The notes under the pieces were generated by a model. The model saw only the letters and a program-made list of their open reading frames with translations, was not told the DNA's origin and searched no databases. Both the position numbers and the translations under genes were made by a program. 64,000 nucleotides of DNA from an uncultured Bacteroidales bacterium (GTDB taxonomy: Bacteria > Bacteroidota > Bacteroidia > Bacteroidales > Bacteroidaceae): assembly GCA_902802265.1 (NCBI GenBank), contig CADCLN010000005.1:62001-126000 (forward strand), in the 5' to 3' direction. Shown one piece after another: positions 1-64,000 of this stretch; the first letter of the stretch is position 1; each line of letters begins with the position of its first letter.

Positions 1-1
1 G

Positions 2-1747
<1,746 letters not shown>

Positions 1748-1753
1748 CACACC

Positions 1754-2518
1754 ATGGCAGAAAAAATACTGAAACACTTCACAGTAAAATACTGGAAGCA
1801 AAACGGGCCCAAGGACACCGGCCATTTTGAAGAAAAAACAATGAAAGACATCCCAGGCGACACCTCCTTCCTCGAAATGCTCGACATCCTCAACGAGCAA
1901 CTCATCGAAGAAGGCAAAGAGCCCTTCGTGTTTGACCACGACTGCCGCGAAGGCATCTGCGGCATGTGCTCCCTCTACATCAACGGCACACCCCACGGCA
2001 AGACCGATCGCGGAGCCACCACCTGCCAGCTCTACATGCGCAAATTCAGCGACGGCGACGTCATCACCATCGAGCCCTGGCGCTCCGCAGGTTTCCCCGT
2101 CATCAAAGACTGCATGGTTGACCGCTCAGCCTTCGACAAAATCATCCAGGCAGGCGGCTACACCACCGTCCGCACCGGCGCACCGCAGGACGCCAACGCC
2201 ATCCTCATCCCCAAGCCCGATGCCGACGAAGCCATGGACTGCGCCAGCTGCATCGGCTGCGGAGCCTGCGTGGCAGCCTGCAAAAACGGCTCCGCCATGC
2301 TCTTCGTCAGCAGCAAAGTCAGCCAGCTTGCCCTCCTGCCCCAAGGGCGCGTAGAGGCAGCCCGCCGCGCCAAAGCCATGGTAGCCAAGATGGACGAGCT
2401 CGGCTTCGGCAACTGCACCAACACCCGCGCCTGCGAAGCCGTCTGCCCCAAGTGCGAAACCATCGCCAACATCGCCCGCCTCAACCGCGAATTTATCAAG
2501 GCAAAACTGGCAGACTGA
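1754..2518 (+). CDS. frdB: Fumarate reductase/succinate dehydrogenase iron-sulfur subunit
   Basis: A 254-residue electron-transfer subunit. The N-terminal half holds the plant-type [2Fe-2S] ligands in CREGICGMC (about residues 62-70) with a partner Cys in TTCQ. The C-terminal half holds the [4Fe-4S]/[3Fe-4S] ligands [14 protein letters not shown] (about residue 160) and CEAVCPKC (about residue 232). It passes electrons between the flavoprotein and the membrane quinone site. The start ATG lies 6 bp after the flavoprotein stop, and a strong terminator follows, so the two are the last genes of one operon. Confidence 0.95.
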
Positions 2519-2546
2519 CACTGTCGTGCACCATGGGCGCATAGAC

Positions 2547-2585
2547 AAGGTTGTGAGGCATACCCTGTGCCTCACAACCTTTCTT
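2547..2585 (+). terminator. Rho-independent terminator of the frd operon
   Basis: A perfect 13-bp stem pairs 2547-2559 with 2569-2581 around a 9-nt loop, followed by TTCTT. It lies 28 bp after the frdB stop. The minus-strand oxidoreductase gene converges from the other side, and the 5' AA of the stem could help a leftward stop as well. Confidence 0.85.
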
Positions 2586-2614
2586 GCCTTTAGCCCCCTT
2601 TGTGCCTGTATCGC

Positions 2615-3706
2615 TTACGATGATTGGGGATGGTTGTCTGCGCCCCACCCCTCGATGCCTGCAATGATTTCATAGACACTTCTGACAGCCTCTAAGCTCG
2701 TCACGATACCATTACTGCCGCCTTCCACAGCGCCTGCGAAAACTTGTAATTCATGGAAAAAGCCCTGTGAATAGATTTGATTATTGATGGGCTGGGGGAT
2801 GGAATTGTTACGGGCATAAAGGTATTCGATGGTTTTGTTATGCCTGTAGATTTTCTCGTATGGAATACCGATGATGGAGGAGAGCTTTGGCTCGAAGGTC
2901 AGCAGCTCCATCTGAGAGAGACGGTAGATACCTTTTGACGTACAGACTTTGAAGGATTCCTCGGCAGATGTCCAGGTATAGGAGGTAGATAGTTCGAGGG
3001 TGCCGACAATGTGGGAATGACGAAGCATGAGGATATAGCACGCTGGGGCTACTTGCTGACATACCTGGATTTCTGGTTTGCCAAAGAGAAAACAAACAAG
3101 GTCGAGGGGATGGATAAAAAGGTCGAGGGGGGCATTACCCTCTGGATATGCCCCCGTTAAGTAATGAAGATCATAACTAATAAGATGCTCTTTTCGCAGA
3201 CGCCTTTGAAGGATTTGCACGGCAGGGGCATAGCGTTTTTGCAAGCCGACCATAGCGACAGGTGAAAGGCCACGGGTAGGCGATCTATGCTCGGGAATAC
3301 CATAAAGTCGTTGCAAGTCTATAAGCGCATCAAGTTCCTGTAGCGACTGGCAAGGCGGTTTCTCAACGAACAACGACTTACCACCTTGCAGGATGCATGA
3401 GGCTATGGAGAAATGGGCGGCAGGAGAGGCAGAGACAAAAACACCCTTGACGGTTTCGTCGGTGAGGATGTCGTCAAGCGAGGTGGTGACCTTCACATAA
3501 GGAAACTTCCGTTCTATCAGTCTGGCTTTCCGTTCCGACGTGACGCAGATATATTTCAGTGGCACGCCGAGATAGTGAAGTACAGGGTAAAGATTGGTGA
3601 GCGAGTGTTGGCCCATGCCGACGAAGGCATAAGAATATTGGTACGTTTGGGCGAGGAAGCGCTCGGTGCGGAGGCGTTTGTAGCGGTCTATCAATGACTG
3701 TATCAT
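2615..3706 (-). CDS. Gfo/Idh/MocA-family oxidoreductase
   Basis: A 363-residue protein with an N-terminal Rossmann fold (YAFVGMGQHS at about residues 26-35) and the family signature FVEKPPCQSL at about 113-122, followed by a C-terminal alpha/beta domain. Members use NAD(P) to oxidise or reduce sugars, inositols or related metabolites; the substrate cannot be told. The ATG at 3706 overlaps the stop of the upstream radical SAM gene as ATGA, so I prefer it to an in-frame start 48 bp further up. It is the last gene of a three-gene minus-strand operon led by a sigma factor-barrel fusion, which suggests a shared envelope-controlled pathway (inference). Confidence 0.8.
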   Translation of the reverse strand: MIQSLIDRYKRLRTERFLAQTYQYSYAFVGMGQHSLTNLYPVLHYLGVPLKYICVTSERKARLIERKFPYVKVTTSLDDILTDETVKGVFVSASPAAHFSIASCILQGGKSLFVEKPPCQSLQELDALIDLQRLYGIPEHRSPTRGLSPVAMVGLQKRYAPAVQILQRRLRKEHLISYDLHYLTGAYPEGNAPLDLFIHPLDLVCFLFGKPEIQVCQQVAPACYILMLRHSHIVGTLELSTSYTWTSAEESFKVCTSKGIYRLSQMELLTFEPKLSSIIGIPYEKIYRHNKTIEYLYARNNSIPQPINNQIYSQGFFHELQVFAGAVEGGSNGIVTSLEAVRSVYEIIAGIEGWGADNHPQSS

Positions 3707-4815
3707 AAATTCTTGAAATATTGGTGATAGGTTGTGTGCGGGTTTTCCGTCCACTGATATGGACCGTAGAACTTTTCAATAAACCACTTGGGCAGAAGGC
3801 GTTCCAAGTTTCGCATGAGAATGATGTCATATTTGCGGTGGAAGTTAATCCAACAGCCGTTGCAGTTCTTGGAATAATGGCACTGTGTCTGGCAGGATGT
3901 TATGCCATTGAAAATCTCGTCGAGCGTTTGGCTATGGATATTGCCAAGAGTGACGTCAAGATTCTGACAGAGCGGCACGTCCCCGTTGCTATGGACGACA
4001 AGACTGCTCATAATGCTTTGGCAGCGCAAACGTAAATGTCCACCCCGCCACTGGTCGTAGAGTGCCACAAAGTCGAAGTTCTCTTGCGTATCGTGGATAC
4101 TCTTGGGAATCTGGCCGATAAAGTCCGAGGCAGTCAGCAGTTCACTCGTCGTGTCGAAGAAGGCCATCGTTCCGTAAATGCCGATACGCACATCTACATG
4201 ATAATGTTTGGCAAAGTCTATGACGAAAGCCATGTCGCGAAACGAATTCCATGGCGACAGGCAGAACATCAGCGACAGCGGCACCTCCTTTCTCAATGTT
4301 TCCACTACCTGAACCACACGGTCGTAGCCGTCACGTCCTCTCATCCGCCTGTAAGTTTCCCTTCCGCCGTCAAGCGACACATACAGATGGCGGGGTGGGT
4401 AGCTTCGGACGGCATCTATAACCCTTTGGGCTGCCAACCCATTGGTCAGCAGCGTGTAGTTGGGATGATGGCTGTGAAGCCATGCCATGATTTCTGTCGC
4501 CTCTGGGTGCAGGACAAACTCACCCCCTTCCAGACCTACCGTAGTCCGTTTGGTGATACACTTGCTTTGCATGATTCGCTGGATGTCATCCAGTGAAAGA
4601 TGCTCCACTTCCTTCTGCCAGATATTGCAATGCTTACAACGTGACTGACAGGCTGTGGTGGCGTAAATCATCAGCCCAGTGAGCCATTTATGGTGTGGTC
4701 GCATGATGTTGTTCAGATAGAGAAAGCCGTTATGGGCATAATCATAAATGGAATACATAACCTTTTCGTTGCTGTTTCTAACTATATAGTCCGAAACGTC
4801 AACGAATGACTGCAT
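3703..4815 (-). CDS. Radical SAM/SPASM domain protein
   Basis: About 370 residues. The radical SAM [4Fe-4S] motif CQSRCKHC (CX3CX2C) lies near residues 56-63, in the context YATTACQSRCKHCNIW. The C-terminal third has a Cys-rich SPASM-like region (RCQSIMSS, LCQNLDVTLGNI, CQTQCHYSKNCNGCW) that would bind auxiliary clusters. Such enzymes modify peptides or proteins or act on small molecules; no precursor peptide gene is visible nearby. The ATG at 4815 begins 2 nt after the stop of the sigma-barrel gene; an in-frame GTG at 4824 would overlap it. The gene overlaps the oxidoreductase by 4 bp, so the two are probably translationally coupled. Confidence 0.82.
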   Translation of the reverse strand: MQSFVDVSDYIVRNSNEKVMYSIYDYAHNGFLYLNNIMRPHHKWLTGLMIYATTACQSRCKHCNIWQKEVEHLSLDDIQRIMQSKCITKRTTVGLEGGEFVLHPEATEIMAWLHSHHPNYTLLTNGLAAQRVIDAVRSYPPRHLYVSLDGGRETYRRMRGRDGYDRVVQVVETLRKEVPLSLMFCLSPWNSFRDMAFVIDFAKHYHVDVRIGIYGTMAFFDTTSELLTASDFIGQIPKSIHDTQENFDFVALYDQWRGGHLRLRCQSIMSSLVVHSNGDVPLCQNLDVTLGNIHSQTLDEIFNGITSCQTQCHYSKNCNGCWINFHRKYDIILMRNLERLLPKWFIEKFYGPYQWTENPHTTYHQYFKNL

Positions 4816-4817
4816 GG

Positions 4818-6491
4818 CTACCACGTAAATCGGATGCCAATGGGCAACGAGAACGTAAACGGATGCTCCGTGCGGTAGGTTTCAATACCGCTGCCCGTAG
4901 GGATGTAATATTGTAAACTTGGCTCTGCAAAGAAACCGATGTGGGGTGTGAAATTATACTGCACGCCCAGTCCTCCTCCTACAGACCATTGCCAAGGAAC
5001 ACGGAGCGATTGCTTCTCGGATGCCTCCAACGTACCATGCAGGTAATAACTTGTGTTCGCTGCCCACCCCACAGGGAACTCTGCCGTCAGTCCCATACTG
5101 CCGTAAAGACTCAACCCCCTTCCTTTATACATATCATATATACCCTTCACGGGGATGCCCAGATAGTGGATAGTCTGCTGCTCGCGGATGGCATTGCCGT
5201 CGGTACCTATTTCAAAATCTGACGACAATCGGCTGTAACCCAGTCCAAACTCCAGCCCGAAGCGTTCAGTCAGATGGTAGCGTAGAGCCAACGACCACGT
5301 GGTGGGCATATAGTGGTGGCTCCGACGCAAAATCTTGTCACCCGCAGGCTGGTTGGCATTATTCAAAACAATATTCATGATGATGCTACGCGTGTGTGAA
5401 TGCTCATCGGCAGGAAGCACAGACATACCATCTCCAGAAAACTCAGACAGGTAGGCTGCGTAGTCACTCCAGTTCTCAAAAGTGATGGGCGATGGCGGTT
5501 CACCTGTCGGACTTATCAGTGGTGTTTCCGTGAAACCGTATGGCTGGTTAGCCATTTGTTTACCCATGGGGGCAGCGTATGCAAAATCCAGCGACCACCT
5601 TTGTGGACGACTGGTTCCAATGACAGGATGGTTGAGGGCTATATGAGTAATATCCTTGTGTGGGACCTCTATCCTTCGGCTCGGTTTCAGCCCCGTATCT
5701 GCCTGAAGCGTATCGGGGCAGTTCTGCGCCCCAGCGAACCATTCCGACAAAGAGTCGTGCGTAACAGAATCTACGGTCTGGCAGGTTTCCTTGCTGGTGG
5801 AACGCTGACGGACGGTCACAGGCTTCTGGTGCCAGGTCCTTTGTTTCCCCCTTTCAATCACCCTTACTGTTTTGCAGATGATGATCCTTCTTTCCTTGAT
5901 GGTAGTATCCCCCCTCCTGAGCAGAAAGAACATGAGGAAACAGGTGATCAGCATAAGTACAGCCCAATACTGTCGCATCATCTTTCGCATCATCTTTTTG
6001 GCACGCGCCAGTTGCGACGACGACGAATGTGGCTCGATGCCCAGCATGGCTGCAATTTCCTTGTGTGTCATCCCTTCGAAAACGGACAGGCGGAACACTT
6101 GGCCATACCCCCTGGGTAGATTGTCTATCAGTTTGACAACTTCAGCCCAGGGCACCCCCCTTATCTCCTTTTCTTCGTCTTCTACAGTCTGGAGTTCTGC
6201 TTCGCTCGTTTCTTCGAGTGAAAGAGTGGGCTGCTGGTTGTTGTATTTCAAAGCAACATTTCTCGTGATGCCCATCATCCATGCCTCTGCTTTGGTGTCG
6301 TCGCGCAGTTTGTCAAACGAAGTAAAGATGATGACAAAAGCATCGTGCAGCACGTCGTTTACAGCCCCCTCGTCGCTGACATACCGACGGCATACGCCCT
6401 TCATCCTTGGGGCGTATGCCTTGTACAGTTCTCCCAGAGCATCTGCATCTCCTTGCCTGCACCGTTCTATCAGCTGGGTTATTTCCGCCAT
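4818..6491 (-). CDS. ECF sigma factor fused to a membrane segment and outer-membrane beta-barrel
   Basis: About 557 residues in one open frame. Residues 10-85 form a sigma-70 region 2 (LGELYKAYAPRMKGVCRRYV, VNDVLHDAFVIIFTSFDKL). Residues 115-170 form region 4 with a helix-turn-helix (GMTHKEIAAMLGIEPHSSSS). A single hydrophobic helix follows at about 177-192 (AVLMLITCFLMFFLL). A roughly 105-residue periplasmic linker leads to a C-terminal barrel from about 298 with alternating strands (SLALRYHL, GLEFGLGYSRL, LGVQYNF) and a terminal aromatic residue (IGIRFTW). The likely start is ATG 6491 (MAEITQLIERC) or 6497. It would tether a sigma factor to both membranes. No anti-sigma gene is adjacent, and the two genes downstream are close enough to be co-transcribed. 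Confidence 0.8.
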   Translation of the reverse strand: MAEITQLIERCRQGDADALGELYKAYAPRMKGVCRRYVSDEGAVNDVLHDAFVIIFTSFDKLRDDTKAEAWMMGITRNVALKYNNQQPTLSLEETSEAELQTVEDEEKEIRGVPWAEVVKLIDNLPRGYGQVFRLSVFEGMTHKEIAAMLGIEPHSSSSQLARAKKMMRKMMRQYWAVLMLITCFLMFFLLRRGDTTIKERRIIICKTVRVIERGKQRTWHQKPVTVRQRSTSKETCQTVDSVTHDSLSEWFAGAQNCPDTLQADTGLKPSRRIEVPHKDITHIALNHPVIGTSRPQRWSLDFAYAAPMGKQMANQPYGFTETPLISPTGEPPSPITFENWSDYAAYLSEFSGDGMSVLPADEHSHTRSIIMNIVLNNANQPAGDKILRRSHHYMPTTWSLALRYHLTERFGLEFGLGYSRLSSDFEIGTDGNAIREQQTIHYLGIPVKGIYDMYKGRGLSLYGSMGLTAEFPVGWAANTSYYLHGTLEASEKQSLRVPWQWSVGGGLGVQYNFTPHIGFFAEPSLQYYIPTGSGIETYRTEHPFTFSLPIGIRFTW

Positions 6492-6640
6492 GAGCATAGG
6501 GCTTCTACTCTTTATGTACGATGATAACGGAAAAGACTGCACGGGGAGCGTGTTTTTTGTGGGGTTTTTACGTTCTTCCCGCAAAAAGCGGGGACTTTGG
6601 GGTGTTTTATGGTCAGTAATTATCTTCTTTCATGAAATCT

Positions 6641-6673
6641 TTTGACCTTGTTCGGTTTTTTTTCGTACATTTG
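6641..6673 (+). promoter_or_regulatory. Bacteroidetes-type promoter of the transglutaminase-like gene
   Basis: TTTG at 6641-6644 and TACATTTG at 6666-6673 are separated by 21 nt, fitting the TTTG/TAnnTTTG promoter consensus. The ATG lies only 4 bp further, so the transcript may be leaderless or nearly so. Confidence 0.6.
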
Positions 6674-6677
6674 CACC

Positions 6678-7697
6678 ATGAAAAGAATCGTTGGATTGTT
6701 GATATGCCTGTGGGTCGTGGTTTTGACTGGGGCACAGGAGCCGGTATGCGACGCTACGTATAAGGAGATACGGTATGCCGAGGATGTTTTTAATTTCACG
6801 AATCAGGTAAGGTTTGTGAGGGTGGGCGATGGACATATCAATCGCTTTTTGGCTTTTCTGCCTATCCCTGTGTCAAACGAGTATCAAGAGGTTTCTCATC
6901 TTTCTGTTTCCGAAGGGGATGTGTATCAGGAGGGGAATTATGATAATGAGGTGCTGTATGTGGAAAGGAAAAGATTTCCCGATGGGGGTTACACCCTGAC
7001 TTCTACCTTTGATGTGCGTCCTGTCCTTGTCAAGGTGGATGTCTCCAAGATAAAGGTTTTTCGCGACTATAACCCCGAAAGCATACCTTGCAAGCGGCAT
7101 TTGGGAGACAGGGGGAAGTTCGTTATGACTCGTCATCCGTATATCGTGCAGACGGCTGACAGCCTGTGGGCACAGTCGTCCAATGTGCTTGACTATGCGC
7201 GTCGCTGCTACGAGTATGTGGCCAGTCATTTCAGGTATGTCAAGGGGAATTGGCGCACGTTGGAGCAGATCTTGAAGGAGGGAGGTGGCGAGTGTGGCGA
7301 TTTCTCAACCGTTATGGTTAGTCTGTTGCGTTACAAGGGGATTCCGTCACGGCACAATGTCTGTTTGCGACTGGCAGGCGGACTGCATGTGTGGGTGGAC
7401 TTTTACATGGAAGGTTATGGCTGGATTCCGCTGGATGTGCAAATGAAGAATGCTGACCCACGGAATGATTATTTTGGTGTGTACGACGGAACGTGTGTTG
7501 TGATGATGCAGGACATCTGCTATGATATGGGCGACAAGACGAGGGGTTTTTCTTTGAACCAACTGCAAACGTATTATTTCAAGTATTGGTATGACAGGGG
7601 TTCGTGCAGTATTGTACACAGTCATGAACCCCATCTGAATGGTTGTTCAAGGGTTGTGGACGAACCCATCACTACGCATGTGACCATTGTAAAATAA
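6678..7697 (+). CDS. Secreted transglutaminase-like cysteine peptidase-fold protein
   Basis: A 339-residue protein with a signal peptide (MKRIVGLLICLWVVVLTGAQ). The transglutaminase-like core lies at about residues 185-265: GGGECGDFSTVMVSLLRY supplies the catalytic Cys, GLHVWVDF the His and GWIPLDVQ the Asp. Family members act as proteases, crosslinkers or peptide-binding scaffolds; the substrate is unknown. The start at 6678 is preferred over an upstream in-frame ATG because the signal peptide begins here and the promoter -7 element ends 5 bp before it. The transporter gene begins 2 bp after the stop, so the pair is an operon and may couple peptide handling with amino-acid uptake (inference). 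Confidence 0.78.
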   Translation: MKRIVGLLICLWVVVLTGAQEPVCDATYKEIRYAEDVFNFTNQVRFVRVGDGHINRFLAFLPIPVSNEYQEVSHLSVSEGDVYQEGNYDNEVLYVERKRFPDGGYTLTSTFDVRPVLVKVDVSKIKVFRDYNPESIPCKRHLGDRGKFVMTRHPYIVQTADSLWAQSSNVLDYARRCYEYVASHFRYVKGNWRTLEQILKEGGGECGDFSTVMVSLLRYKGIPSRHNVCLRLAGGLHVWVDFYMEGYGWIPLDVQMKNADPRNDYFGVYDGTCVVMMQDICYDMGDKTRGFSLNQLQTYYFKYWYDRGSCSIVHSHEPHLNGCSRVVDEPITTHVTIVK

Positions 7698-7699
7698 CC

Positions 7700-9151
7700 A
7701 TGAACGATACGGATATGGAACTGAACGACTGGATTACGGCAGTGAACGACGCTGTGTGGGGCTATGTGTTGGTAGCTGCGCTGGTGGGCTGCGGTTTGTG
7801 GTTCACGTGGCGCACGGATTTTGTGCAGTTTCGTATGGTGGGCGAGATGCTGCGGTTGCTGACCAGCTCGGCGGTGGATACGGTGGGGTCGCAGGTGAAG
7901 CAGAAGAAAGCGGCGGGCAGACGGCGGCATATTTCTTCGTTCCAGGCTTTTGCCGTGAGTGTGGCTACGCGTGTGGGCACGGGCAATTTAGCGGGTGTGG
8001 CTACTGCCATTGCCGTGGGTGGACCTGGGGCTGTGTTCTGGATGTGGATGATTGCCCTCCTGGGTGCGGCTACGGCTTTTGTGGAATCTACTTTGGCGCA
8101 GCTGTTCAAGCAGAGGCACAGGGATTCGTTCATTGGCGGCCCTGCTTACTATATTCAGCGGGGGTTGCATCAGCGGTGGATGGCGGTGTTGTTTGCTGTG
8201 CTTATCACTTGTCAGTTTGGGCTGTCGAATAATTCTATCCAGGCGAACACCATCTGCGGAGCCATGCAGGAGGCGTTAGGGTGGTCGCCGCTATGGGTGG
8301 GGGTGGTGCTGGCTGCCATCGGCTTGTTCATCGTCTTTGGTGGCATTCATCGCATTGCTCATGTCAGTGCGGTGCTGGTGCCCACGATGGCTATCGGCTA
8401 CATGGTGCTGGCTGTGGTGGTTGTCGTGATGAACGTGGAGTTGATTCCGCATGTGTTGAAGGTGATTGTGACCAGTGCATTCGGCATGGAACAGGTGGCG
8501 GGTGGCGGACTGGGTGCAACCATTATGAACGGTGTGAAGCGTGGTCTTTTCTCCAACGAGGCAGGCGAGGGCAGTGCTCCCAATGTGGCGGCTACGGCTA
8601 CGGTCAGTCACCCTGTGAATCAGGGGCTGATTCAGGCGTTGGGCGTTTTTACGGATACGCTGCTGGTGTGTTCGTGTACGGCTTTCATCATTTTGGTCAG
8701 CGGCCTGTATGATGTGCCCGAACTGAATGGCATTGCTCTGACGCAGGCGGCGTTGCAGTCGGAAGTGGGTGCAGCGGGACCTGTGTTCGTGGCTGTCGCC
8801 ATCTTCCTTTTTGCTTTCTCCAGCATCATCGGCAATTATTATTATGGTGAGGCGAATGTCCGCTTCATCACGTCGTCGGCGCGGGTGATGACGGTTTATC
8901 GTGTCTTTTCTGCGGGGGTGATGGTGATGTTCGGTGCGATGGCGAGTTTTGAATTGGTTTGGAACATCGTGGACTTTTTCATGGCGCTGCTTACGGCTTG
9001 CAACCTCACCGCCATCCTGCTGCTGGGTCGCTATGTTTTCCGTCTGCTGGATGATTATCGTCAGCAGAAGCGGCAGGGCATCGCAGACCCCGTCTTCCAT
9101 CGCAGTTTGCTGCCTGAACTGGAAGACGAGTTGGAGGGATGGGGGGAATGA
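7700..9151 (+). CDS. Sodium:alanine/glycine symporter, AgcS family
   Basis: A 483-residue inner-membrane protein with about ten hydrophobic segments. The family signature is clear at about residues 92-120 (GTGNLAGVATAIAVGGPGAV, then FWMWMIALLGAATAFVEST), and a second conserved block, GLFSNEAGEGSAPNVAATA, lies near residue 280. Family members import alanine, glycine or related amino acids with sodium. The ATG at 7700 follows the preceding stop by 2 bp. The gene ends at the edge of a repeat block that separates it from the convergent 501-residue secreted protein gene. Confidence 0.9.
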   Translation: MNDTDMELNDWITAVNDAVWGYVLVAALVGCGLWFTWRTDFVQFRMVGEMLRLLTSSAVDTVGSQVKQKKAAGRRRHISSFQAFAVSVATRVGTGNLAGVATAIAVGGPGAVFWMWMIALLGAATAFVESTLAQLFKQRHRDSFIGGPAYYIQRGLHQRWMAVLFAVLITCQFGLSNNSIQANTICGAMQEALGWSPLWVGVVLAAIGLFIVFGGIHRIAHVSAVLVPTMAIGYMVLAVVVVVMNVELIPHVLKVIVTSAFGMEQVAGGGLGATIMNGVKRGLFSNEAGEGSAPNVAATATVSHPVNQGLIQALGVFTDTLLVCSCTAFIILVSGLYDVPELNGIALTQAALQSEVGAAGPVFVAVAIFLFAFSSIIGNYYYGEANVRFITSSARVMTVYRVFSAGVMVMFGAMASFELVWNIVDFFMALLTACNLTAILLLGRYVFRLLDDYRQQKRQGIADPVFHRSLLPELEDELEGWGE

Positions 9152-9251
9152 TTTTATTTACCATTTACCATTTACCAACTTTATTTACCATTTACCATTT
9201 ACCCTCTCATCCTCCAAGTCCTCCCCCTAGAGGGGGAGTTAGAGGGGGTCC
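9152..9251. repeat. Composite repeat block between convergent genes
   Basis: Copies of TTTACCA in 7-bp register (9160-9202) are followed by a hairpin unit: CTCCCCC at 9221-9227 pairs with GGGGGAG at 9232-9238, then TTAGAGGGGGTC. The complement of the last part, GACCCCCTCTAA, provides the final residues and stop codon of the minus-strand gene. Confidence 0.8.
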
Positions 9252-10744
9252 GCCATTTCCTTCATATATTTCTCGGTCAGTTGGCTTGTGTGTTTCTGAG
9301 CCTTTTGTGCCGCCTTGGTCAGCACGCCCACTTCCTTGTACATCTGAGAATAACACTGGTTCTGCTCGGTGTAGAATTTCAGGATTTCGGTGTAGATGTC
9401 AGCAAGGATTTCGTCTTTTTCTGTAGGTGGAGCAATGCTTTTGATGGTTTTGATGAAGTCGTGAAACTTCACGTCCAGTTCCTTGTTCAGTTTGATGATT
9501 TGCTTGAAATAGTTGTCTGAGCCGGTGAGTGACCTCATTTTTACAAAAGGTTCCAGAGAACTGTAGGTGGCTTTGATGGCATCCATGTTCCCCTTGAGGG
9601 CTGTGGATTGGGCTTCGATTCGCATCTCCTGTTCAGGTGTGGGGTTGAATTGAGCCTTGGCAAGGGTTGGAGAAACGTCTCCCTCATTGTAGCCGGGTAT
9701 CGTGTCAACTTCCTCCCAACCATCTCCCAACTCGTCGTCCACCACCACAGTGTCCCCCCCCCACTCATCGTCCACCACGGCAACATCGTCATTCCCTCGT
9801 TTTTGCCGTTCATTCAGCAGGCTCCTGCCTGAGTAGCGTCCCACACGTCGCTCGTAGTCTCGGTCTTCGTCGTAGTAGCCGTTGTGTACGGTGATGTGGT
9901 AGGTCTCACCAGGCACGAAGTCGAGGTTAATCCAGGCAGAGCAGAGTTCGCCGTCGGGGAAGATGCAGCGCAGCCGCCCCACCATGGGCTTCTCAAGTTC
10001 CGTCTGCCATTCAAAGCGCTTGTTGATGACGGGCACGCAAGCCACATAGTCGTCGTCTCCCATCGTGGCAAGTTCGTCGGCTGTCTCGGCGATGTAGATG
10101 TTGTAGAGCGAGTCTTTGATGTTCTCATCTACTCGTCCCACAATCTTGAACGTCTTTTTTGACGATGCCAGCTCCTTTTCGTAGATGTCGGGGCGCAGGG
10201 AGGTGATTTGGTAGATGCCGCCAAGAATCTTGCGCTCGTCGTCGGAGAGTGTCCATTTGATGGCGTAAGCATCGCGCAGTTGGGGGGTTTCAGGATTCTT
10301 GGTGCAGAGCAGCCACATTTCCTCCTTGTTCATGCCGCGGACGAGGTAACTCTTGCTCTTTCCGTTTCCGTCAACAGCCCTCAGCGAGAAAGACTCGTTG
10401 TTGCCAGGTGACAGATGGAGCAGTTGATAGGAGATAGGCTCGTCTGTCTGGAATGCCTCACTGACGGCGCCAGGATTCAACGACCTTTCGCCAGCGGGTG
10501 CAAATTTTGCGTTGGGGGCTACAAAGTAGGTGATTCTCACACTCGACTCAATCAGGTTGGTGTTGGGATTCTTGTTAACCGAATAAACCTCGTCGGAAGG
10601 GTTTCCCCAGTTCTTGATGATGTCGCTCAGCAGAGTCTTGACGTGGATTGGCGTCGTCCGCGGCTGATTTTTTGTTCGTTGTTGGGCATGGATGACTCCG
10701 AGGATGCTGCATGCGATGAGCAGCAAAGTGAATAGACGTTTCAT
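9239..10744 (-). CDS. Secreted protein of unknown function, third gene of the sigma-factor operon
   Basis: A 501-residue protein with a signal peptide (MKRLFTLLLIACSILGVIHA) and no domain I recognise. It has an acidic low-complexity stretch near residues 318-345 (DDEWGGDTVVVDDELGDGWE) and a probably helical C-terminal part (about 370-495). It lies 15 bp after an anti-sigma-like gene and in the same operon as an ECF sigma factor, so it may be an envelope effector or sensor partner (inference). The last four residues (ADPL) and the stop codon come from a GACCCCCTCTAA repeat unit, so the native end may have been replaced. Confidence 0.7.
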   Translation of the reverse strand: MKRLFTLLLIACSILGVIHAQQRTKNQPRTTPIHVKTLLSDIIKNWGNPSDEVYSVNKNPNTNLIESSVRITYFVAPNAKFAPAGERSLNPGAVSEAFQTDEPISYQLLHLSPGNNESFSLRAVDGNGKSKSYLVRGMNKEEMWLLCTKNPETPQLRDAYAIKWTLSDDERKILGGIYQITSLRPDIYEKELASSKKTFKIVGRVDENIKDSLYNIYIAETADELATMGDDDYVACVPVINKRFEWQTELEKPMVGRLRCIFPDGELCSAWINLDFVPGETYHITVHNGYYDEDRDYERRVGRYSGRSLLNERQKRGNDDVAVVDDEWGGDTVVVDDELGDGWEEVDTIPGYNEGDVSPTLAKAQFNPTPEQEMRIEAQSTALKGNMDAIKATYSSLEPFVKMRSLTGSDNYFKQIIKLNKELDVKFHDFIKTIKSIAPPTEKDEILADIYTEILKFYTEQNQCYSQMYKEVGVLTKAAQKAQKHTSQLTEKYMKEMADPL

Positions 10745-10759
10745 ATTTTGTTCTTGTTT

Positions 10760-11434
10760 TTATTTTTGTGCCATTTTTTCTAATGTGTATTTTGAAATCT
10801 CCAGCTCCAGTTCCACCCATTTCAGGTAGGCCTCGTTGGCTTGCTTTTTCATCAGGGCGATTTCTTCGGGAGTATATTTGTAGTTTTCTGGACGGGTGAT
10901 GGGGATGTCGCTTTCGGTCAGTGTTTCGGGGATGGGCTGAGGGTGTGATGCTTGGGTTACTTCGACAGCCTCTTGAACAGGTGGAGCTGGGGCTGGTTCG
11001 GGTTCTTCGGCAGGCGGCAGTTGTGTGGTTGTGTGGTTGTGCGGTTGTGTGGCCTTGCGCTTTCTTGCGGTTTTTGTCTCTGCTTTTGCCAATGTCGTGG
11101 GCTGAAGGGTTTCTTGCTGCGGTTCCACGATGGTTTTCCGCTCCACTTTTACGATGACTTTCTGTCTTCTTGGTGGGGTGTCTTTTGTCGGGGTCAGGAA
11201 GAAGAACATGATGCCAGCCACACAGGCGGCGACCATGAGAAGACCCCCTCTAACTCCCCCTCTAACTCCCCCTCTATGGGGAGGACTTGGGAGGAGGTTT
11301 TCCCTTTCCACACGTTGCATCAGTCGGGCGTTCAGGTCGGCTGGCATCGGCGGGAGTTCCTGTTCGATCAGACGAATGGCAGGGGGCAGGTTGGTGTCCT
11401 GCTGTCGTAGCTTGTCGAATGTTTCCTCTTTCAT
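10760..11434 (-). CDS. Membrane-anchored anti-sigma-factor-like protein
   Basis: A 224-residue protein with a cytoplasmic N-terminus (about 1-63), one transmembrane helix (LLMVAACVAGIMFFFL, about 64-79), a basic then Pro/Glu-rich periplasmic stretch and a C-terminal helix (EEIALMKKQANEAYLKWVEL). Its ATG overlaps the sigma-factor stop (11431-11434), and the topology fits an anti-sigma protein, although no ZAS zinc motif is visible. Residues about 47-63 (PSPPHRGGVRGGVRGG) are an in-frame translation of the GACCCCCTCTAACTCC repeat just before the membrane helix. A second low-complexity piece (PHNHTTTQL) comes from a CACAACCA microsatellite. Confidence 0.65.
   Translation of the reverse strand: MKEETFDKLRQQDTNLPPAIRLIEQELPPMPADLNARLMQRVERENLLPSPPHRGGVRGGVRGGLLMVAACVAGIMFFFLTPTKDTPPRRQKVIVKVERKTIVEPQQETLQPTTLAKAETKTARKRKATQPHNHTTTQLPPAEEPEPAPAPPVQEAVEVTQASHPQPIPETLTESDIPITRPENYKYTPEEIALMKKQANEAYLKWVELELEISKYTLEKMAQK
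11241..11296. repeat. GACCCCCTCTAACTCC-type repeat inside the anti-sigma-like gene
   Basis: AGACCCCCTCTAACTCCCCC, a second CTAACTCCCCC unit, then CTATGGGGAGGACTTGGGAGG lie within the coding region and keep the frame open. The same units occur between genes at 9208-9251 and 52728-52817 and inside the pullulanase gene. Confidence 0.8.
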
Positions 11435-11990
11435 GATTGTAACATTTTGATGATTTTACAAAGTTTTTTTCTCGTTCTGCTGAGTTTCGAGGCGATGGTT
11501 GTAGGTATCGACTCAGTGATGTAGGCAATTTCTTTCAAACTCATTTCTTCGTAATAGAACATGGTGATGATGGCACGTTCTTCGGGTGGCAGATGGGTCA
11601 GTGCGGCTTTGATGAGTTGCACGGTTTCGGGGTTGGGCTGCCCCAGGGTTTGTGCTACTTCGGTGTCGGACAGCATCTCTGCTTCCTCGCCGCAATCTTC
11701 AAGGTAGATGACGGACGTGTGCTTTTTTCTGAGGTAGCTGACGGACTCGTGGTAAGCGATTCGCGAGAGCCAGGTCTTGAGCGAGGATTTCTGTTCGTCG
11801 TACATTTTTATATTTCGAAAGACTTTGATAAAGACATCTTGATAGACTTCCTCGGCATTCTCCAGTATGGGGATGAATCTTGCCACCTGTGCGGGAGACA
11901 TCACGTCCGTAGCGACCAGAGCATCTGCTGCTGGGCTTTGGGATTTTGCTGCCGCAATCCCGCTATCAGGTTTGTCTCTGTTTCTGTCAT
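11431..11990 (-). CDS. ECF RNA polymerase sigma factor, apparent one-base frameshift
   Basis: The main frame encodes region 2 (ENAEEVYQDVFIKVFRNI, SSLKTWLSRIAYHESVSYL) and region 4 (LPPEERAIITMFYYEEMSLK, EIAYITESIPTTIASKLSRT), typical of Bacteroidetes ECF sigma factors. The expected N-terminus (MTETETNLIAGLRQQNPKAQ) is in another frame, from ATG 11990 to a TGA at 11903-11901. Adding one base near 11905-11910 would join the two into a normal-length protein. As it stands, the TGA overlaps an in-frame ATG (TGATG at 11903-11899), which would allow reinitiation of a shortened factor. It leads an operon with an anti-sigma-like gene and a secreted protein. A sequencing error cannot be excluded. Confidence 0.7.
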
Positions 11991-12070
11991 GCCAAAGTTT
12001 TCGTTTTCTACCTATATATACGCAGAATGAATGGGAAACATTGCAGGATTGCAACTTTTTTGACAGAAAA

Positions 12071-12102
12071 TTTGTTCTGCTGGATGTTTTGTTGTAGCTT
12101 TG
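12071..12102 (+). promoter_or_regulatory. Promoter of the GH30 gene
   Basis: TTTG at 12071-12074 and TAGCTTTG at 12095-12102 are 20 nt apart, a close match to the Bacteroidetes consensus. It lies 41 bp before the ATG. Confidence 0.7.
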
Positions 12103-12143
12103 CAGGCAATATTGTTAATCATTTTCAAAGTTTTGAATCGTTT

Positions 12144-14579
12144 ATGAAGTGTTTTAGTGTATGGGTGCTTGGGCTCTTGGCGAGTGGCATGGGCTGGGCA
12201 CAGACGAGTTTTACGGAACCTACCCGCGTGTTCCTGATGCACAGCAGCGGGAATCATTTGGAGGCTGGCAGCGACGATGGCGGCTGGATTGAAGCAAGCA
12301 CGAAGGGCAGTCCGCAGCAGATGACGCTGGTGCCCGACGGACAGGGGTACTACACTGTGCAGGTGGCGGACGAGCCGCGCTTTCTGTCGCTCGCGGGGCA
12401 GTGGAACTCGAAGTTCGTAGGCAGCAGCAGCGGCGACGAGACGAAGTGGGCCATCGAGCCAGGCATGAGCGAGTTTGTAAAGTTGCGCTGCAAGGCTAAC
12501 GGCCGCTATCTGGGCACTGACAGCAACGATGCCCACTCGAAGGTTTTTACCGACAAGAACGGGGCGGACATGAAGCATCTGTGGTATTTCAGCGACAACG
12601 TGAGGAAGACGCCCCCGACCGACACGCTCAGCTACATGGTCAGTCCGCAGCTGGTGCGCCAGCGGTTCGACGGCTGGGGTGTGTCGCTCTGCTGGTGGGC
12701 TGGACAGTGTGGCAAGTGGACGGACCGCAGAATCGACGAGATTGTCACGTGGCTGGTCAGTCCGACGGGGCTTAACTACAGCCATTTCCGCTACAACATC
12801 GGCGGCGGCGACGACCCGCAGAACCGCCATTGCACCCCTCACCACATGGGCGGCGGCAAGGGGCTGCGTGCGGAGATGGAGGGTTTCAAGGATTTCAGCG
12901 GCGACGTGTATCATTGGGACCGAGATGCTGCTCAGCGCAAGATTATGCTGAAGATTAAGGAGAAGCGACCCGATGCCGTGTTTGAGGCTTTCAGCAACTC
13001 CTGTCCTTACTACATGACCTACAGCGGTTGTGTCAGCGGCAATGTGGATGGCGGCAAGGATAATTTGAAGCCTGAATACTACGAGGAGTTTGCTCACTAT
13101 CTGGTGGATGTCTGCAAGCATTACAAGGATGAGTATGGCATAGAGTTCAAGACGCTTGAACCCTTCAACGAGTCGGTGACGGGTTTCTGGTATGCGGGTG
13201 GTCCGCAGGAGGGTTGCCACTTCGACTATCAGTCGCAGATTGCCTTTATCCGTGTGCTGGAGCCTATTCTGCGCGAGTCGGGACTCAGCACCGTCATTTC
13301 TGCTTCGGACGAAACCAATGTGGGGTTGTCTGTGCAGGGGTTCAAGGAGTATCGCAGTAGCGGTGTGTTGCCCTTGGTGGGGCAGTGGAACACGCATACG
13401 TATCAGGCAAGCAATGCCGACCGTGCACGTCTGGCGCTGTTGGCCCATCAGGAGGATATTCCGCTCTGGATGAGCGAGACGGGTTCGGGTGGCAATGGCA
13501 TTGGCGGCAATCTGAGCATGGCTCAGCGACTGATTGACGACATGCGCTATATACAGCCGGATGCTTGGATTGACTGGCAGTATATGGAGGAGGCTAACGA
13601 CCAGTGGTGCACCATTCGGGGCAGTTTTGCCGACCAGACATATAATAGGGTAAAGAATTACTATGTGCGCCAGCAGTGTTCCCGCTTCATCCGCCACGGC
13701 TACGACATTGTCACGTCGCTCTGTCCGCAGTCGTTGGCTGCTGTCAATGCCGACCGCGACACGTTGGTGCTTGTGCTGCTCAACGAGGGGGCTAAGGCGG
13801 TGCACAATATCGACCTTTCGCTCTTCTCCCATGTTCCTCCGCTCAGTGCCATCAAGGCGTACCGCACATCGGCCAACGAGAATCTGACTCTGACCCGCAG
13901 CGGTGTCAGCATGAAGGAGAATGTCCTGAAGGTGGTCATGCCTGCCCAGTCTATCATGACCTTGGTGATTCCTGCCAGCAGTCTGCCGCAGGATGCGCTT
14001 TGCGACGGCAGTGAATACCTGATTATCCCTCGCCACGAAAATGCACGTGCCATCACGGCTACGGACAGCAAGGTGACGATTCAGGACATAGATTACGGCG
14101 ATGCACAACGTTGGACGCTGACAGACCTGGGAGGTGGCACATACAGTTTCCAGAATGCGCTGGGTCTGCGGCTTACGGCTCACCGAGGCAGCGGCAGTTC
14201 TTCGCTGACTGCCCAGAAAGGGAAGGCGCTGGAACAGGGGTTCTATGTGGATGCCATTGATGCACCGTTCTGCAAGATTCTGGCCAAGAACGGACGCAGC
14301 CACGGTTTTGACCTCACCAACGAATCGACGGCAGCGGGTACGGTTGTCACCATTTGGCAGTATCAGGACAGTAACCCCACACCCGTCCATCGCCAATGGA
14401 TGCTCTTCCCGCTCACGGCTCCGCAGCTCTCTACGGCCATCGAAGATGTAGCGGAAGAAGTTCCTGCTGCCCAGCGGACGACTTCCGTCTATGACCTTTC
14501 GGGTCGCCGCCTCTCTGCCGACCGCCCCTTGTCGAAGGGTATCTATATTGTGAATGGCAAGAAGGTGATGGTGAAGTGA
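12144..14579 (+). CDS. Secreted glycoside hydrolase family 30 enzyme with lectin-like C-terminus
   Basis: An 811-residue protein with a signal peptide (MKCFSVWVLGLLASGMGWAQ). An N-terminal ricin/fascin-like trefoil segment covers about 21-155. The GH30 barrel follows from DGWGVSLCWWAGQCGKW (about 177) and includes acid/base Glu in EPFNESVTGFWYAGG (about 350) and nucleophile Glu in LWMSETGSGGNG (about 447). A beta-sandwich and a second trefoil lead to a sorting-type tail (YDLSGRRL, KGIYIVNGKKVMVK). GH30 enzymes of this type cut beta-1,6-linked galactan or glucan; I favour endo-beta-1,6-galactanase from the GWGVSLCWWA motif but am not certain. The ATG at 12144 is chosen because the signal peptide starts there and the promoter lies just upstream. 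Confidence 0.85.
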   Translation: MKCFSVWVLGLLASGMGWAQTSFTEPTRVFLMHSSGNHLEAGSDDGGWIEASTKGSPQQMTLVPDGQGYYTVQVADEPRFLSLAGQWNSKFVGSSSGDETKWAIEPGMSEFVKLRCKANGRYLGTDSNDAHSKVFTDKNGADMKHLWYFSDNVRKTPPTDTLSYMVSPQLVRQRFDGWGVSLCWWAGQCGKWTDRRIDEIVTWLVSPTGLNYSHFRYNIGGGDDPQNRHCTPHHMGGGKGLRAEMEGFKDFSGDVYHWDRDAAQRKIMLKIKEKRPDAVFEAFSNSCPYYMTYSGCVSGNVDGGKDNLKPEYYEEFAHYLVDVCKHYKDEYGIEFKTLEPFNESVTGFWYAGGPQEGCHFDYQSQIAFIRVLEPILRESGLSTVISASDETNVGLSVQGFKEYRSSGVLPLVGQWNTHTYQASNADRARLALLAHQEDIPLWMSETGSGGNGIGGNLSMAQRLIDDMRYIQPDAWIDWQYMEEANDQWCTIRGSFADQTYNRVKNYYVRQQCSRFIRHGYDIVTSLCPQSLAAVNADRDTLVLVLLNEGAKAVHNIDLSLFSHVPPLSAIKAYRTSANENLTLTRSGVSMKENVLKVVMPAQSIMTLVIPASSLPQDALCDGSEYLIIPRHENARAITATDSKVTIQDIDYGDAQRWTLTDLGGGTYSFQNALGLRLTAHRGSGSSSLTAQKGKALEQGFYVDAIDAPFCKILAKNGRSHGFDLTNESTAAGTVVTIWQYQDSNPTPVHRQWMLFPLTAPQLSTAIEDVAEEVPAAQRTTSVYDLSGRRLSADRPLSKGIYIVNGKKVMVK

Positions 14580-14589
14580 AGACCCCTTT

Positions 14590-14670
14590 AAAATGAAGAA
14601 TATGGTAAATGGTAAATAGTAAATGGTAAAAAAATCTGTGTAATCTAAAAAATCTGCGTAATCTGTGGTC
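14590..14670. repeat. TGGTAAA and AATCTGTGTAATC microsatellite block
   Basis: ATGGTAAATGGTAAATAG units run into AATCTGTGTAATCTAAAAAA and AATCTGCGTAATCTGTGG. The last unit supplies the GTG start of the following DUF3237 gene. Confidence 0.75.
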
Positions 14671-15174
14671 AAGAAATTGTTATTGATAGCTTTGCTGACG
14701 AGTTTTCTGTCTGAAGTCAGCGCACAGGGAAATGTGCCGGAAGCACCACAGCTGGAGTTTGCTTTGCAGTTGAAGGTGACGCTGGGTGAGGCTTTTGGCA
14801 TTGACAACACCCAGCATGGTCGCCGCACGGTGATTCCTATTACTGGAGGCTCTTTTGAGGGACCGCAGTTGAAGGGAACCATCGTGAACGGCGGTGCAGA
14901 TTATCAGTTGAATGCCGAGGGGCGCACAGAACTTGAAGCCATCTATTGCATCAAAACCGACGACGGCATCTACATCCATGTCCGCAATCGTGGCATTATC
15001 GCCAACGGAAAGGATGCCAACGGAAATCCGTCGTTCTACTTTCGGGCTGCACCCCAGTTTGAAGCACCTGCCGACAGTCCATACGGTTGGCTGAACAATT
15101 CCCTCTTTATCTGTGCCCCTACGTTTTCGCCCGATTTCAAGGGCATTGTGCTCAATGTGTGGAGAGTGAAATGA
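14665..15174 (+). CDS. Secreted DUF3237-family protein
   Basis: A 169-residue protein with a signal peptide (KKLLLIALLTSFLSEVSAQG) followed by one DUF3237-type small beta-barrel (GRRTVIPITGGSFEGPQLKG, GGADYQ, ARYGIKT-like IYCIKTDDG, FRAAPQFEAP). The biochemical role of the family is unknown; members are often found near carbohydrate or aromatic catabolism genes. No ATG fits, and the GTG at 14665 lies in the AATCTGTGG repeat, so a repeat seems to have replaced the native start region. The stop overlaps the AlkD start by 4 bp (ATGA), implying coupled translation. Confidence 0.75.
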   Translation: MVKKLLLIALLTSFLSEVSAQGNVPEAPQLEFALQLKVTLGEAFGIDNTQHGRRTVIPITGGSFEGPQLKGTIVNGGADYQLNAEGRTELEAIYCIKTDDGIYIHVRNRGIIANGKDANGNPSFYFRAAPQFEAPADSPYGWLNNSLFICAPTFSPDFKGIVLNVWRVK

Positions 15175-15929
15175 CGGCGGGGGAAGTGATAGCGTACATG
15201 GAGTCGCAGCGCAACGAGTCGCAGCGGCAGTTGCTCATGGGCTTTTTCAAGACAGGCAAAGGCGAGTATGGAGAAGGTGACGAATTCTTGGGACTGAAGG
15301 TGCCCACGACTCGCGAAGTGGTGAAGCATGCCAAGGATTTGCCGCTGGCCGAAGTGCCCAGACTGCTGACAAACCGTTGGCACGAAGTGCGTCTTTGTGG
15401 ACTGTTGCTGCTTGTCAGTAAGTTTGAAGCGTTGGCAAAGAAACGGTTGGAAACCGACGAAGCAGCCATTCAGGGAAGGGACGAAATCGTAAAGATGTAT
15501 CTGCACTATGCCGAACAAGCCAACAACTGGGACTTGGTCGATTTGTCTGCTCCGAAGATATTGGGACATTGGCTGATTTTGCCAACCCGTTTGGGCGACA
15601 AGATGGCTGTGGTCGATTCCCTGGCTCAGAGCGACAACCTTTGGCGGCAACGTATGAGTATGGTTTGTACATGGAAAACCACACAAATGGGCGACCCCTC
15701 CTGGTGTCTGCGCTATGCCGAAATGCACCTCCATCATTCCCACGACCTTATGCACAAAGCTGTTGGCTGGATGCTTCGTGAAATGGGCAAACGTGTCAGC
15801 ATGGATTTGCTTCGCCATTTTCTGGAACGCCATGTCCATGAAATGCCACGCACTACCCTCCGCTATGCCATCGAAAAGATGTCTGAAGACGAAAGAAAAC
15901 GGTGGATGAAAACGGAGAAAGGCTCATGA
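15171..15929 (+). CDS. DNA alkylation repair protein, AlkD family
   Basis: A 252-residue all-helical HEAT-like repeat protein. It has the AlkD pattern FFKTGKGEYGEGDEFLGLKV (about 25-44), VPTTREVVK, the substrate-pocket region NNWDLVDLSAPKILG (about 125-139), and ALIR-like repeats (HDLMHKAVGWMLREMGKR). AlkD is a DNA glycosylase that removes positively charged alkylated bases without base flipping. The ATG at 15171 overlaps the DUF3237 stop. It is unusual to find a repair gene in tandem with a secreted protein, so the link may be only transcriptional. Repeats follow the stop. Confidence 0.88.
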   Translation: MTAGEVIAYMESQRNESQRQLLMGFFKTGKGEYGEGDEFLGLKVPTTREVVKHAKDLPLAEVPRLLTNRWHEVRLCGLLLLVSKFEALAKKRLETDEAAIQGRDEIVKMYLHYAEQANNWDLVDLSAPKILGHWLILPTRLGDKMAVVDSLAQSDNLWRQRMSMVCTWKTTQMGDPSWCLRYAEMHLHHSHDLMHKAVGWMLREMGKRVSMDLLRHFLERHVHEMPRTTLRYAIEKMSEDERKRWMKTEKGS

Positions 15930-15934
15930 TATTT

Positions 15935-16001
15935 ACCGTTTACCATTTACCATTCGTCCTTTTAACTTCATTCTTCATTCTTCATTCTTCATTTTAGAGG
16001 G
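15935..16001. repeat. TTTACCA, TTCATTC and GACCCCCTCTAA repeat block
   Basis: Short runs of TTTACC(A) and four TTCATTC units are followed by TTTTAGAGGGGGTC. The complement of this last unit forms the 3' end, including the stop codon, of the minus-strand FHA gene. Confidence 0.75.
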
Positions 16002-16441
16002 GGTCTGTCCTTTTCGATTTCAACGACGACCTTCCTGTTTCCCACTTGCAACACATCGCCATCCTGCAATTCTGTTCCCTCCCCCTTCAACGCCTTTCCG
16101 TTGAGCAGCGTAGGGTGTTCAGGCATACGCCAGCTATAGACGGGATGAGCAGGTCGTGGATTCACACAGCAGCCTCGACACATGCTGCAAGCATGTTGCA
16201 GTCGTGAACGAATACCTTTCGGACACTCTGTGCGCCATTGCCCGTTCTGCACCTTCCAGCCATTCTCTGCAGTCACAAACTGGCATTGAAACACATCCAC
16301 CGTTTCGTCCTCCATGGTCAACACATTGTATATCTCTTCTGAGCTTCTGCCCAGGGTCACAATGGTTCTTGCCCGAGACAGCAGCCCTTCCAGCTCTATC
16401 CGTCGCCCGTCAATCATCAGATATGTTTTCATTCTTTCCAT
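15989..16441 (-). CDS. FHA-domain protein
   Basis: About 150 residues. The fold is suggested by ARTIVTLGRSSEEIYNVLTM (about 23-42) at the N-terminal side of a forkhead-associated beta-sandwich and by PTLLNGKALKGEGTELQDGD, VLQVGNRKVVVEI near the end. FHA domains bind phosphothreonine peptides. The middle has a Cys-rich insert (HACSMCRGCCVNP). No kinase gene is nearby, so the partner is unknown. ATG 16441 (MERMKTYL) is used; 16432 is also possible. The end RPPLK and the stop codon come from the repeat unit GACCCCCTCTAA. Confidence 0.6.
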   Translation of the reverse strand: MERMKTYLMIDGRRIELEGLLSRARTIVTLGRSSEEIYNVLTMEDETVDVFQCQFVTAENGWKVQNGQWRTECPKGIRSRLQHACSMCRGCCVNPRPAHPVYSWRMPEHPTLLNGKALKGEGTELQDGDVLQVGNRKVVVEIEKDRPPLK

Positions 16442-16456
16442 GTTTTTAATCGGTGG

Positions 16457-16464
16457 CAAATTTA
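16457..16464 (-). promoter_or_regulatory. -7 element of the FHA gene
   Basis: CAAATTTA on the plus strand reads TAAATTTG leftward, 16 bp before the ATG. No clear -33 TTTG is seen. Confidence 0.45.
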
Positions 16465-16604
16465 CATCTTTTTTTCTGGACGGCAGTCTATATCATTGCT
16501 TTTTTTCAGACCGCAGTTCGCAGTCCAGCTGGGAAAAACCCTTGCTGGATACATTTATGAAAGTATTTGACACATGATCCGAAGGGTGTGTGGGGGTTCC
16601 TTCG

Positions 16605-16612
16605 TATTTTTG
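16605..16612 (+). promoter_or_regulatory. -7 element of the CE1 esterase gene
   Basis: TATTTTTG, followed by CAGCAAAAAA, lies 18 bp before the ATG and fits TAnnTTTG. No -33 TTTG at the usual distance. Confidence 0.45.
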
Positions 16613-16630
16613 CAGCAAAAAAACAGAAGG

Positions 16631-18481
16631 ATGAAGAAGAAAGCGATTTTATGGCCGTTGCTGCTGGGATGGACGTTGGTGGCTGGTGCGCAGCCGGCTA
16701 CCGTTTGTCATCAGGACGGAACGGTGACTTTTCAGTACAAGAACAAGCAGGCAAGGGAGGTGCAGGTGGATGTGCAGTTTGCTGGCCGCAAACCGATGAA
16801 GCGGGATGCCGAGACGGGACTGTGGACCGTTACGCTGGGTCCGGCTGCGCCTGATATGTACCCTTATTGCTTTGTGGTCGATGGGGTGAGTGTGATGGAC
16901 CCCCAAAACAAGCAGTATTTCCCCAACGAGGGGTTTAAGAACAGTTTGCTGGAGATACCAGCCCAGACGGGCAGTTTGCCTCACGACATTTGTGCGGTGC
17001 CCCATGGGGCGGTGGAATACATCCACTACTACTCTCAAAGCCTGGGTGCCACGAATCAGGCTGTGGTCTATCTGCCGCCATCCTATCAGCAGAATCCGCA
17101 GAAGAGGTACCCTGTGTTCTACCTGATTAGCGGAACAACCGACACGGAAGAGGTTTATTACAAGGTAGGGCGTGTGAACTATATCCTCGACAACTTGCTG
17201 GCAAAGGGTGAAGCCGAAGAAATGATTGTCGTGCTGCCCTACGGCAATCCATACAAGCTGCTGCCCAGTCAGCCAGGCATGGCAGGCGTTCCGCAGACGC
17301 AGTTTGGTGGCGATGTGTTCAGTCAAGACCTTGTGAACGACCTGATGCCCTACGTGGAGCACCGCTACCGCACCTTCAACGACCGCGACCATCGCGGCAT
17401 CGGCGGTTTCTCGCGGGGTGGCAATCAGGGACTTTCCTGCGGACTGCGGAATCTGGACAAATTCTCCTATCTGTGCAGTTACAGTTCGTTCACCTCGACC
17501 GACATTCCCCAAGTCTATGACCACGCAGCCGACACCAACAGCAAGCTGCACCTGTTCTGGCTGGGTGTGGGCACAGACGATTTCCTCTATGGCAATGCTC
17601 GCGACTATATGGAGTTTCTGGACAAGAAAGGCATCCGCTGCGTGAAGGAATATACCCACGACAAGTATGGCCACACGTGGATGAATGCCAAATACTTCCT
17701 CGACAAAACCCTGCGTCTGCTCTTCCGTCCAGAAGCGGCAGCTGAGGCTATGCAGAACGGAAAGCCTGCCCTGGCAGCCACGGGCAATGAACCGCAGTTT
17801 ACGGCGGGTGTGATGGCGCGACTTTTCCCCCGACCGCTGATTTCTCCAGAGTACAAGGCTGACGGCATCGTGTTCCGCTGCAAGGCTCCCGATGCGCAGA
17901 AAGTGGTTTTTGTGTCGGAACAGTCGGAGAGACCCCTCACCATGCAGCGCGACAGCGACGGCGTCTGGCAGGTGGAGGTGAAGAAGAATATCCACGACAC
18001 TTTCACTTACTACTTCCTGATTGACGGCACTCCTGTAGCCGACGCACAGAATATGTACCTTGCTCCTTCGCAAGGATTCAAGCCCAGCATCTGCCAGCAT
18101 CCAGCCAGCACGTACCACTTTGCGGCAATGGGGAAGGACATTCCGCACGGCGTAGTGCGTTACGACCTGAACAAGGGCGAGGCTACCTACCTCCCTGCCG
18201 ATGCCGAGAATCTGGAAACGCTGCCCGTCGTCCAGCTTCAGCCTGGCAAGAACGACACGATGGAGAGCTGGTTCAAAGTGGGCGGTGCCGATGCTATGGC
18301 TGACAGGCTCATCGCCGAGGGGCGCATCCGTCCTTGCATCCTCACCACGGCGTCGGTGGCTGGTGCTTCCGTCCTGCGTGCCGATGCCTACAAGACGTGG
18401 GAACAGCGTCGCAAAGCTTTGGAAACTTTACTGCTGAAAAAAAGTTCCAAAGGAATGGAAGGGAAGTTAAAAGGAAGTTAA
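16631..18481 (+). CDS. Secreted carbohydrate esterase family 1 (feruloyl/acetyl esterase-like)
   Basis: A 616-residue protein with a signal peptide (MKKKAILWPLLLGWTLVAGA). An N-terminal E-set/CBM48-like domain (about 20-110, TVTFQYKNKQAREVQVDVQF) precedes an alpha/beta hydrolase domain (about 125-370): VYLPPSYQQNPQKRYPVFYL, nucleophile Ser in GIGGFSRGGNQG and catalytic His in DKYGHTWMNAKYF. A second E-set domain (about 405-500, IVFRCKAPDAQKVVFVSEQS) and a short esterase-like remnant follow. CE1 enzymes remove ferulate or acetate from xylan side chains. The C-terminus (KKSSKGMEGKLKGS) and stop codon are encoded by the adjacent GGAAGTTAAAAGG repeat array, so the native end may have been lost. 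Confidence 0.85.
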   Translation: MKKKAILWPLLLGWTLVAGAQPATVCHQDGTVTFQYKNKQAREVQVDVQFAGRKPMKRDAETGLWTVTLGPAAPDMYPYCFVVDGVSVMDPQNKQYFPNEGFKNSLLEIPAQTGSLPHDICAVPHGAVEYIHYYSQSLGATNQAVVYLPPSYQQNPQKRYPVFYLISGTTDTEEVYYKVGRVNYILDNLLAKGEAEEMIVVLPYGNPYKLLPSQPGMAGVPQTQFGGDVFSQDLVNDLMPYVEHRYRTFNDRDHRGIGGFSRGGNQGLSCGLRNLDKFSYLCSYSSFTSTDIPQVYDHAADTNSKLHLFWLGVGTDDFLYGNARDYMEFLDKKGIRCVKEYTHDKYGHTWMNAKYFLDKTLRLLFRPEAAAEAMQNGKPALAATGNEPQFTAGVMARLFPRPLISPEYKADGIVFRCKAPDAQKVVFVSEQSERPLTMQRDSDGVWQVEVKKNIHDTFTYYFLIDGTPVADAQNMYLAPSQGFKPSICQHPASTYHFAAMGKDIPHGVVRYDLNKGEATYLPADAENLETLPVVQLQPGKNDTMESWFKVGGADAMADRLIAEGRIRPCILTTASVAGASVLRADAYKTWEQRRKALETLLLKKSSKGMEGKLKGS

Positions 18482-18690
18482 AGGGAAGTTAAAAGGACGA
18501 TACCATTGCCTCGCCGCCAGCATCCCATTCGTCCTTTTAACTTCCAAGCAAAGCGATAACTTCCTTTTAACTTCCAAACAAAGCATCCCATTCGTCCCTT
18601 TAACTTCCAAGCGTCATCGCGAAGCGCTTTGCACGCAAAGAACCGATAACTTCCTTTTAACTTCCCTTTAACTTCCAAACAAAGCCAAAC
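18445..18690. repeat. GGAAGTTAAAAGG / TTTAACTTCC repeat array with large inverted repeat
   Basis: Many copies of GGAAGTTAAA or TTTAACTTCC occur in both orientations. A perfect 16-bp inverted repeat pairs 18483-18498 with 18529-18544 around 30 nt. It starts within the end of the CE1 gene and fills the whole gap to the GH3 gene. A related array lies at 38864-38998. Confidence 0.85.
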
Positions 18691-18700
18691 AAATTTACTT

Positions 18701-19690
18701 ATGAAACTGAAGAAATTGTCGATTCTCTGCACGGCAGCCCTGTTGGCGGGTTGCGGTTCCTCGGACATGGAACAGCAGATTGATGAACTCTACAGCGAAA
18801 TGTCCATGGAAGAACGTGTGCAGCAACTGAGAAGCATGTACATGGATGTGCTCTTCGACGAACAGGGACAGTTGGATACTGCAAAATGCCAAGAACTGAT
18901 TCCCTATGGCATCGGGCATTTTTCGCAGTATGCCAGTCAGAAACCCCGCGACCCCAATGTCCTGCGCGACCGTGTAGCCGCGGTGCAGAACTGGTTGATG
19001 CACCACACCCCGCATGGCATTCCTGCCCTGTTCCACGAAGAAGTGCTTTCGGGCATCAATACCCGTGGAGCCACCATCTATCCGCAGCAGATAGGGCAGG
19101 CCTGCTCGTTCAATCCTGTGTTGGCTGAATTAAAAACCAGACAGACGGGTGTTGCCATGCGCAAGATGGGCGGTGTGTTGTCGCTTTCGCCCATGGTCGA
19201 TGTCTGCCGCAACCCCAGTTTCAATCGTCTGGAAGAATCCTACGGCGAAGACGGCTACCTCTCCGCTGTCATGGGCGTGGCGTTTGCCAAAGGTTTGCAG
19301 CAAGGCGACCTGACAAGGGGCGTGGGCACCTGTTCCAAGCATTATTTAGGCTACGGCGGCGGTGGCGATGCAGAAGAAAAGGAGCTGATGGAAGAAATAC
19401 TCTTGCCCCACGAAGCCATGATACGTTTGGCGGGAAGCAAAGCCGTCATGCCAGGCTATCATGCCGTTCATGGCACAAACTGCGTGGCAAACAGCGAGAT
19501 TCTGCAAGACATCCTGCGCGACTATCTCGGCTTCGACGGCATGGTGGTGAGCGACTATACGGCCATCGACCAACTGCCCAACGATGAAAGCCCCATGCAC
19601 AAGGCTGCTGCCGCCATCAATGGGGGCAACGATGTGGATTTTCCCGAAGGCAACAACTACAGGAATCTGCATGAAGCCATAGAACCATAG
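18701..19690 (+). pseudogene. GH3 beta-glucosidase, N-terminal part of a frameshifted gene
   Basis: The frame opens with a lipoprotein signal (SILCTAALLAGCGSS) and the GH3 TIM-barrel domain: YSEMSMEERVQQL, then KHYLGYGGG and the nucleophile Asp in GFDGMVVSDYTAI (about residue 280). It ends early at LHEAIEP-stop because CATAGAAC is duplicated at 19678-19693. Removing one copy restores EAIEQGLVKPEALERAV and joins this part to the following frame, giving a normal GH3 of about 777 residues. GH3 enzymes release beta-linked glucose or xylose from oligosaccharide ends; the lipid anchor would place it at the envelope. The fragment alone lacks half of the active-site architecture. Confidence 0.85.
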
Positions 19691-19693
19691 AAC
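19678..19693 (+). repeat. Tandem 8-bp duplication CATAGAAC x2 disrupting GH3
   Basis: CATAGAAC at 19678-19685 is repeated exactly at 19686-19693. The second copy brings in a TAG stop at 19688-19690 and shifts the frame by 8 bp. Exact reversal would restore the gene. Confidence 0.9.
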
Positions 19694-19701
19694 AGGGGCT
19701 G

Positions 19702-21039
19702 GTGAAGCCTGAAGCGTTGGAACGTGCGGTAAAAGACGTGCTGCGCCACAAATATCGTGCTGGACTGTTGGGCAAAGACCCCTATCTCTACAGTCAGGAA
19801 GACGTCGTACTGGACACCCCCGAAGAACGGCAGACGGCCTACGACATCGCCACCCAGTCGGTAGTGCTCTTGCAGAACAACGGCATCCTTCCCTTGCAGG
19901 GCGCAAAAACCATCCTGCTGACAGGACCCAACGCCAACTCCATGTGGGCGATGTGCGGCGACTACTCCTTCCCTGCCATGACTTACTTCTGGAAAAGGAT
20001 TACCACCGACCTGGAACATCCCCACATCGTGAAGCTGCTCGAAGGCATGACGAATCGTAAGCCTGCCGGCACGAACATTCTTTATAGCCGTGGCTGCGAC
20101 TGGACCGAGGAAATCGAGACGAAGTATGCTGTGGAGGGCGATGAACGTGCGTGGGAATATGAAATCTTGCATCGCAAAGTGGATGCTGGCGAAACGGCCG
20201 ACAGGCAGGAAGCCCTGCGTCTGGCAGCCCAGAGCGATGTGATTGTGGCGGCTGTGGGCGAAAATGTGATGCTTTGCGGCGAAAACCGTGACCGTCAGGG
20301 ACTGTCTCTGCCAGGAGAACAGGAGCAGTTTGTCGAAGCCCTGATTCAGACGGGCAAGCCTGTGGTATTGGTAATGTTCGGCGGACGTGCCCAAATCATT
20401 TCGCGCATAGCCGACCGTTTGGCAGCCATCATCCAGGCATGGTACCCAGGCGAAGAAGGTGGCAACGCCGTGGCAGACATCCTCTACGGCCACGTCTCTC
20501 CATCCGCCAAACTCTCCGTCTGCTATCCCAACACCGAGGTGTACGCCCCTATCTGCTATAACTATTCGGCCCATCAAGACCCATGTGTGGCATGGCCCTT
20601 CGGTTACGGCTTGAGCTACACCACGTTTGAATATACCCATCTGCAGGTGGCAAAGGAGGTGGACACATCCGATGAGGCTTTCACCTTCACTTTCGATGTG
20701 AAAAACACGGGTTCGGTAAAAGCCGACGAAATCGCACAGATTTATCTCTCTCCAGCCGACGACAATCCCCATATCCGTCCCATCCAACTGCAAGGCTTTG
20801 CCCGCTTGACACTGGCTCCTGGCGAAACCAGGCAAGTGGCTGTGAAGATGTATGTGGAACAGCTTGGCTACTACAGTCACGACGGACAGCGGCAATGGAA
20901 CATCGCCCCTCACGACTTCCTGCTCAAGGTGGGTGCTTCTTCTCAGGACATCCGTCTGAGTGAAACCATCGCTCTGAAGGGTAAGCCCCTCGTGAAACCT
21001 CTCCGTGATTTCTATTTCTCTGAAAGCGTAGTAAAATGA
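19702..21039 (+). pseudogene. GH3 beta-glucosidase, C-terminal part of the frameshifted gene
   Basis: This frame carries the rest of the GH3 protein: the end of the barrel (ALERAVKDVLRHKYRAGLLG), the alpha/beta sandwich with VVLLQNNGILPLQGAKTILL, the acid/base loop region (AVGENVMLCGENRDRQGLSL), AIIQAWYPGEEGGNAVADIL, and a C-terminal fibronectin III-like domain (PFGYGLSYTTFEYTHLQV, FTFDVKNTGS). It could only be made alone from the GTG at 19702, without a signal sequence. The stop TGA overlaps the next ATG, so the DUF1593 gene depends on ribosomes crossing this region and may be polar-affected by the frameshift. Confidence 0.85.
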
Positions 21040-22445
21040 TGCATCATGCCCTTTTCCTGACAGGTCTTCTGACCCTTCTCTCTCCGTCGGCAGTCATGGC
21101 AGAAGATGCCGAACTGAAACCGCGCCTGGTGGTGTGTACCGACATTGCGCCAGCCGATGTGGAGCCCGACGACATGGAGTCAATGGTTCGTCTGATGGCA
21201 TACGCCGACCTCTTTGAACTGGAGGCACTCATTACCTCCGTGGGCTGGAATTGCGACCCTTACCCTGCAGCGTGGGCCGACTACCTCTTTCGTGTGATTG
21301 AAGCCTATCGGGGAGATGTGCCCAACTTGATGAAGCGCTCCGGTCAGCAGACTTTTCTCCCGATAGAACAGGAGAACGGCCGTCAGCGCCGTGGCTATTG
21401 GCCCAGTGCCGACTATGTGAAGAGCCGCGCCGTGATGGGCAGTGTGCATGGCGGCATCAAAGCCATTGGCAGCGACAACGACTCGCCTGGCAGCAACCTG
21501 ATCATCCGTTTGGCAGACGAGCCCGACCCGCGTCCCATCTATGTGGCAGCATGGGGCGGAGCAAACACGTTGGCACAGGCTATCTGGCGAGTGAAGCAGA
21601 CACGCAGCGCCGAAGAACTGCAACGCTTTGTGCGCAAGTTCCGCATCTACACCATTACCGACCAAGACATGCAGTACAGCATGAGGATGAATCGTGCCTA
21701 CAGTTCTCACCAGTGGTTGCGCAGCGAATTTGCTGACGACCTGCAGTTTATCTGGGACGAAGGCACTTGGCAACGGCAGTGCGACCTGGGCAAGGAACAT
21801 TGGCAGCAACACGCCGAATCCATCCAGGGCAAAGGGGCGTTGGGCAAGGAATACCCCACCTACAAATGGGGCGTAGAGGGCGACACCCCCAGTTTCCTTT
21901 ACCTGATGCCTCACGGACTGAACGACCCCGAAGACCCACGACAGGCAGGCTGGGCTGGCTATCATGAACGTGCCCTCTGCCCCGACTCGGTCACTACGGC
22001 CTGGACCAGTTGGCAAGAACCTGTCCGTACCCTCAGCGTCGGTTACAAGAATCGCTTCTATCCCGACGAACTTCACGACTTCATGGCTCGTATGCAATGG
22101 GCGGCAGAAGGCAAGGGCAACCGCAATCCCCACGTGACAGTCCTTTTGCCAGGTGCGGCTCCGCATGCCGGCAATCTTCACCTTCAGCTGCTTGCGGGCA
22201 CGACCGTCCGTCTGGATGCTTCCGCTTCTTCCGACCCCGATGGCGACGGCTTGACCTTCCGCTGGTGGCAGCAGCCCGAAATCGGTACGGCAAAAGTGTC
22301 CGTCGAAGGGGATGAAACGCCGACGGCTACCCTCCACATCCCAGCCGCAGCCAAAGGGCAGCAGATTCACATCATCTGTGAAGTGCACGACGACAGCCCC
22401 TTTCACTTGGTGGCTTATCGCCGAATCATTCTTGACGTAAAATAG
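21036..22445 (+). CDS. Secreted DUF1593 / Sde182-type nucleoside hydrolase-like protein
   Basis: A 469-residue protein with a signal peptide (MMHHALFLTGLLTLLSPSAV MA). The N-terminal domain resembles nucleoside hydrolases (RLVVCTDIAPADVEPDDMES, with the Asp cluster typical of the metal site; YVAAWGGANTLAQAIW). The C-terminal beta-sandwich (about 370-469: RLDASASSDPDGDGLTFRWW) is of the Ig/PKD kind. Relatives include the cellulose-binding protein Sde182; the true substrate is not known but is probably a plant glycan or glycoconjugate. The start overlaps the GH3 stop (ATGA), so it belongs to that operon. Confidence 0.78.
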   Translation: MMHHALFLTGLLTLLSPSAVMAEDAELKPRLVVCTDIAPADVEPDDMESMVRLMAYADLFELEALITSVGWNCDPYPAAWADYLFRVIEAYRGDVPNLMKRSGQQTFLPIEQENGRQRRGYWPSADYVKSRAVMGSVHGGIKAIGSDNDSPGSNLIIRLADEPDPRPIYVAAWGGANTLAQAIWRVKQTRSAEELQRFVRKFRIYTITDQDMQYSMRMNRAYSSHQWLRSEFADDLQFIWDEGTWQRQCDLGKEHWQQHAESIQGKGALGKEYPTYKWGVEGDTPSFLYLMPHGLNDPEDPRQAGWAGYHERALCPDSVTTAWTSWQEPVRTLSVGYKNRFYPDELHDFMARMQWAAEGKGNRNPHVTVLLPGAAPHAGNLHLQLLAGTTVRLDASASSDPDGDGLTFRWWQQPEIGTAKVSVEGDETPTATLHIPAAAKGQQIHIICEVHDDSPFHLVAYRRIILDVK

Positions 22446-22463
22446 CGGTTTGCGGCACCGTGC

Positions 22464-23234
22464 CTATAGCGGCGCATCGTAGCGATAGGAGGAATCGGCC
22501 TCCATGGGCAGTCGGTGGGGTGTGGCTGTGGCGAGGGCAAGAAAGCTGAAGGTTGTGCCCCCTTCGCCATTTTCTCCAAGGCTCTCCAGAATGCTTTGGG
22601 CGCAGGCTGTAGTCGTAGCCCCTGTGGTCACGACGTCATCTACAATCAAAATGTGTTTGCCGCGCAGCAGTTCGGGGCGAACACAGCGGAAGATGCCTTC
22701 CACGTTTTCTTTACGTTGCGCATGTGAAAGCCGTGTCTGGCTTTCGTTGTTGATGCAACGGACCACTGCGTTTTCACAGATTGGAATGTGCGTGACGTCG
22801 CTGATGCCCTGCGCAATGTAGTGCGCCTGGTTATAGCCTCGCAGGTGTAACCTGGCTGTGTGCAGGGGGATGGGCACCATCAGGTCGATGCCGTGGAAAA
22901 AGTCCGATTCCGCCAGGATTTCTTGCGCCATCAGTCGGGCAATATGTTTGCCCACGTAGGGTTTGCTGTGATATTTGGCGGAAAAAAGAATGTTGCGGTT
23001 TGTTTCCTCGTAAAAGAAGTAGGTGGCGGCTCGCTGGATGGGGATTTTTGCCCAATAGTTGGTTTCCAGGAAACTGTGTGGAGCCTTGTGGTAGCCCGTC
23101 CGAGGCAAGTCCATGAAACATTTCACACAGAGATGCTGCTCCGATTCGGAGAGTGTCTGTCCGCAGAGGACACAGCGGCGGGGTGAAATCAGGTCAATCA
23201 GAGCGCTCAGTTCTCGTTTCAGCCAGTCAATCAT
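22464..23234 (-). CDS. comF: ComF family phosphoribosyltransferase-like protein
   Basis: A 256-residue protein. The N-terminal zinc-ribbon Cys pairs are in RRCVLCGQTLS and HLCVKCFMDLP. The PRPP-binding loop ILIVDDVVTTGATTTAC lies near residue 196, preceded by RGYNQAHYIAQGI and QTRLSHAQRKENV typical of ComF. ComF works with ComFA-type helicases in uptake of transforming DNA in other phyla; in Bacteroidales its role is not established. It overlaps the recX 3' end by 8 bp, so the two are one transcription unit. Confidence 0.88.
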   Translation of the reverse strand: MIDWLKRELSALIDLISPRRCVLCGQTLSESEQHLCVKCFMDLPRTGYHKAPHSFLETNYWAKIPIQRAATYFFYEETNRNILFSAKYHSKPYVGKHIARLMAQEILAESDFFHGIDLMVPIPLHTARLHLRGYNQAHYIAQGISDVTHIPICENAVVRCINNESQTRLSHAQRKENVEGIFRCVRPELLRGKHILIVDDVVTTGATTTACAQSILESLGENGEGGTTFSFLALATATPHRLPMEADSSYRYDAPL

Positions 23235-23715
23235 CTTCCTCCGTGTTGTTTAGTACCCGTCGGATGGTCTCCATGTCGAACCCCCTTGAGAGGGCAAAAC
23301 GGATGAGTTTCCCGTTGATTTCGTAGTCGTTGCGGCCCTTTACGCTTCGCCGCTTCGTGTCAATCAGTTGGCGCAGGGTGTCGGTGACGTCATCCTCCGC
23401 CAGCTCTTCGTCCAGCGCCTCGTTTGCCACCTCGTCGGCAATCTCCCGCTTGTGCAATTCCTGCAGGATGCGCACACGTCCCCAGCGGTTGTAGCGAAAC
23501 TTGTCGCGCACGAAAGCATGGGCGAAGCGCCGCTCGTCGATGTAGCGTTCCCTGACGAGTTCATTCAGGATAGCCTGTTTCATGGACAAATCCTGATCTG
23601 GTTCGGGGTCAATCTGCCAGCGCAACATCTTTTGCCAGATGTCGTGCCGGCAATATTCCGCCTTGGCACAAAGGGTGGTGAGGCGGCAGAGGGCTTGTTC
23701 GCGCGTCATGGTCAT
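23227..23715 (-). CDS. recX: Regulatory protein RecX
   Basis: A 162-residue all-helical protein of three repeated three-helix modules: AEYCRHDIWQKMLRWQI, LNELVRERYIDERRFAHAFV (with the conserved RYIDERRFA) and KGRNDYEINGKLIRFALSRG. RecX binds RecA and limits its filament growth. The start is ATG 23715 or 23709. comF overlaps its end. Next upstream is a -7 element at 23736-23743, then the palindrome array. Confidence 0.85.
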   Translation of the reverse strand: MTMTREQALCRLTTLCAKAEYCRHDIWQKMLRWQIDPEPDQDLSMKQAILNELVRERYIDERRFAHAFVRDKFRYNRWGRVRILQELHKREIADEVANEALDEELAEDDVTDTLRQLIDTKRRSVKGRNDYEINGKLIRFALSRGFDMETIRRVLNNTEEDD

Positions 23716-23735
23716 TCCGAAAATGGTTTGTGATG

Positions 23736-23743
23736 CAAAGGTA
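23736..23743 (-). promoter_or_regulatory. -7 element of recX-comF
   Basis: CAAAGGTA reads TACCTTTG leftward, 21 bp before the recX ATG. Confidence 0.55.
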
Positions 23744-23848
23744 CGGAAAGTTCTGCAAACCGAATGACGGATTGCTGCAAAAAATCGCCCTTTGCAACAA
23801 TATTTACCGCCGAATTACCATTTCAGCGGCTAACCGTTATCAACAATC

Positions 23849-23958
23849 TGGTAAGAAATCATCATTTCTTTGGTAAACTTTTACCACACGGATGGTAATG
23901 TTTTACCAATGTGCTGGTAAACTTTTACCACACGTATGGTAAAACTTTACCAAAGAAG
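23849..23958. repeat. Five-unit 22-bp tandem array of TGGTAA...TTACCA palindromes
   Basis: Units start at 23849, 23871, 23893, 23915 and 23937, each exactly 22 bp and beginning TGGTAA. Units 2-5 contain the near-palindrome TGGTAAAC(T)TTTACCA; unit 1 is degenerate. A partial sixth (TTTTTTGGTAAAAAA) follows. It lies in the 425-bp gap between divergent recX and the small-protein gene. The rest of the gap holds the two promoters and otherwise AT-rich sequence. Confidence 0.9.
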
Positions 23959-24079
23959 TTGCAATTTTTTGGTAAAAAATCGAAAGGTGATTTAGACCAC
24001 AAACATGGGGCAAAAGCCCCTTTTATGGGAAAATCGGTCGCTATTTCTTGCAGAGAGAATATTTCTATAAAAAAATGCG

Positions 24080-24087
24080 TACCTTTG
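24080..24087 (+). promoter_or_regulatory. -7 element of the small-protein gene
   Basis: TACCTTTG followed by CAGCC, 53 bp before the ATG at 24141; no good -33 TTTG is seen. Confidence 0.5.
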
Positions 24088-24140
24088 CAGCCGAAAAAAG
24101 AAAATTAAACTAATTGATAGATAACAAACGTAAAAAAACA

Positions 24141-24549
24141 ATGAAACGTAAAAATTATCAGAAACCGGCGATGCAAATCGTCAAGTTGCAGCAGCAATGC
24201 TGCATCCAGGAACGCCAGCGGCACTGATATAATCACGCCGACCACCGAAGGCGGCTATAAAGTCTATGTAGGCAGCGGTGGTGGAGCCGTTGTAACGGTA
24301 TGGATCAATGGAATTTCGATTGTTGGCGGTGGTCTCTACGTCGTTTACGACAATGATGCCGCCCACTACGACCTTACTGCTACAGGAGACACTTGGAAGA
24401 GTGACTTCGGGGAAACGTACAGATGTTATACCGCTCCCTTGGCAACAGGCGCAACGACCTACACGGTTTGGAATCCATGGAATTTTTCACCGGCCTCTGA
24501 CGTTAGTGTCAGCGAAGGTGAAATACTTATATATGGTTATGGAGATTGA
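24141..24549 (+). pseudogene. Small KxYxxP-type protein gene, frameshifted
   Basis: The ATG frame gives MKRKNYQKPAMQIVKLQQQC then CIQERQRH and a stop at 24225-24227. The start resembles small Bacteroidales proteins with the pattern MKxxYxxPxxxV, including the one at 47171-47365. In the +1 frame, 24205-24549 stays open for 114 codons (SRNASGTDIITPTTEGGYKV, YVVYDNDAAHYDLT, TYTVWNPWNFSPASDV) to a TGA at 24547-24549, just before a terminator. The two parts look like one gene of about 135 codons broken by a small indel near 24204. Its role is unknown. The Cys pair at the break and the aromatic-rich rest suggest a secreted or processed protein (inference). Confidence 0.55.
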
Positions 24550-24585
24550 AGCCAAAAGACCTGGTAACTAAGCCCCCATGTCTTG

Positions 24586-24632
24586 TAGGGAACCGTCAGC
24601 TCGGCGAAGCTAACGGTTCCCTATGCTTTTTT
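24586..24632 (+). terminator. Terminator of the small-protein gene
   Basis: TAGGGAACCGT at 24586-24596 pairs with ACGGTTCCCTA at 24613-24623 around a 16-nt loop, followed by T6 at 24627-24632. Confidence 0.85.
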
Positions 24633-24687
24633 AATGAAACGGCATTAAAAATGCTGCGTCGGCTGTGTGAATGTGCGAGAATTTTGC

Positions 24688-24695
24688 TAATTTTG
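24688..24695 (+). promoter_or_regulatory. -7 element of the GtrA-family gene
   Basis: TAATTTTG followed by CAGC, 25 bp before the ATG. No clear -33 element. Confidence 0.5.
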
Positions 24696-24720
24696 CAGCG
24701 TTTTTCTGACAGACAAAGGA

Positions 24721-25128
24721 ATGGAAGGGATAAAACAACAGATAGACGGGTTTCGCCAGAATGATCGCCTGATGCAGTTTGTGCGTTTCTGCCTCATCGG
24801 TACGCTGGCGGCAGGGGTGCACTATGGCATTTACTTCTTGCTGCAGCGGTGGATAGATGTCAACCTTGCCTACACGGCGGGCTATGTGCTGAGCTTTGTG
24901 GGCAATTTCTTCCTGACCAGCTATTTCACGTTCAAGACTGTGCCCTCGTGGGGACGGTTTGTGGGCTTTGCCGGCAGCCACGGACTGAACTATGGGCTGC
25001 ACATTGTGCTGTTCAACCTGTTCCTTTGGGCGGGAGTGCACAGGCTGGTGGCTCCGCCGCTGGTGATGCTGGTGGCGATGCTGGTGCAATTCTGTGTGTT
25101 GAGGCTTGTATTTACACGGAGAAAGTGA
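24721..25128 (+). CDS. GtrA-like membrane protein
   Basis: A 135-residue protein with four hydrophobic helices, the usual GtrA/DPMS length and layout: LMQFVRFCLIGTLAAGVHYG, then IYFLLQRW, AYTAGYVLSFVGNFFLTSYF with FTFK, the central GRFVGFAGSHGLNYGLHIVL, and a basic tail (VFTRRK). GtrA proteins are thought to flip or help transfer polyprenyl-linked sugars in cell-envelope glycosylation. No glycosyltransferase is adjacent, and it looks monocistronic between two promoters. Confidence 0.88.
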   Translation: MEGIKQQIDGFRQNDRLMQFVRFCLIGTLAAGVHYGIYFLLQRWIDVNLAYTAGYVLSFVGNFFLTSYFTFKTVPSWGRFVGFAGSHGLNYGLHIVLFNLFLWAGVHRLVAPPLVMLVAMLVQFCVLRLVFTRRK

Positions 25129-25245
25129 CGCTTTTTTGCCAACTTTATATTGCAACTGCTTTCATTCGGTGGGCGCAAACAAAAAAAGTTCCGAGTTTTC
25201 ACACAATTTAAACGCACTTTGTATGGGCAGGTAAAAAGAAATGCT

Positions 25246-25253
25246 TACCTTTG
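25246..25253 (+). promoter_or_regulatory. -7 element of pckA
   Basis: TACCTTTG at 25246-25253; a TTTG at 25218-25221 is 24 nt upstream, slightly longer than usual. The leader is about 80 nt and AT-rich. Confidence 0.5.
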
Positions 25254-25339
25254 CGCGATTTAAGGTAGAAAGAGATAGTATGTTTTTTTCTTTTTTCCCA
25301 CGATAATATATTCATTTTTTAAACATAATTATTACTACT

Positions 25340-26950
25340 ATGGCATTAGATTTGACCAAGTATGGAATCACTGGCAGTTCGGTGATTGCACACAACCCCT
25401 CTTACGAGGAACTCTACAAAGCAGAAATCGACCCATCGCTCACTGGCTACGAAGTCGGCAAGGAGACTGAACTGGGTGCTGTAAACGTGATGACAGGTGT
25501 CTTCACAGGTCGTTCTCCTAAGGACAAGTACATCGTTGACGATGCTCAGAGCCACGACAAGGTGTGGTGGACCACTGAGGGCTACAAGAACGACAACCAC
25601 CCCATGACAGAGGCTGTATGGGCTCAGGTGAAGGACATCGCCATCAAGGAGCTTTCAAACAAGCAGCTCTACGTGGTTGACGCATTCTGCGGCGCCAATG
25701 AGGCTACCCGCCTGGCTGTACGTTTCATCGTGGAGGTTGCATGGCAGGCTCACTTCATCAAGAACATGTTCATCCAGCCCACTGAGGCTGAACTGGCAGA
25801 CTTCGAGCCAAACTTCGTTATCTTCAACGCATCGAAGGCTAAGGTGGAGAACTACAAGGAACTCGGCCTGAATTCTGATACTTGTGTTGCCTTCAACACA
25901 ACCAGCCGCGAGCAGGTCATCATCAACACTTGGTATGGTGGCGAAATGAAGAAGGGTATGTTCTCTATGCAGAACTACTACCTGCCTCTCCAGGGCATCG
26001 CCAGTATGCACTGCTCTGCCAACACCGACATGGAAGGCAAGAACACAGCCATCTTCTTCGGTCTGTCGGGTACAGGTAAGACTACACTTTCTACCGACCC
26101 GAAGCGTCTGCTCATCGGCGACGACGAGCACGGATGGGATGACGAGGGTGTGTTCAACCTGGAAGGCGGTTGCTACGCCAAGGTTATCAACCTCTCGAAG
26201 GAGAACGAGCCCGACATCTACGGTGCCATCAAGCGCGACGCACTCCTTGAGAACGTGACTGTGGCTGAAGACGGCAAGATTGACTTCGCCGACAAGAGCG
26301 TGACTGAAAACACTCGCGTTTCTTACCCCATCGACCACATCAACAACATTGTGAAGAAGGTTGCCGGCAAGAGCGCAGGTCCTGCTGCCAAGAACGTTAT
26401 CTTCCTCTCTGCCGACGCATTCGGCGTGCTGCCTCCAGTATCTATCCTCACTCCGGAGCAGACTCAGTACTACTTCCTCTCTGGCTTCACAGCCAAGCTG
26501 GCAGGTACAGAGCGCGGTATCACAGAGCCAACTCCAACCTTCTCTGCTTGCTTCGGTCAGGCATTCCTCGAGCTGCACCCAACTAAGTATGCTGAGGAAC
26601 TCGTGAAGAAGATGCAGAAGAGCGGTGCCAAGGCTTACCTCGTAAACACAGGCTGGAACGGCACAGGCAAGCGTATCTCTATTCCTGATACACGCGGCAT
26701 CATCGACGCTATCCTTAATGGTAGCATTTTGAAGGCTCCAACGAAGAAGATTCCATATTTCGACTTCGAAATTCCAACACAGCTCGACGGTGTAGCTTGG
26801 GGCATTCTCGATCCTCGCGACACTTATCAGGACCGTTCTGTATGGGAAGAGAAGGCTAAGGATTTGGCAGGCCGCTTCATCAAGAACTTCAACAAATATA
26901 CAACTAACGAAGCTGGCAAGGCACTCGTTGCCGCTGGTCCACAGCTCTAA
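25340..26950 (+). CDS. pckA: Phosphoenolpyruvate carboxykinase (ATP)
   Basis: A 536-residue enzyme of full family length. It has the nucleotide loop [17 protein letters not shown] (about 242), the kinase-2 region [20 protein letters not shown], the Arg/PEP site [12 protein letters not shown] (about 56) and [10 protein letters not shown]. In anaerobic Bacteroidales it runs toward oxaloacetate, fixing CO2 and making ATP, which feeds malate, fumarate and then the fumarate reductase at the start of this window. Codon use is strongly biased toward a limited set, as expected for a highly expressed gene. It has its own promoter and terminator. Confidence 0.97.
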
Positions 26951-26983
26951 ATAATCAGTACACAGAGTACACTAAATAGACGG

Positions 26984-27029
26984 AGGGCGCAGAGCTGACA
27001 ATTAGGAGGTTCTGTGCCCTCTGTGTTTT
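26984..27029 (+). terminator. Hairpin terminator after pckA
   Basis: AGGGCGCAGA (26984-26993) pairs with TCTGTGCCCT (27011-27020) with one G-U pair, followed by CTGTGTTTTAATT. Confidence 0.6.
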
Positions 27030-27033
27030 AATT

Positions 27034-27753
27034 ATGCTTGAATACCTTATTGACCAAATCAACGACCCCAATGTCAACACCATTGGGTCTATCTTCAAGC
27101 TGTTGCTCAGTCTGACGCTGGGCGCCATCGTGGGCTTGGAACGTCGCCACAAGGGACAGATAGCCGGTATGCGCACGTTTGCCCTGATTACCATGGGTGC
27201 TGCGCTTGCCATGATTATCTCTATCTACATTCCGCAAATCTATTTCGGCGAAACAGAGAATGGAGACCCTGAACGCATCGCTGCGCAAGTGATTTCGGGT
27301 ATCGGTTTCCTCGGTGCGGGTGCCATCATTCAGATGAAAGGTTCGGTGCGCGGACTGACCACAGCTGCCGGCATCTGGGTTTCCGCCTGTATCGGACTGA
27401 CTGTGGGAGCGGGCCTTTATCTGGTTTCCATCATGGCCTGTGCCACCATCATCTTTGTGCTGCTTACATTTGAGTTGTGCGAGAAGCATCTTTTCCATGG
27501 CGGCGAAATGAAGATTGTGCGACTGAAGGTGAACCACATTGTGACGGATGCGAATCAGTATCGCAGCAGTTTCAAGGATTTTAAGGTCCGCATTTCAGAT
27601 GAATATTTGCGATACGACTATCACCTGGGCACTACGGTCATTAATTTCATGGTGCGCAGCAATAGCCAGACGGATTTCATCGGGCTGTTCAATGATTTAC
27701 ATTCTAAGGGGGATGTCCTTTCTTTGACGCTGACTAACGAAGTGAACAATTGA
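27034..27753 (+). CDS. MgtC/SapB family membrane protein
   Basis: A 239-residue protein. The N-terminal 150 residues have about five membrane helices with the MgtC signatures LGAIVGLERRHKGQIAGMRT, GIGFLGAGAIIQMKGSVRGL and TTAAGIWVSACIGLTVGAGL. A soluble C-terminal domain (about 160-239) resembles an ACT-like fold (FKVRISDEYLRYDYHLGTTV). MgtC proteins modulate magnesium homeostasis or F-type ATP synthase in pathogens; in commensals the role is unclear. It starts 4 bp after the pckA terminator, so transcription either reads through or starts within the hairpin region. Confidence 0.85.
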   Translation: MLEYLIDQINDPNVNTIGSIFKLLLSLTLGAIVGLERRHKGQIAGMRTFALITMGAALAMIISIYIPQIYFGETENGDPERIAAQVISGIGFLGAGAIIQMKGSVRGLTTAAGIWVSACIGLTVGAGLYLVSIMACATIIFVLLTFELCEKHLFHGGEMKIVRLKVNHIVTDANQYRSSFKDFKVRISDEYLRYDYHLGTTVINFMVRSNSQTDFIGLFNDLHSKGDVLSLTLTNEVNN

Positions 27754-27754
27754 T

Positions 27755-27940
27755 TGAACGAACTTTTTTTAACTACGAATTGAACGAATTATAACCACAG
27801 ATTTCGCAGATTTTCTTTAGACTGCGAATTGGACGAACTTTTTTTAACTACGAATTGAACGAATTAAACGAATTATTTCTACGTGAATCCGTTTAATCCG
27901 TTCAATTTATTCAATCGATCTGCAGGAACTGGTTGTTTAT
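27755..27940. repeat. ACGAATT / CACAGATTTCGCAGATT repeat block with a perfect 34-bp direct repeat
   Basis: A 34-bp sequence at 27758-27791 (ACGAACTTTTTTTAACTACG and onward) is repeated exactly at 27833-27866. Between them lies ACCACAGATTTCGCAGATTT, a unit also seen near 44755 and inside the DUF3108 gene at 45402. The 3' part (GAATCCGTTTAATCCGTTC) is a further microsatellite type, also seen at 47026-47050. Confidence 0.85.
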
Positions 27941-27954
27941 GAAATCCGTTGTTC

Positions 27955-29592
27955 TTACTGCATTTTCTCCAGGAAATCTTTCAGTTTGTTGAAAGCTATG
28001 GCACGTTGGCTGATTTGGTTTTTCATGTCGATGCCCAATTCCTGATATGTCTTGTCTTGACCTTGCGGAATGAAAACGCTGTCGTAGAAGAATGTGTCGG
28101 CAGGGTTACCGAAGGGTTTTTCAGCGATGCTGCCCTCCAGAACTCCGTCGAAGGTGTGGGTGTCACATTTGGCGGGGTCGTCGTAGTCGCCCGTGATGAA
28201 GGCCACAACGGTGTGGAGGTCGGCAGAACGGTCTTTTCCTTCCAGGTTTCTGAGCAGTTTTTCGATGTTGGCAGCCGTGTCGTGATCGACAGGCTTCTGC
28301 ACGGTCTTGTTTTTGCTGTGCAGAATGCTGAACATCTCTTTTGACACCTCTTCGTTGTACACCTCCATGCTGTTTTGGGGCATGGGCTGGTGTTCGTTGA
28401 CGGCACCATAGCTGGACGAATAGATGCCTGGCAGTCCGTCGAGGGCTTTACACTCTAATGCCGTGTCGTCGGCAATGCAGTCAAAGCCGAAATAGCGTTT
28501 GACAAAACGTGCCTTCAGCAGGGCGTTCCCCTGAATGCTGCTGGCCTTTTCTGGGATGTCGATGTAGCAACCGATGTCTGCCAAAGAACGGATGTCGTAT
28601 CTGTCGCCCATGATAGCCCTGACTTCTGCCAATTTGTGCTGGCTGTTGCTGGCAAATACAAGCACACGTTTGCTTTTCAGTTTCTTATTCTCCGAAACCT
28701 TAATCTTGTCAAAGCCTTCGCCCCACACACCGCCTGCCATGCTCATGCTGACAAAGGCGTAGGGGTCAATGCGTTTAATCATGCGCAACATGGCGGCCTG
28801 TTCGCGTTTGCGGATGATGCTGAGAATCACCTTGCGTTCTGTATGCGTGTACCAGCCTTCACCCTCCAAAAGGGTTACGCCGTGGTGCGTTTCGTTGATA
28901 GCATTGGCAATGGGTTCTGGGTTTCGGGAGAAGATGAGGAATTGCACAGACTGGTGGCGGCGATTCATGCAGTAGTCCAGCGTAAACGAACAGATGACCA
29001 GCATGACATAGCCGTAGATGACGCGGAACCAGTCGTGGAAGATGAAATAGCAGGACGAAATAATGATGATGTCGCAACACATCAGCACTGTGCCCAAAGA
29101 CATGTTCCTGTACTTATTCACGATGGCAGCAATGATGTCTGTACCACCCGTCGAACCGTTGTTCTCAAAGCAGAACGTCAGTCCTACACCCTCCACGATG
29201 GCTCCCAGCACGCAGGCCATGAAATATGCTTCTGGCCCAATCAGTCTCGGCAATATCTTGTGGGCGGGGTTTTCGGGGTTAGGCACTTCGACCAATCTCT
29301 GCAATAGCCACAGGAAGAACGTCATCACCACTACGCCGTAGATGGTTTTTATGCAGAACTTCAGTCCCAGCACCTTGATGGCAGCCACCAACAGCAGGGC
29401 ATTGATGATGATGTATGTGTTCTGGATTTCAAAGCCTGTAGCATAATAAACAATGGCGGAAATACCCCCCACGCCACCCGACGTCAAGCCGTAGGGCAGC
29501 ATGAAGAGTGTAACCCCCATAGAGTAGATGACTATGCCAAGAGCAATGAAGAAGTAATCCTTTACCTCTTGGACAATAACCGATTTTGTCAT
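27955..29592 (-). CDS. Fusion of a YitT-family membrane protein with a RdgB/Ham1 (d)ITP pyrophosphatase
   Basis: One 545-residue frame. Residues 1-300 are a YitT/DUF2179 protein: helices with [39 protein letters not shown] and the cytoplasmic end [20 protein letters not shown]. After a short linker ([17 protein letters not shown]) residues 313-545 are a Ham1-type NTPase: [60 protein letters not shown]. The latter hydrolyses non-canonical purine NTPs such as dITP and XTP. There is no ATG at the start of the second domain. The start overlaps leuS by 4 bp (ATGA), so it is translated after leuS. These two are more usually separate genes, so the fusion is unusual. Confidence 0.85.
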
Positions 29593-32417
29593 TTTTTCAG
29601 TACGACGTTAATCATCTTTCCTGGCACCACGATGACTTTGGCCACGGTGAAGCCTTCCATCCATTTTGCCGACTGTGGATTTTCCAGCGCAGCCTTTTCG
29701 GCTTCGGCAGGAGTGATGCCGGCAGGAAATTCCAGCGGGAAACGAGCCTTGCCATTGAAGGCAACCATCATTTTCACGTTGTCTTCCTTCAGATAATCCT
29801 CGTTGAAAGCAGGCCATGGCGCATCGCAGACCGTTGTTTCGTGACCCAGCTGATGCCACAGCTCTTCTGCCAAATGCGGGCAGAATGGAGCCAGTAACAC
29901 CGTCATTGTCTCCTTCACGTCTTTCGACGCAGATTTCAGTTTTGTCAATTCGTTCAGGCACACCATGAAAGCAGCCACAGACGTGTTGTAGGAGAACTGC
30001 TCGATGTCGCCTGTCACTTTCTTAATCAATGTATGCAGAGCCTTCAGTTCTGCCTTTGAGGGAGCTTCTGCCGTTGTGTCGGACATCATGAAGTTCCACA
30101 ATTTTTTCAAGAAACGGTGGCAGCCGTCAATGCCGTTGGTGTCCCAAGGCTTGCTCTGCTCTACAGGGCCGAGGAACATTTCGTACAGACGCAGCGTGTC
30201 GGCACCGAATTTCTCTACAATCATGTCGGGGTTCACAACATTGAACATCGACTTCGACATTTTCTCTACAGCCCAGCCGCAGATGTACTTGCCTTCGTCG
30301 TTCAGGATAAACTCGGCGTTGTTGTATTCTGGTCGCCATTGCTTGAAAGCTTCCACATCCAGCACGTCTGCGCTGACAATGTTTACATCTACATGAATGG
30401 GTGTGACCTCGTAACCCTCTTTCTTGTCGAAGCTTACAAAAGTGTTGGTGTCCTTGACGCGATAGACAAAGTTGCTGCGTCCCTGAATCATGCCCTGGTT
30501 AATCAGCTTCTGGAAAGGCTCTTCTTTTACGGAAATGCCTAAGTCGAAGAGGAACTTGTTCCAGAAACGGGAGTAAATCAAGTGTCCTGTAGCGTGTTCT
30601 GTACCACCCACATACAGGTCAACATTCTGCCAGTAATTGGCGGCTTCTGGCGAAAGAAGTGCCTGGTTGTTGTGTGGATCCATGTAGCGCAAGTAATAAG
30701 CCGAACTGCCTGCAAAGCCTGGCATGGTATAGAGTTCGATGGGGAACACCGTCTTGTTGTCAATCTTGCTGTTTTCTACAATCTTGCGGTTTGTTTCATC
30801 CCAAGCCCATACTGTGGCATTGCCCAGTGGTGGTTCGCCAGTCTCTGTGGGCAGGAACTTCTCCACTTCGGGCAACTCAATGGGCAGACACTCCTCGGGA
30901 ATCATCTGCGGAATCCCGTTCTTGTAATATACAGGGAAGGGTTCGCCCCAGTAGCGCTGGCGGGAGAAGATGGCATCGCGCAGACGGTAGTTCACCTTTA
31001 CGCGACCAATGCCTGCCTCCTTCACATACTTTTTCGTGGCAGCAATGGCTTCCTTAACCGACAAACCATTCAGACTGAAATCAATATAAGGTTTCACGTC
31101 GGGGCGTGGCGAATTGCACACCGTGCCTTCCTTTGCATCGTAACTCTCTTCGCTCACGTCGGCCCCCTCAATCAGCGGAATGATGGGCAGGTCGAAATGC
31201 TTGGCAAACGCATAGTCGCGGCTGTCGTGGGCTGGCACAGCCATGATGGCACCTGTGCCGTAGCCTGCCAACACATATTCGCTCACCCAGATGGGATTTT
31301 TTTCGCCGGTGAAGGGATTGATGGCATACGAACCAGTGAACACGCCTGTCACTTTGTGGTCAATCATGCGTTCACGCTCGGTGCGCCCCTTCACATATTT
31401 AATATATTCATCCACAGCCTGCTTCTGCTCGGCAGTAGTCACCTTTTCGACCAATTCACTCTCAGGAGCCAACACCATGAATGTTACGCCAAACATTGTG
31501 TCGGCACGTGTGGTGAAGATGGTAAATGTTTCGTCGGAATCAGCAATCTGGAATTCCACTTCTGCACCCTCGCTGCGACCAATCCAGTTGCGCTGCGTCT
31601 CCTTGATGCTGTCGCTCCAGTCAATCGTCTCCAGTCCGTCGAGCAAACGCTGGGCGTAGGCACTCACACGCAGACACCACTGGCGCATCTTCTTCTGTTC
31701 CACAGGGTAACCGCCACGCACACTCACGCCTTCTACCACTTCGTCGTTGGCCAACACCGTGCCCAGTTTCGGACACCAGTTCACCATTGTCTCACCCAGA
31801 AATGCAATGCGATAGTTCATCAGCGTGTCGCTCTGCTGCTTCTCGTCCATCGCTTTCCATTCCTCGGCTGTGAAACAGAGAGATTCGCTCTGAGCCACAT
31901 CCAGGTCGGCAGTTCCTTGCTGCTCGAAGTGCTGAATCAGTTGCTCAATGGGGTGTGCCTTCTGCGTCTTGTTGCAGAAATAGCTGGCAAACATCTTCTG
32001 GAAAGCCCACTGTGTCCAGTGGTAATACTGTGGGTCACAGGTGCGTACCTCGCGATCCCAGTCAAAGCAGAAGCCAATCTTGTCCAGCTGTTCACGGTAG
32101 CGGTTGATGTTAGCCACCGTCGTCACTTCGGGGTGTTGTCCCGTCTGGATGGCATACTGCTCGGCTGGCAGTCCGTAGGCATCGTAACCCATTGGGTTCA
32201 GCACGTTATAGCCCTGCAACCGTTTTGCCCTGGCATAGATGTCGCTGGCAATGTAGCCCAGCGGATGGCCCACGTGCAAGCCTGCCCCAGAGGGGTAGGG
32301 GAACATGTTGAGCACATAAAACTTCTGTTTGCTGGCATCCTCCGTTGTCTTGTACGTACCATCTTCAGCCCAACGGCGTTGCCACTTCTGTTCGATTTCT
32401 CTGAAATTATATTCCAT
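29589..32417 (-). CDS. leuS: Leucyl-tRNA synthetase
   Basis: A 942-residue class I synthetase charging tRNA-Leu. It shows [20 protein letters not shown] with the HIGH-type motif (about 36-52), the editing domain ([38 protein letters not shown]) and KMSKSMFN (about 695). The ATG at 32417 ([13 protein letters not shown]) is preferred to the TTG two codons earlier. A full -33/-7 promoter lies just upstream. The YitT-RdgB gene is coupled to its end. Confidence 0.97.
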
Positions 32418-32445
32418 CGTCAATTAAATTTTTACAAATTTGCCG

Positions 32446-32476
32446 CAAAGTTACGACAAATTACACGATTGGCAAA
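32446..32476 (-). promoter_or_regulatory. Promoter of leuS
   Basis: Leftward, TTTG (CAAA at 32473-32476) and TAACTTTG (CAAAGTTA at 32446-32453) are 19 nt apart, a good Bacteroidetes promoter. Confidence 0.7.
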
Positions 32477-32525
32477 GAAAAACGGAAGAATACCGCCGTT
32501 TTTCCCCTCTTAAACCTACAAAAAA

Positions 32526-32561
32526 GGTGACACTTCAAAGCCGAAGCCCCGAAGTGTCACC
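32526..32561 (-). terminator. Terminator after the small membrane peptide gene
   Basis: GGTGACACTTC at 32526-32536 pairs perfectly with GAAGTGTCACC at 32551-32561; leftward it is followed by TTTTTTTGTAGG. It would end the transcript that carries the 25-residue ORF before leuS. Confidence 0.75.
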
Positions 32562-32632
32562 ACCTATTATCTAACTAAAACCTTTTTTTCTCTCTCTTGC
32601 CCCTCCGTTTTTGGGGGAGGCAACTGCCAATT

Positions 32633-32710
32633 TTATTTCAGAATTGAAATGTTGGCTGCGATTGCTGCAACTGCTACAAGCACTGCAGCGATAATTGTCA
32701 TTGTTGCCAT
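32633..32710 (-). CDS. 25-residue hydrophobic membrane peptide
   Basis: The ATG at 32710 opens a 25-codon frame, MATMTIIAAVLVAVAAIAAN then ISILK, which is one membrane helix with a single Lys at the end. A textbook Shine-Dalgarno sequence (AAGGAGA, 32724-32718) lies 7 nt before the ATG, rare in this phylum and in this window. A complete promoter at 33019-33049 is about 310 nt upstream, and a hairpin terminator at 32526-32561 follows. The arrangement (long leader, tiny hydrophobic peptide, own terminator) resembles type I toxins or regulatory small membrane proteins (inference); no homologue is recognised. Confidence 0.55.
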   Translation of the reverse strand: MATMTIIAAVLVAVAAIAANISILK

Positions 32711-33012
32711 AAAACAATCTCCTTTCTTTTTTATTTTATAATCATCATCATGCGCTTTCTCTCTCTGTGCGCACGTTTTCTTTTTAATCCTTTTACCTTT
32801 TTTGTCTTGGTCTCAAGAGTTGTCGGCTGTACGCCTTCAACTCTCTGAGCCTTGACTTTCTTAACTTTACTAACCTTTAATCAATCCAAATCCCTTGAAT
32901 CAATCTTTTTAACCCAAACAAACTTATGAAAGAACTATTTTCCTTTTTTTGTTGTCTCCAGACTGTGCAGGTGTCTTGTTTGTGTCTCTTTCCGACCCCT
33001 GTTTGTCTTTTG
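32711..33012 (-). other. Long structured 5' leader of the small peptide mRNA
   Basis: About 300 nt between the inferred transcription start (about 33012) and the ATG. It contains no good ORF. A hairpin is formed by AGAGTTG (32816-32822) with CAACTCT (32838-32844). The strand is purine- and A-rich. Its size is more than expected for a simple leader, so it may regulate translation or be an RNA in its own right. Confidence 0.35.
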
Positions 33013-33018
33013 ACGCTG

Positions 33019-33049
33019 CAAAGGTACGGCGGTTTTAGAAACTGGCAAA
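33019..33049 (-). promoter_or_regulatory. Promoter of the small membrane peptide transcript
   Basis: Leftward, TTTG (CAAA at 33046-33049) and TACCTTTG (CAAAGGTA at 33019-33026) are 19 nt apart; among the best promoters in the window. Confidence 0.7.
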
Positions 33050-33208
33050 CATTTTCCCAAAGAATTTCTATTTTTCTATAGTTTTTATGATATAAATCAA
33101 TAAATGTTTGGGCACACACGCAGAAAAGCGTCATTTGTGCACCCACACAGCGAGATTTTAGAGGGATAGGAAACAAGGGCGGAAAAGGCGATGGAAAAAG
33201 GGGAAAAA

Positions 33209-33247
33209 GAAGGGGAAAAACCTGTGCAGACCCTCGGTTGTTCCCCT
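33209..33247 (-). terminator. Possible terminator of the double sensor kinase gene
   Basis: AGGGGAA (33211-33217) pairs with TTCCCCT (33241-33247); leftward the stem is followed by TTCTTTTTCCCC. It lies just past the 33280 stop. A second hairpin built on GGGCACA/TGTGCACCC lies at about 33109-33143. Confidence 0.45.
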
Positions 33248-33279
33248 CTTTTTTTGAGAATGATGTTACTTTGCGTTTT

Positions 33280-36200
33280 TCAGGAAGCTGTTTCCGTGGA
33301 AGGTGTCGTTGCTTCGCCAGCGAGTGTTGCCTCTGCTGTGGAGGTTTCTGCCTGGTTGCGAAGTTCGGCATGGATGAAGAGACTGAGTGTGGAGCCAAAG
33401 CCTTCGCGGCTGCCCAACTGGAGACGGGCATTCATGCCGTCGGCAAGGCGGCGGGCAATGTTCAGTCCGAGTCCGAGCCCAGGTACGAATTCGTTGTTTT
33501 TCCAGAAAAGGTTGAATACGGCTTGCTGCTTTTCGTTGGAGATGCCGCACCCAGTGTCTTCTACGATGAATTCCACTTCGCTCGTGTCGTAGTGATAGAG
33601 GGTTTGCAGGGCGATGCTGCCTTTTTGGGTAAATTTGAATGCATTGCTGATGAGTTGATTGAGCAAGTATTTGAGTCGTTGCCTGTCGGAGTGGATGTAG
33701 GTGTTGGTGCGGAAGTTGGAGACGATGAACTGTACGCCTTCGGGCACTTTGTTTTTCCACTCTTCGGCGATGTCGTTGATGATGTCGGCTGTGTTAAATT
33801 CCGACATGATGTATTTCAGTCGCCCGCTCTCGATGCGCGAGAACATGAGGATGTCTTCAATCATGACGGAGAGTTTCTTGTTGTTTTCGTTGATGGTTTT
33901 GCCGAATTCCTTGAGTTCTTCAGGAGTGAGGGCTTCTGGCGGCAGGGAGATGATGATGTCGCTGAAGCCCACGACGGCGTTGAGCGGTGTGCGTATCTCG
34001 TGGCTGATGGTCATGAGGAAGTCTTCCTTCTGCTTAGCTTCTTCGGCGAGGCGGATAGCTGTGCGGAGTTTTTCTTCATTTTGCTTGGATTCGTTGATGT
34101 TGATGACCAGTCCGTCGATGCGTGTGGGTTTTCCCTGCTGGATAATGGAGACGAAGCGTAGTTGCCACCACTCGTAGGCTCCGTCTTCGTCCACGTCGGC
34201 ATAGATGTCATATTGGTGTGCTCCCGCGATTTGCATGGCTTGCTGGATGAGGGGCAGGTTTTCGCGATGATCAGGGTGGATGCGTTGGAAGACGTTGTTC
34301 ATTTCCTCTTCATTGCGGACAGGTCGGCTGTCGGCTCCGTTGAGTGCAAGCATACGCATGGCAGCTTTGTGGCGTACACTTTCGAGCAGGCGTAGCCCTG
34401 TACGTTCACGCAGGAAGTTGACGAGCATCAGCCAGACGCAGAAGGCAATACCGGCAAAGAGGATGAGGGCAATGTGAATGCTGTAGTATGCCAGGGGGTT
34501 AGAATAGCGGAGGGGTGCGCCCACGATGGTGAAGCGGTTGGCATAGTCTTCGTATTTGTAGCCCAGTGTCTGCATGGCTTGGTAGTCCATGAAGTAGTGC
34601 TTCTCGTGCTGTTTGCCTGAGAGGTCTTTGGCGTTGGCTCCTTGCAGGATTTTTGCTCCGGCAAAAGCGATGTCAAAGGCTACGGTGTTATAGTCGGCAA
34701 AGTAGCCAGCCAGATAGGTGCCGTAACCGTCGGCAAAACCAGCCTTGACTGCGGTGAACTGAGGGCGGTGTGTCTTGTTGATGATTTCCTTGCAGTAGAT
34801 GTCGCGCTTGACGGAGAGTTGTGGAAATGCCCACGCGTTCATATAAATGTTTTGCAGGTAGTTGGGTCGTCCCTTAGTGTCTGGCTGGACAGTAGGTTGG
34901 TTATTGGTGTTCTTTAGAGCTGTGGTCCGAATGTTTTTCTCTGGCGATTCCACTGAGATGGTATAGACCATGATGCTGTCCTTGTACTGGCTGGACATCT
35001 TGCTGATGTTGTAATTGGTAGGGAAGTACTCGCTGTTGCAGACATAGGGTGGGCGGGCGATACTGCGGAGCAATTCTTCACGGATGATGATGTCCTGGTC
35101 GAAGTAGTCAAGTTCGATGTCCACGACGTTGACTCCGGTGAGTTGGACAGCCAGGTTGATGTTGGTGGCGTAGTCGATGGGGTCGTAGAAGACAACAGTA
35201 TTCTTGTGTTCACGCAGGAAGTTCCAGTTGGGGTGGTGTAGTGAACCGAAAACGATGGGCACGTCGTCAATGTAGGGGAAAAACTGGCTGAGTTTGTATT
35301 TGGAGATGTCGTATGCCGTGCGGTCACCCTCTGAGAGGATGAGGTCGGCTTTCCATCCGTGGCGGTTGAGCGAGTCGGCCATCTTCTGTACGATGCCTTT
35401 GCCGCTGCTGGCAGGGTCTTCCAGCCGTAAGTAGATGTTGCGGATGTCAGCATTGATGTTTTGCTGTCGCAGGGTAGATGCAATTTTTTCGTCGAAGGCT
35501 TTGTAGGCCAGGAAATCTTGGCTGTAGCCGTGGATGACGATGATGTTCTTCGGGTCGGTATGGGCTTCTTTATATTTATTGCACGATGCCAGTCCGCAGC
35601 AGCAGACCAGCAACAGAAGCAGGGTCTGTATGTATCGGGGCATACGGATGAAGAATGTACTGCCTTTGTCCAGCTGACTTTTCACGCCGATGGTGCCGCC
35701 CTGTTTCTGCATGATGGTTTGGCTGATGTTGAGTCCCAGTCCGGTGCCTCGGTCTGTTTCGTTTTCTTTGTAGAAACGGTCGAAGAGATTCTTCTGGTGT
35801 TCCTCGCTGATGCCGATGCCCGTATCGCGTACAAAGATTTCCACTTGTTCCTCACCCGCATCGGTTGTGATGTTTTTCCAGCCCAGTGTGACGCTTCCCT
35901 GTGGGGTGAACTTAAAGGCATTGCTGAGGAAATTGTTGATAACCTGGGTGGTTCGGTTGACATCGATGTTGACGAAGCAGTTATCCTTGCCTTTCTCTTC
36001 GTAGAGTTGCAGATTGGCTGGTACAAGGATTTTGTTGGTTTGATAGACTTCGTTGACAAACGTAGCCACGTTGACGGGTTTCTGGAAAAGATGGATGTCG
36101 TTGTCGTTGTTTTGCGCTTTTGCCACCACGCTGTTAATCATGTTCAGGATGAGTTCCGTGTTTTGGTGAATATATTTGCTGTATTCTTCACGTTCACCAG

Positions 36201-37944
36201 GAGCAAAAGTCATGTTTTCGTCGGTGAGCATTTGCGAGAACCCCGTGATGGCATTGAGCGGAGTGCGCAGGTCGTGGCTGATGTTGGCAAAGAAGTTCTC
36301 CTTGAGTGCCACTTCGCTGGCTTTGGTTTGGGCTTGCAGCAGGGTTTCTTCCGTTTCTCGTTTCTTGTCGATGTTGAGCATCAGTCCGTAGAGGTCGCCC
36401 GACTGGCTGGATTCAGGTGTGGCAGTATAGGTCATTTCGTACCACGACCAAGTCTCCCCCTTGTCGAAAGAGAGTTTCATGCGGACTGTCTTTTTGCCCC
36501 GTTGGTTACGGAAATCTTTCAGCGTGTCGAGAGAGGCTTGGCTATCTGGGTGAACCATCTTGTAGAAGTGTTTCAGGGGGATGTTGATACTGGACAGATT
36601 GTGGTGCTGTGCATATTCCTTGCCCACAGAGAGCGTGCCTTCACCCCAGTGCCAGAGTGTGTCCATGCCGTCGCTGAAGAGCAGCCCGTGCATCTTTTCT
36701 TCATAGACAAGGCTGTCGATGATAGCATTCTGACTGCGCCGCCGCCAAAGGTAGAGCACTTGTCCGAAGATGGCGATGAAGCCTGTGACAAGCAGAGCAA
36801 TGAGCGCAATGGTGCCCAGATAGCGCATGGGGTTTTCCAAAGCCAGCGGAGCGTTGACAACTTTGTAGCGGTCTGCCACCAGTTCGTAGTTCAATGCAGG
36901 CTTCAGTTTCTGCATGGCGATGTAGTCCAGGTAGTAGCCGCTTTCGTGCACGGCAATGGGCAGCGACTTGGGCGAAGTGCCGTCGAGGATGCGGACGGCA
37001 TACTCCACCTGGTCTTTCACCTGTGTTTCGGTGCTGGTGAAGTATCCTCCGAGGATTTTATCGTGTTCGGGCAAATTAAACTGCTGACGGATGCAGGTGA
37101 ATTGTGGCATTTGAGACTTGTCAATGATGCCGTCCGAGAAGATGTCATACTTCACCTGTACATGCCAGTTGTGTTGAGCATTGAGATAGGCATCGGTCAG
37201 TCGGCGTTTTCCGGCCTCTCGGGGTTCGCCCTCCTTCGCGTTGGTTTCGGGGTTGGCACACGAAATGAAGTTGATGAGCACCTTTGCGGGGTAGTTCTTC
37301 TCCATGGTGTCGTTGTCGATGCCCTCCATGTGGGAGACGTTGTTGTTGATGAAGCGTGTGCTGTCGGAGATTTGTCCGTAGAATTTTCTGCGTAAGGCAT
37401 CGTCGTAAGCATTGTAGTCCAGCTCGATGTTGGCAATTTGCGAATTGGTGATGGCAAGCAGCATCTCCATGCAGCGTGGCAAGTTTAGATTATTGCCAAA
37501 ACCCGTCATCAGCGGATAGCGTTGCAGGGAATCGCGCAGCAGCACATTGATGCCGGCAAAGACAACGGGCGTCTTTATGAACAGCGAATCGGCAGTATGT
37601 TCTTGCAGCACCCAGCGCAAGATGGGGTCATCGTTCAGCAGAATAATCTCTGGTCGCCATTGGCGGATGGAGTCGGCATACCTTCCCCAGTCCTCTTCGC
37701 TCAGCTGTCGGGGTGAACGGTGCAGCATATTGGCATAGATGTGGTGCAGTTCGGCATTGACGCCCTTGTCCTGGAACGCCTTTTCCATGCAGTGGGAGAA
37801 GTGTTCTCCTTCCTCTCCGACATTGTCCCACGAGTGGATGACCAGAATGCTTCTTGCTGCCCCCTTCGGTGTTTTGTTGCTACACGAGGGCAGACAGCCT
37901 GCCAACAGGACAAGTATAAATATATAAATAAGGTGTTTTCGCAT
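33280..37944 (-). CDS. Tandem double sensor histidine kinase (two complete kinases in one frame)
   Basis: One 1554-residue frame with two similar halves. Half 1: lipoprotein signal (ILVLLAGCLPSCSN), periplasmic ABC substrate-binding-like domain (RSILVIHSWDNVGEEGEHFS, about 31-360), membrane helix about 378-400, PAS-like region, HisKA with His557 (NISHDLRTPLN), and ATPase (NNFLSNAFKFT, VRDTGIGI, RGTGLGLNIS). Half 2 starts at MPRYIQTLLLLLVCCCGLAS (Met768, position 35643), with a second periplasmic domain (KNIIVIHGYSQDFLAYKAFD), helix about 1153-1176, PAS-like region, HisKA with His1315 (TISHEIRTPLN) and ATPase (NQLISNAFKFT, VEDTGCGI, LGLGLNIA). No receiver domain or response regulator is in the window. 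Either a true fusion or two genes with a lost stop and internal initiation at Met768. Confidence 0.88.
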   Translation of the reverse strand: MRKHLIYIFILVLLAGCLPSCSNKTPKGAARSILVIHSWDNVGEEGEHFSHCMEKAFQDKGVNAELHHIYANMLHRSPRQLSEEDWGRYADSIRQWRPEIILLNDDPILRWVLQEHTADSLFIKTPVVFAGINVLLRDSLQRYPLMTGFGNNLNLPRCMEMLLAITNSQIANIELDYNAYDDALRRKFYGQISDSTRFINNNVSHMEGIDNDTMEKNYPAKVLINFISCANPETNAKEGEPREAGKRRLTDAYLNAQHNWHVQVKYDIFSDGIIDKSQMPQFTCIRQQFNLPEHDKILGGYFTSTETQVKDQVEYAVRILDGTSPKSLPIAVHESGYYLDYIAMQKLKPALNYELVADRYKVVNAPLALENPMRYLGTIALIALLVTGFIAIFGQVLYLWRRRSQNAIIDSLVYEEKMHGLLFSDGMDTLWHWGEGTLSVGKEYAQHHNLSSINIPLKHFYKMVHPDSQASLDTLKDFRNQRGKKTVRMKLSFDKGETWSWYEMTYTATPESSQSGDLYGLMLNIDKKRETEETLLQAQTKASEVALKENFFANISHDLRTPLNAITGFSQMLTDENMTFAPGEREEYSKYIHQNTELILNMINSVVAKAQNNDNDIHLFQKPVNVATFVNEVYQTNKILVPANLQLYEEKGKDNCFVNIDVNRTTQVINNFLSNAFKFTPQGSVTLGWKNITTDAGEEQVEIFVRDTGIGISEEHQKNLFDRFYKENETDRGTGLGLNISQTIMQKQGGTIGVKSQLDKGSTFFIRMPRYIQTLLLLLVCCCGLASCNKYKEAHTDPKNIIVIHGYSQDFLAYKAFDEKIASTLRQQNINADIRNIYLRLEDPASSGKGIVQKMADSLNRHGWKADLILSEGDRTAYDISKYKLSQFFPYIDDVPIVFGSLHHPNWNFLREHKNTVVFYDPIDYATNINLAVQLTGVNVVDIELDYFDQDIIIREELLRSIARPPYVCNSEYFPTNYNISKMSSQYKDSIMVYTISVESPEKNIRTTALKNTNNQPTVQPDTKGRPNYLQNIYMNAWAFPQLSVKRDIYCKEIINKTHRPQFTAVKAGFADGYGTYLAGYFADYNTVAFDIAFAGAKILQGANAKDLSGKQHEKHYFMDYQAMQTLGYKYEDYANRFTIVGAPLRYSNPLAYYSIHIALILFAGIAFCVWLMLVNFLRERTGLRLLESVRHKAAMRMLALNGADSRPVRNEEEMNNVFQRIHPDHRENLPLIQQAMQIAGAHQYDIYADVDEDGAYEWWQLRFVSIIQQGKPTRIDGLVININESKQNEEKLRTAIRLAEEAKQKEDFLMTISHEIRTPLNAVVGFSDIIISLPPEALTPEELKEFGKTINENNKKLSVMIEDILMFSRIESGRLKYIMSEFNTADIINDIAEEWKNKVPEGVQFIVSNFRTNTYIHSDRQRLKYLLNQLISNAFKFTQKGSIALQTLYHYDTSEVEFIVEDTGCGISNEKQQAVFNLFWKNNEFVPGLGLGLNIARRLADGMNARLQLGSREGFGSTLSLFIHAELRNQAETSTAEATLAGEATTPSTETAS

Positions 37945-37966
37945 AAGGAAAATGTTTTTATGGGTG

Positions 37967-37974
37967 CAAAATTA
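37967..37974 (-). promoter_or_regulatory. -7 element of the double kinase gene
   Basis: CAAAATTA reads TAATTTTG leftward, 22 bp before the ATG at 37944. Confidence 0.45.
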
Positions 37975-38068
37975 AAAACTTTTTTCCTTTTTCTCGTCTT
38001 TTCTTCCTTTTTTCCACGCTTTTTGTAAAAAAAAAGTGAATAATAAATGCCAAATGGTAAATAATGCC

Positions 38069-38076
38069 TATCTTTG
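38069..38076 (+). promoter_or_regulatory. -7 element of the coiled-coil protein gene
   Basis: TATCTTTG, 80 bp before the ATG at 38156, with an AT-rich leader containing ATTATTAACCCAG. Confidence 0.5.
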
Positions 38077-38155
38077 AGCCAAAAAATAAACAAATTATTA
38101 ACCCAGATTCTCTCTCCATAAAGGGGCGGAGGGTCTATTAAAAACGTATAGACTT

Positions 38156-38839
38156 ATGAAAAAGACATTACTTTCCATGCTGATGATGGGCTCAGCTCTC
38201 ATGGCAAACGCACAACAGACAATCAACGTAGAGTTTCTCAACGGTGACATGGACGACGACGACCAAATCACAGTGAACGACGTGACGAACTTGATTGGGG
38301 CTTATCTTGAAGGCACTACACCAATCAAGTCAATTACAGTGGATAATACCGAAGTGATGGATAAAATGGACTATTTATTTAATTGGAATTATAATCAAGA
38401 TGATGCGATTGCAACAAACCGCGAAATGATTACAACAAACCACGCTGCGATTGCAAATAACAGCTATAAGATTGAAGATAACAGCTATAAGATTGCAAAT
38501 AACAGCGCTGCGATTGCAAATAACAGCACGTATATAAAACAAAATGTTGAAGATATTAAAAAAAATAGTGACGATATTAAAGAATTGCAAAGAAACATAA
38601 CCGCTCTTGCTAGTGTAATATCAAAGATGGAAGCTGATAATGCCATGATGCAGGTAATGATAGATTCTCAGCAGAATGATATAAAAGATTTGAAAAATAA
38701 AAATGCTCAACTTCAGGATGTTGTTGAAATTCTTGAATCTCAAAACCGTGAACTGCGAACTGCTGTTGCCAACATAAACAATTTTGTAGATGAACTGAAT
38801 AGTAGGATTCAAAATTTGGAAAATCAAATCAACCAATAA
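38156..38839 (+). CDS. Secreted coiled-coil stalk protein with one dockerin-like calcium loop
   Basis: A 227-residue protein with a signal peptide (MKKTLLSMLMMGSALMANAQ). Residues about 30-53 (NGDMDDDDQITVNDVTNLIG) match one dockerin/EF-hand-like repeat. From about 90 a series of seven-residue repeats (AIANNSY, KIEDNSY, KIANNSA, AIANNST, YIKQNVE) leads into a long heptad coiled coil to the C-terminus (IQNLENQINQ). The DNA of the repeats is itself a 21-bp tandem (about 38430-38540). The pattern recalls trimeric adhesin stalks, but no anchor or head domain is present. The G+C content falls sharply within the gene compared with its neighbours. Function unknown; probably an oligomeric surface or secreted rod. 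Confidence 0.7.
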   Translation: MKKTLLSMLMMGSALMANAQQTINVEFLNGDMDDDDQITVNDVTNLIGAYLEGTTPIKSITVDNTEVMDKMDYLFNWNYNQDDAIATNREMITTNHAAIANNSYKIEDNSYKIANNSAAIANNSTYIKQNVEDIKKNSDDIKELQRNITALASVISKMEADNAMMQVMIDSQQNDIKDLKNKNAQLQDVVEILESQNRELRTAVANINNFVDELNSRIQNLENQINQ

Positions 38840-38863
38840 AACTGATTCAACTTTCGGAAGTTG

Positions 38864-38998
38864 AGTGGAAGGGAAAAGAAAGGAATGGAAAAGGAGTTAA
38901 AAGGAATAGAAAGGACGATACTCATTAGCAATGACATTTGCCCCTTTAACTTCCAAGCGGTCAAAGACCGCGATAACTTCCCTTTAACTTCTAAAGAA
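38864..38998. repeat. GGAATGGAAAAGG / TTTAACTTCC repeat array
   Basis: The same family as the block at 18445-18690: GGAGTTAAAAGGAATAGAAA, then CCCTTTAACTTC units and CGATAACTTCCC. It ends 1-2 bp before the TTG start of dusB. A small hairpin TCAACTT/AAGTTGA (38848-38865) precedes it. Confidence 0.8.
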
Positions 38999-38999
38999 A

Positions 39000-40094
39000 T
39001 TGAACAAGCGAAACTTTAGTAGATTGAAAATAGCGAACATAGACCTCGGTGACCGTCCCGTGATGTTGGCACCGATGGAAGACGTGACCGACCAGGCGTT
39101 CCGAATGCTCTGCAAAGAGTTCGGAGCGTCTATGGTTTATTCCGAATTTGTCAGTGCCGATGCCCTCATCCGCAACGTCAACCGTTCTTTGGAGAAAATC
39201 CGCGTGGACGACCGTGAACGCCCCGTTGCCATCCAGATTTATGGGCGCGATGTGGAGAGCATGGTGCAGGCAGCACGCATGGTAGAAGCCGAAGCCCACC
39301 CCGATGTGCTCGACCTTAACTTTGGCTGCCCTGTGAAGAAAGTGGCAGGCAAAGGGGCTGGTTCGGGAATGTTGCGCACCCCCCAGCTCATGCTCGACAT
39401 CACCCGTGCAGTGGTGCAGGCAGTCCACATCCCTGTCACCGTGAAGACACGCCTGGGCTGGGATGTGCCCACCATGATGAATGCCCAGACCTTTCTGCCC
39501 GATGCACCAGCCGACCGCCCCTACATTGTGGAACTGGCTGAACGCCTGCAAGACTGTGGCATTGCAGCCCTGACCATCCACGGCAGAACACGTTCACAAA
39601 TGTATCAGGGCGAAGCCGACTGGACACTCATCGGATCCGTGAAACACAATCCCCGCATGACCATCCCCATCATCGGCAATGGCGACATCACCACCGCCGA
39701 ACAATGCCTGAACGCTTTTGATCAGTATGGCGTAGATGGCATCATGGTGGGGCGAGCCACCTTCGGTCAGCCGTGGCTTTTCAAGGACATCCGCACCTAT
39801 CTCGACACGGGTCAGCACGACAGCACCCTCACCCTCGACTGGAAATTCCAGGTGCTCCGTAGGCAGGTTCAGCAGTCCGTGGCCTACAGCCTACGCGAAG
39901 ACAATGCCCTGAAGGAGCGCAAGCGCACCGAACTCGGCGGCATCATCCATGTGCGCCGCCACCTTGCCAACAGCCCCCTCTTCAAGGGCATCCCCAATTT
40001 CCGCGAAACACGCATCCGCATTCTCCGCGCCGAGACCCAGGAAGAACTCTTCCGACTGCTCGACGAAGCCAAACAACGCATCGCGGAAATGTAG
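39000..40094 (+). CDS. dusB: tRNA-dihydrouridine synthase
   Basis: A 364-residue flavoenzyme that reduces uridine in the tRNA D-loop. It has the FMN-site start VMLAPMEDVTDQAFRMLCKE, the active-site Cys in LNFGCPVKKVAGKGAGSGML, VKTRLGWDVP and IHGRTRSQMYQGEADW, then GNGDITTAE and a helical C-terminal domain. No ATG fits the family N-terminus; the TTG at 39000 directly abuts the TTTAACTTC repeat array, so a repeat may have replaced the original upstream region. Position 39063 (MLAPMEDV) would be too short. Confidence 0.9.
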   Translation: MNKRNFSRLKIANIDLGDRPVMLAPMEDVTDQAFRMLCKEFGASMVYSEFVSADALIRNVNRSLEKIRVDDRERPVAIQIYGRDVESMVQAARMVEAEAHPDVLDLNFGCPVKKVAGKGAGSGMLRTPQLMLDITRAVVQAVHIPVTVKTRLGWDVPTMMNAQTFLPDAPADRPYIVELAERLQDCGIAALTIHGRTRSQMYQGEADWTLIGSVKHNPRMTIPIIGNGDITTAEQCLNAFDQYGVDGIMVGRATFGQPWLFKDIRTYLDTGQHDSTLTLDWKFQVLRRQVQQSVAYSLREDNALKERKRTELGGIIHVRRHLANSPLFKGIPNFRETRIRILRAETQEELFRLLDEAKQRIAEM

Positions 40095-40199
40095 TCTTTT
40101 GCACCACGAATTACACAGATTACGCGGAGTTTTTCACCTCTGCCACGGTTTTCTGAATAAATTCACAGATTTATTCTTGCAGGTGACAATCAAAAGTTT

Positions 40200-40207
40200 T
40201 ATCTTTG
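40200..40207 (+). promoter_or_regulatory. -7 element of the SDR-pullulanase operon
   Basis: TATCTTTG, 43 bp before the ATG. The leader contains ATTAACCACTAACT, also found before the Cthe_2159-type gene at 55607. Confidence 0.5.
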
Positions 40208-40250
40208 CGAAAAATTTCCTAATTATTAACCACTAACTCTTAATTACTCT

Positions 40251-41057
40251 ATGGATTTATCAAATTTCTCACTCGAAGGTAAGAATGCCTGGATTACAGG
40301 TGCATCTTACGGCATTGGTTTCAACATTGCAAAAGCCTTCGTACAGGCAGGTGCAAAAAACATCGTTTTCAACGACATCAACGAAGCCGCCCTGCAACGC
40401 GGACTTGACAACTACAAGGAGGCAGGCATCACCAACGTGAAGGGCTACGTCTGCGACGTCACCGACGAAGTGGCAGTAGGCAAACTCGTCGATACCATTC
40501 ACCAGGAAGTAGGCCAGATTGACATCCTCGTCAACAACGCCGGCATCATCAAGCGCATCCCCATGCACGAAATGAAGCGTGCCGAGTTCCAGCAAGTCAT
40601 CGACATCGACCTCGTTGCCCCCTACATCTGCGCTGCCGCCGTTCTGCCTGAAATGATGGAACGCAAAGAAGGCAAAATCATCAACATCTGCTCCATGATG
40701 TCAGAACTGGGCCGCGAAACAGTCAGCGCATACGCCGCTGCAAAGGGTGGTCTGAAGATGCTCACACGCAACATCTGCTCCGAATACGGCGAATACAACA
40801 TCCAGTGCAACGGCATTGGCCCTGGCTACATCGCCACCCCACAGACAGCACCCCTGCGCGAGCGTCAGCCCGACGGCAGCCGTCACCCATTCGACAGCTT
40901 CATCTGCGCCAAGACACCAGCAGGCCGTTGGCTCGAACCCAGCGAACTGGGCGGTCCCGCTGTCTTCCTGGCATCCAAAGCAAGCGACGCCGTCAATGGT
41001 CATATACTCTATGTCGATGGCGGCATCCTCGCTTACATTGGCAAGCAGCCTAAATAA
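40251..41057 (+). CDS. SDR dehydrogenase, gluconate 5-dehydrogenase / KduD type
   Basis: A 268-residue short-chain dehydrogenase. The cofactor loop is TGASYGIG (about 16-23), the NNAG motif is DILVNNAGIIKRIP, the catalytic Ser is in ICSMMSELG and the YxxxK in YAAAKGGLKML. The closing segment GPGYIATPQTAPLRE and FICAKTPAGRW fit gluconate 5-dehydrogenase or 2-dehydro-3-deoxygluconate 5-dehydrogenase, steps in gluconate or pectin-uronate catabolism. The two cannot be told apart from sequence alone. The pullulanase ATG follows its stop directly. Confidence 0.85.
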   Translation: MDLSNFSLEGKNAWITGASYGIGFNIAKAFVQAGAKNIVFNDINEAALQRGLDNYKEAGITNVKGYVCDVTDEVAVGKLVDTIHQEVGQIDILVNNAGIIKRIPMHEMKRAEFQQVIDIDLVAPYICAAAVLPEMMERKEGKIINICSMMSELGRETVSAYAAAKGGLKMLTRNICSEYGEYNIQCNGIGPGYIATPQTAPLRERQPDGSRHPFDSFICAKTPAGRWLEPSELGGPAVFLASKASDAVNGHILYVDGGILAYIGKQPK

Positions 41058-42995
41058 ATGTTTAACGAGCTCGATTACAGCAAACAGCGAACCGTCTTTT
41101 CGCTGAACGCACCGACAGATGCGGACACCGTGTGTGTCCGCATCTATTCTTCTGCCCATGCCCCACAGCCCGAACACATCGTTCCCTTAGCCTGGATTAC
41201 CTCCCACACCTGGGTCGGCAGCATTCAGGGCGATATGCTGGGCAAATTCTACACCTTCGAAGTCACCCTCCACGGCAAACCCTTGGGCGAAACCCCTGGC
41301 ACCTTTGCCAAGGCTGTCTGTGTCAACGGACAACGAGCCGCCATCATCGACATGCAAACCACCAACCCCGATGGCTGGCAACAAGACAAGCGCCCCCCCG
41401 TCACCACTCCTTCCGACCTTGTCATCTATGAACTTCACTACCGCGACTTCTCCGTACACCCCCAGAGCGGATTCCTCTACAAAGGCAAATTCTTGGCACT
41501 CACCGAACCCAAAGCCATCTTCTACCTCAAGTCGTTAGGCATCAACGCCGTTCAGCTGCAACCCTCCTTCGACTTTGCCACCGTTGATGAGTCACACCCC
41601 GACAGACCACAATACAACTGGGGCTACGACCCGCAAAACTACAACGTGCCCGAAGGTTCCTACAGCACCGACGCTCATCAGCCCGACGTGCGCATTCGGG
41701 AATTCAAGCAGATGGTCATGGCACTACATCAGGCTGGCATTCGCGTCATCCTCGACGTGGTCTATAACCATTGCTACAGCATCGCCGACAGCCCCTTCCA
41801 GCGTACCTATCCCAATGCCTATTTCCGAGCCATAAACGCTGAACATGAAAATACATGGCAGACCCCCTCTAACTCCCCCTCTAGGGGGAGGATGGTAAAT
41901 GGTAAATGGTACATGGTAAATAGTAAATGGAGTAATGGTTCCGGTTGCGGCAACGAAACAGCCAGCGAACACCCCCTCATGCGGCAATTCATGATTGAAA
42001 GCACCTGCTACTGGGCACGGGAATACCACATCGACGGCTTCCGCTTCGACCTCATGGGCGTTCACGACACCGACACCATGAACTACATCCGCAAAGCCAT
42101 GGACCAGATTGACCCCACCATCACGATGCACGGCGAACCCTGGAGTGCCGACACCTGTGCTTTGGACTACAGTCTGCTTGCCAACAAAGAATCCATCATC
42201 CGTATGCCCCGCATCGCAGCTTTCGGCAACGAACTTCGCGATGCCGTCTTGGGCACAGACGCCTGGTTGGCTGGCCGTACAGAAAGCACGGAAAGCGTAA
42301 AATTTGGCATCGTGGGCGGCATTTCCCATCCACAGGTCAATATGCAGCACGTTAATTATTGCCATTCCCCCTGGGCACAGCAGCCTACACAGCATATCTC
42401 CTACGTCAGCTGTCACGATGGTCTTTGCCTTTTCGACCACCTCCGTGCCCGTTTTCCCCGATCCAATCTGCAGACCCTGCTTCGTCTCGATATGCTTGCG
42501 CAGACACCCATCCTCCTCAGCCAGGGCATTCCTTTCCTCTATGCCGGAGAAGAAGTGCTTCGCACCAAATACGGCGAAAGCAATTCTTACCAGTCGTCCG
42601 ACCGCATCAACCAGATAGACTGGACAGCCCTGCAACGCTTTCCCGAACTCTTCCTTTACTATCGCGGACTCATCCAGTTACGCCGCGAACACAAAGCCTT
42701 TCGCATGGGTTCTGCCGACCTCGTTTGTTCCTGTCTGCACTTCCTTCCTGCCCCCGCAGGAGTCATTGCCTTCCATCTCGACGGGTCTGCCGTGGGCGAC
42801 ACTTGGCACGACATTTACGTCCTGCTCAATCCACACAAGAAAACCATACAGGTAAAACTGCCCGATGCCCCCTATACCATCGTCTGCAAAAACGGGAAAG
42901 TCAATCCGCAAGGACTTTCCACATACCGTGGCAGCAATATTCGCGTAAGCCCCCTTTCAGCTGTGGTGCTGGCACCTTCCCCCTTATCTCTTTAG
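41058..42995 (+). CDS. pulA: Type I pullulanase-like GH13 enzyme with a 24-residue repeat-encoded insert
   Basis: A 645-residue enzyme without signal peptide. After an N-terminal E-set/CBM48-like domain come the pullulanase signature YNWGYDPQNYNVPEG (about 197), VILDVVYNH, the nucleophile in IDGFRFDLMGVHD, the acid/base in MHGEPW and YVSCHDGLCL. It would cut alpha-1,6 branch points of glycogen or starch oligosaccharides in the cytoplasm. The conserved stretch around SNGSGCGNETASE is interrupted just before it by 24 residues (QTPSNSPSRGRMVNGKWYMV, NSKW) encoded by a 72-bp repeat insertion at 41859-41930, in phase. Activity may be altered. The 3' end overlaps ribD by 95 bp on opposite strands. 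Confidence 0.88.
   Translation: MFNELDYSKQRTVFSLNAPTDADTVCVRIYSSAHAPQPEHIVPLAWITSHTWVGSIQGDMLGKFYTFEVTLHGKPLGETPGTFAKAVCVNGQRAAIIDMQTTNPDGWQQDKRPPVTTPSDLVIYELHYRDFSVHPQSGFLYKGKFLALTEPKAIFYLKSLGINAVQLQPSFDFATVDESHPDRPQYNWGYDPQNYNVPEGSYSTDAHQPDVRIREFKQMVMALHQAGIRVILDVVYNHCYSIADSPFQRTYPNAYFRAINAEHENTWQTPSNSPSRGRMVNGKWYMVNSKWSNGSGCGNETASEHPLMRQFMIESTCYWAREYHIDGFRFDLMGVHDTDTMNYIRKAMDQIDPTITMHGEPWSADTCALDYSLLANKESIIRMPRIAAFGNELRDAVLGTDAWLAGRTESTESVKFGIVGGISHPQVNMQHVNYCHSPWAQQPTQHISYVSCHDGLCLFDHLRARFPRSNLQTLLRLDMLAQTPILLSQGIPFLYAGEEVLRTKYGESNSYQSSDRINQIDWTALQRFPELFLYYRGLIQLRREHKAFRMGSADLVCSCLHFLPAPAGVIAFHLDGSAVGDTWHDIYVLLNPHKKTIQVKLPDAPYTIVCKNGKVNPQGLSTYRGSNIRVSPLSAVVLAPSPLSL
41859..41930 (+). repeat. 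72-bp in-frame repeat insertion in the pullulanase gene
   Basis: CAGACCCCCTCTAACTCCCC, then CTCTAGGGGGAGGA, then TGGTAAATGGTAAATGG, TACATGG and TAAATAGTAAATGG. It starts exactly on a codon boundary (codon 268) and is 24 codons long. Flanking sequence joins as ENTW-SNGSGCGNE, the expected family sequence. TGG occurs at both ends, as for a short target duplication or slippage. Confidence 0.88.
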
Positions 42996-43833
42996 TTCCC
43001 ATCTCCACATAACACTCATCCCACAGCCCTTTGTCAATAAACTCCTGCAACAAATGGGCACCCCCTTCCACCAGCACAGACTGGATGCCCTCGGCATAAA
43101 GCTGTTCCAAGCCCTTTTCTATGGGTAACGGGCAGACATGGGCTTCAGCATTCCCAGTGTCGTAATGTTCCCGATGCGTAGCTACATATATTTTCGGATT
43201 CCTGCCATACCACCGTCTTACGTTCAGCTTGGGCTTGTCCACCTCCCAAGTCCTTCTGCCCACCATGATGGCCTGATGCTCGGCACGACGTTTGTGGCAA
43301 ATCATCTGTGTGAAGGGTGTGGAAATCGGTCCGTCGATAAAACCATCTGCCGACTGTGCCCATTTCAGGGTGATGAACGGGCGATGCTTTCCGTGAAACG
43401 TGAAGAAATGTTTGTTCAACGCCCTGCACTCCTTCTCCAGCACACCTACCGTCACCTCCATGCCAGCCGCCCGCAGTCGTTCAATGCCACGCCCCTGCAC
43501 CTCGGCAAAAGGGTCGATGCACCCCACCACACACCTCTTGAAACCTTTCCTCACCAGCAGTTCCGCACAGGGCGGTGTCTTTCCCCAATGGCTGCAAGGC
43601 TCCAGGCTCACATAGATGGTGCTCTCCCTGAGCAACGGCTCATCTTCTGGTCGCACAGCCGCACACGCATTCACTTCCGCGTGTCCTTCGCCATGGCGCA
43701 CATGATAACCCTCGCCCAGGATGCGGTCCTGATAGACAATCACAGCCCCCACCATCGGGTTTGGCTGTGCATTCTGCATCCCATTCCTCGCCAGCTGGAT
43801 GCACCGCTGCATGTATAGTTCGTCCTTGTTCAT
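42901..43833 (-). CDS. ribD: Bifunctional diaminohydroxyphosphoribosylaminopyrimidine deaminase/reductase
   Basis: A 310-residue riboflavin-pathway enzyme. The deaminase zinc site is HAEVNACAAV (His-Ala-Glu) with PCSHWGKTPPCAELL. The reductase domain starts at about 150 (RPFITLKWAQSADGFIDGPI) and includes QAIMVGRRTWEVDKPKLNVR and LVEGGAHLLQEFIDKGLWDE. It overlaps the recombinase gene upstream by 4 bp and the convergent pullulanase gene by 95 bp. Its last residues (QLKGGLREYCCHGMWKVLAD) are encoded antisense to the pullulanase C-terminus. Confidence 0.92.
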   Translation of the reverse strand: MNKDELYMQRCIQLARNGMQNAQPNPMVGAVIVYQDRILGEGYHVRHGEGHAEVNACAAVRPEDEPLLRESTIYVSLEPCSHWGKTPPCAELLVRKGFKRCVVGCIDPFAEVQGRGIERLRAAGMEVTVGVLEKECRALNKHFFTFHGKHRPFITLKWAQSADGFIDGPISTPFTQMICHKRRAEHQAIMVGRRTWEVDKPKLNVRRWYGRNPKIYVATHREHYDTGNAEAHVCPLPIEKGLEQLYAEGIQSVLVEGGAHLLQEFIDKGLWDECYVEMGTKEIRGKVPAPQLKGGLREYCCHGMWKVLAD

Positions 43834-44744
43834 GGCTTCTTGTTTCTTGGATGATGCAAAAGGATTTCCTCCCTCAAGTGCGTGGTGTCAATATGCATGT
43901 AAATCTGTGTCGTGGCGATAGACTCATGCCCCAGCATGGCCTGGATGGCACGCAAGTTTGCCCCTCCCTCCAGCAACGCTGTAGCAAAACTGTGGCGCAG
44001 CGTGTGTGGCGACACCGCCTTCTGGATGCCAGCCTTCTCCACCAGCGACTTGATGACGTAGAACACCATCACCCGTGTGAGCTGCTGGCGTCGGGTGTGG
44101 CTTACAAACACAAAATCCTCCTGCCCAGGCTTGATGTCAATCAGATTGCGGTCGGCAAACCACAGGTTCAACTCCTTCACCGCCCGTCTGCTGATGGGCA
44201 CCAATCGTTGCTTGTTGCCCTTTCCCTCCACCTTGATGAACCCTTCGTCCAGGTACAAGTTCGACATCTTCAGGTTGCACAACTCGCTCACCCGCAGTCC
44301 GCAACTGAACAGCGTCTCAATGATGGCTCGGTTGCGATGCCCCTCCCGTTCACTCAGGTCGATGCACGCTTCCATCGCATCCACTTCCTCCACCGTGAGC
44401 ACTTCGGGCAGATGCTTAGCCTTTTTCGGAAACTCCAGCAACTCCGTGGGGTTCGTCTCCTTCAAGTCCGACAGCACCAGAAAATGGTAGAAGCTACGCA
44501 GTCCCGACAGGATGCGTGAGAGCGACCGTGGAGCAATGCCCAACTCGTAGAGGGCAGCAGAAAAATGCTGAAAATCCTCCAGCCGCACATCGTCCGAAAG
44601 GAAGTCCCGCTGGTTCGCGTTCATGAACTCGATAAACCTGTCCAAATCCCGCTGGTACGCCTCGATGGTGTTCGGGGAAAACCCCTTCTCCAGCTTCAGA
44701 TACTGGTGGTATCGCCGCAATATTTGTGCACTATCATTCTCCAT
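43830..44744 (-). CDS. xerD: Tyrosine recombinase XerD-type
   Basis: A 304-residue site-specific recombinase. The SAM-like N-terminal domain has YHQYLKLEKGFSPNTIEAYQ. The catalytic residues are Arg in LFSCGLRVSEL, Lys in VEGKGNKQRLVPI, HxxR in SPHTLRHSFATALLEGG and His/Tyr in MLGHESIATTQIYMHI. XerC/XerD proteins resolve chromosome dimers at dif. The start ATG 44744 (MENDSAQ) is preferred over 44765. The end overlaps ribD (ATGA). No dif-like site was recognised here, and XerC versus XerD is not certain. Confidence 0.9.
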   Translation of the reverse strand: MENDSAQILRRYHQYLKLEKGFSPNTIEAYQRDLDRFIEFMNANQRDFLSDDVRLEDFQHFSAALYELGIAPRSLSRILSGLRSFYHFLVLSDLKETNPTELLEFPKKAKHLPEVLTVEEVDAMEACIDLSEREGHRNRAIIETLFSCGLRVSELCNLKMSNLYLDEGFIKVEGKGNKQRLVPISRRAVKELNLWFADRNLIDIKPGQEDFVFVSHTRRQQLTRVMVFYVIKSLVEKAGIQKAVSPHTLRHSFATALLEGGANLRAIQAMLGHESIATTQIYMHIDTTHLREEILLHHPRNKKP

Positions 44745-44749
44745 TGACT

Positions 44750-44915
44750 TCACCACAGATTTCACAGATTACTCGGATTTTTTAAAACTACGAATTTTAC
44801 GAATTTTACGAATTAAAAAGATTTGAACGATTTGAACGATTTGAATGATTTCTGCCCGTTAGGGCACTCCTTCATTCTTCATTGGCTACGCCGAGCTAAA
44901 GGTTCTTCATTTTTT
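44750..44915. repeat. CACAGATT, ACGAATTTT, TTTGAACGA and GGCTACGCCGAGC repeat block
   Basis: ACCACAGATTTCACAGATTA, three TACGAATTT units, three GATTTGAACGATTTGAATGA-type units and TTCATTCTTCATTGGCTACG with CCGAGCTAAAGGTTCTTC. The last unit recurs inside the DUF3108 gene at 45378. The rest of the gap to 45303 (about 44946-45240) shows no convincing gene; only short, unconserved frames. Confidence 0.8.
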
Positions 44916-44921
44916 CCGCTG

Positions 44922-44929
44922 CAAAGTTA
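44922..44929 (-). promoter_or_regulatory. -7 element of the xerD-ribD operon
   Basis: CAAAGTTA reads TAACTTTG leftward, about 180 bp before the xerD ATG, with the repeat block between them in the leader. Confidence 0.45.
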
Positions 44930-45243
44930 CATGATTTTTTTCAAACCCCAGTTAGTTTGGGAAAGAAAAAGAAAGCAGTCGGCAGAAAAGCATCAAATCG
45001 GGCCTACAAGTCCACCGCCGTTTTTACGAGACTTAACACTCGTCGAGACGAAACTTTGCAGTTGAAGATTCAAAACACTGCACCTGACGTTTCAAAACTT
45101 AACTGCCCGCAGAATCACACTTTCGCGGAGGATATTGCTCTCTGCGGAGGCTGTCACGCACTTTTTCACACATTGTTTGGTTAAAAAAAACTAAGGCGAG
45201 AAGCAAAAAGTGCGGCGACTTGCAGGTTGAATGGTTTTTGCTG

Positions 45244-45251
45244 TATATTTG
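45244..45251 (+). promoter_or_regulatory. -7 element of the DUF3108 gene
   Basis: TATATTTG, 52 bp before the ATG at 45304; no clear -33 TTTG. Confidence 0.45.
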
Positions 45252-45303
45252 TGATTATTATTCAGATGTTTCTACTGGATATAGTTAAGAAAGCTATTGT
45301 AAA

Positions 45304-46287
45304 ATGAAAAGAATATTAAATCACAAATGGAATGACAAGGGTGTTAGCCTTCGGCGTTTTCTCGTTACCCTCCTTATTGGCTACGCCGAGCTAACGGTTC
45401 TTCACCACAGATTTCGCAGATTACTCGGTTTTTTTTTCCTTGGGAATCTGTGCAATCTGAAAAATCTGTGTAATTTGTGGGCATTCTTCATTCTTCTTTT
45501 TTTACTCCCCCTGCCTTGTTTTGCCCAATGCCCCGCAACCAATACCGCATTCAAGGCAGGCGAAGAACTGAACTACACGCTCTACTTCAACTGGAAATTC
45601 ATTTGGATAAAGTGTGGGTCGGCTACCTATACCACCAAGAACGGGACGTACAACGGACAGGCCTGTTACCGCAGCGACCTGCTCTTCCGCACCAACAAGA
45701 AGTTCGACAAATTCTTCACCCTGCGCGACACGCTCCTGAGCTATGTCTCCTACGACCTCGTGCCGCTCTACTTTTATAAAGCATCGCTCGAAGGAAAGAA
45801 CCATCGACTCGAAGAAGTCTGGTACAGCTATCCCCAAGGGAAGTCGCATGCCAAACTGAAATACACCAATCCCTCGGGCGATGTCTTTCCCAACGAAGTG
45901 ACCCAGCAGGAATGTATCTACGACATGATGAGCATGATGGCGTTGGCCCGATCCTTCGACCCCAAGGACTACAAGAAAGGGCAGCGCCTCCATTTCTCCA
46001 TGACCAGCAGCGAACTGGTAGAACCGCAGACCATTCTCTACAAAGGCAAGGAAAACTTCAAGGCAAACGACGGGGTGACCTACCGCTGCCTTGTCTTCTC
46101 CATGCTCGACTGGGAAGACCGCAAGAAGGAAAAGGAAATACTGCGTTTCTACTTCTCCGACGACGAGAATCACCTGCCTCTCCGCATCGACTTCAACCTG
46201 AAGTTCGGCACAGCCAAAGCCTTCTACACCGACGGCAAGAACCTCCGCAACCCCGTCAACTCTATCGTGAAGGAGAAAAAGAAGTAA
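45304..46287 (+). CDS. DUF3108 family exported protein with repeat-altered signal region
   Basis: 327 codons. The mature part matches DUF3108: AFKAGEELNYTLYFNWKFIW, IKCGSATYT, FTLRDTLLSYVSYDLVPLYF, LARSFDPKDYKKGQ and LPLRIDFNLKFGTAKAFY. These proteins are predicted periplasmic or outer-membrane beta-proteins of unknown role. The N-terminal 70 residues contain translated repeats (IGYAELTVLHHRFRRLLGFF, GNLCNLKNLCNLW), followed by the real signal core AFFILLFLLPLPCFAQC. The native start thus seems replaced by repeats that keep an open frame to ATG 45304; export efficiency may be affected. The nucleotidase gene starts 11 bp after the stop. Confidence 0.8.
   Translation: MKRILNHKWNDKGVSLRRFLVTLLIGYAELTVLHHRFRRLLGFFFLGNLCNLKNLCNLWAFFILLFLLPLPCFAQCPATNTAFKAGEELNYTLYFNWKFIWIKCGSATYTTKNGTYNGQACYRSDLLFRTNKKFDKFFTLRDTLLSYVSYDLVPLYFYKASLEGKNHRLEEVWYSYPQGKSHAKLKYTNPSGDVFPNEVTQQECIYDMMSMMALARSFDPKDYKKGQRLHFSMTSSELVEPQTILYKGKENFKANDGVTYRCLVFSMLDWEDRKKEKEILRFYFSDDENHLPLRIDFNLKFGTAKAFYTDGKNLRNPVNSIVKEKKK
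45375..45497 (+). repeat. Repeat block inside the signal-peptide region of the DUF3108 gene
   Basis: TTGGCTACGCCGAGCTAACG, ACCACAGATTTCGCAGATTA, AATCTGTGCAATCTG, AATCTGTGTAATTTGTGGG and CATTCTTCATTCTTC follow each other. All occur elsewhere between genes (27795, 44755, 44883, 14640). Confidence 0.82.
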
Positions 46288-46298
46288 CAGCAGACACG

Positions 46299-47006
46299 AT
46301 GAAGCAATACACCGACCTATTTATAGACTTCGACGACACCCTCTACGACACCCGAGGCAATGCCTTCTTGGCGCTAAGGGAACTGTTCGAACACTTTCAG
46401 CTGAACCGCTATTTCGACCAGCCCGAACAGTTCTACCAAGCCTACTGGGCTGCCAACGTAAGCCTTTGGGAAGAATACTCCAAAGGACTCATCACGCGCG
46501 ACTACCTCATCGTTGAGCGTTTCCGCCGTCCCCTCTCCGCCGGCAAAGGACTGGATCACCCCTCCGTTGAATACTGTTTGCAGGTGGGCGACAAATTCTT
46601 GGAACTCTGTGCCGACAAACCTGGCGTGGTGGAAGGCGCACACCAGCTGATGGACCATCTGCGAAGCAAGGGCTACCGAATGCACATGTGCAGCAATGGG
46701 TTTCACGAAGTGCAGTACCGCAAGCTCCGCGCCTCGCAGCTATTGGACTACTTCGACACCATCATCCTCAGCGAAGATGCCGGAGCCAACAAACCCTCCC
46801 CCGTCTTCTTCGACTACGCTTTCCGTCAGTCCGCAGCCATCCCTGTCACTACCCTCATGATAGGCGACAACTTCAGTACCGACATCCAGGGTGCCCTTTG
46901 GCGCGGCATCGACACCATCTACTTCAATCGTCACCCCGACATTCCCGCGCCTCTCCCTGTCACCTTCGAGGTTCATTCCCTGGCTGAAATCATGCAGTTA
47001 CTGTAA
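46299..47006 (+). CDS. YjjG-type HAD noncanonical pyrimidine nucleotidase
   Basis: A 235-residue HAD-superfamily protein. Motif I is FIDFDDTLYDTRGN (about 8-21), the cap domain follows, motif II is MHMCSNGFHEVQYRKL, motif III includes EDAGANKPSPVFF and motif IV is MIGDNFSTDIQGAL. YjjG-type enzymes dephosphorylate nucleoside monophosphates, including damaged pyrimidines. The ATG at 46299 lies 11 bp after the DUF3108 stop; a bidirectional terminator follows. Confidence 0.85.
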   Translation: MKQYTDLFIDFDDTLYDTRGNAFLALRELFEHFQLNRYFDQPEQFYQAYWAANVSLWEEYSKGLITRDYLIVERFRRPLSAGKGLDHPSVEYCLQVGDKFLELCADKPGVVEGAHQLMDHLRSKGYRMHMCSNGFHEVQYRKLRASQLLDYFDTIILSEDAGANKPSPVFFDYAFRQSAAIPVTTLMIGDNFSTDIQGALWRGIDTIYFNRHPDIPAPLPVTFEVHSLAEIMQLL

Positions 47007-47061
47007 GAGATGTAACGTTAAAGAAAATCCGTTCAATCCGTTCAAATTCGTTTCAAAAAGA

Positions 47062-47106
47062 AAACGTTGCAGCACCACGGCGGGGATACTGCAACGTTTC
47101 CTGTTT
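47062..47106. terminator. Bidirectional terminator with AAACGTTGCAG stem
   Basis: AAACGTTGCAG (47062-47072) pairs with CTGCAACGTTT (47089-47099); rightward it is followed by CCTGTTTT and leftward by TCTTTTTGAAACG. The loop has CACCACGGCGGGGAT. A sister copy lies at 51015-51053. It separates convergent genes. Confidence 0.75.
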
Positions 47107-47170
47107 TGGGGCATCGGCTTCTCAGCTGGTCTATTGCCCGCGTATAAACTATTTATTCACCTTATTTCTC

Positions 47171-47365
47171 TTACCAGAGGTCGCCGAAAGAGGTATTGTC
47201 TTCCATCTCGTAGTCGCCACGATCCTTGGTGAGGATGTCACCAGAATTTTTGATAGTCTTTGAAGGCTCAGCATTCTTGCTCATTGTTATAGGAGATGCT
47301 GCGATGGGCATTTCTACGCCGATGTGCTCTACGTGGAGAGCGGGAGTTACATATATCTTTTTCAT
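47171..47365 (-). CDS. Small KxYxxP-type protein
   Basis: 64 residues: MKKIYVTPALHVEHIGVEMP, then IAASPITMSKNAEPS, and an acidic end with EMEDNTSFGDLW. The start (MKKxYxxPxxxV, short conserved region, then AAS) matches abundant small Bacteroidales proteins and the broken gene at 24141. No signal peptide or membrane helix. The upstream sequence has GAAAGGAAAC, a weak ribosome site. The role is unknown. It lies downstream of the 887-residue surface protein on the same strand, with an 11-bp repeat between. Confidence 0.6.
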   Translation of the reverse strand: MKKIYVTPALHVEHIGVEMPIAASPITMSKNAEPSKTIKNSGDILTKDRGDYEMEDNTSFGDLW

Positions 47366-47398
47366 AATGATGTTTCCTTTCTGTTTGATTGTTTAACA

Positions 47399-47442
47399 AT
47401 AATAATTCGTGAATAATTCGTGAATAATTCGTGAATAATTCA
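47399..47442. repeat. 11-bp tandem repeat AATAATTCGTG, about four units
   Basis: AATAATTCGTG at about 47399, 47410 and 47421, then AATAATTCATG. It lies between the surface-protein gene and the small-protein gene, with further AT-rich degenerate copies to 47490. Confidence 0.75.
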
Positions 47443-47539
47443 TGATAATTTATGTTTTACACGAATTGCCATAAATTACCCACGAACCTTTAGCTCGACG
47501 AAGTCAATTTTTCATAAATTATTTCTGTTTGATGTTCAT

Positions 47540-50203
47540 TTATTTCACGAGAATTTTCTTTCCGTTCTGGATATAGATACCCTTCAATGGCTTTACCACA
47601 CGCTGACCGCTGAGGTTGTAGATAACGCCGTCCTTGATGGCGTCAGCAGCCTCGATAGCAGTGATGGCAGTAGCATCTTCACTTTCAAAATTGAAGGTGA
47701 GGCGAGACTTGGTTTCAGTAGTGCCGTCAATATAGCACTTGCCAGCAGGAATGGTTGTACCATTAGCAACAGCGTAGAAGCCTACACCGTCCATGTTAGC
47801 CAAAGCAAAGATTGTAGAGCCGTCACCTGTAATGCTGCCGTTAGAAACTTTCAAGTAGTTATCGCCAACAGCCTCTGCGCTTGCTTCGACAGTCAATGGA
47901 TAAGTACCAGCAGCCGCAGCCTTTACAACTACAGGAGTATTGGCAGGAACACTCTCAACCTCTGTCAGAGTAACATTGTCATCACCTACGGCTGAAACAA
48001 CGTAAGCAGTAACGTCATTGCCAAATGATACAGCCATTGGTGTACAATAGGTGGCATAACCTGTGCTACCAATTGTTACAGTGGGAACTTCTTTGTAAAT
48101 CTGAACTGCATTTTGGCCAGAGGCATAGCAAGAGAATAAGGTAGAAGTACTATTGTATTTTAATGAGTTGCGTGTGTTATCCCCTAGGAATATAATGGTT
48201 GCATCACCGTTTGTGATACTGATAGTGGCTTTTGCATTGTTATCTGGTGTTTCTTCTGTTTTTAAATAGTTGCTACTTGATGATGCAGCATAAAGGTATC
48301 CAGCACCAGTATAGAAATACCAAGCACCAGATTCACCTTGAAGAATCAGTTTTTGAACATTTCCGGTAATATCTGTAATAACTTCAGATTTAATAGTTAC
48401 TGTTTCTTGATCACGATTGTTCGAATTTTGTGTCGTACTCATTGCAACACTTGCGCTTTCATTTACAAGAATGATATTATCACCTTCAGCAAGTATGGTA
48501 GCATCTGTAACTTTTACAAAGTAGTTTGTGTTAGGACTATGATTGGCAATAATATTTACAGCTTTTGAGCTTTGGTTACTTACATTTCCATAATTATCAA
48601 TAGCAACAGCCTTTACTGTACAAGAACTTGTGATTTCAAATGGTTCTGAATAAATAGAAACATTTGCACCAGCCGCCGTAGGTGAAGCACCGTCTAATGT
48701 GTATTTGATAGTTACGTTTTGTGTTTCACAGGTGATTGTAATCTTTTCTCCATCGAATTCAATAGTCGGTGCAGCAGGAGGAGTCACCGTGAAAGTGTAT
48801 GAAGCCACGGCACTGCAATTATTGTATGAGTCAACAGCAATTGCCTTGACGGTAGTTGTATTTGTGATGGTGATTTCCGCTCCGTCGGATACTGCAACCC
48901 TTTCGGCATTTTCATTATCGAGCGAAGGTTTTGTGCCGTCTGTTGTATATATGATATCATCAGCATCCCCATTTGTCTGTGACAATGTTAAAACTGTACC
49001 TGCATCAACAGTGGTATTAGCTGTTACAGCATTATTTCCGATAGTGAATGTCGGCGCAACGGGAGGTATTATTGTGAAGGCGAATGTAGCCACACCACTT
49101 ACGGTTGAGGTTTCCTCGCCGTAAATGGCGATAGCCTTGATGGTGGTTGTTGTTCCAATGATAATTTCTTCATCATATTCATAACCATTTTCTAATGTAG
49201 GGTTAGTACCATCTGTTGTGTATATAATACGATCGGCTCCGTCTGGTAAAATCAAAGCAACAGTTTCACCTGCTGGCACTTCACCGGCTGCCGGGCTGCA
49301 AGTGGGCTTGGCAACGGTGGAAATTTCTTCAAGTGTGACAGCAATAGAAGATATTCTATTCTGTTTAGCAAAAGAAAAATCTACCTGACTTGACTCACCA
49401 GTCCATTTCTTATTATCGTTGTCATACTCTCCATCATTAACGGTTATACTTCCATTCCATGTTCCATCAGCTGTGAAATCAATCTGAATGATATTGTAAT
49501 CCTCAGGAGCTGTAATCTTCAAGTAAGAATCTGCATAGAAACGGACATGTCCGCTGTCATAATAAGTCTTACTTGAAGCGTTTGATTTACAACCTGCAAC
49601 AACTGTTATGTCATTGGCAGTCAATGTTTGTTCGGTACCATTAGCTCCTGATTCGCTTAATCCAAAAGCAGTTTTGTTAAGACTAATTGATATTGGGGCA
49701 TCTGTCGAGGGCTGAGACGATCCTGACGAATAGGTCACTTTTACGCTCTTGACGTAGATGGAGTTTGTTGTACAATCAACTGTAAGTTTTACGTTGCCTG
49801 ATTGTGCAGTAGCAAAATCATATACCAGTGTTCTGTCAGAAGTACCACCTGTTGTAGTGACACTCTTTTCTACTCCGGCGTTGCTGCCGACTTGAATGGT
49901 AATACCACCAGCACCCGATGAAGCATTGGTACTGTATGTAACAACAACCTGGGAAATGTCGTTAAAAGATATTGGAGATGTGGCATTGGCACCAGTTGCA
50001 CTTTTTGTGACCTGTACACCACGACCACTCTGGAGCTGACTACCTTCTTGTCCGTTTGTCCAATTGGCATTAGTATCACCGACTTTTGCTTCCCACGTCT
50101 TCGATGTAAAAGTGTAGGTGATGTCTGTTGCCCGTGCGCTTAATCCTACACAGAGCAATGCGCTCATTAAGAGCGTCTTTAACGTAAAATTTTTCATACG
50201 CAT
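47540..50203 (-). CDS. Large secreted protein with chitobiase-type beta-sandwich repeats and sorting tail
   Basis: An 887-residue protein with a signal peptide (KTLLMSALLCVGLSARA). After two beta-sandwich regions (about 25-155 and 175-290) there are three CHB_HEX_C-like repeats, recognised by IIYTTDGTNPTLENGYEYDE (about 324), DDIIYTTDGTKPSLDNENAE (about 411) and VTIKYTLDGASPTAAGANVS (about 493). A later part resembles the trefoil or Por-associated domains (GYLYAASSSSNYLKTEE). It ends AAKDGVIYNLSGQRV-like and GIYIQNGKKILVK, a C-terminal sorting-type tail. No catalytic motif is seen; I take it for a cell-surface binding or scaffold protein. ATG 50203 or 50197. Confidence 0.75.
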   Translation of the reverse strand: MRMKNFTLKTLLMSALLCVGLSARATDITYTFTSKTWEAKVGDTNANWTNGQEGSQLQSGRGVQVTKSATGANATSPISFNDISQVVVTYSTNASSGAGGITIQVGSNAGVEKSVTTTGGTSDRTLVYDFATAQSGNVKLTVDCTTNSIYVKSVKVTYSSGSSQPSTDAPISISLNKTAFGLSESGANGTEQTLTANDITVVAGCKSNASSKTYYDSGHVRFYADSYLKITAPEDYNIIQIDFTADGTWNGSITVNDGEYDNDNKKWTGESSQVDFSFAKQNRISSIAVTLEEISTVAKPTCSPAAGEVPAGETVALILPDGADRIIYTTDGTNPTLENGYEYDEEIIIGTTTTIKAIAIYGEETSTVSGVATFAFTIIPPVAPTFTIGNNAVTANTTVDAGTVLTLSQTNGDADDIIYTTDGTKPSLDNENAERVAVSDGAEITITNTTTVKAIAVDSYNNCSAVASYTFTVTPPAAPTIEFDGEKITITCETQNVTIKYTLDGASPTAAGANVSIYSEPFEITSSCTVKAVAIDNYGNVSNQSSKAVNIIANHSPNTNYFVKVTDATILAEGDNIILVNESASVAMSTTQNSNNRDQETVTIKSEVITDITGNVQKLILQGESGAWYFYTGAGYLYAASSSSNYLKTEETPDNNAKATISITNGDATIIFLGDNTRNSLKYNSTSTLFSCYASGQNAVQIYKEVPTVTIGSTGYATYCTPMAVSFGNDVTAYVVSAVGDDNVTLTEVESVPANTPVVVKAAAAGTYPLTVEASAEAVGDNYLKVSNGSITGDGSTIFALANMDGVGFYAVANGTTIPAGKCYIDGTTETKSRLTFNFESEDATAITAIEAADAIKDGVIYNLSGQRVVKPLKGIYIQNGKKILVK

Positions 50204-50272
50204 AAAAGATTTAAAAATGAATGTTTATATATAAATAAAAAATTTGCGCACGAGGTAATTGCAATTCGGGTA

Positions 50273-50280
50273 CAAAGGTA
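50273..50280 (-). promoter_or_regulatory. -7 element of the large secreted protein gene
   Basis: CAAAGGTA reads TACCTTTG leftward, 69 bp before the ATG at 50203. Confidence 0.5.
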
Positions 50281-50459
50281 CGGCAAACATTCGCAGGGTT
50301 AACAACAATTTAGCAAACCTTCTATTTTTTTCTTGTTTGTTAACGTAGATTTCGTGTATTTTTGTAAAAAGACGTGCAAAATGGGGATGTTTATTTAGCT
50401 GCAGTAAAAAATGAAGTTTAGCGGACAACAATAAAATAAAACGATTTTTTTGTAAAAAT

Positions 50460-50630
50460 CTGTCATTTCTGTCATGGACTGCTTATTATGTTGATATACA
50501 ATTGATTTAACCATGACAGATTCTCTGGATAATCTGTCATAATCTGTCATTTCTGTCATGGAATCTGTCATGCTATAGCAGACTGTCAAACAATGATTTA
50601 AATGCATCCATGACGGAATGACAGATTTTT
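50460..50630. repeat. CTGTCAT / ATGACAG repeat cluster
   Basis: Direct copies of CTGTCAT at about 50460, 50469, 50534, 50544, 50553 and 50565, with inverted ATGACAG at 50513 and 50618. CTGTCATTTCTGTCATGG occurs twice. No gene is seen in this part of the 870-bp gap (50204-51076). Confidence 0.85.
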
Positions 50631-50708
50631 TCTTCAAACTCGTATAGAAGAGATTTCCCTATAGGAAGCAAGCCTGTGAAAGATGTAACCATTTCGGTTC
50701 TTCCGCCA

Positions 50709-50862
50709 CCGCCGTAGCACTGCATTGCCACGGCGGTGGCAAAGTTCTCTCGCTGCGGTAGCACTGCATTGTCGCTGCGGTGGCAAAGTTCTCCCACGGC
50801 AGTAGCAATGCATTGCCACGGCGGTGGCAAAGTTCTCCCACGGCTGTGGCAAAGTTCTCCCA
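50709..50862. repeat. Seven-unit 22-bp minisatellite of two alternating unit types
   Basis: Units start at 50709, 50731, 50753, 50775, 50797, 50819 and 50841, each 22 bp. Type A contains TGGCAAAGTTCTC (units 2, 4, 6, 7) and type B TAGCACTGCATTG or close (units 1, 3, 5). All begin near C(G/T)GC(G/A)GT. There are no spacers. Confidence 0.9.
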
Positions 50863-51014
50863 AAAAGCCCTCGCTGTTTCAGTAGTGCCCTGTCGGACAT
50901 AAATCTCACAAAATCAAATAAAAAAATTTGAATGATTTGATGGATTTGAACAATTTCTTTGCGAGCAAAGCGAGTAAACTCGATAATAGGATTACTAAAT
51001 TCGTTTTACAAAAA

Positions 51015-51053
51015 GAAACGTTGCAACACCACGGCGGGATGCAGCAACGTTTC
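51015..51053 (-). terminator. Terminator of the nrdG-rfbB operon
   Basis: GAAACGTTGC (51015-51024) pairs with GCAACGTTTC (51044-51053); leftward it is followed by TTTTTGTAAAAC. The loop CACCACGGCGGGAT is nearly that of the terminator at 47062. Confidence 0.75.
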
Positions 51054-51076
51054 CTTTATATAAAGATGTGTATGGA

Positions 51077-52213
51077 TTATCTGCCAGCGTACATGCTTTC
51101 GTAGTATTTTTCGTATTCGCCGCTGGTGATGTTGTCCATCCAGGCTTCGTTGTCGAGATACCAGCGCACGGTCTTTTCGATGCCTTCCTCGAACTGCAGG
51201 CTGGGTTCCCATCCGAGTTCCTTCTGCAGTTTGGTGCTGTCGATGGCATAGCGGGCGTCGTGACCCAGACGGTCGGTGACGTAGGTGATGAGGTCGAGGT
51301 CTTCGCCTTCTTTGCGTCCGAGCAGACGGTCCACGGTGTTGATGACTACCTTGATGATGTCGATGTTTTTCCACTCGTTGAAGCCGCCGATGTTGTAAGT
51401 CTCAGCTACTTTGCCGTTGTGGAAAATCACGTCGATGGCACGTGCGTGGTCTTCCACGAAGAGCCAGTCGCGCACATTCTCGCCTTTGCCATAGACGGGC
51501 AGCGGCTTGCGGTGACGGATGTTGTTGATGAAGAGCGGAATCAGCTTTTCGGGGAACTGATAGGGTCCGTAGTTGTTGGAGCAGTTTGTCACGATGGTAG
51601 GCATTCCGTAGGTGTCGTGGAAGGCGCGTACAAAGTGGTCGCTGCTGGCTTTCGAAGCGGAGTAGGGAGAGTGGGGGTTGTATTTGGTGGTCTCGTAGAA
51701 GAAGTCTTTGCCGTAGGCCAGGTGGTGCTCTGACGAAGAGGCGGTGGTGCTGAAGGGAGGCTCGATGCCTTCGGGGTTGGTCATCTGCAGGGCACCATAG
51801 ACTTCGTCGGTAGAGATGTGGTAGAAGCGTTTGCCTTCATACTTTTCGGGCAGACTTTCCCAGTAGAGCTTGGCAGCCTGCAGCAGGGAGAGTGTACCCA
51901 TGACGTTGGTGCGGGCAAAGGTGAAGGGGTCTTTGATGCTGCGGTCCACGTGGCTTTCGGCTGCCAGGTGGATGATGCCGTCGATGTGTTCGTCCTGCAT
52001 CAGCTTGTAGAAGGCATCGAAGTCGCAGATGTCCATCTTCACGAATTTGTAGTTGGGCTTGCCTTCCACGTCTTTCAGGTTGGCGAGGTTGCCAGCGTAG
52101 GTGAGTTTGTCGAGGTTGATGATGTTGTAGTCGGGATATTTGTTGACAAATAAGCGAACTACGTGGCTGCCGATGAATCCGGCTCCGCCTGTAATGACAA
52201 TGTTACGTTTCAT
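51077..52213 (-). CDS. rfbB: dTDP-glucose 4,6-dehydratase
   Basis: A 378-residue extended SDR. The NAD loop is GGAGFIGSHVVRLFV, substrate residues lie in HLAAESHVDRSI, the active site is STDEVYGAL, and YSASKASSDHFVRAF carries the YxxxK. It turns dTDP-glucose into dTDP-4-keto-6-deoxyglucose, an early step to rhamnose and other deoxysugars of the envelope. The other rfb genes are absent here. The start overlaps nrdG by 11 bp. Confidence 0.95.
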   Translation of the reverse strand: MKRNIVITGGAGFIGSHVVRLFVNKYPDYNIINLDKLTYAGNLANLKDVEGKPNYKFVKMDICDFDAFYKLMQDEHIDGIIHLAAESHVDRSIKDPFTFARTNVMGTLSLLQAAKLYWESLPEKYEGKRFYHISTDEVYGALQMTNPEGIEPPFSTTASSSEHHLAYGKDFFYETTKYNPHSPYSASKASSDHFVRAFHDTYGMPTIVTNCSNNYGPYQFPEKLIPLFINNIRHRKPLPVYGKGENVRDWLFVEDHARAIDVIFHNGKVAETYNIGGFNEWKNIDIIKVVINTVDRLLGRKEGEDLDLITYVTDRLGHDARYAIDSTKLQKELGWEPSLQFEEGIEKTVRWYLDNEAWMDNITSGEYEKYYESMYAGR

Positions 52214-52709
52214 ATATTGACTTGTATTGGTTTGTTGTATCTATCATTCTGTTTTCCTTGAGCGAGGCGGGCACATCGATGATGCGTTGGTTGCTGCTGC
52301 CTCGGAATCGTAGTGTGGTGTCGCGCAGGTCGAGGACGAAGGGGGAGTCAACCAGCATGTCGATGTGTTCGAGCAGGGGTCGGTAGTTGAGGTTGTCCTT
52401 GATGTCTTCCCAACGGTAGCCTGTGTAGCACCAGATGTTGAGTCCCAATTCTGCCTTGATGCGCTGTGCCAGCTGTGCCACGGCGGGGGCTTGGAAGAAG
52501 GGGTCGCCTCCTGTGAATGTGACGTTGAAGGCATTGTATCGGATGATGTCCATGAGCTGGTCTTCCGTCATGTCCTTACCTGCATTGGCTGGCCACGACT
52601 GGGGGTTGTGGCACCCCATGCAGTGGTGGGTGCATCCTGCAAAGTAGATGGAGGTGCGTAGGCCTGGCCCATCTACGGTTGTTCCTTCTGATATGTCGAT
52701 GACTCTCAT
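52203..52709 (-). CDS. nrdG: Anaerobic ribonucleoside-triphosphate reductase activating protein
   Basis: A 168-residue radical SAM activase. The cluster motif is CTHHCMGCHN (CX3CX2C) near residue 31, preceded by TTVDGPGLRTSIYFAGC, with FTGGDPFFQ as the glycine-rich SAM motif. It forms the glycyl radical on NrdD for anaerobic dNTP synthesis; nrdD is not in this window. The ATG at 52709 (MRVIDISEG) is chosen because further upstream codons are translated repeat (SPPHRGGGLGRG). The pairing with rfbB and ybeY looks like position only. Confidence 0.93.
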   Translation of the reverse strand: MRVIDISEGTTVDGPGLRTSIYFAGCTHHCMGCHNPQSWPANAGKDMTEDQLMDIIRYNAFNVTFTGGDPFFQAPAVAQLAQRIKAELGLNIWCYTGYRWEDIKDNLNYRPLLEHIDMLVDSPFVLDLRDTTLRFRGSSNQRIIDVPASLKENRMIDTTNQYKSIYET

Positions 52710-52723
52710 AGATTCTACAGACC

Positions 52724-52817
52724 CTCTCCCTAACCCTCCCCCTCTATGGGGAGGGGATGCTGTCCGCATGGCTTCTCCCCATAGAGGGGGAGATGTCCGA
52801 AGGACAGAGGGGGTCTT
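52724..52817. repeat. Double GACCCCCTCT-type repeat between nrdG and ybeY
   Basis: CCTCTCCCTAACCCTCCCCC, TCTATGGGGAGGGGATGCTG, then CTTCTCCCCATAGAGGGGGA and CAGAGGGGGTC. Two oppositely oriented units form a long imperfect inverted repeat. It encodes the C-terminal 28 residues of the ybeY frame. Confidence 0.82.
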
Positions 52818-53239
52818 TTTAACGCTTTGTTCTCTGCTGCCTCCATGATGGCGCGTTCACCAGGTCCTTTGTCGTTGATGCCTACCAAATGGAGGATGCC
52901 GTGGATGATGACGCGGTGGAGTTCTTCGTCGTAGGTGGTCCCTTGCTGTTGGGCATTGCTCTTGACGGTGTCGAGGGAGATGAAGATGTCGCCCGAGATG
53001 GTGTCCTTCAGTCCTATCTGAGCCATGTCGTCGCAGTAGTCGAAGGTGATGATGTCTGTATAGAAATCATGCTGAAGGTACTGACGGTTTACTTCCAGAA
53101 TTTTGTCGTCGTTACAGAAGATATAGGCGATGTCGCCTACTCGTTTGCCGTAACTTTCCGCCACAGCTTTAATCCAGGCGCTGGTTTCTCTCCGCTTGAT
53201 GTTCGGCATTTTCACTCCATCTGTTTGGTAGCTAATCAT
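52730..53239 (-). CDS. ybeY: Endoribonuclease YbeY with repeat-encoded C-terminal tail
   Basis: A 169-residue frame whose first 141 residues match YbeY, the metal-dependent RNase for 16S rRNA maturation and ribosome quality control. The metal motif is HRVIIHGILHLVGINDKGPG (near 112-131), where the third His of the usual HGxLHLxGxDH is changed to Lys; I believe this is common in Bacteroidetes, but it should be checked. NRQYLQHDFYTDIITFDY is also typical. The tail (RPPLSFGHLPLYGEKPCGQH, PLPIEGEG) is a translation of the repeat block, so the native stop was lost. The start ATG 53239 (MISYQTDG) excludes upstream translated GAAGAAT repeats. Confidence 0.9.
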   Translation of the reverse strand: MISYQTDGVKMPNIKRRETSAWIKAVAESYGKRVGDIAYIFCNDDKILEVNRQYLQHDFYTDIITFDYCDDMAQIGLKDTISGDIFISLDTVKSNAQQQGTTYDEELHRVIIHGILHLVGINDKGPGERAIMEAAENKALKRPPLSFGHLPLYGEKPCGQHPLPIEGEG

Positions 53240-53287
53240 AAATTTTAATGAAGAATGAAGAATGAAGAATGAAGAATGAAGAATAGT

Positions 53288-53429
53288 GATTTGTGTGAAT
53301 TTTGGCTGCAAAGGTAAGAAAAAATGAAGAATGAAGAATGAAGAATGAAGAATATTTTTACAAAATGAAGAATGAAGAATGAAGAATGAAGAATATTTCT
53401 TACCTTTGCAGCCAAAATTCACACAAATC
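53288..53429. promoter_or_regulatory. Divergent promoter module: perfect 34-bp inverted repeats around GAAGAAT microsatellite
   Basis: 53288-53321 and 53396-53429 are exact 34-bp inverted repeats. Each holds CTTACCTTTGCAGCC reading outward, so the -7 element TACCTTTG points left to ybeY (53309-53316) and right to the GH53 gene (53401-53408). The inside is GAAGAAT repeated in 7-bp register, which also continues left to 53249. The same layout recurs at 60066-60237. No -33 TTTG is visible within the microsatellite. Confidence 0.8.
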
Positions 53430-53545
53430 ATGACAAAAGATTCCTCATGACAAAAGATTCTTCATTCTTCATTGACTTCGTCGAGCCTCTTACATACTCC
53501 TAAAAATCTAAGCCTCCCCGCAGGGGCAACGTCGGCTCGATTTTT

Positions 53546-54592
53546 ATGTCGTCTGTTTCGGGATGCCTGATGATGACAGGTACGATGCTGGCACAAATCG
53601 GCGGTGACGGCGATTTTGTAAAGGGAGCTGATGTCGGTTTTCTTGCAGGACAGGAGCGGCGGGGTGTGAAATTCCACGACCGCAATGGACAGGAACGTGA
53701 GTGCCTGGAGTTGCTGAAGAATGACTACCAGATGTCTGCCATCCGAATGCGTGTGTGGGTGAATCCGCGTGGCGGTGACTGCGACAAATTTGCACTCTTG
53801 GCTATGGCAAAGCGTGTGAAGGCTTTGGGCATGGACTTGATGGTGGATTTTCACTATAGCGATTCGTGGGCTGACCCCGCTAAGCAACCCATCCCCAGGG
53901 CGTGGCAGGGGCATAACTATAAGCAAATGAAGAAGGACCTGCGTGATTTTACCATCGATGTGCTGACGCTGTTGAAGAATAACGGTATTGAACCGCGTTG
54001 GGTGCAGGTGGGCAACGAGACGGCAAACGGTCTGCTGTGGCCCGTGGGACATGCCGAGCAGAATCCGAAGCAGTACGCGGGCTTCATCCGTGCCGGCTAC
54101 GATGCTGTGAAGAAGGTTTTCCCAAAAGCCATTGTCATTGTCCATCTGGACCGAGGTCATAAGCAGTCGCTCTATGACTGGAATCTGGATATAGTGAAGA
54201 AGTATGGTGGCAAGTTTGACATGGTGGGCATGTCGCTCTACCCCTATTGGGCTATGGACGGTCATCCCGAACTGAATGCCGACGAGATTATTACCGACTG
54301 CATGGCTAACATTCGTCATGTCAGCGAGAAGTATAAGTGCGACGTGATGATTGTGGAGACGGGCTATGAGGTGGACGAGCGTCATCCCGAGAAAATGGAA
54401 GAAGGCAGGCGTCAGCTTACCCGTGTCATTCGTGAAGCTCGTACCGAAACCGACGGCCATTGTCGGGGTGTCTTCTATTGGGAACCTCAATGCCTGCCTG
54501 GTGGCTACAAACTTGGCGCTTTCGACAGTAAAGCCTCGCCGACTGCCATCATGGAAGGATTTGTCGAAGAAACTAATGAAAATGAAGAGTGA
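53546..54592 (+). CDS. GH53 endo-beta-1,4-galactanase
   Basis: A 348-residue enzyme of usual GH53 length: GADVGFLAGQERRGVKFHDR, AIRMRVWVNPRGGDCD, DLMVDFHYSDSWADPAKQPI, acid/base Glu in WVQVGNETANGLLW (about residue 155) and nucleophile Glu in VMIVETGYEV (about 270). It cuts beta-1,4-galactan, as in type I arabinogalactan and pectin side chains. The N-terminus (MSSVSGCLMMTGTMLAQ) looks like only the end of a signal peptide; upstream is a stop at 53501 and repeat sequence, so its start was probably altered and export is uncertain. The 3' end runs into GAAGAGT units just before ribF. Confidence 0.88.
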   Translation: MSSVSGCLMMTGTMLAQIGGDGDFVKGADVGFLAGQERRGVKFHDRNGQERECLELLKNDYQMSAIRMRVWVNPRGGDCDKFALLAMAKRVKALGMDLMVDFHYSDSWADPAKQPIPRAWQGHNYKQMKKDLRDFTIDVLTLLKNNGIEPRWVQVGNETANGLLWPVGHAEQNPKQYAGFIRAGYDAVKKVFPKAIVIVHLDRGHKQSLYDWNLDIVKKYGGKFDMVGMSLYPYWAMDGHPELNADEIITDCMANIRHVSEKYKCDVMIVETGYEVDERHPEKMEEGRRQLTRVIREARTETDGHCRGVFYWEPQCLPGGYKLGAFDSKASPTAIMEGFVEETNENEE

Positions 54593-54609
54593 AGAGTGGA
54601 GAATGAAGA

Positions 54610-55497
54610 ATGAAAATGAAGTATGTAGCAACTATAGGTTTTTTTGACGGTGTGCATTCTGGACACCGCTATCTCATTGAGCGGGTACGGGAAGTGGCTC
54701 GGATCCGTGGCCTGCAGTCGATGGTAGTGACGTTTCCTGTGCATCCGCGAAAGGTGTTGCAGGCAGATTATCAGCCTCAGTTGTTGACGACGAAGGACGA
54801 AAAGTTGGAGTTGCTTGCCAAGACAGGCGTTGACAAACTGGTGCTGCTCGATTTCGACAGGGAAATGGCTCGGATGACTGCCCGTGAATTTATGCAGATG
54901 CTTCATAGGGATTATGCTGTGGAGGTGCTGATTGTGGGTTATGACCACCGTTTTGGTCAGGGCAGGACGGCTTGTTTTGAGGATTATGTGACGTATGGCA
55001 AGGAGTTGAGCATGGAAGTGTTGCGTGCCGAGGAACTGAAGGGCGGGGCATCGTCAACGGTGGTTCGCCGTGCTTTGTTGGGAGGCGATGTGGCGTTGGC
55101 AAACAGCAAGTTGGGGTATCGCTATTTTCTGCACGGAAAAGTGGTGCATGGTTTCCGGAACGGCACTCGAATGGGATTTCCCACAGCGAACTTGCAGGTG
55201 GAAGAAGACAAATTGATACCCATGAACGGTGCATACGGCGTAGAAGTGACCGTGGCTGGCAAAGTGTATCAGGGAATGCTCAACATTGGCCAACGTCCCA
55301 CTTTGGACAACGGGGAGGAACGGAGTGTAGAGGTACATATTTTCGACTGTCAGATGGATTTGTACGACCAGTGGCTCTGTGTGGAATTTTTGTTCTTTTT
55401 GCGGGCAGAAAAGAAGTTCCTGTCTGTAGATGAATTGTGTAAGCAACTTGATGTCGATAAAAGTGATTGCAAACGGATGTTTTCTGTTTTGAATTGA
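54610..55497 (+). CDS. ribF: Bifunctional riboflavin kinase/FAD synthetase
   Basis: A 295-residue two-domain enzyme. The N-terminal nucleotidyltransferase has GFFDGVHSGHRYLIERV (about 9-25), VTFPVHPRKVL and VIVGYDHRFGQGR-like VGYDHRFGQGRTA. The C-terminal riboflavin kinase has HGKVVHGFRNGTRMGFPTAN and NGAYGVEV. It makes FMN and FAD, needed by fumarate reductase and DusB. It starts 17 bp after GH53, separated by GAAGAAT-type repeat; ATG 54610 or 54616. Confidence 0.95.
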   Translation: MKMKYVATIGFFDGVHSGHRYLIERVREVARIRGLQSMVVTFPVHPRKVLQADYQPQLLTTKDEKLELLAKTGVDKLVLLDFDREMARMTAREFMQMLHRDYAVEVLIVGYDHRFGQGRTACFEDYVTYGKELSMEVLRAEELKGGASSTVVRRALLGGDVALANSKLGYRYFLHGKVVHGFRNGTRMGFPTANLQVEEDKLIPMNGAYGVEVTVAGKVYQGMLNIGQRPTLDNGEERSVEVHIFDCQMDLYDQWLCVEFLFFLRAEKKFLSVDELCKQLDVDKSDCKRMFSVLN

Positions 55498-55572
55498 CAA
55501 AATGGCGTTAATTTTTGGTAAAAAGAACAAAATCTGTCATTGTTATTGTCAATTTCTTTTTCATTTTTTCGT

Positions 55573-55580
55573 TATCTTTG
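55573..55580 (+). promoter_or_regulatory. -7 element of the Cthe_2159-type gene
   Basis: TATCTTTG followed by CAGAC, 56 bp before the ATG; the leader includes ATTAACCACTAACT. Confidence 0.5.
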
Positions 55581-55636
55581 CAGACTTTTTGACGAAAAAG
55601 TAACCTATTAACCACTAACTATTTTTATTTTTTTCT

Positions 55637-58600
55637 ATGCAACCGAAACGTTTTTTCCAATTGTTCACGGCTTTTTTTCTGACTGTACTCACATTTGCCA
55701 CTCCTCTGTCTGTGGGTGACCTTGATGGAGATGGTAAAATCACAGTGGCCGACATCACTCAGCTCATTAGCATCTATTTAGGAAACACATCGCAGGCTGA
55801 CGAAGTAGATTTGGATGGTGACAGTATATTGACTGTGGCCGACATCACTTTGCTGATTGAAACTTATCTGAACGATACCGTTCAGACAGACACAATCCTC
55901 CCCGACACGACAGTCGTGAACGACACAATTTATGTCACATACAACGACACGGAAGCAACAGTGACGGGCTTGCCGACAGACGGCAGCGTTATTGCCAGTG
56001 TGGACGGTGCAGATGTGGTGCTGACCAGTTTGATAACGAACCGAGAAATCTGCTGTGTGCTTTCTGGTCATTCCGATGCAGGTTGCTTTATCTGGAACGG
56101 CAACTACAAGATGGCGGTTCGGCTGAACGGGTTGACGTTGACGGGTTCTGCAGAGGAAGCTATTAATATAAGATGTGGAAAACGCATTGCGCTGGAATTG
56201 GCTGATGGTACGGAGAACACGCTGTCGGATGCTAAAACTGACGGTGGACAGAAGGGTGCATTCTATACGAAAGGACATCTGGAAATCAGTGGTGGCGGTA
56301 CGTTGAATCTGAACGGCAACGTGAAACATGGTATTTCGAGCAAAGAATATATGCTCATCAAGCGAACCACCGGCACCATCAACGTGCTGAATGCAGCAAA
56401 AGACGGTATTCATGCAGGACAATACTTCAAAATGAATGGTGGAACAGTCACCATTAGCGGTCAGCTTGACGATGCGATTCAGGCAGAAGCCACCACTGAA
56501 GCTACCGATGAAGACAACGGTCAGATTATTATCAAGGGTGGCACATTGAATCTGAGCGTTTCGGATGACAAGGCCGATGCCCTGAAATGCGATTCTTCCA
56601 TGACCATTACCGACGGAATCTTTACCATCAACACCACAGCAGCCGCCAACAAGGGACTGAATGCTGACGGCAACATCCACATTTCGGGTGGAACGATTCA
56701 CATTACCCAAACGGGTGACAAAATTGTGGATACCGACATCAGTTACTCCACAGGCATCAAAACGGATGGTAACCTGACCATCACAGGCGGTTCGGTCACT
56801 ATCGTGAATACCGCCGATGGCGGCAAGGGCATCAGTGCCGACGGCGACATTAACATCAATGAAGACAGTTGTGCCGTGGTGCTTGACATCACAGCCAACG
56901 GTGCTGGTGGCGTAGCCGAACTGCAGGAGGATACAACAACCACCGGGGAATCAGAGGAAACGAAATCATACGTGGTCTATGTAGCACTACCCACTTCTAC
57001 AGGTGGTGGTCAAAGACCTGGTCAGCAAAACCGCAACTACTGGACAACGCTCTACCTCTACAAGAGCGACGGTACATTGGTGCAGCAGCTGACTCAAACT
57101 GTGACAAAGACTTCTGGGTCAAGCACAAAGACTTTTTACTATTATGACTTCAAGGAAGCCAGCGACGGAACGTATTATTTCAAGAGTGCCGACTATACTT
57201 CACAAGGTGGTTGGGGAGGTGGTTCCACTTACGCCATTCAGTCCAACACCTTCACGGGGCCGACTTCTGGCGAAGATTACTACTATGAAATTTCAAACAG
57301 CCGAACCACCAGTGGCAGCACTTATATGTTCAGCCTGACCAACGTGACAAACACTTGGAACGGCAGCACTACCGACATCGCTGAAGATTCTGGCGAAAGT
57401 TATAACGCATCGGGCATCAAGGCCGACGGCAATCTGACCATCAATGGTGGCACTATTACCGTGAAGAACAGCGGATCCATGTCGAAATCCATCAAAAGCA
57501 AGGGCACGGTGACCATCAATGGCGGAAACATTACACTCGCTCCTTCTGGTGCCATGCAAGTTATCAATGCCGATGCCTCCTACAGTTCAGGCGTAAAAGC
57601 TGTTGACTTCATTCAGAACGGCGGCACGCTGACCATTACGGCAACGGGTGCTGCGGGTAGAGGTGTTTCGGCTAATAACATTACTACTAATGGTGGCACG
57701 CTGAATATTACCAACTCTGGTAACGGGCAGAGCGGCACCAATGATTCCTATACAGCCAAGGGGTTGAAAGCCGATGCTGACATGGTGTTGAATGCAGGTG
57801 TCATCACAATCAAGATGACGGGTACAGGTGGCAAAGGCATCAAGTGTTCAGGGGTTTACACCCAAGGTGACAAAACTGAAGGAACGGGTCCTGCCCTGAC
57901 GGTCACTACGACAGGTTCTGCTTTTGGCAGTTCGGGTGGCGGTAGCGGCTGGGGCATGGGACCTGGTCAAGAAAGCAGCGGTTCTTCAGCCAAAGGCATC
58001 AAGGTGCAAGGAACGATTTACCTCTATGGCGGCGAAACAGAAGTCTATACCTCTACCAACGGAGCAGAAGGATTGGAGTCGAAGACCGCTATTTACATTG
58101 AGGGCGGCAAGCATTACTTGAAATGCTACGATGACTGCATCAACAGTAGCGGCTGCATCTACTTCAATGGTGGCGTAACCGTCTGCTACGGATTTGGCAA
58201 CGATGCCGTTGACAGCAATGCGGGCAGGCAGGGGGCTATCACCATTGGCAACGGCACTATCTTTGCCTATACCACTAAGGGCAGTCCGGAAGAAGGATTT
58301 GACTGCGACAACAACAGCTATATCGTCATCGACGGTACAGGCATTGCTGTTTCGGCAGGAGCACAGCAAGGTGGTGGCGGTGGCTGGGGAGGTAGCAGTT
58401 CAAGCATCGGCAGTGCCACACAGGGTTACTATCTTTGTACCTCGTCCATCACTTACCAGACAGGAAACTACTACACCTTGGCTGATGCTTCGGCTGGCAA
58501 TCTCTTTACCTTTAGCTTTGAAGGCAAATGCAGTTCGTCGCTCAGCCTTATTACTGCCACAGGCATGAAGAAGGGAAGTTCTTACACCATCAAGTCCAGC

Positions 58601-58702
58601 ACGATAAAACCAACAGACGCCACAACCGAATGGCATGGCGTCTATTTGGGCAGTTCCCATCAGGGAACAACGCAAGTGCTTGGATTTACTGCAGTGCAGT
58701 AA
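55637..58702 (+). CDS. Secreted Cthe_2159-type carbohydrate-binding beta-helix protein with N-terminal dockerin
   Basis: A 1021-residue protein with a signal peptide ([20 protein letters not shown]). Two calcium-loop repeats form a dockerin I-like module at about 27-82 ([20 protein letters not shown] and [20 protein letters not shown]). The rest is built of beta-helix rungs typical of Cthe_2159/DUF4353: [13 protein letters not shown]-like [81 protein letters not shown] glycine-rich stretch lies near 450-460 and 760-775. Family members bind polygalacturonate and related plant glycans. A dockerin at the N-terminus suggests docking to a cohesin partner, none of which is in view. The 3' end overlaps hisS by 17 bp. 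Confidence 0.85.
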
Positions 58703-60044
58703 TGAGTTCTTCTGTCGTAACCAGCTGTTGTTCGCCAGTTTCCATATTTTTCAATGTCACCTTTCCGGCAGCCATCTCTGTTTCACCCACGATGGCAACG
58801 AAGGGGATTTGCTTGGCGTTGGCGTATGACATCTGTTTCTTCATCTTTGCCGCATCGGGATAAATCTCAGCACAGATGCCTGCCTGTCGAACCTGTGCCA
58901 GGATGGGCAGGCAGAAGTCTGCTTCTGCTTCTCCGAAGTTGACAAACAGCAGTCTGGTGGCATTCACGGCTTCTTTCGGATAGAGATCCAGTTGATTCAG
59001 CACGTCGAAGATGCGGTCTGCACCGAATGAAATACCTACACCCGACAATCCTGGCATACCGAAGATGCCCGTCAGGTTGTCGTAACGACCGCCGCCCGTA
59101 ATGCTGCCAATTTCCACGTCAAGTGCCTTCACTTCAAAGATGGCTCCCGTGTAATAGTTCAAACCACGCGCCAAAGTGAGGTCCAATTCAATGGTGTTGT
59201 TCAGCGAAGTGCCCAGTTTGTTCAAGATGTATTCACATTCGGCCACACCTTTCCGTCCGATTTCGCTTTCAGCCAACACCTGCTTCATGGTGGCAAGTTT
59301 CTCTGCATTCGTACCACTCAACTGAATGATGGGTTGCAGTTTCTCGATAGCCTCGGCAGGGATGCCATCCTCTGCCAATTCAGCGTTGACAGCCTCCAGC
59401 CCAATCTTGTCCAGTTTGTCGATAGCTACCGTGATATCTACAATCTTGTCAGCCTGACCAATTATTTCGGCAATGCCGCTGAGAATCTTGCGGTTGTTAA
59501 TCTTGATGCAGACACGCACACCGAAACGGGTAAATACCGTGTCGATAATCTGCATCAGTTCCACTTCGTTGAGCAACGATTCGCTACCCACCACGTCGGC
59601 ATCACACTGATAAAACTCGCGGTAACGCCCCTTCTGCGGACGGTCTGCACGCCAGACGGGTTGAATCTGGTAACGCTTGAAGGGTAAGGCTAATTCCTCG
59701 CGGTGTTGCACCACATAGCGTGCAAACGGCACGGTGAGGTCATAGCGTAAGCCCTTTTCGCAGAACTTCGCTGCTAGTTTCTGTGTGCTGGTATGAGCGA
59801 CCTCGTCGGCAGTCATGCCGTGGAGGAAATCGCCCGAATTTAAAATCTTGAAAAGCAGTTTGTCGCCCTCTTCGCCATACTTCCCCATCAGCGTGGAAAG
59901 ATTCTCCATGGCAGGCGTTTCAATCTGCTGGAAACCATACAAGGCATACACCTCGCGGATGGTATTGAATATGTAATTGCGTTTCGCCATCTCCACAGGC
60001 GAAAAGTCGCGTGTTCCCTTCGGAATGCTTGGTTTCTGTGCCAT
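58686..60044 (-). CDS. hisS: Histidyl-tRNA synthetase
   Basis: A 452-residue class II synthetase. N-terminal [18 protein letters not shown], motif 2 [20 protein letters not shown] with [12 protein letters not shown], the histidine loop [17 protein letters not shown] and [13 protein letters not shown], and an anticodon-binding domain from about 350. The ATG at 60044 ([13 protein letters not shown]) is chosen by family alignment; codons upstream are promoter sequence. Confidence 0.96.
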
Positions 60045-60065
60045 TTTCTTTACAGTTTTGCGGAT

Positions 60066-60237
60066 TTTTGGCTGCAAAGGTAAGAAATATTTACCATTTA
60101 CCATTTACCATTTACCATTTTTCACCACAGATTACCCAGATTTCACGGATTTATCATTTGCCATTTACCATTTTTGTGGAAATATTCTTCATTCTTCATT
60201 CTTCATTCTTCATTTTTTCTTACCTTTGCAGCCAAAA
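60066..60237. promoter_or_regulatory. Divergent promoter module of hisS and the phosphoesterase gene
   Basis: 22-bp exact inverted repeats at 60066-60087 and 60216-60237 hold CTTACCTTTGCAGCC reading outward: left to hisS (-7 at 60075-60082) and right to the phosphoesterase (-7 at 60221-60228). Inside are TTTACCA units, ACCACAGATTACCCAGATTT and five TTCATTC units. Same plan as 53288-53429. Confidence 0.78.
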
Positions 60238-60258
60238 CCTTCAAACACTTTAAAAACC

Positions 60259-62595
60259 ATGAAACGTAAATTACTATCCATTTTCGCAGCATTTTTTGTG
60301 CTGACAGGTTTCTTGCAGGCGCAGACTGTAGTGGAAGAAAAACCCCTGCTGACGTTGGCTTGCATTTCTGACATTCACACCGAGCGGTCGCTCATCGACT
60401 GTGCTAACCTTGACGACATCGCTGTGCGCGGTTCCTTTTCAAGAACAGTCACCATGCTGAAACGTGACGAGAAGATTGACGTCATGCTGCTTGGAGGCGA
60501 CTGCACCAGCGACGCAACCATCCCCATCGGAAACTGGGAGAAAGTGCGAGAACTTATTGCCCGCAACACACGTCGGGCATTCCCTTCGTCTGCGATGCAG
60601 ACCCCCGTGCTCTATGTCACAGGCAACCACGACTACGAGGTGGCAAACTGGGATAACATCCCCAAACCTTATAATGCCGGCGACTACTACACCTTCCCCA
60701 TGAAGGAAGATATCGGCGAGCTGACTGCTGATGAGGCTTTCTACGAAGAAGCCGACAATGGCAGCTTAGGCACGATGACCCTCTTGGCAGCTTACCACTA
60801 CGTCATCAACGGCTTTGATTTTGTCATCCTCAACTGCGGCAAAAACTTTTTCAAGAACGCCTGGAACTACATCTATTCCGAAGAATCCGTGCAGTGGGTA
60901 GCCGACAAACTGGCAGAAATCTATGCCGACGACCCCGACAAGACGGTATTCTTTGCTCTCCACGTACCCTTCAGCGACTCCAACAGTATCCGTGAACCGT
61001 CGAAGGGGATCGCTTCTTCGCCAGGTGAAAAACTGCTGAAGAAGACGCTCAGTCAATATCCTAACCTCATCATGCTCTATGGACATGACCATGGTGGCGA
61101 CAAAGCCTACATCCGTAGCAAAACATCCCAACGAGTCACCCGTTACGACAAAAACGGAAATGTCATTGCCACGACCGACGAAACCCACATCGACGGTATT
61201 GTGCCAGGTATGCCTGACGAACCAGAAGAGGAAATGCCGACGGCTTTTTATCTGAAAAACCGTGGCAACAACCTTTATTTAGGCTATAACACCTACAACT
61301 TGGCTCCCATTACGGACAAAACCAAGATTACATTCACCCAGCAGGGCGACAAAGGATATTATCTTGAACTGGATGCAACCAATCCGTCGGCCAGCAGCAA
61401 CAGCTTCGTGCATATTGGCAGCAACGGATATTTCTCGGGAGGTGACGTTTCATTACTTTATATATATATAATAGATGAAGCCGATGGGCAGAAGGCTCAA
61501 CGTACCACAAAGCTGATGGCAGGGAACACATACCTGATTGTAGGCAAAAACGGTTCAAACTATTATGCCCTGTCGAATGAAACCTATAATTCGGGAAGTG
61601 CCCAACGAATGCAACGAGTGCAAGTGTCTCTTTCGTCCGACTTGGAAACACTCACATTGCCATCAGCCTCCGAAGCCCTGTTGTGGGAATTTGAAGAAAT
61701 TGTTGCAGGGGAAGAGATTGCGACCACAGCAGATTGGTGCATCCGCAGCTATGCCTCTGGCGAATACCTCGGTTTCAATCCGCGTAACCTCGGCATAGTG
61801 ACCGAAGCCAATGTGACGACTATAGAAGTGACTGATGCTACCAATGCCGCCTACGCCCTGCGTGTCAGTGGTAGCGGTTCGGAAGCCAACGGCAACTACG
61901 TCATCTCCAGTTCCAGCGGACGTTTCTCGGCCAATGCCAACAACTATCCCACCTATTTCTTCAAGGTGACCAAGATGGACGAAACGGGTATCGAGGCAGA
62001 GAAAGCAGTCCAACTCGATGCCAACGAAATTTACCTCATTGTAGCTGAAAATGCAAAAGACCGTTCCCAACTTTACGCCCTTACCAATCAAGGCTATCCT
62101 GCCACAGACAGCAACCGGCTCATCGGGCTGGGCGTGACAGTTACTGACGGAAAGATTACACTTCCAGCCTCACGCACGGATGCCTTGTGGACACTCGAAA
62201 AGCCCGTTTCCGAAGAAGCCGAACCCAGCTTTTTCTCCGCTTTCATGGGTTCTATGCGCTACTACTACAATACGATTGACCCTGGCGACATGCCTGTCGA
62301 GACTCCCAACATCGTTCAGGCACTCCTTGTCTATGTTTATGCTGACCGTGTCGAACTGCACATGAAGAACTACAATCGCTCGGGCACCATCAACGGCATT
62401 ACCGTCAACAAGCAGCTTGCGCCCTATATTTCTTACCGCAAGGTGTCGAGTTTGCCTACCTCCGTACCAGGAGTCCAGTTGAAAGATGTTCACATCGAAC
62501 CCCTCCAAGCTTATGACTTGATGGGCAGAAAAGTGGCTCATCCCACCTCTCCTGGTGTCTATCTTGTGAACGGCAAAAAGAAGTTGGTGAAATAA
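60259..62595 (+). CDS. Secreted calcineurin-like metallophosphoesterase with sorting tail
   Basis: A 778-residue protein with a signal peptide (MKRKLLSIFAAFFVLTGFLQ A). The metallophosphoesterase domain covers about 30-290: ACISDIHTERSLID (D-x-H), LLGGDCTSDATI (GDC in place of the usual GD), YVTGNHDYEVANWD (GNHD), FALHVPFSDSN and MLYGHDHGGDK (GHxH-like, GHDH). Two beta-trefoil or similar sandwich repeats follow (NNLYLGYNTYNLAPITDKTK; CIRSYASGEYLGFNPRNLGI). It ends YDLMGRKVAHPTSPGVYLVN with GKKKLVK, a sorting-type tail. It is likely a cell-surface phosphatase or phosphodiesterase; the substrate is unknown. Confidence 0.85.
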   Translation: MKRKLLSIFAAFFVLTGFLQAQTVVEEKPLLTLACISDIHTERSLIDCANLDDIAVRGSFSRTVTMLKRDEKIDVMLLGGDCTSDATIPIGNWEKVRELIARNTRRAFPSSAMQTPVLYVTGNHDYEVANWDNIPKPYNAGDYYTFPMKEDIGELTADEAFYEEADNGSLGTMTLLAAYHYVINGFDFVILNCGKNFFKNAWNYIYSEESVQWVADKLAEIYADDPDKTVFFALHVPFSDSNSIREPSKGIASSPGEKLLKKTLSQYPNLIMLYGHDHGGDKAYIRSKTSQRVTRYDKNGNVIATTDETHIDGIVPGMPDEPEEEMPTAFYLKNRGNNLYLGYNTYNLAPITDKTKITFTQQGDKGYYLELDATNPSASSNSFVHIGSNGYFSGGDVSLLYIYIIDEADGQKAQRTTKLMAGNTYLIVGKNGSNYYALSNETYNSGSAQRMQRVQVSLSSDLETLTLPSASEALLWEFEEIVAGEEIATTADWCIRSYASGEYLGFNPRNLGIVTEANVTTIEVTDATNAAYALRVSGSGSEANGNYVISSSSGRFSANANNYPTYFFKVTKMDETGIEAEKAVQLDANEIYLIVAENAKDRSQLYALTNQGYPATDSNRLIGLGVTVTDGKITLPASRTDALWTLEKPVSEEAEPSFFSAFMGSMRYYYNTIDPGDMPVETPNIVQALLVYVYADRVELHMKNYNRSGTINGITVNKQLAPYISYRKVSSLPTSVPGVQLKDVHIEPLQAYDLMGRKVAHPTSPGVYLVNGKKKLVK

Positions 62596-62638
62596 AAAAG
62601 TGAAGATTGAGGGAAACTCTCTCAATCTTCACTTTTTT
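62594..62638. terminator. Bidirectional terminator
   Basis: A perfect 18-bp stem pairs 62594-62611 with 62621-62638 around a 9-nt loop; both sides end in six A or T, so it ends transcripts from both convergent genes. The left arm starts inside the stop codon of the phosphoesterase gene. Confidence 0.92.
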
Positions 62639-62641
62639 CTG

Positions 62642-63262
62642 CTAAACATCAGGGAAGAGACCGTAGAGGCGGGCATCTATCTGGTCGGTGATTTTTTGGA
62701 AATCCTCGGGATTCTGTTCAAACTTGAGGGTATCGCCGTCCACGATGATGTATTTGCCTTTGTAGTCCTTTATCCAATTTTCGTACTTTTCGTGCAAACC
62801 CTGCAGAAAGTCCATGCGCATGGATTGTTCGTAGTCACGGCCTCGCTTCTGTATCTGGCTGACCAGCGTGGAGATACTGGATCGGATGTAGATGAGCAAG
62901 TCGGGCAAACGCACGGTGCTGATCATGGTTTCAAACAGGCTGAGGTAGTTCGCATAGTCGCGGTCGTCAATCATGCCCATGTCGTGCAGATTGGAGGCGA
63001 AGATATAGGCATCCTCGAAGATGGTGCGGTCGAGCACGATGGATCTGTCGGACGCAGCTATCTCCAGCACGTCTTTGTAACGTTTTGACAGGAAAAAGAC
63101 TTGGATGTTGAAAGCCCAACGTTTCATGTCGGCATAGTAGTCGGAGAGATAGGGATTATTCTCTACAGGCTCGAAATGAGGCTCCCATCCATATCGCTTG
63201 GCAAGCATATTGGTTAAGGTTGTCTTGCCGCAACCTATGTTTCCAGCAATGGCGATGTACAT
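62642..63262 (-). CDS. Deoxynucleoside kinase
   Basis: A 206-residue P-loop kinase of the dGK/dAK type: AIAGNIGCGKTTLTNML (Walker A), EPVENNPYLSDYYADMKRWA, the DRS-like motif IVLDRTIFEDAYIFA and the lid region RGRDYEQSMRMDFLQGLHEK. It salvages deoxyadenosine or deoxyguanosine into dNMPs. The stop lies 3 bp after the terminator stem. Its start follows the GH10 stop by 29 bp of repeat sequence, so the two may be co-transcribed though unrelated in function. Confidence 0.9.
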   Translation of the reverse strand: MYIAIAGNIGCGKTTLTNMLAKRYGWEPHFEPVENNPYLSDYYADMKRWAFNIQVFFLSKRYKDVLEIAASDRSIVLDRTIFEDAYIFASNLHDMGMIDDRDYANYLSLFETMISTVRLPDLLIYIRSSISTLVSQIQKRGRDYEQSMRMDFLQGLHEKYENWIKDYKGKYIIVDGDTLKFEQNPEDFQKITDQIDARLYGLFPDV

Positions 63263-63299
63263 GTTTACTATTTACTATTTACTATTTACCATTAGGGTT
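63263..63299. repeat. TTTACTA / TTTACCA repeat at the GH10 3' end
   Basis: TTTACTATTTACTATTTACC in 7-bp register, then ATTAGGG. Its complement (CCCTAATGG) provides the stop codon and the extra final Pro of the GH10 frame. Confidence 0.75.
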
Positions 63300-64000
63300 T
63301 TACAATAAATTTCTTTCCTTCTTGAATATAAATACCTGGACGCAGGTTGCCAGCATTCACAAGATGGCCGTCGAGGGTATAAACCGCTGCAGAGGCTTCT
63401 GGTTTGCAGGCAGCAGGGAGGGTGACGGGAGTGGCAGGAGAGAGTGTGCGGTGGCGCAAGGCTGAACGCACAGCATACCAGGCTGGCTTCTTTGCCAGTC
63501 CTGCCGTGTAGAGCAGAGGGTTAGAACCGCTGCGCCAACTGTCGTTATCCTTCAGTCCCCAGACGACCATGTAGGGGCAATTCTCGTTGTTCAGCACGAT
63601 GTCGGTCACCACTCGGTAAAGACGAGCCTGTTCAATCAAGTCTTTCTCACCGGTGGAGGGAGTACCCATGTCGAGTTCGGTGACGATGCACTTCAAGTCA
63701 ACTTCAGCGAAGCGGCGGATGGTGGCATCCAGTTTGGCAGAATCGACCTTTTCCAGGGAGAAATGGCATTGCAAACCCACTCCGTCAATGGGGATATGGT
63801 TCCGTTTCAGTCGCATGGCAAGATTGTAGAAAGCCACAGATTTGGCAACTCCCTGGAACTCCACGTCGTAGTCGTTGAGGTAGAGCAGGGCAGTGGGGTC
63901 GGCACGATGAGCATAGACAAAGGCCGAGTCGATGTAGTCGTCACCGATGGCTCGTTGCCACACATTCTGACGCAAGGTGTAGCCATCAGGATTGGAACGG
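63292..64000 (-). CDS. GH10 endo-1,4-beta-xylanase, C-terminal part (runs off the window)
   Basis: The frame is open to the window edge (RSNPDGYTLRQNVWQRAIG), leaving 235 residues. GH10 features are YIDSAFVYAHRADPTALLYL, IPIDGVGLQCHFSLE and the nucleophile Glu in KCIVTELDMGTPSTGE, then VVWGLKDNDSWR. A linker and a sorting-type tail follow (VYTLDGHLVNAGNLRPGIYI, QEGKKFIVKP). GH10 enzymes cut the xylan backbone. The acid/base half is outside the window. The last Pro and stop come from an adjoining repeat; the related tails here end in VK. Confidence 0.92.
   Translation of the reverse strand, partial: RSNPDGYTLRQNVWQRAIGDDYIDSAFVYAHRADPTALLYLNDYDVEFQGVAKSVAFYNLAMRLKRNHIPIDGVGLQCHFSLEKVDSAKLDATIRRFAEVDLKCIVTELDMGTPSTGEKDLIEQARLYRVVTDIVLNNENCPYMVVWGLKDNDSWRSGSNPLLYTAGLAKKPAWYAVRSALRHRTLSPATPVTLPAACKPEASAAVYTLDGHLVNAGNLRPGIYIQEGKKFIVKP

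Follow-up and report, generated by a model that had tools for sequence, protein, structure and literature searches.

The closest described relatives of the protein reported here are found among the Das/Dma systems. According to the accessible text of PMC13088901, a Das/Dma pair consists of a separate sigma factor and a membrane protein that comprises an anti-sigma domain, a helix, a disordered tether and a C-terminal barrel. Dma3 of Bacteroides thetaiotaomicron, a Dma-family protein of unknown role, is described in that paper of 2026 as starting with a sigma domain of its own, without an ECF21 sigma gene next to it. Expression of the dma3 locus (bt_2778-2779) rises in the dma1 as well as in the dma2 deletion, and the altered vesicle profiles of these deletions persisted when dma3 was deleted (PMC13088901). 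BT_2778 is also among the iron-responsive genes listed in the accessible part of PMC10434189. Fusions of sigma factors to membrane-bound parts are known from other groups as well. IutY of Pseudomonas putida (ECF243) is a sigma factor that carries a fused membrane segment and is released through Prc and RseP (PMC5411451, accessible text), and in the corresponding part of PMC8999054 the ECF sigma factors of the ECF48/52/53 groups of Actinobacteria and of ECF36 have fused regulatory extensions that span the membrane.

The window, i.e. the whole stretch of 64,000 nucleotides analysed here, encodes on its minus strand a protein with the same order of domains as Dma3: an N-terminal sigma factor (Pfam regions 2 and 4), a helix, a tether and a C-terminal barrel, the likeness being one to the published description of Dma3 (PMC13088901, accessible text). 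At the level of that description the layout had been reported before; the window gene adds another variant with an operon of its own, which differs from Dma3 by its radical SAM/SPASM and Gfo/Idh neighbours and a matching promoter-like element. Unlike Dma1 and Dma2, as they are described there, it has no N-terminal anti-sigma domain, with the sigma factor in its place, and no adjacent ECF21 sigma gene. In IutY, too, the sigma factor continues at its C-terminus into a membrane segment and a periplasmic part; that periplasmic part, however, is an anti-sigma domain with a separate outer-membrane receptor as its partner, whereas here the barrel is in the same chain (PMC5411451, PMC8999054, accessible texts). 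The extensions of ECF48/52/53 and ECF36 are a zinc-finger anti-sigma domain, or N-terminal helices with DUF2275, and an outer-membrane barrel is not mentioned for them in the accessible text of PMC8999054. The sequence-only reading had put the locus forward as an undescribed system; given the domain order of Dma3 as described (PMC13088901), this now applies to no more than the enzyme operon, the promoter code and the family history. New, as far as searched, are the breadth and history of the family, the operon with radical SAM/SPASM and Gfo/Idh enzymes and a promoter-like element that tracks the sigma clade. At title and abstract level, no sigma-membrane-barrel fusion beyond Dma3 was found in print; the 2024 PNAS paper by Pardue, in which Dma3 reportedly appears as well, and the 2021 ECF reclassification lay outside this coverage, and more may be in print.

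The fused gene, its parts and the two genes behind it are arranged as follows.

4818..6497, minus strand: fused sigma-membrane helix-tether-barrel gene, 559 aa (translation, Pfam)
6243..6428, minus strand: sigma region 2, residues 24-85 (PF04542 Sigma70_r2, E 4.6e-10)
5988..6143, minus strand: sigma region 4, residues 119-170 (PF08281 Sigma70_r4_2, E 3.7e-12)
5919..5969, minus strand: single membrane helix, residues ~177-193 (hydropathy)
5601..5909, minus strand: predicted periplasmic tether of low conservation, residues ~197-299, ~103 residues (alignment)
4821..5600, minus strand: predicted C-terminal outer-membrane barrel, residues ~300-559 (PF13568 and PF13505)
3703..4758, minus strand: radical SAM/SPASM enzyme, 351 aa, start by homology (PF04055, PF13186)
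2615..3706, minus strand: Gfo/Idh/MocA oxidoreductase, 4-nt overlap with the radical SAM gene (PF01408)

The frame is open from an ATG at 6497 (559 aa) or a second ATG at 6491 (557 aa) to the stop at 4818-4820. Translation, hydropathy and Pfam bear out the claim that one frame joins sigma regions 2 and 4, a membrane helix, a linker (~103 instead of the ~105 residues claimed) and a barrel. The strongest hydrophobic stretch of the window protein scores 2.43 and the next best 0.70 (Kyte-Doolittle), indicative of one membrane helix, which starts ~18 residues past the conserved SSSSQL of region 4. The barrel start at residue ~300 was taken from an alignment of 63 fused proteins (A2); OMP_b-brl_2 covers residues 403-522 and is above the curated cut-offs, as are both sigma regions. 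A profile search of the PDB matched sigma factors and found no convincing barrel; the barrel is assigned by Pfam and would be located in the outer membrane. The periplasmic anti-sigma domain of IutY is FecR-like; a domain of this kind gave no Pfam match in the window protein at E 0.1 and is absent among the 7 Pfam families matched by the 63 members of alignment A2 (E 0.001). No separate sigma gene adjoins the fusion, the neighbours being the radical SAM gene and a divergent transglutaminase-like gene. The host genome (2.88 Mb, 63 contigs, 86% complete) contains another fused gene, which shares 49% identity over its whole length and has a methyltransferase gene behind it.

Homologues with the same domain order do exist: 123 distinct fused frames were identified in the fetched loci, of which the named genome collection supplied 73 and other loci 50 (identical proteins counted once; the short or duplicate loci L001-L035, L076-L079 and L180-L226 left out). 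Sigma factor and barrel share one frame in 80/80 loci of the named collection, which are the best 80 of 409 relatives, with a bias towards the clade of the window; in two loci (L106 and L149) the fused frame begins at about window residue 32. The titles of the 80 name Prevotella, Alloprevotella, Prevotellaceae, Bacteroidaceae and Bacteroidales, mostly as MAGs, and many come from the rumen or other ruminant gut samples. Within the family, fused frames were verified in at least 46 of 201 genomes from the fetched neighbourhoods and in three more via short loci (G065, G171 and G200). Outside the family, only one genome (G419) was verified among the matches listed in the order search (295 genomes), with two copies; since at most four candidates were scored per genome in this search and in that of the phylum (296 genomes), absence elsewhere carries little weight.

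All 63 aligned proteins match Sigma70_r2 and Sigma70_r4_2, and 62 of them match OMP_b-brl_2. The tether measures 100-138 residues in this set, and the mean identity to the window protein is 0.72 in the sigma part, falls to 0.28 in the tether and reaches 0.62 in the barrel part. Conservation of sigma factor and barrel together with a variable tether is the pattern expected where a spacer separates two functional domains. In 119/123 fused proteins, the residues preceding the helix carry a higher net charge than those following it. Three copies are broken, by a stop in the tether (L168), a stop at the joint (L176) or a frame change in the tether (L235); the sigma part stays open in all three, and they may be assembly errors. 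Longer fusions suggested by open frames of 591-647 in G304, G107, G149, G055 and G182 were discarded, as the full loci turned out to be two-gene.

One operon with the radical SAM/SPASM and Gfo/Idh enzymes, as proposed, is supported. The statement that the genes overlap or abut applies to the two enzymes, which overlap by 4 nt, but not to the fusion: the start of the radical SAM gene at 4758, chosen by homology over an upstream ATG/GTG given in the ORF list, lies 59 nt past the stop of the fusion, and this gap holds a promoter-like box of its own. The neighbourhood is conserved in part. In clade A, to which the window belongs, a radical SAM gene follows within 3.5 kb in 60 of the 77 loci with at least 1.5 kb of sequence and is missing from this range in the other 17, some of which are cut by contig ends. 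Over all clades, 110 loci have at least 1.5 kb downstream, and 70 of them contain a radical SAM gene, 13 a methyltransferase gene, 27 neither and none both. Behind the radical SAM gene, the Gfo/Idh gene is present in 41/47 such loci of the named set and in 23/23 of the others. The 201 family genomes contain 37 radical SAM homologues in 35 genomes (E 1e-60 or better); the gene also occurs without an adjoining fusion (L160, L161, L163-L167), and some radical SAM-Gfo/Idh pairs are fusion-free. The pairing of fusion and enzymes is strong but not obligate. In clade E, a methyltransferase gene is found behind three of four fused genes; as a guess, this fused clade may be nearer to Dma3 than the window clade. 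As to the substrate of the two enzymes, the NCBIfam matches shown for both lie below the cut-off and PDB relatives are few or general; any substrate named for them would be putative.

Related genomes also hold two-gene loci, in which a ~180-aa sigma factor is accompanied by a ~420-aa protein with a short N-terminal segment, a helix, a tether and a barrel. These unfused loci (L070-L075 and others) match the Das/Dma layout as described (PMC13088901, accessible text), and most of them share the -35-like box discussed below. The N-terminal segment, a putative anti-sigma segment, measures 46-52 residues in the proteins first compared and is centred around YSEPxPxGLWxxLE. It was recognised in 16/17 intact unfused barrel proteins (7 of the 17 built the model, so the independent count is 9/10; the 17 pairs are a fetched subset of many more), and a model of these N-termini found it in 0/123 fused proteins. 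Its absence from all 123 implies that the sigma factor occupies the former anti-sigma position. The idea that sigma factor, anti-sigma factor and envelope protein had all merged has therefore to be abandoned: the segment is gone, and only ~20 residues separate region 4 from the helix in fused proteins. The operon at 9239-11990 of the window had been cited as an example of the separate arrangement. Its sigma factor is indeed a plain one (Pfam regions 2 and 4), accompanied by a 224-aa protein without Pfam match and a 501-aa protein without a match above cut-off, but it is not a demonstrated unfused version of the fusion system.

Trees comprising 56 of the 123 fused proteins unite the fused sigma factors in a single clade (100/100) that lies within the unfused ones, and put the fused barrels together on one side of a branch (99/100); the three broken copies fall inside the fused group. 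Clade labels were given by hand from the tree and to the remaining proteins by best sigma alignment score. The grouping in the trees and the loss of the segment are explained, for the data in hand, by one fusion event with anti-sigma loss, and a single origin of the fused members put into the trees is what their sequences indicate. The window sigma factor groups with those of Dma-like loci. Paralogues linked to a methyltransferase have a barrel near that of the window and a distant sigma factor; between the window protein and its own paralogue, identity is 48% in the sigma part, 34% in the stretch between sigma and barrel model and 68% in the part covered by the barrel model. This mismatch probably stems from exchange or gene conversion between paralogues.

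Upstream of the fused gene and again behind its stop, pairs of short boxes resemble a promoter.

6531..6542, minus strand: -35-like box GTGCAGTCTTTT, upstream of the fusion
6513..6519, minus strand: -10-like box GTACATA, a variant of GGACTATA, upstream of the fusion
4804..4815, minus strand: -35-like box ATGCAGTCATTC, between the stop of the fusion and the radical SAM gene
4783..4792, minus strand: -10-like box GGACTATATA, before the radical SAM gene

Among the relatives, including loci with as little as about 30% protein identity, the first box, RTGCAGTCTTTY, lies ~41-70 nt ahead of the start of the fused gene, and the second box follows 14-16 nt after it. As TGCAGT[CA], the first box is present within 150 nt upstream of 112 of the 119 fused genes with enough sequence and missing from seven, including both clade D members; in 96/122 loci it recurs within 170 nt behind the fusion. 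Shuffled upstream stretches contained it in 32/2460 cases, and the density of TGCAGTCNT is 220 sites in 39,360 nt of these stretches versus 115 in 3,079,280 nt elsewhere. The second box, typed at fixed spacing (TATC also occurs in the spacer of 14 clade-A sites), is of the GGAC type in 74/87 members of the window clade, with 11 near variants that include the window's own GTACATA, a mismatch to the GGAC consensus. The methyltransferase and B2 clades have the TATC type, and the six upstream sites of clade C read CTCC. The type follows the sigma clade in 111/112 typed upstream boxes (shuffle mean 85, 0/2000 as high, a contrast overstated by the relatedness of the rows). Upstream and downstream second boxes agree in type in 85/88 loci and differ in three; in L058, where the downstream box was not typed, they differ by eye. 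The unfused sigma genes have TGCAGT[CA] in 10/17 loci, mostly as TGCAGTATTTTT with another second box. In the window's own genome the 12-base first box has 8 exact sites, four of which precede the fusion, its radical SAM gene, the fused paralogue and the methyltransferase gene of the latter; the other four are inside unrelated genes, where the second box was not seen. This search was for exact matches in a genome that is 86% complete, and degenerate sites may be missed. We infer that the bipartite element is a candidate promoter of the sigma factor itself, with a very small regulon. A -35-like box common to fused and unfused sigma genes would fit the published cross-induction of dma3.

Taken as a whole, we consider it reasonably probable that the fused protein is a one-protein signalling device of the Dma3 type, with a tethered sigma factor, proteolytic release and an autoregulated circuit. 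The N-terminal ECF sigma factor would reside in the cytosol, anchored at the inner membrane by the helix near the end of region 4, and the flexible tether would span the periplasm to a C-terminal barrel seated in the outer membrane. The covalent tether would stand in for an anti-sigma factor, so that a seated barrel keeps the sigma factor at the membrane. Disturbance of the barrel, its failed assembly or the binding of its signal may cause the tether to be cut, upon which an intramembrane protease of the RseP type would free the sigma factor; the window's genome has one M50 (RseP-like) protease gene. Free sigma factor would then read the dedicated promoter, RTGCAGTCTTTT and GGACTATA separated by 14-16 nt, in front of its own gene and of the radical SAM-Gfo/Idh pair, giving a small, positively autoregulated circuit. 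The release is the step of this scheme that we put forward with the greatest caution. It is plausible that the sigma factor is freed solely through proteolysis, as the sequence-only reading had it, and a direct one-protein link between outer membrane and RNA polymerase is plausible too; the tethered sigma factor might also act at the membrane. It is tempting to speculate further, although we are inclined to doubt it, that the system is an envelope-spanning switch free of anti-sigma factors and silenced by tethering alone, in which barrel and sigma/promoter box were swapped between paralogues and one type of outer-membrane sensor came to drive different enzyme modules (radical SAM/Gfo-Idh or methyltransferase).

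If the sigma factor recruited RNA polymerase while still tethered, no cleavage would be needed, and a change in conformation or assembly of the barrel would act by altering the tether. The sigma factor is complete in regions 2 and 4, the segment that could hold it off was found in none of the 123 fused proteins, and the presumed positive autoregulation needs some basal activity. However, the joint between region 4 and the helix has only about 20 residues, and a mid-helix proline, present in 111/123 fused and 0/17 unfused helices, favours cleavage, as does the precedent of IutY. Helix-breaking residues favour intramembrane cleavage, and a mid-helix proline is expected in substrates of intramembrane proteases; no passage on this effect was found in two papers examined for it, and the window's own helix is without the proline. 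We regard transcription from the membrane as unlikely. Two products from one gene, either by an internal start near the joint that yields an exported barrel with the helix as signal sequence, or by processing into separate sigma factor and barrel, appear quite improbable. A Met is found in the joint of 116/122 scored fused proteins, and the three broken copies keep an open sigma part; the position of the Met within the final region 4 helix, however, may reflect a structural role, and the broken copies may be assembly errors.

The TGCAGTC element could also be part of a leader peptide or the site of another regulator instead of this sigma factor's promoter. It begins RTG-CAG-TCT-TTT, readable as a start codon and MQSF, and 83/108 such frames are in frame with the start codon of the fusion gene and 34/108 are open up to it. 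A stop comes first in 74/108, which disfavours a leader peptide; sigma clade and type of the second box go together, and the related TGCAGTATTTTT with its different second box stands before unfused sigma genes (TGCAGT[CA] in 10/17). All this leaves the idea a slim chance. An assembly or sequencing error that joined two genes can practically be dismissed: nothing was found in its favour, 123 distinct fused frames exist, sigma factor and barrel share one frame throughout the best 80 of 409 relatives in the named collection, the same genome has a fused paralogue, and fusions occur in two families. Consistently split homologues or an indel, either of which would by the sequence-only reading have spoken against the fusion, were not encountered, three broken copies standing against the 123. 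The preferred reading, a tethered sigma factor released by proteolysis, would, if true, describe about the shortest route between outer membrane and RNA polymerase, with sensor, restraint and transcription factor in one chain, and it makes testable how a sigma factor without anti-sigma domain is silenced. Because the promoter boxes can be read from the sequence, targets can be predicted, which is the piece missing for Dma3, and two enzyme modules gain a predicted envelope-linked control in Prevotella-like gut bacteria.

A further gene is often found behind the fusion. It encodes a lipoprotein-like protein of ~185 aa, for which two copies scanned gave no Pfam match, and is not present in the window. 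It follows the fusion in 42/110 loci and is preceded by TGCAGTC in 37 of these 42.

The window's own genome carries a second fused sigma-barrel gene (L002/L048, G000:C24:37395-39077), and the class I methyltransferase gene behind this paralogue has its own box of the GCATCTAT type. A gene for a 944-aa protein near a methyltransferase-linked fusion (L049:11414-14297) also has its own TATC-type box and is a candidate for a further target. In many relatives, an additional gene with its own promoter-like box is present:

L111:7791-8357 and relatives, lipoprotein-like gene of about 185 aa, between the fusion and the radical SAM gene

Its product has no match in Pfam for the two copies scanned, and the gene is absent from the window. 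The radical SAM-Gfo/Idh pair also occurs with no adjoining fusion, in L165, L166 and L167 (62-63% identity in the radical SAM protein); a TGCAGTC box was not found within the 140 nt inspected there.

Other genes in the window are:

6657-9148, (+), transglutaminase-like protein and sodium:alanine symporter (Pfam), divergent neighbours of the fusion
9239-11991, (-), separate sigma gene, then genes for a 224-aa and a 501-aa protein

The sequence-only reading had cited the latter genes as an example of the usual separate arrangement. The 224-aa and 501-aa proteins have no Pfam matches above the cut-off, which leaves these genes as no more than a possible unfused counterpart of the fusion system.

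Three family members are broken, by a stop in the tether (L168), a stop where sigma joins the helix (L176) and a frame change within the tether (L235). The sigma part is open in each, and the breaks may be sequencing errors.

The unfused sigma genes of the two-gene, Dma-like loci (L070-L075, L229, L231, L232, L237) share a TGCAGTA/TTTTT box and a CATTTATA-like second box, possibly a promoter code for the whole group.
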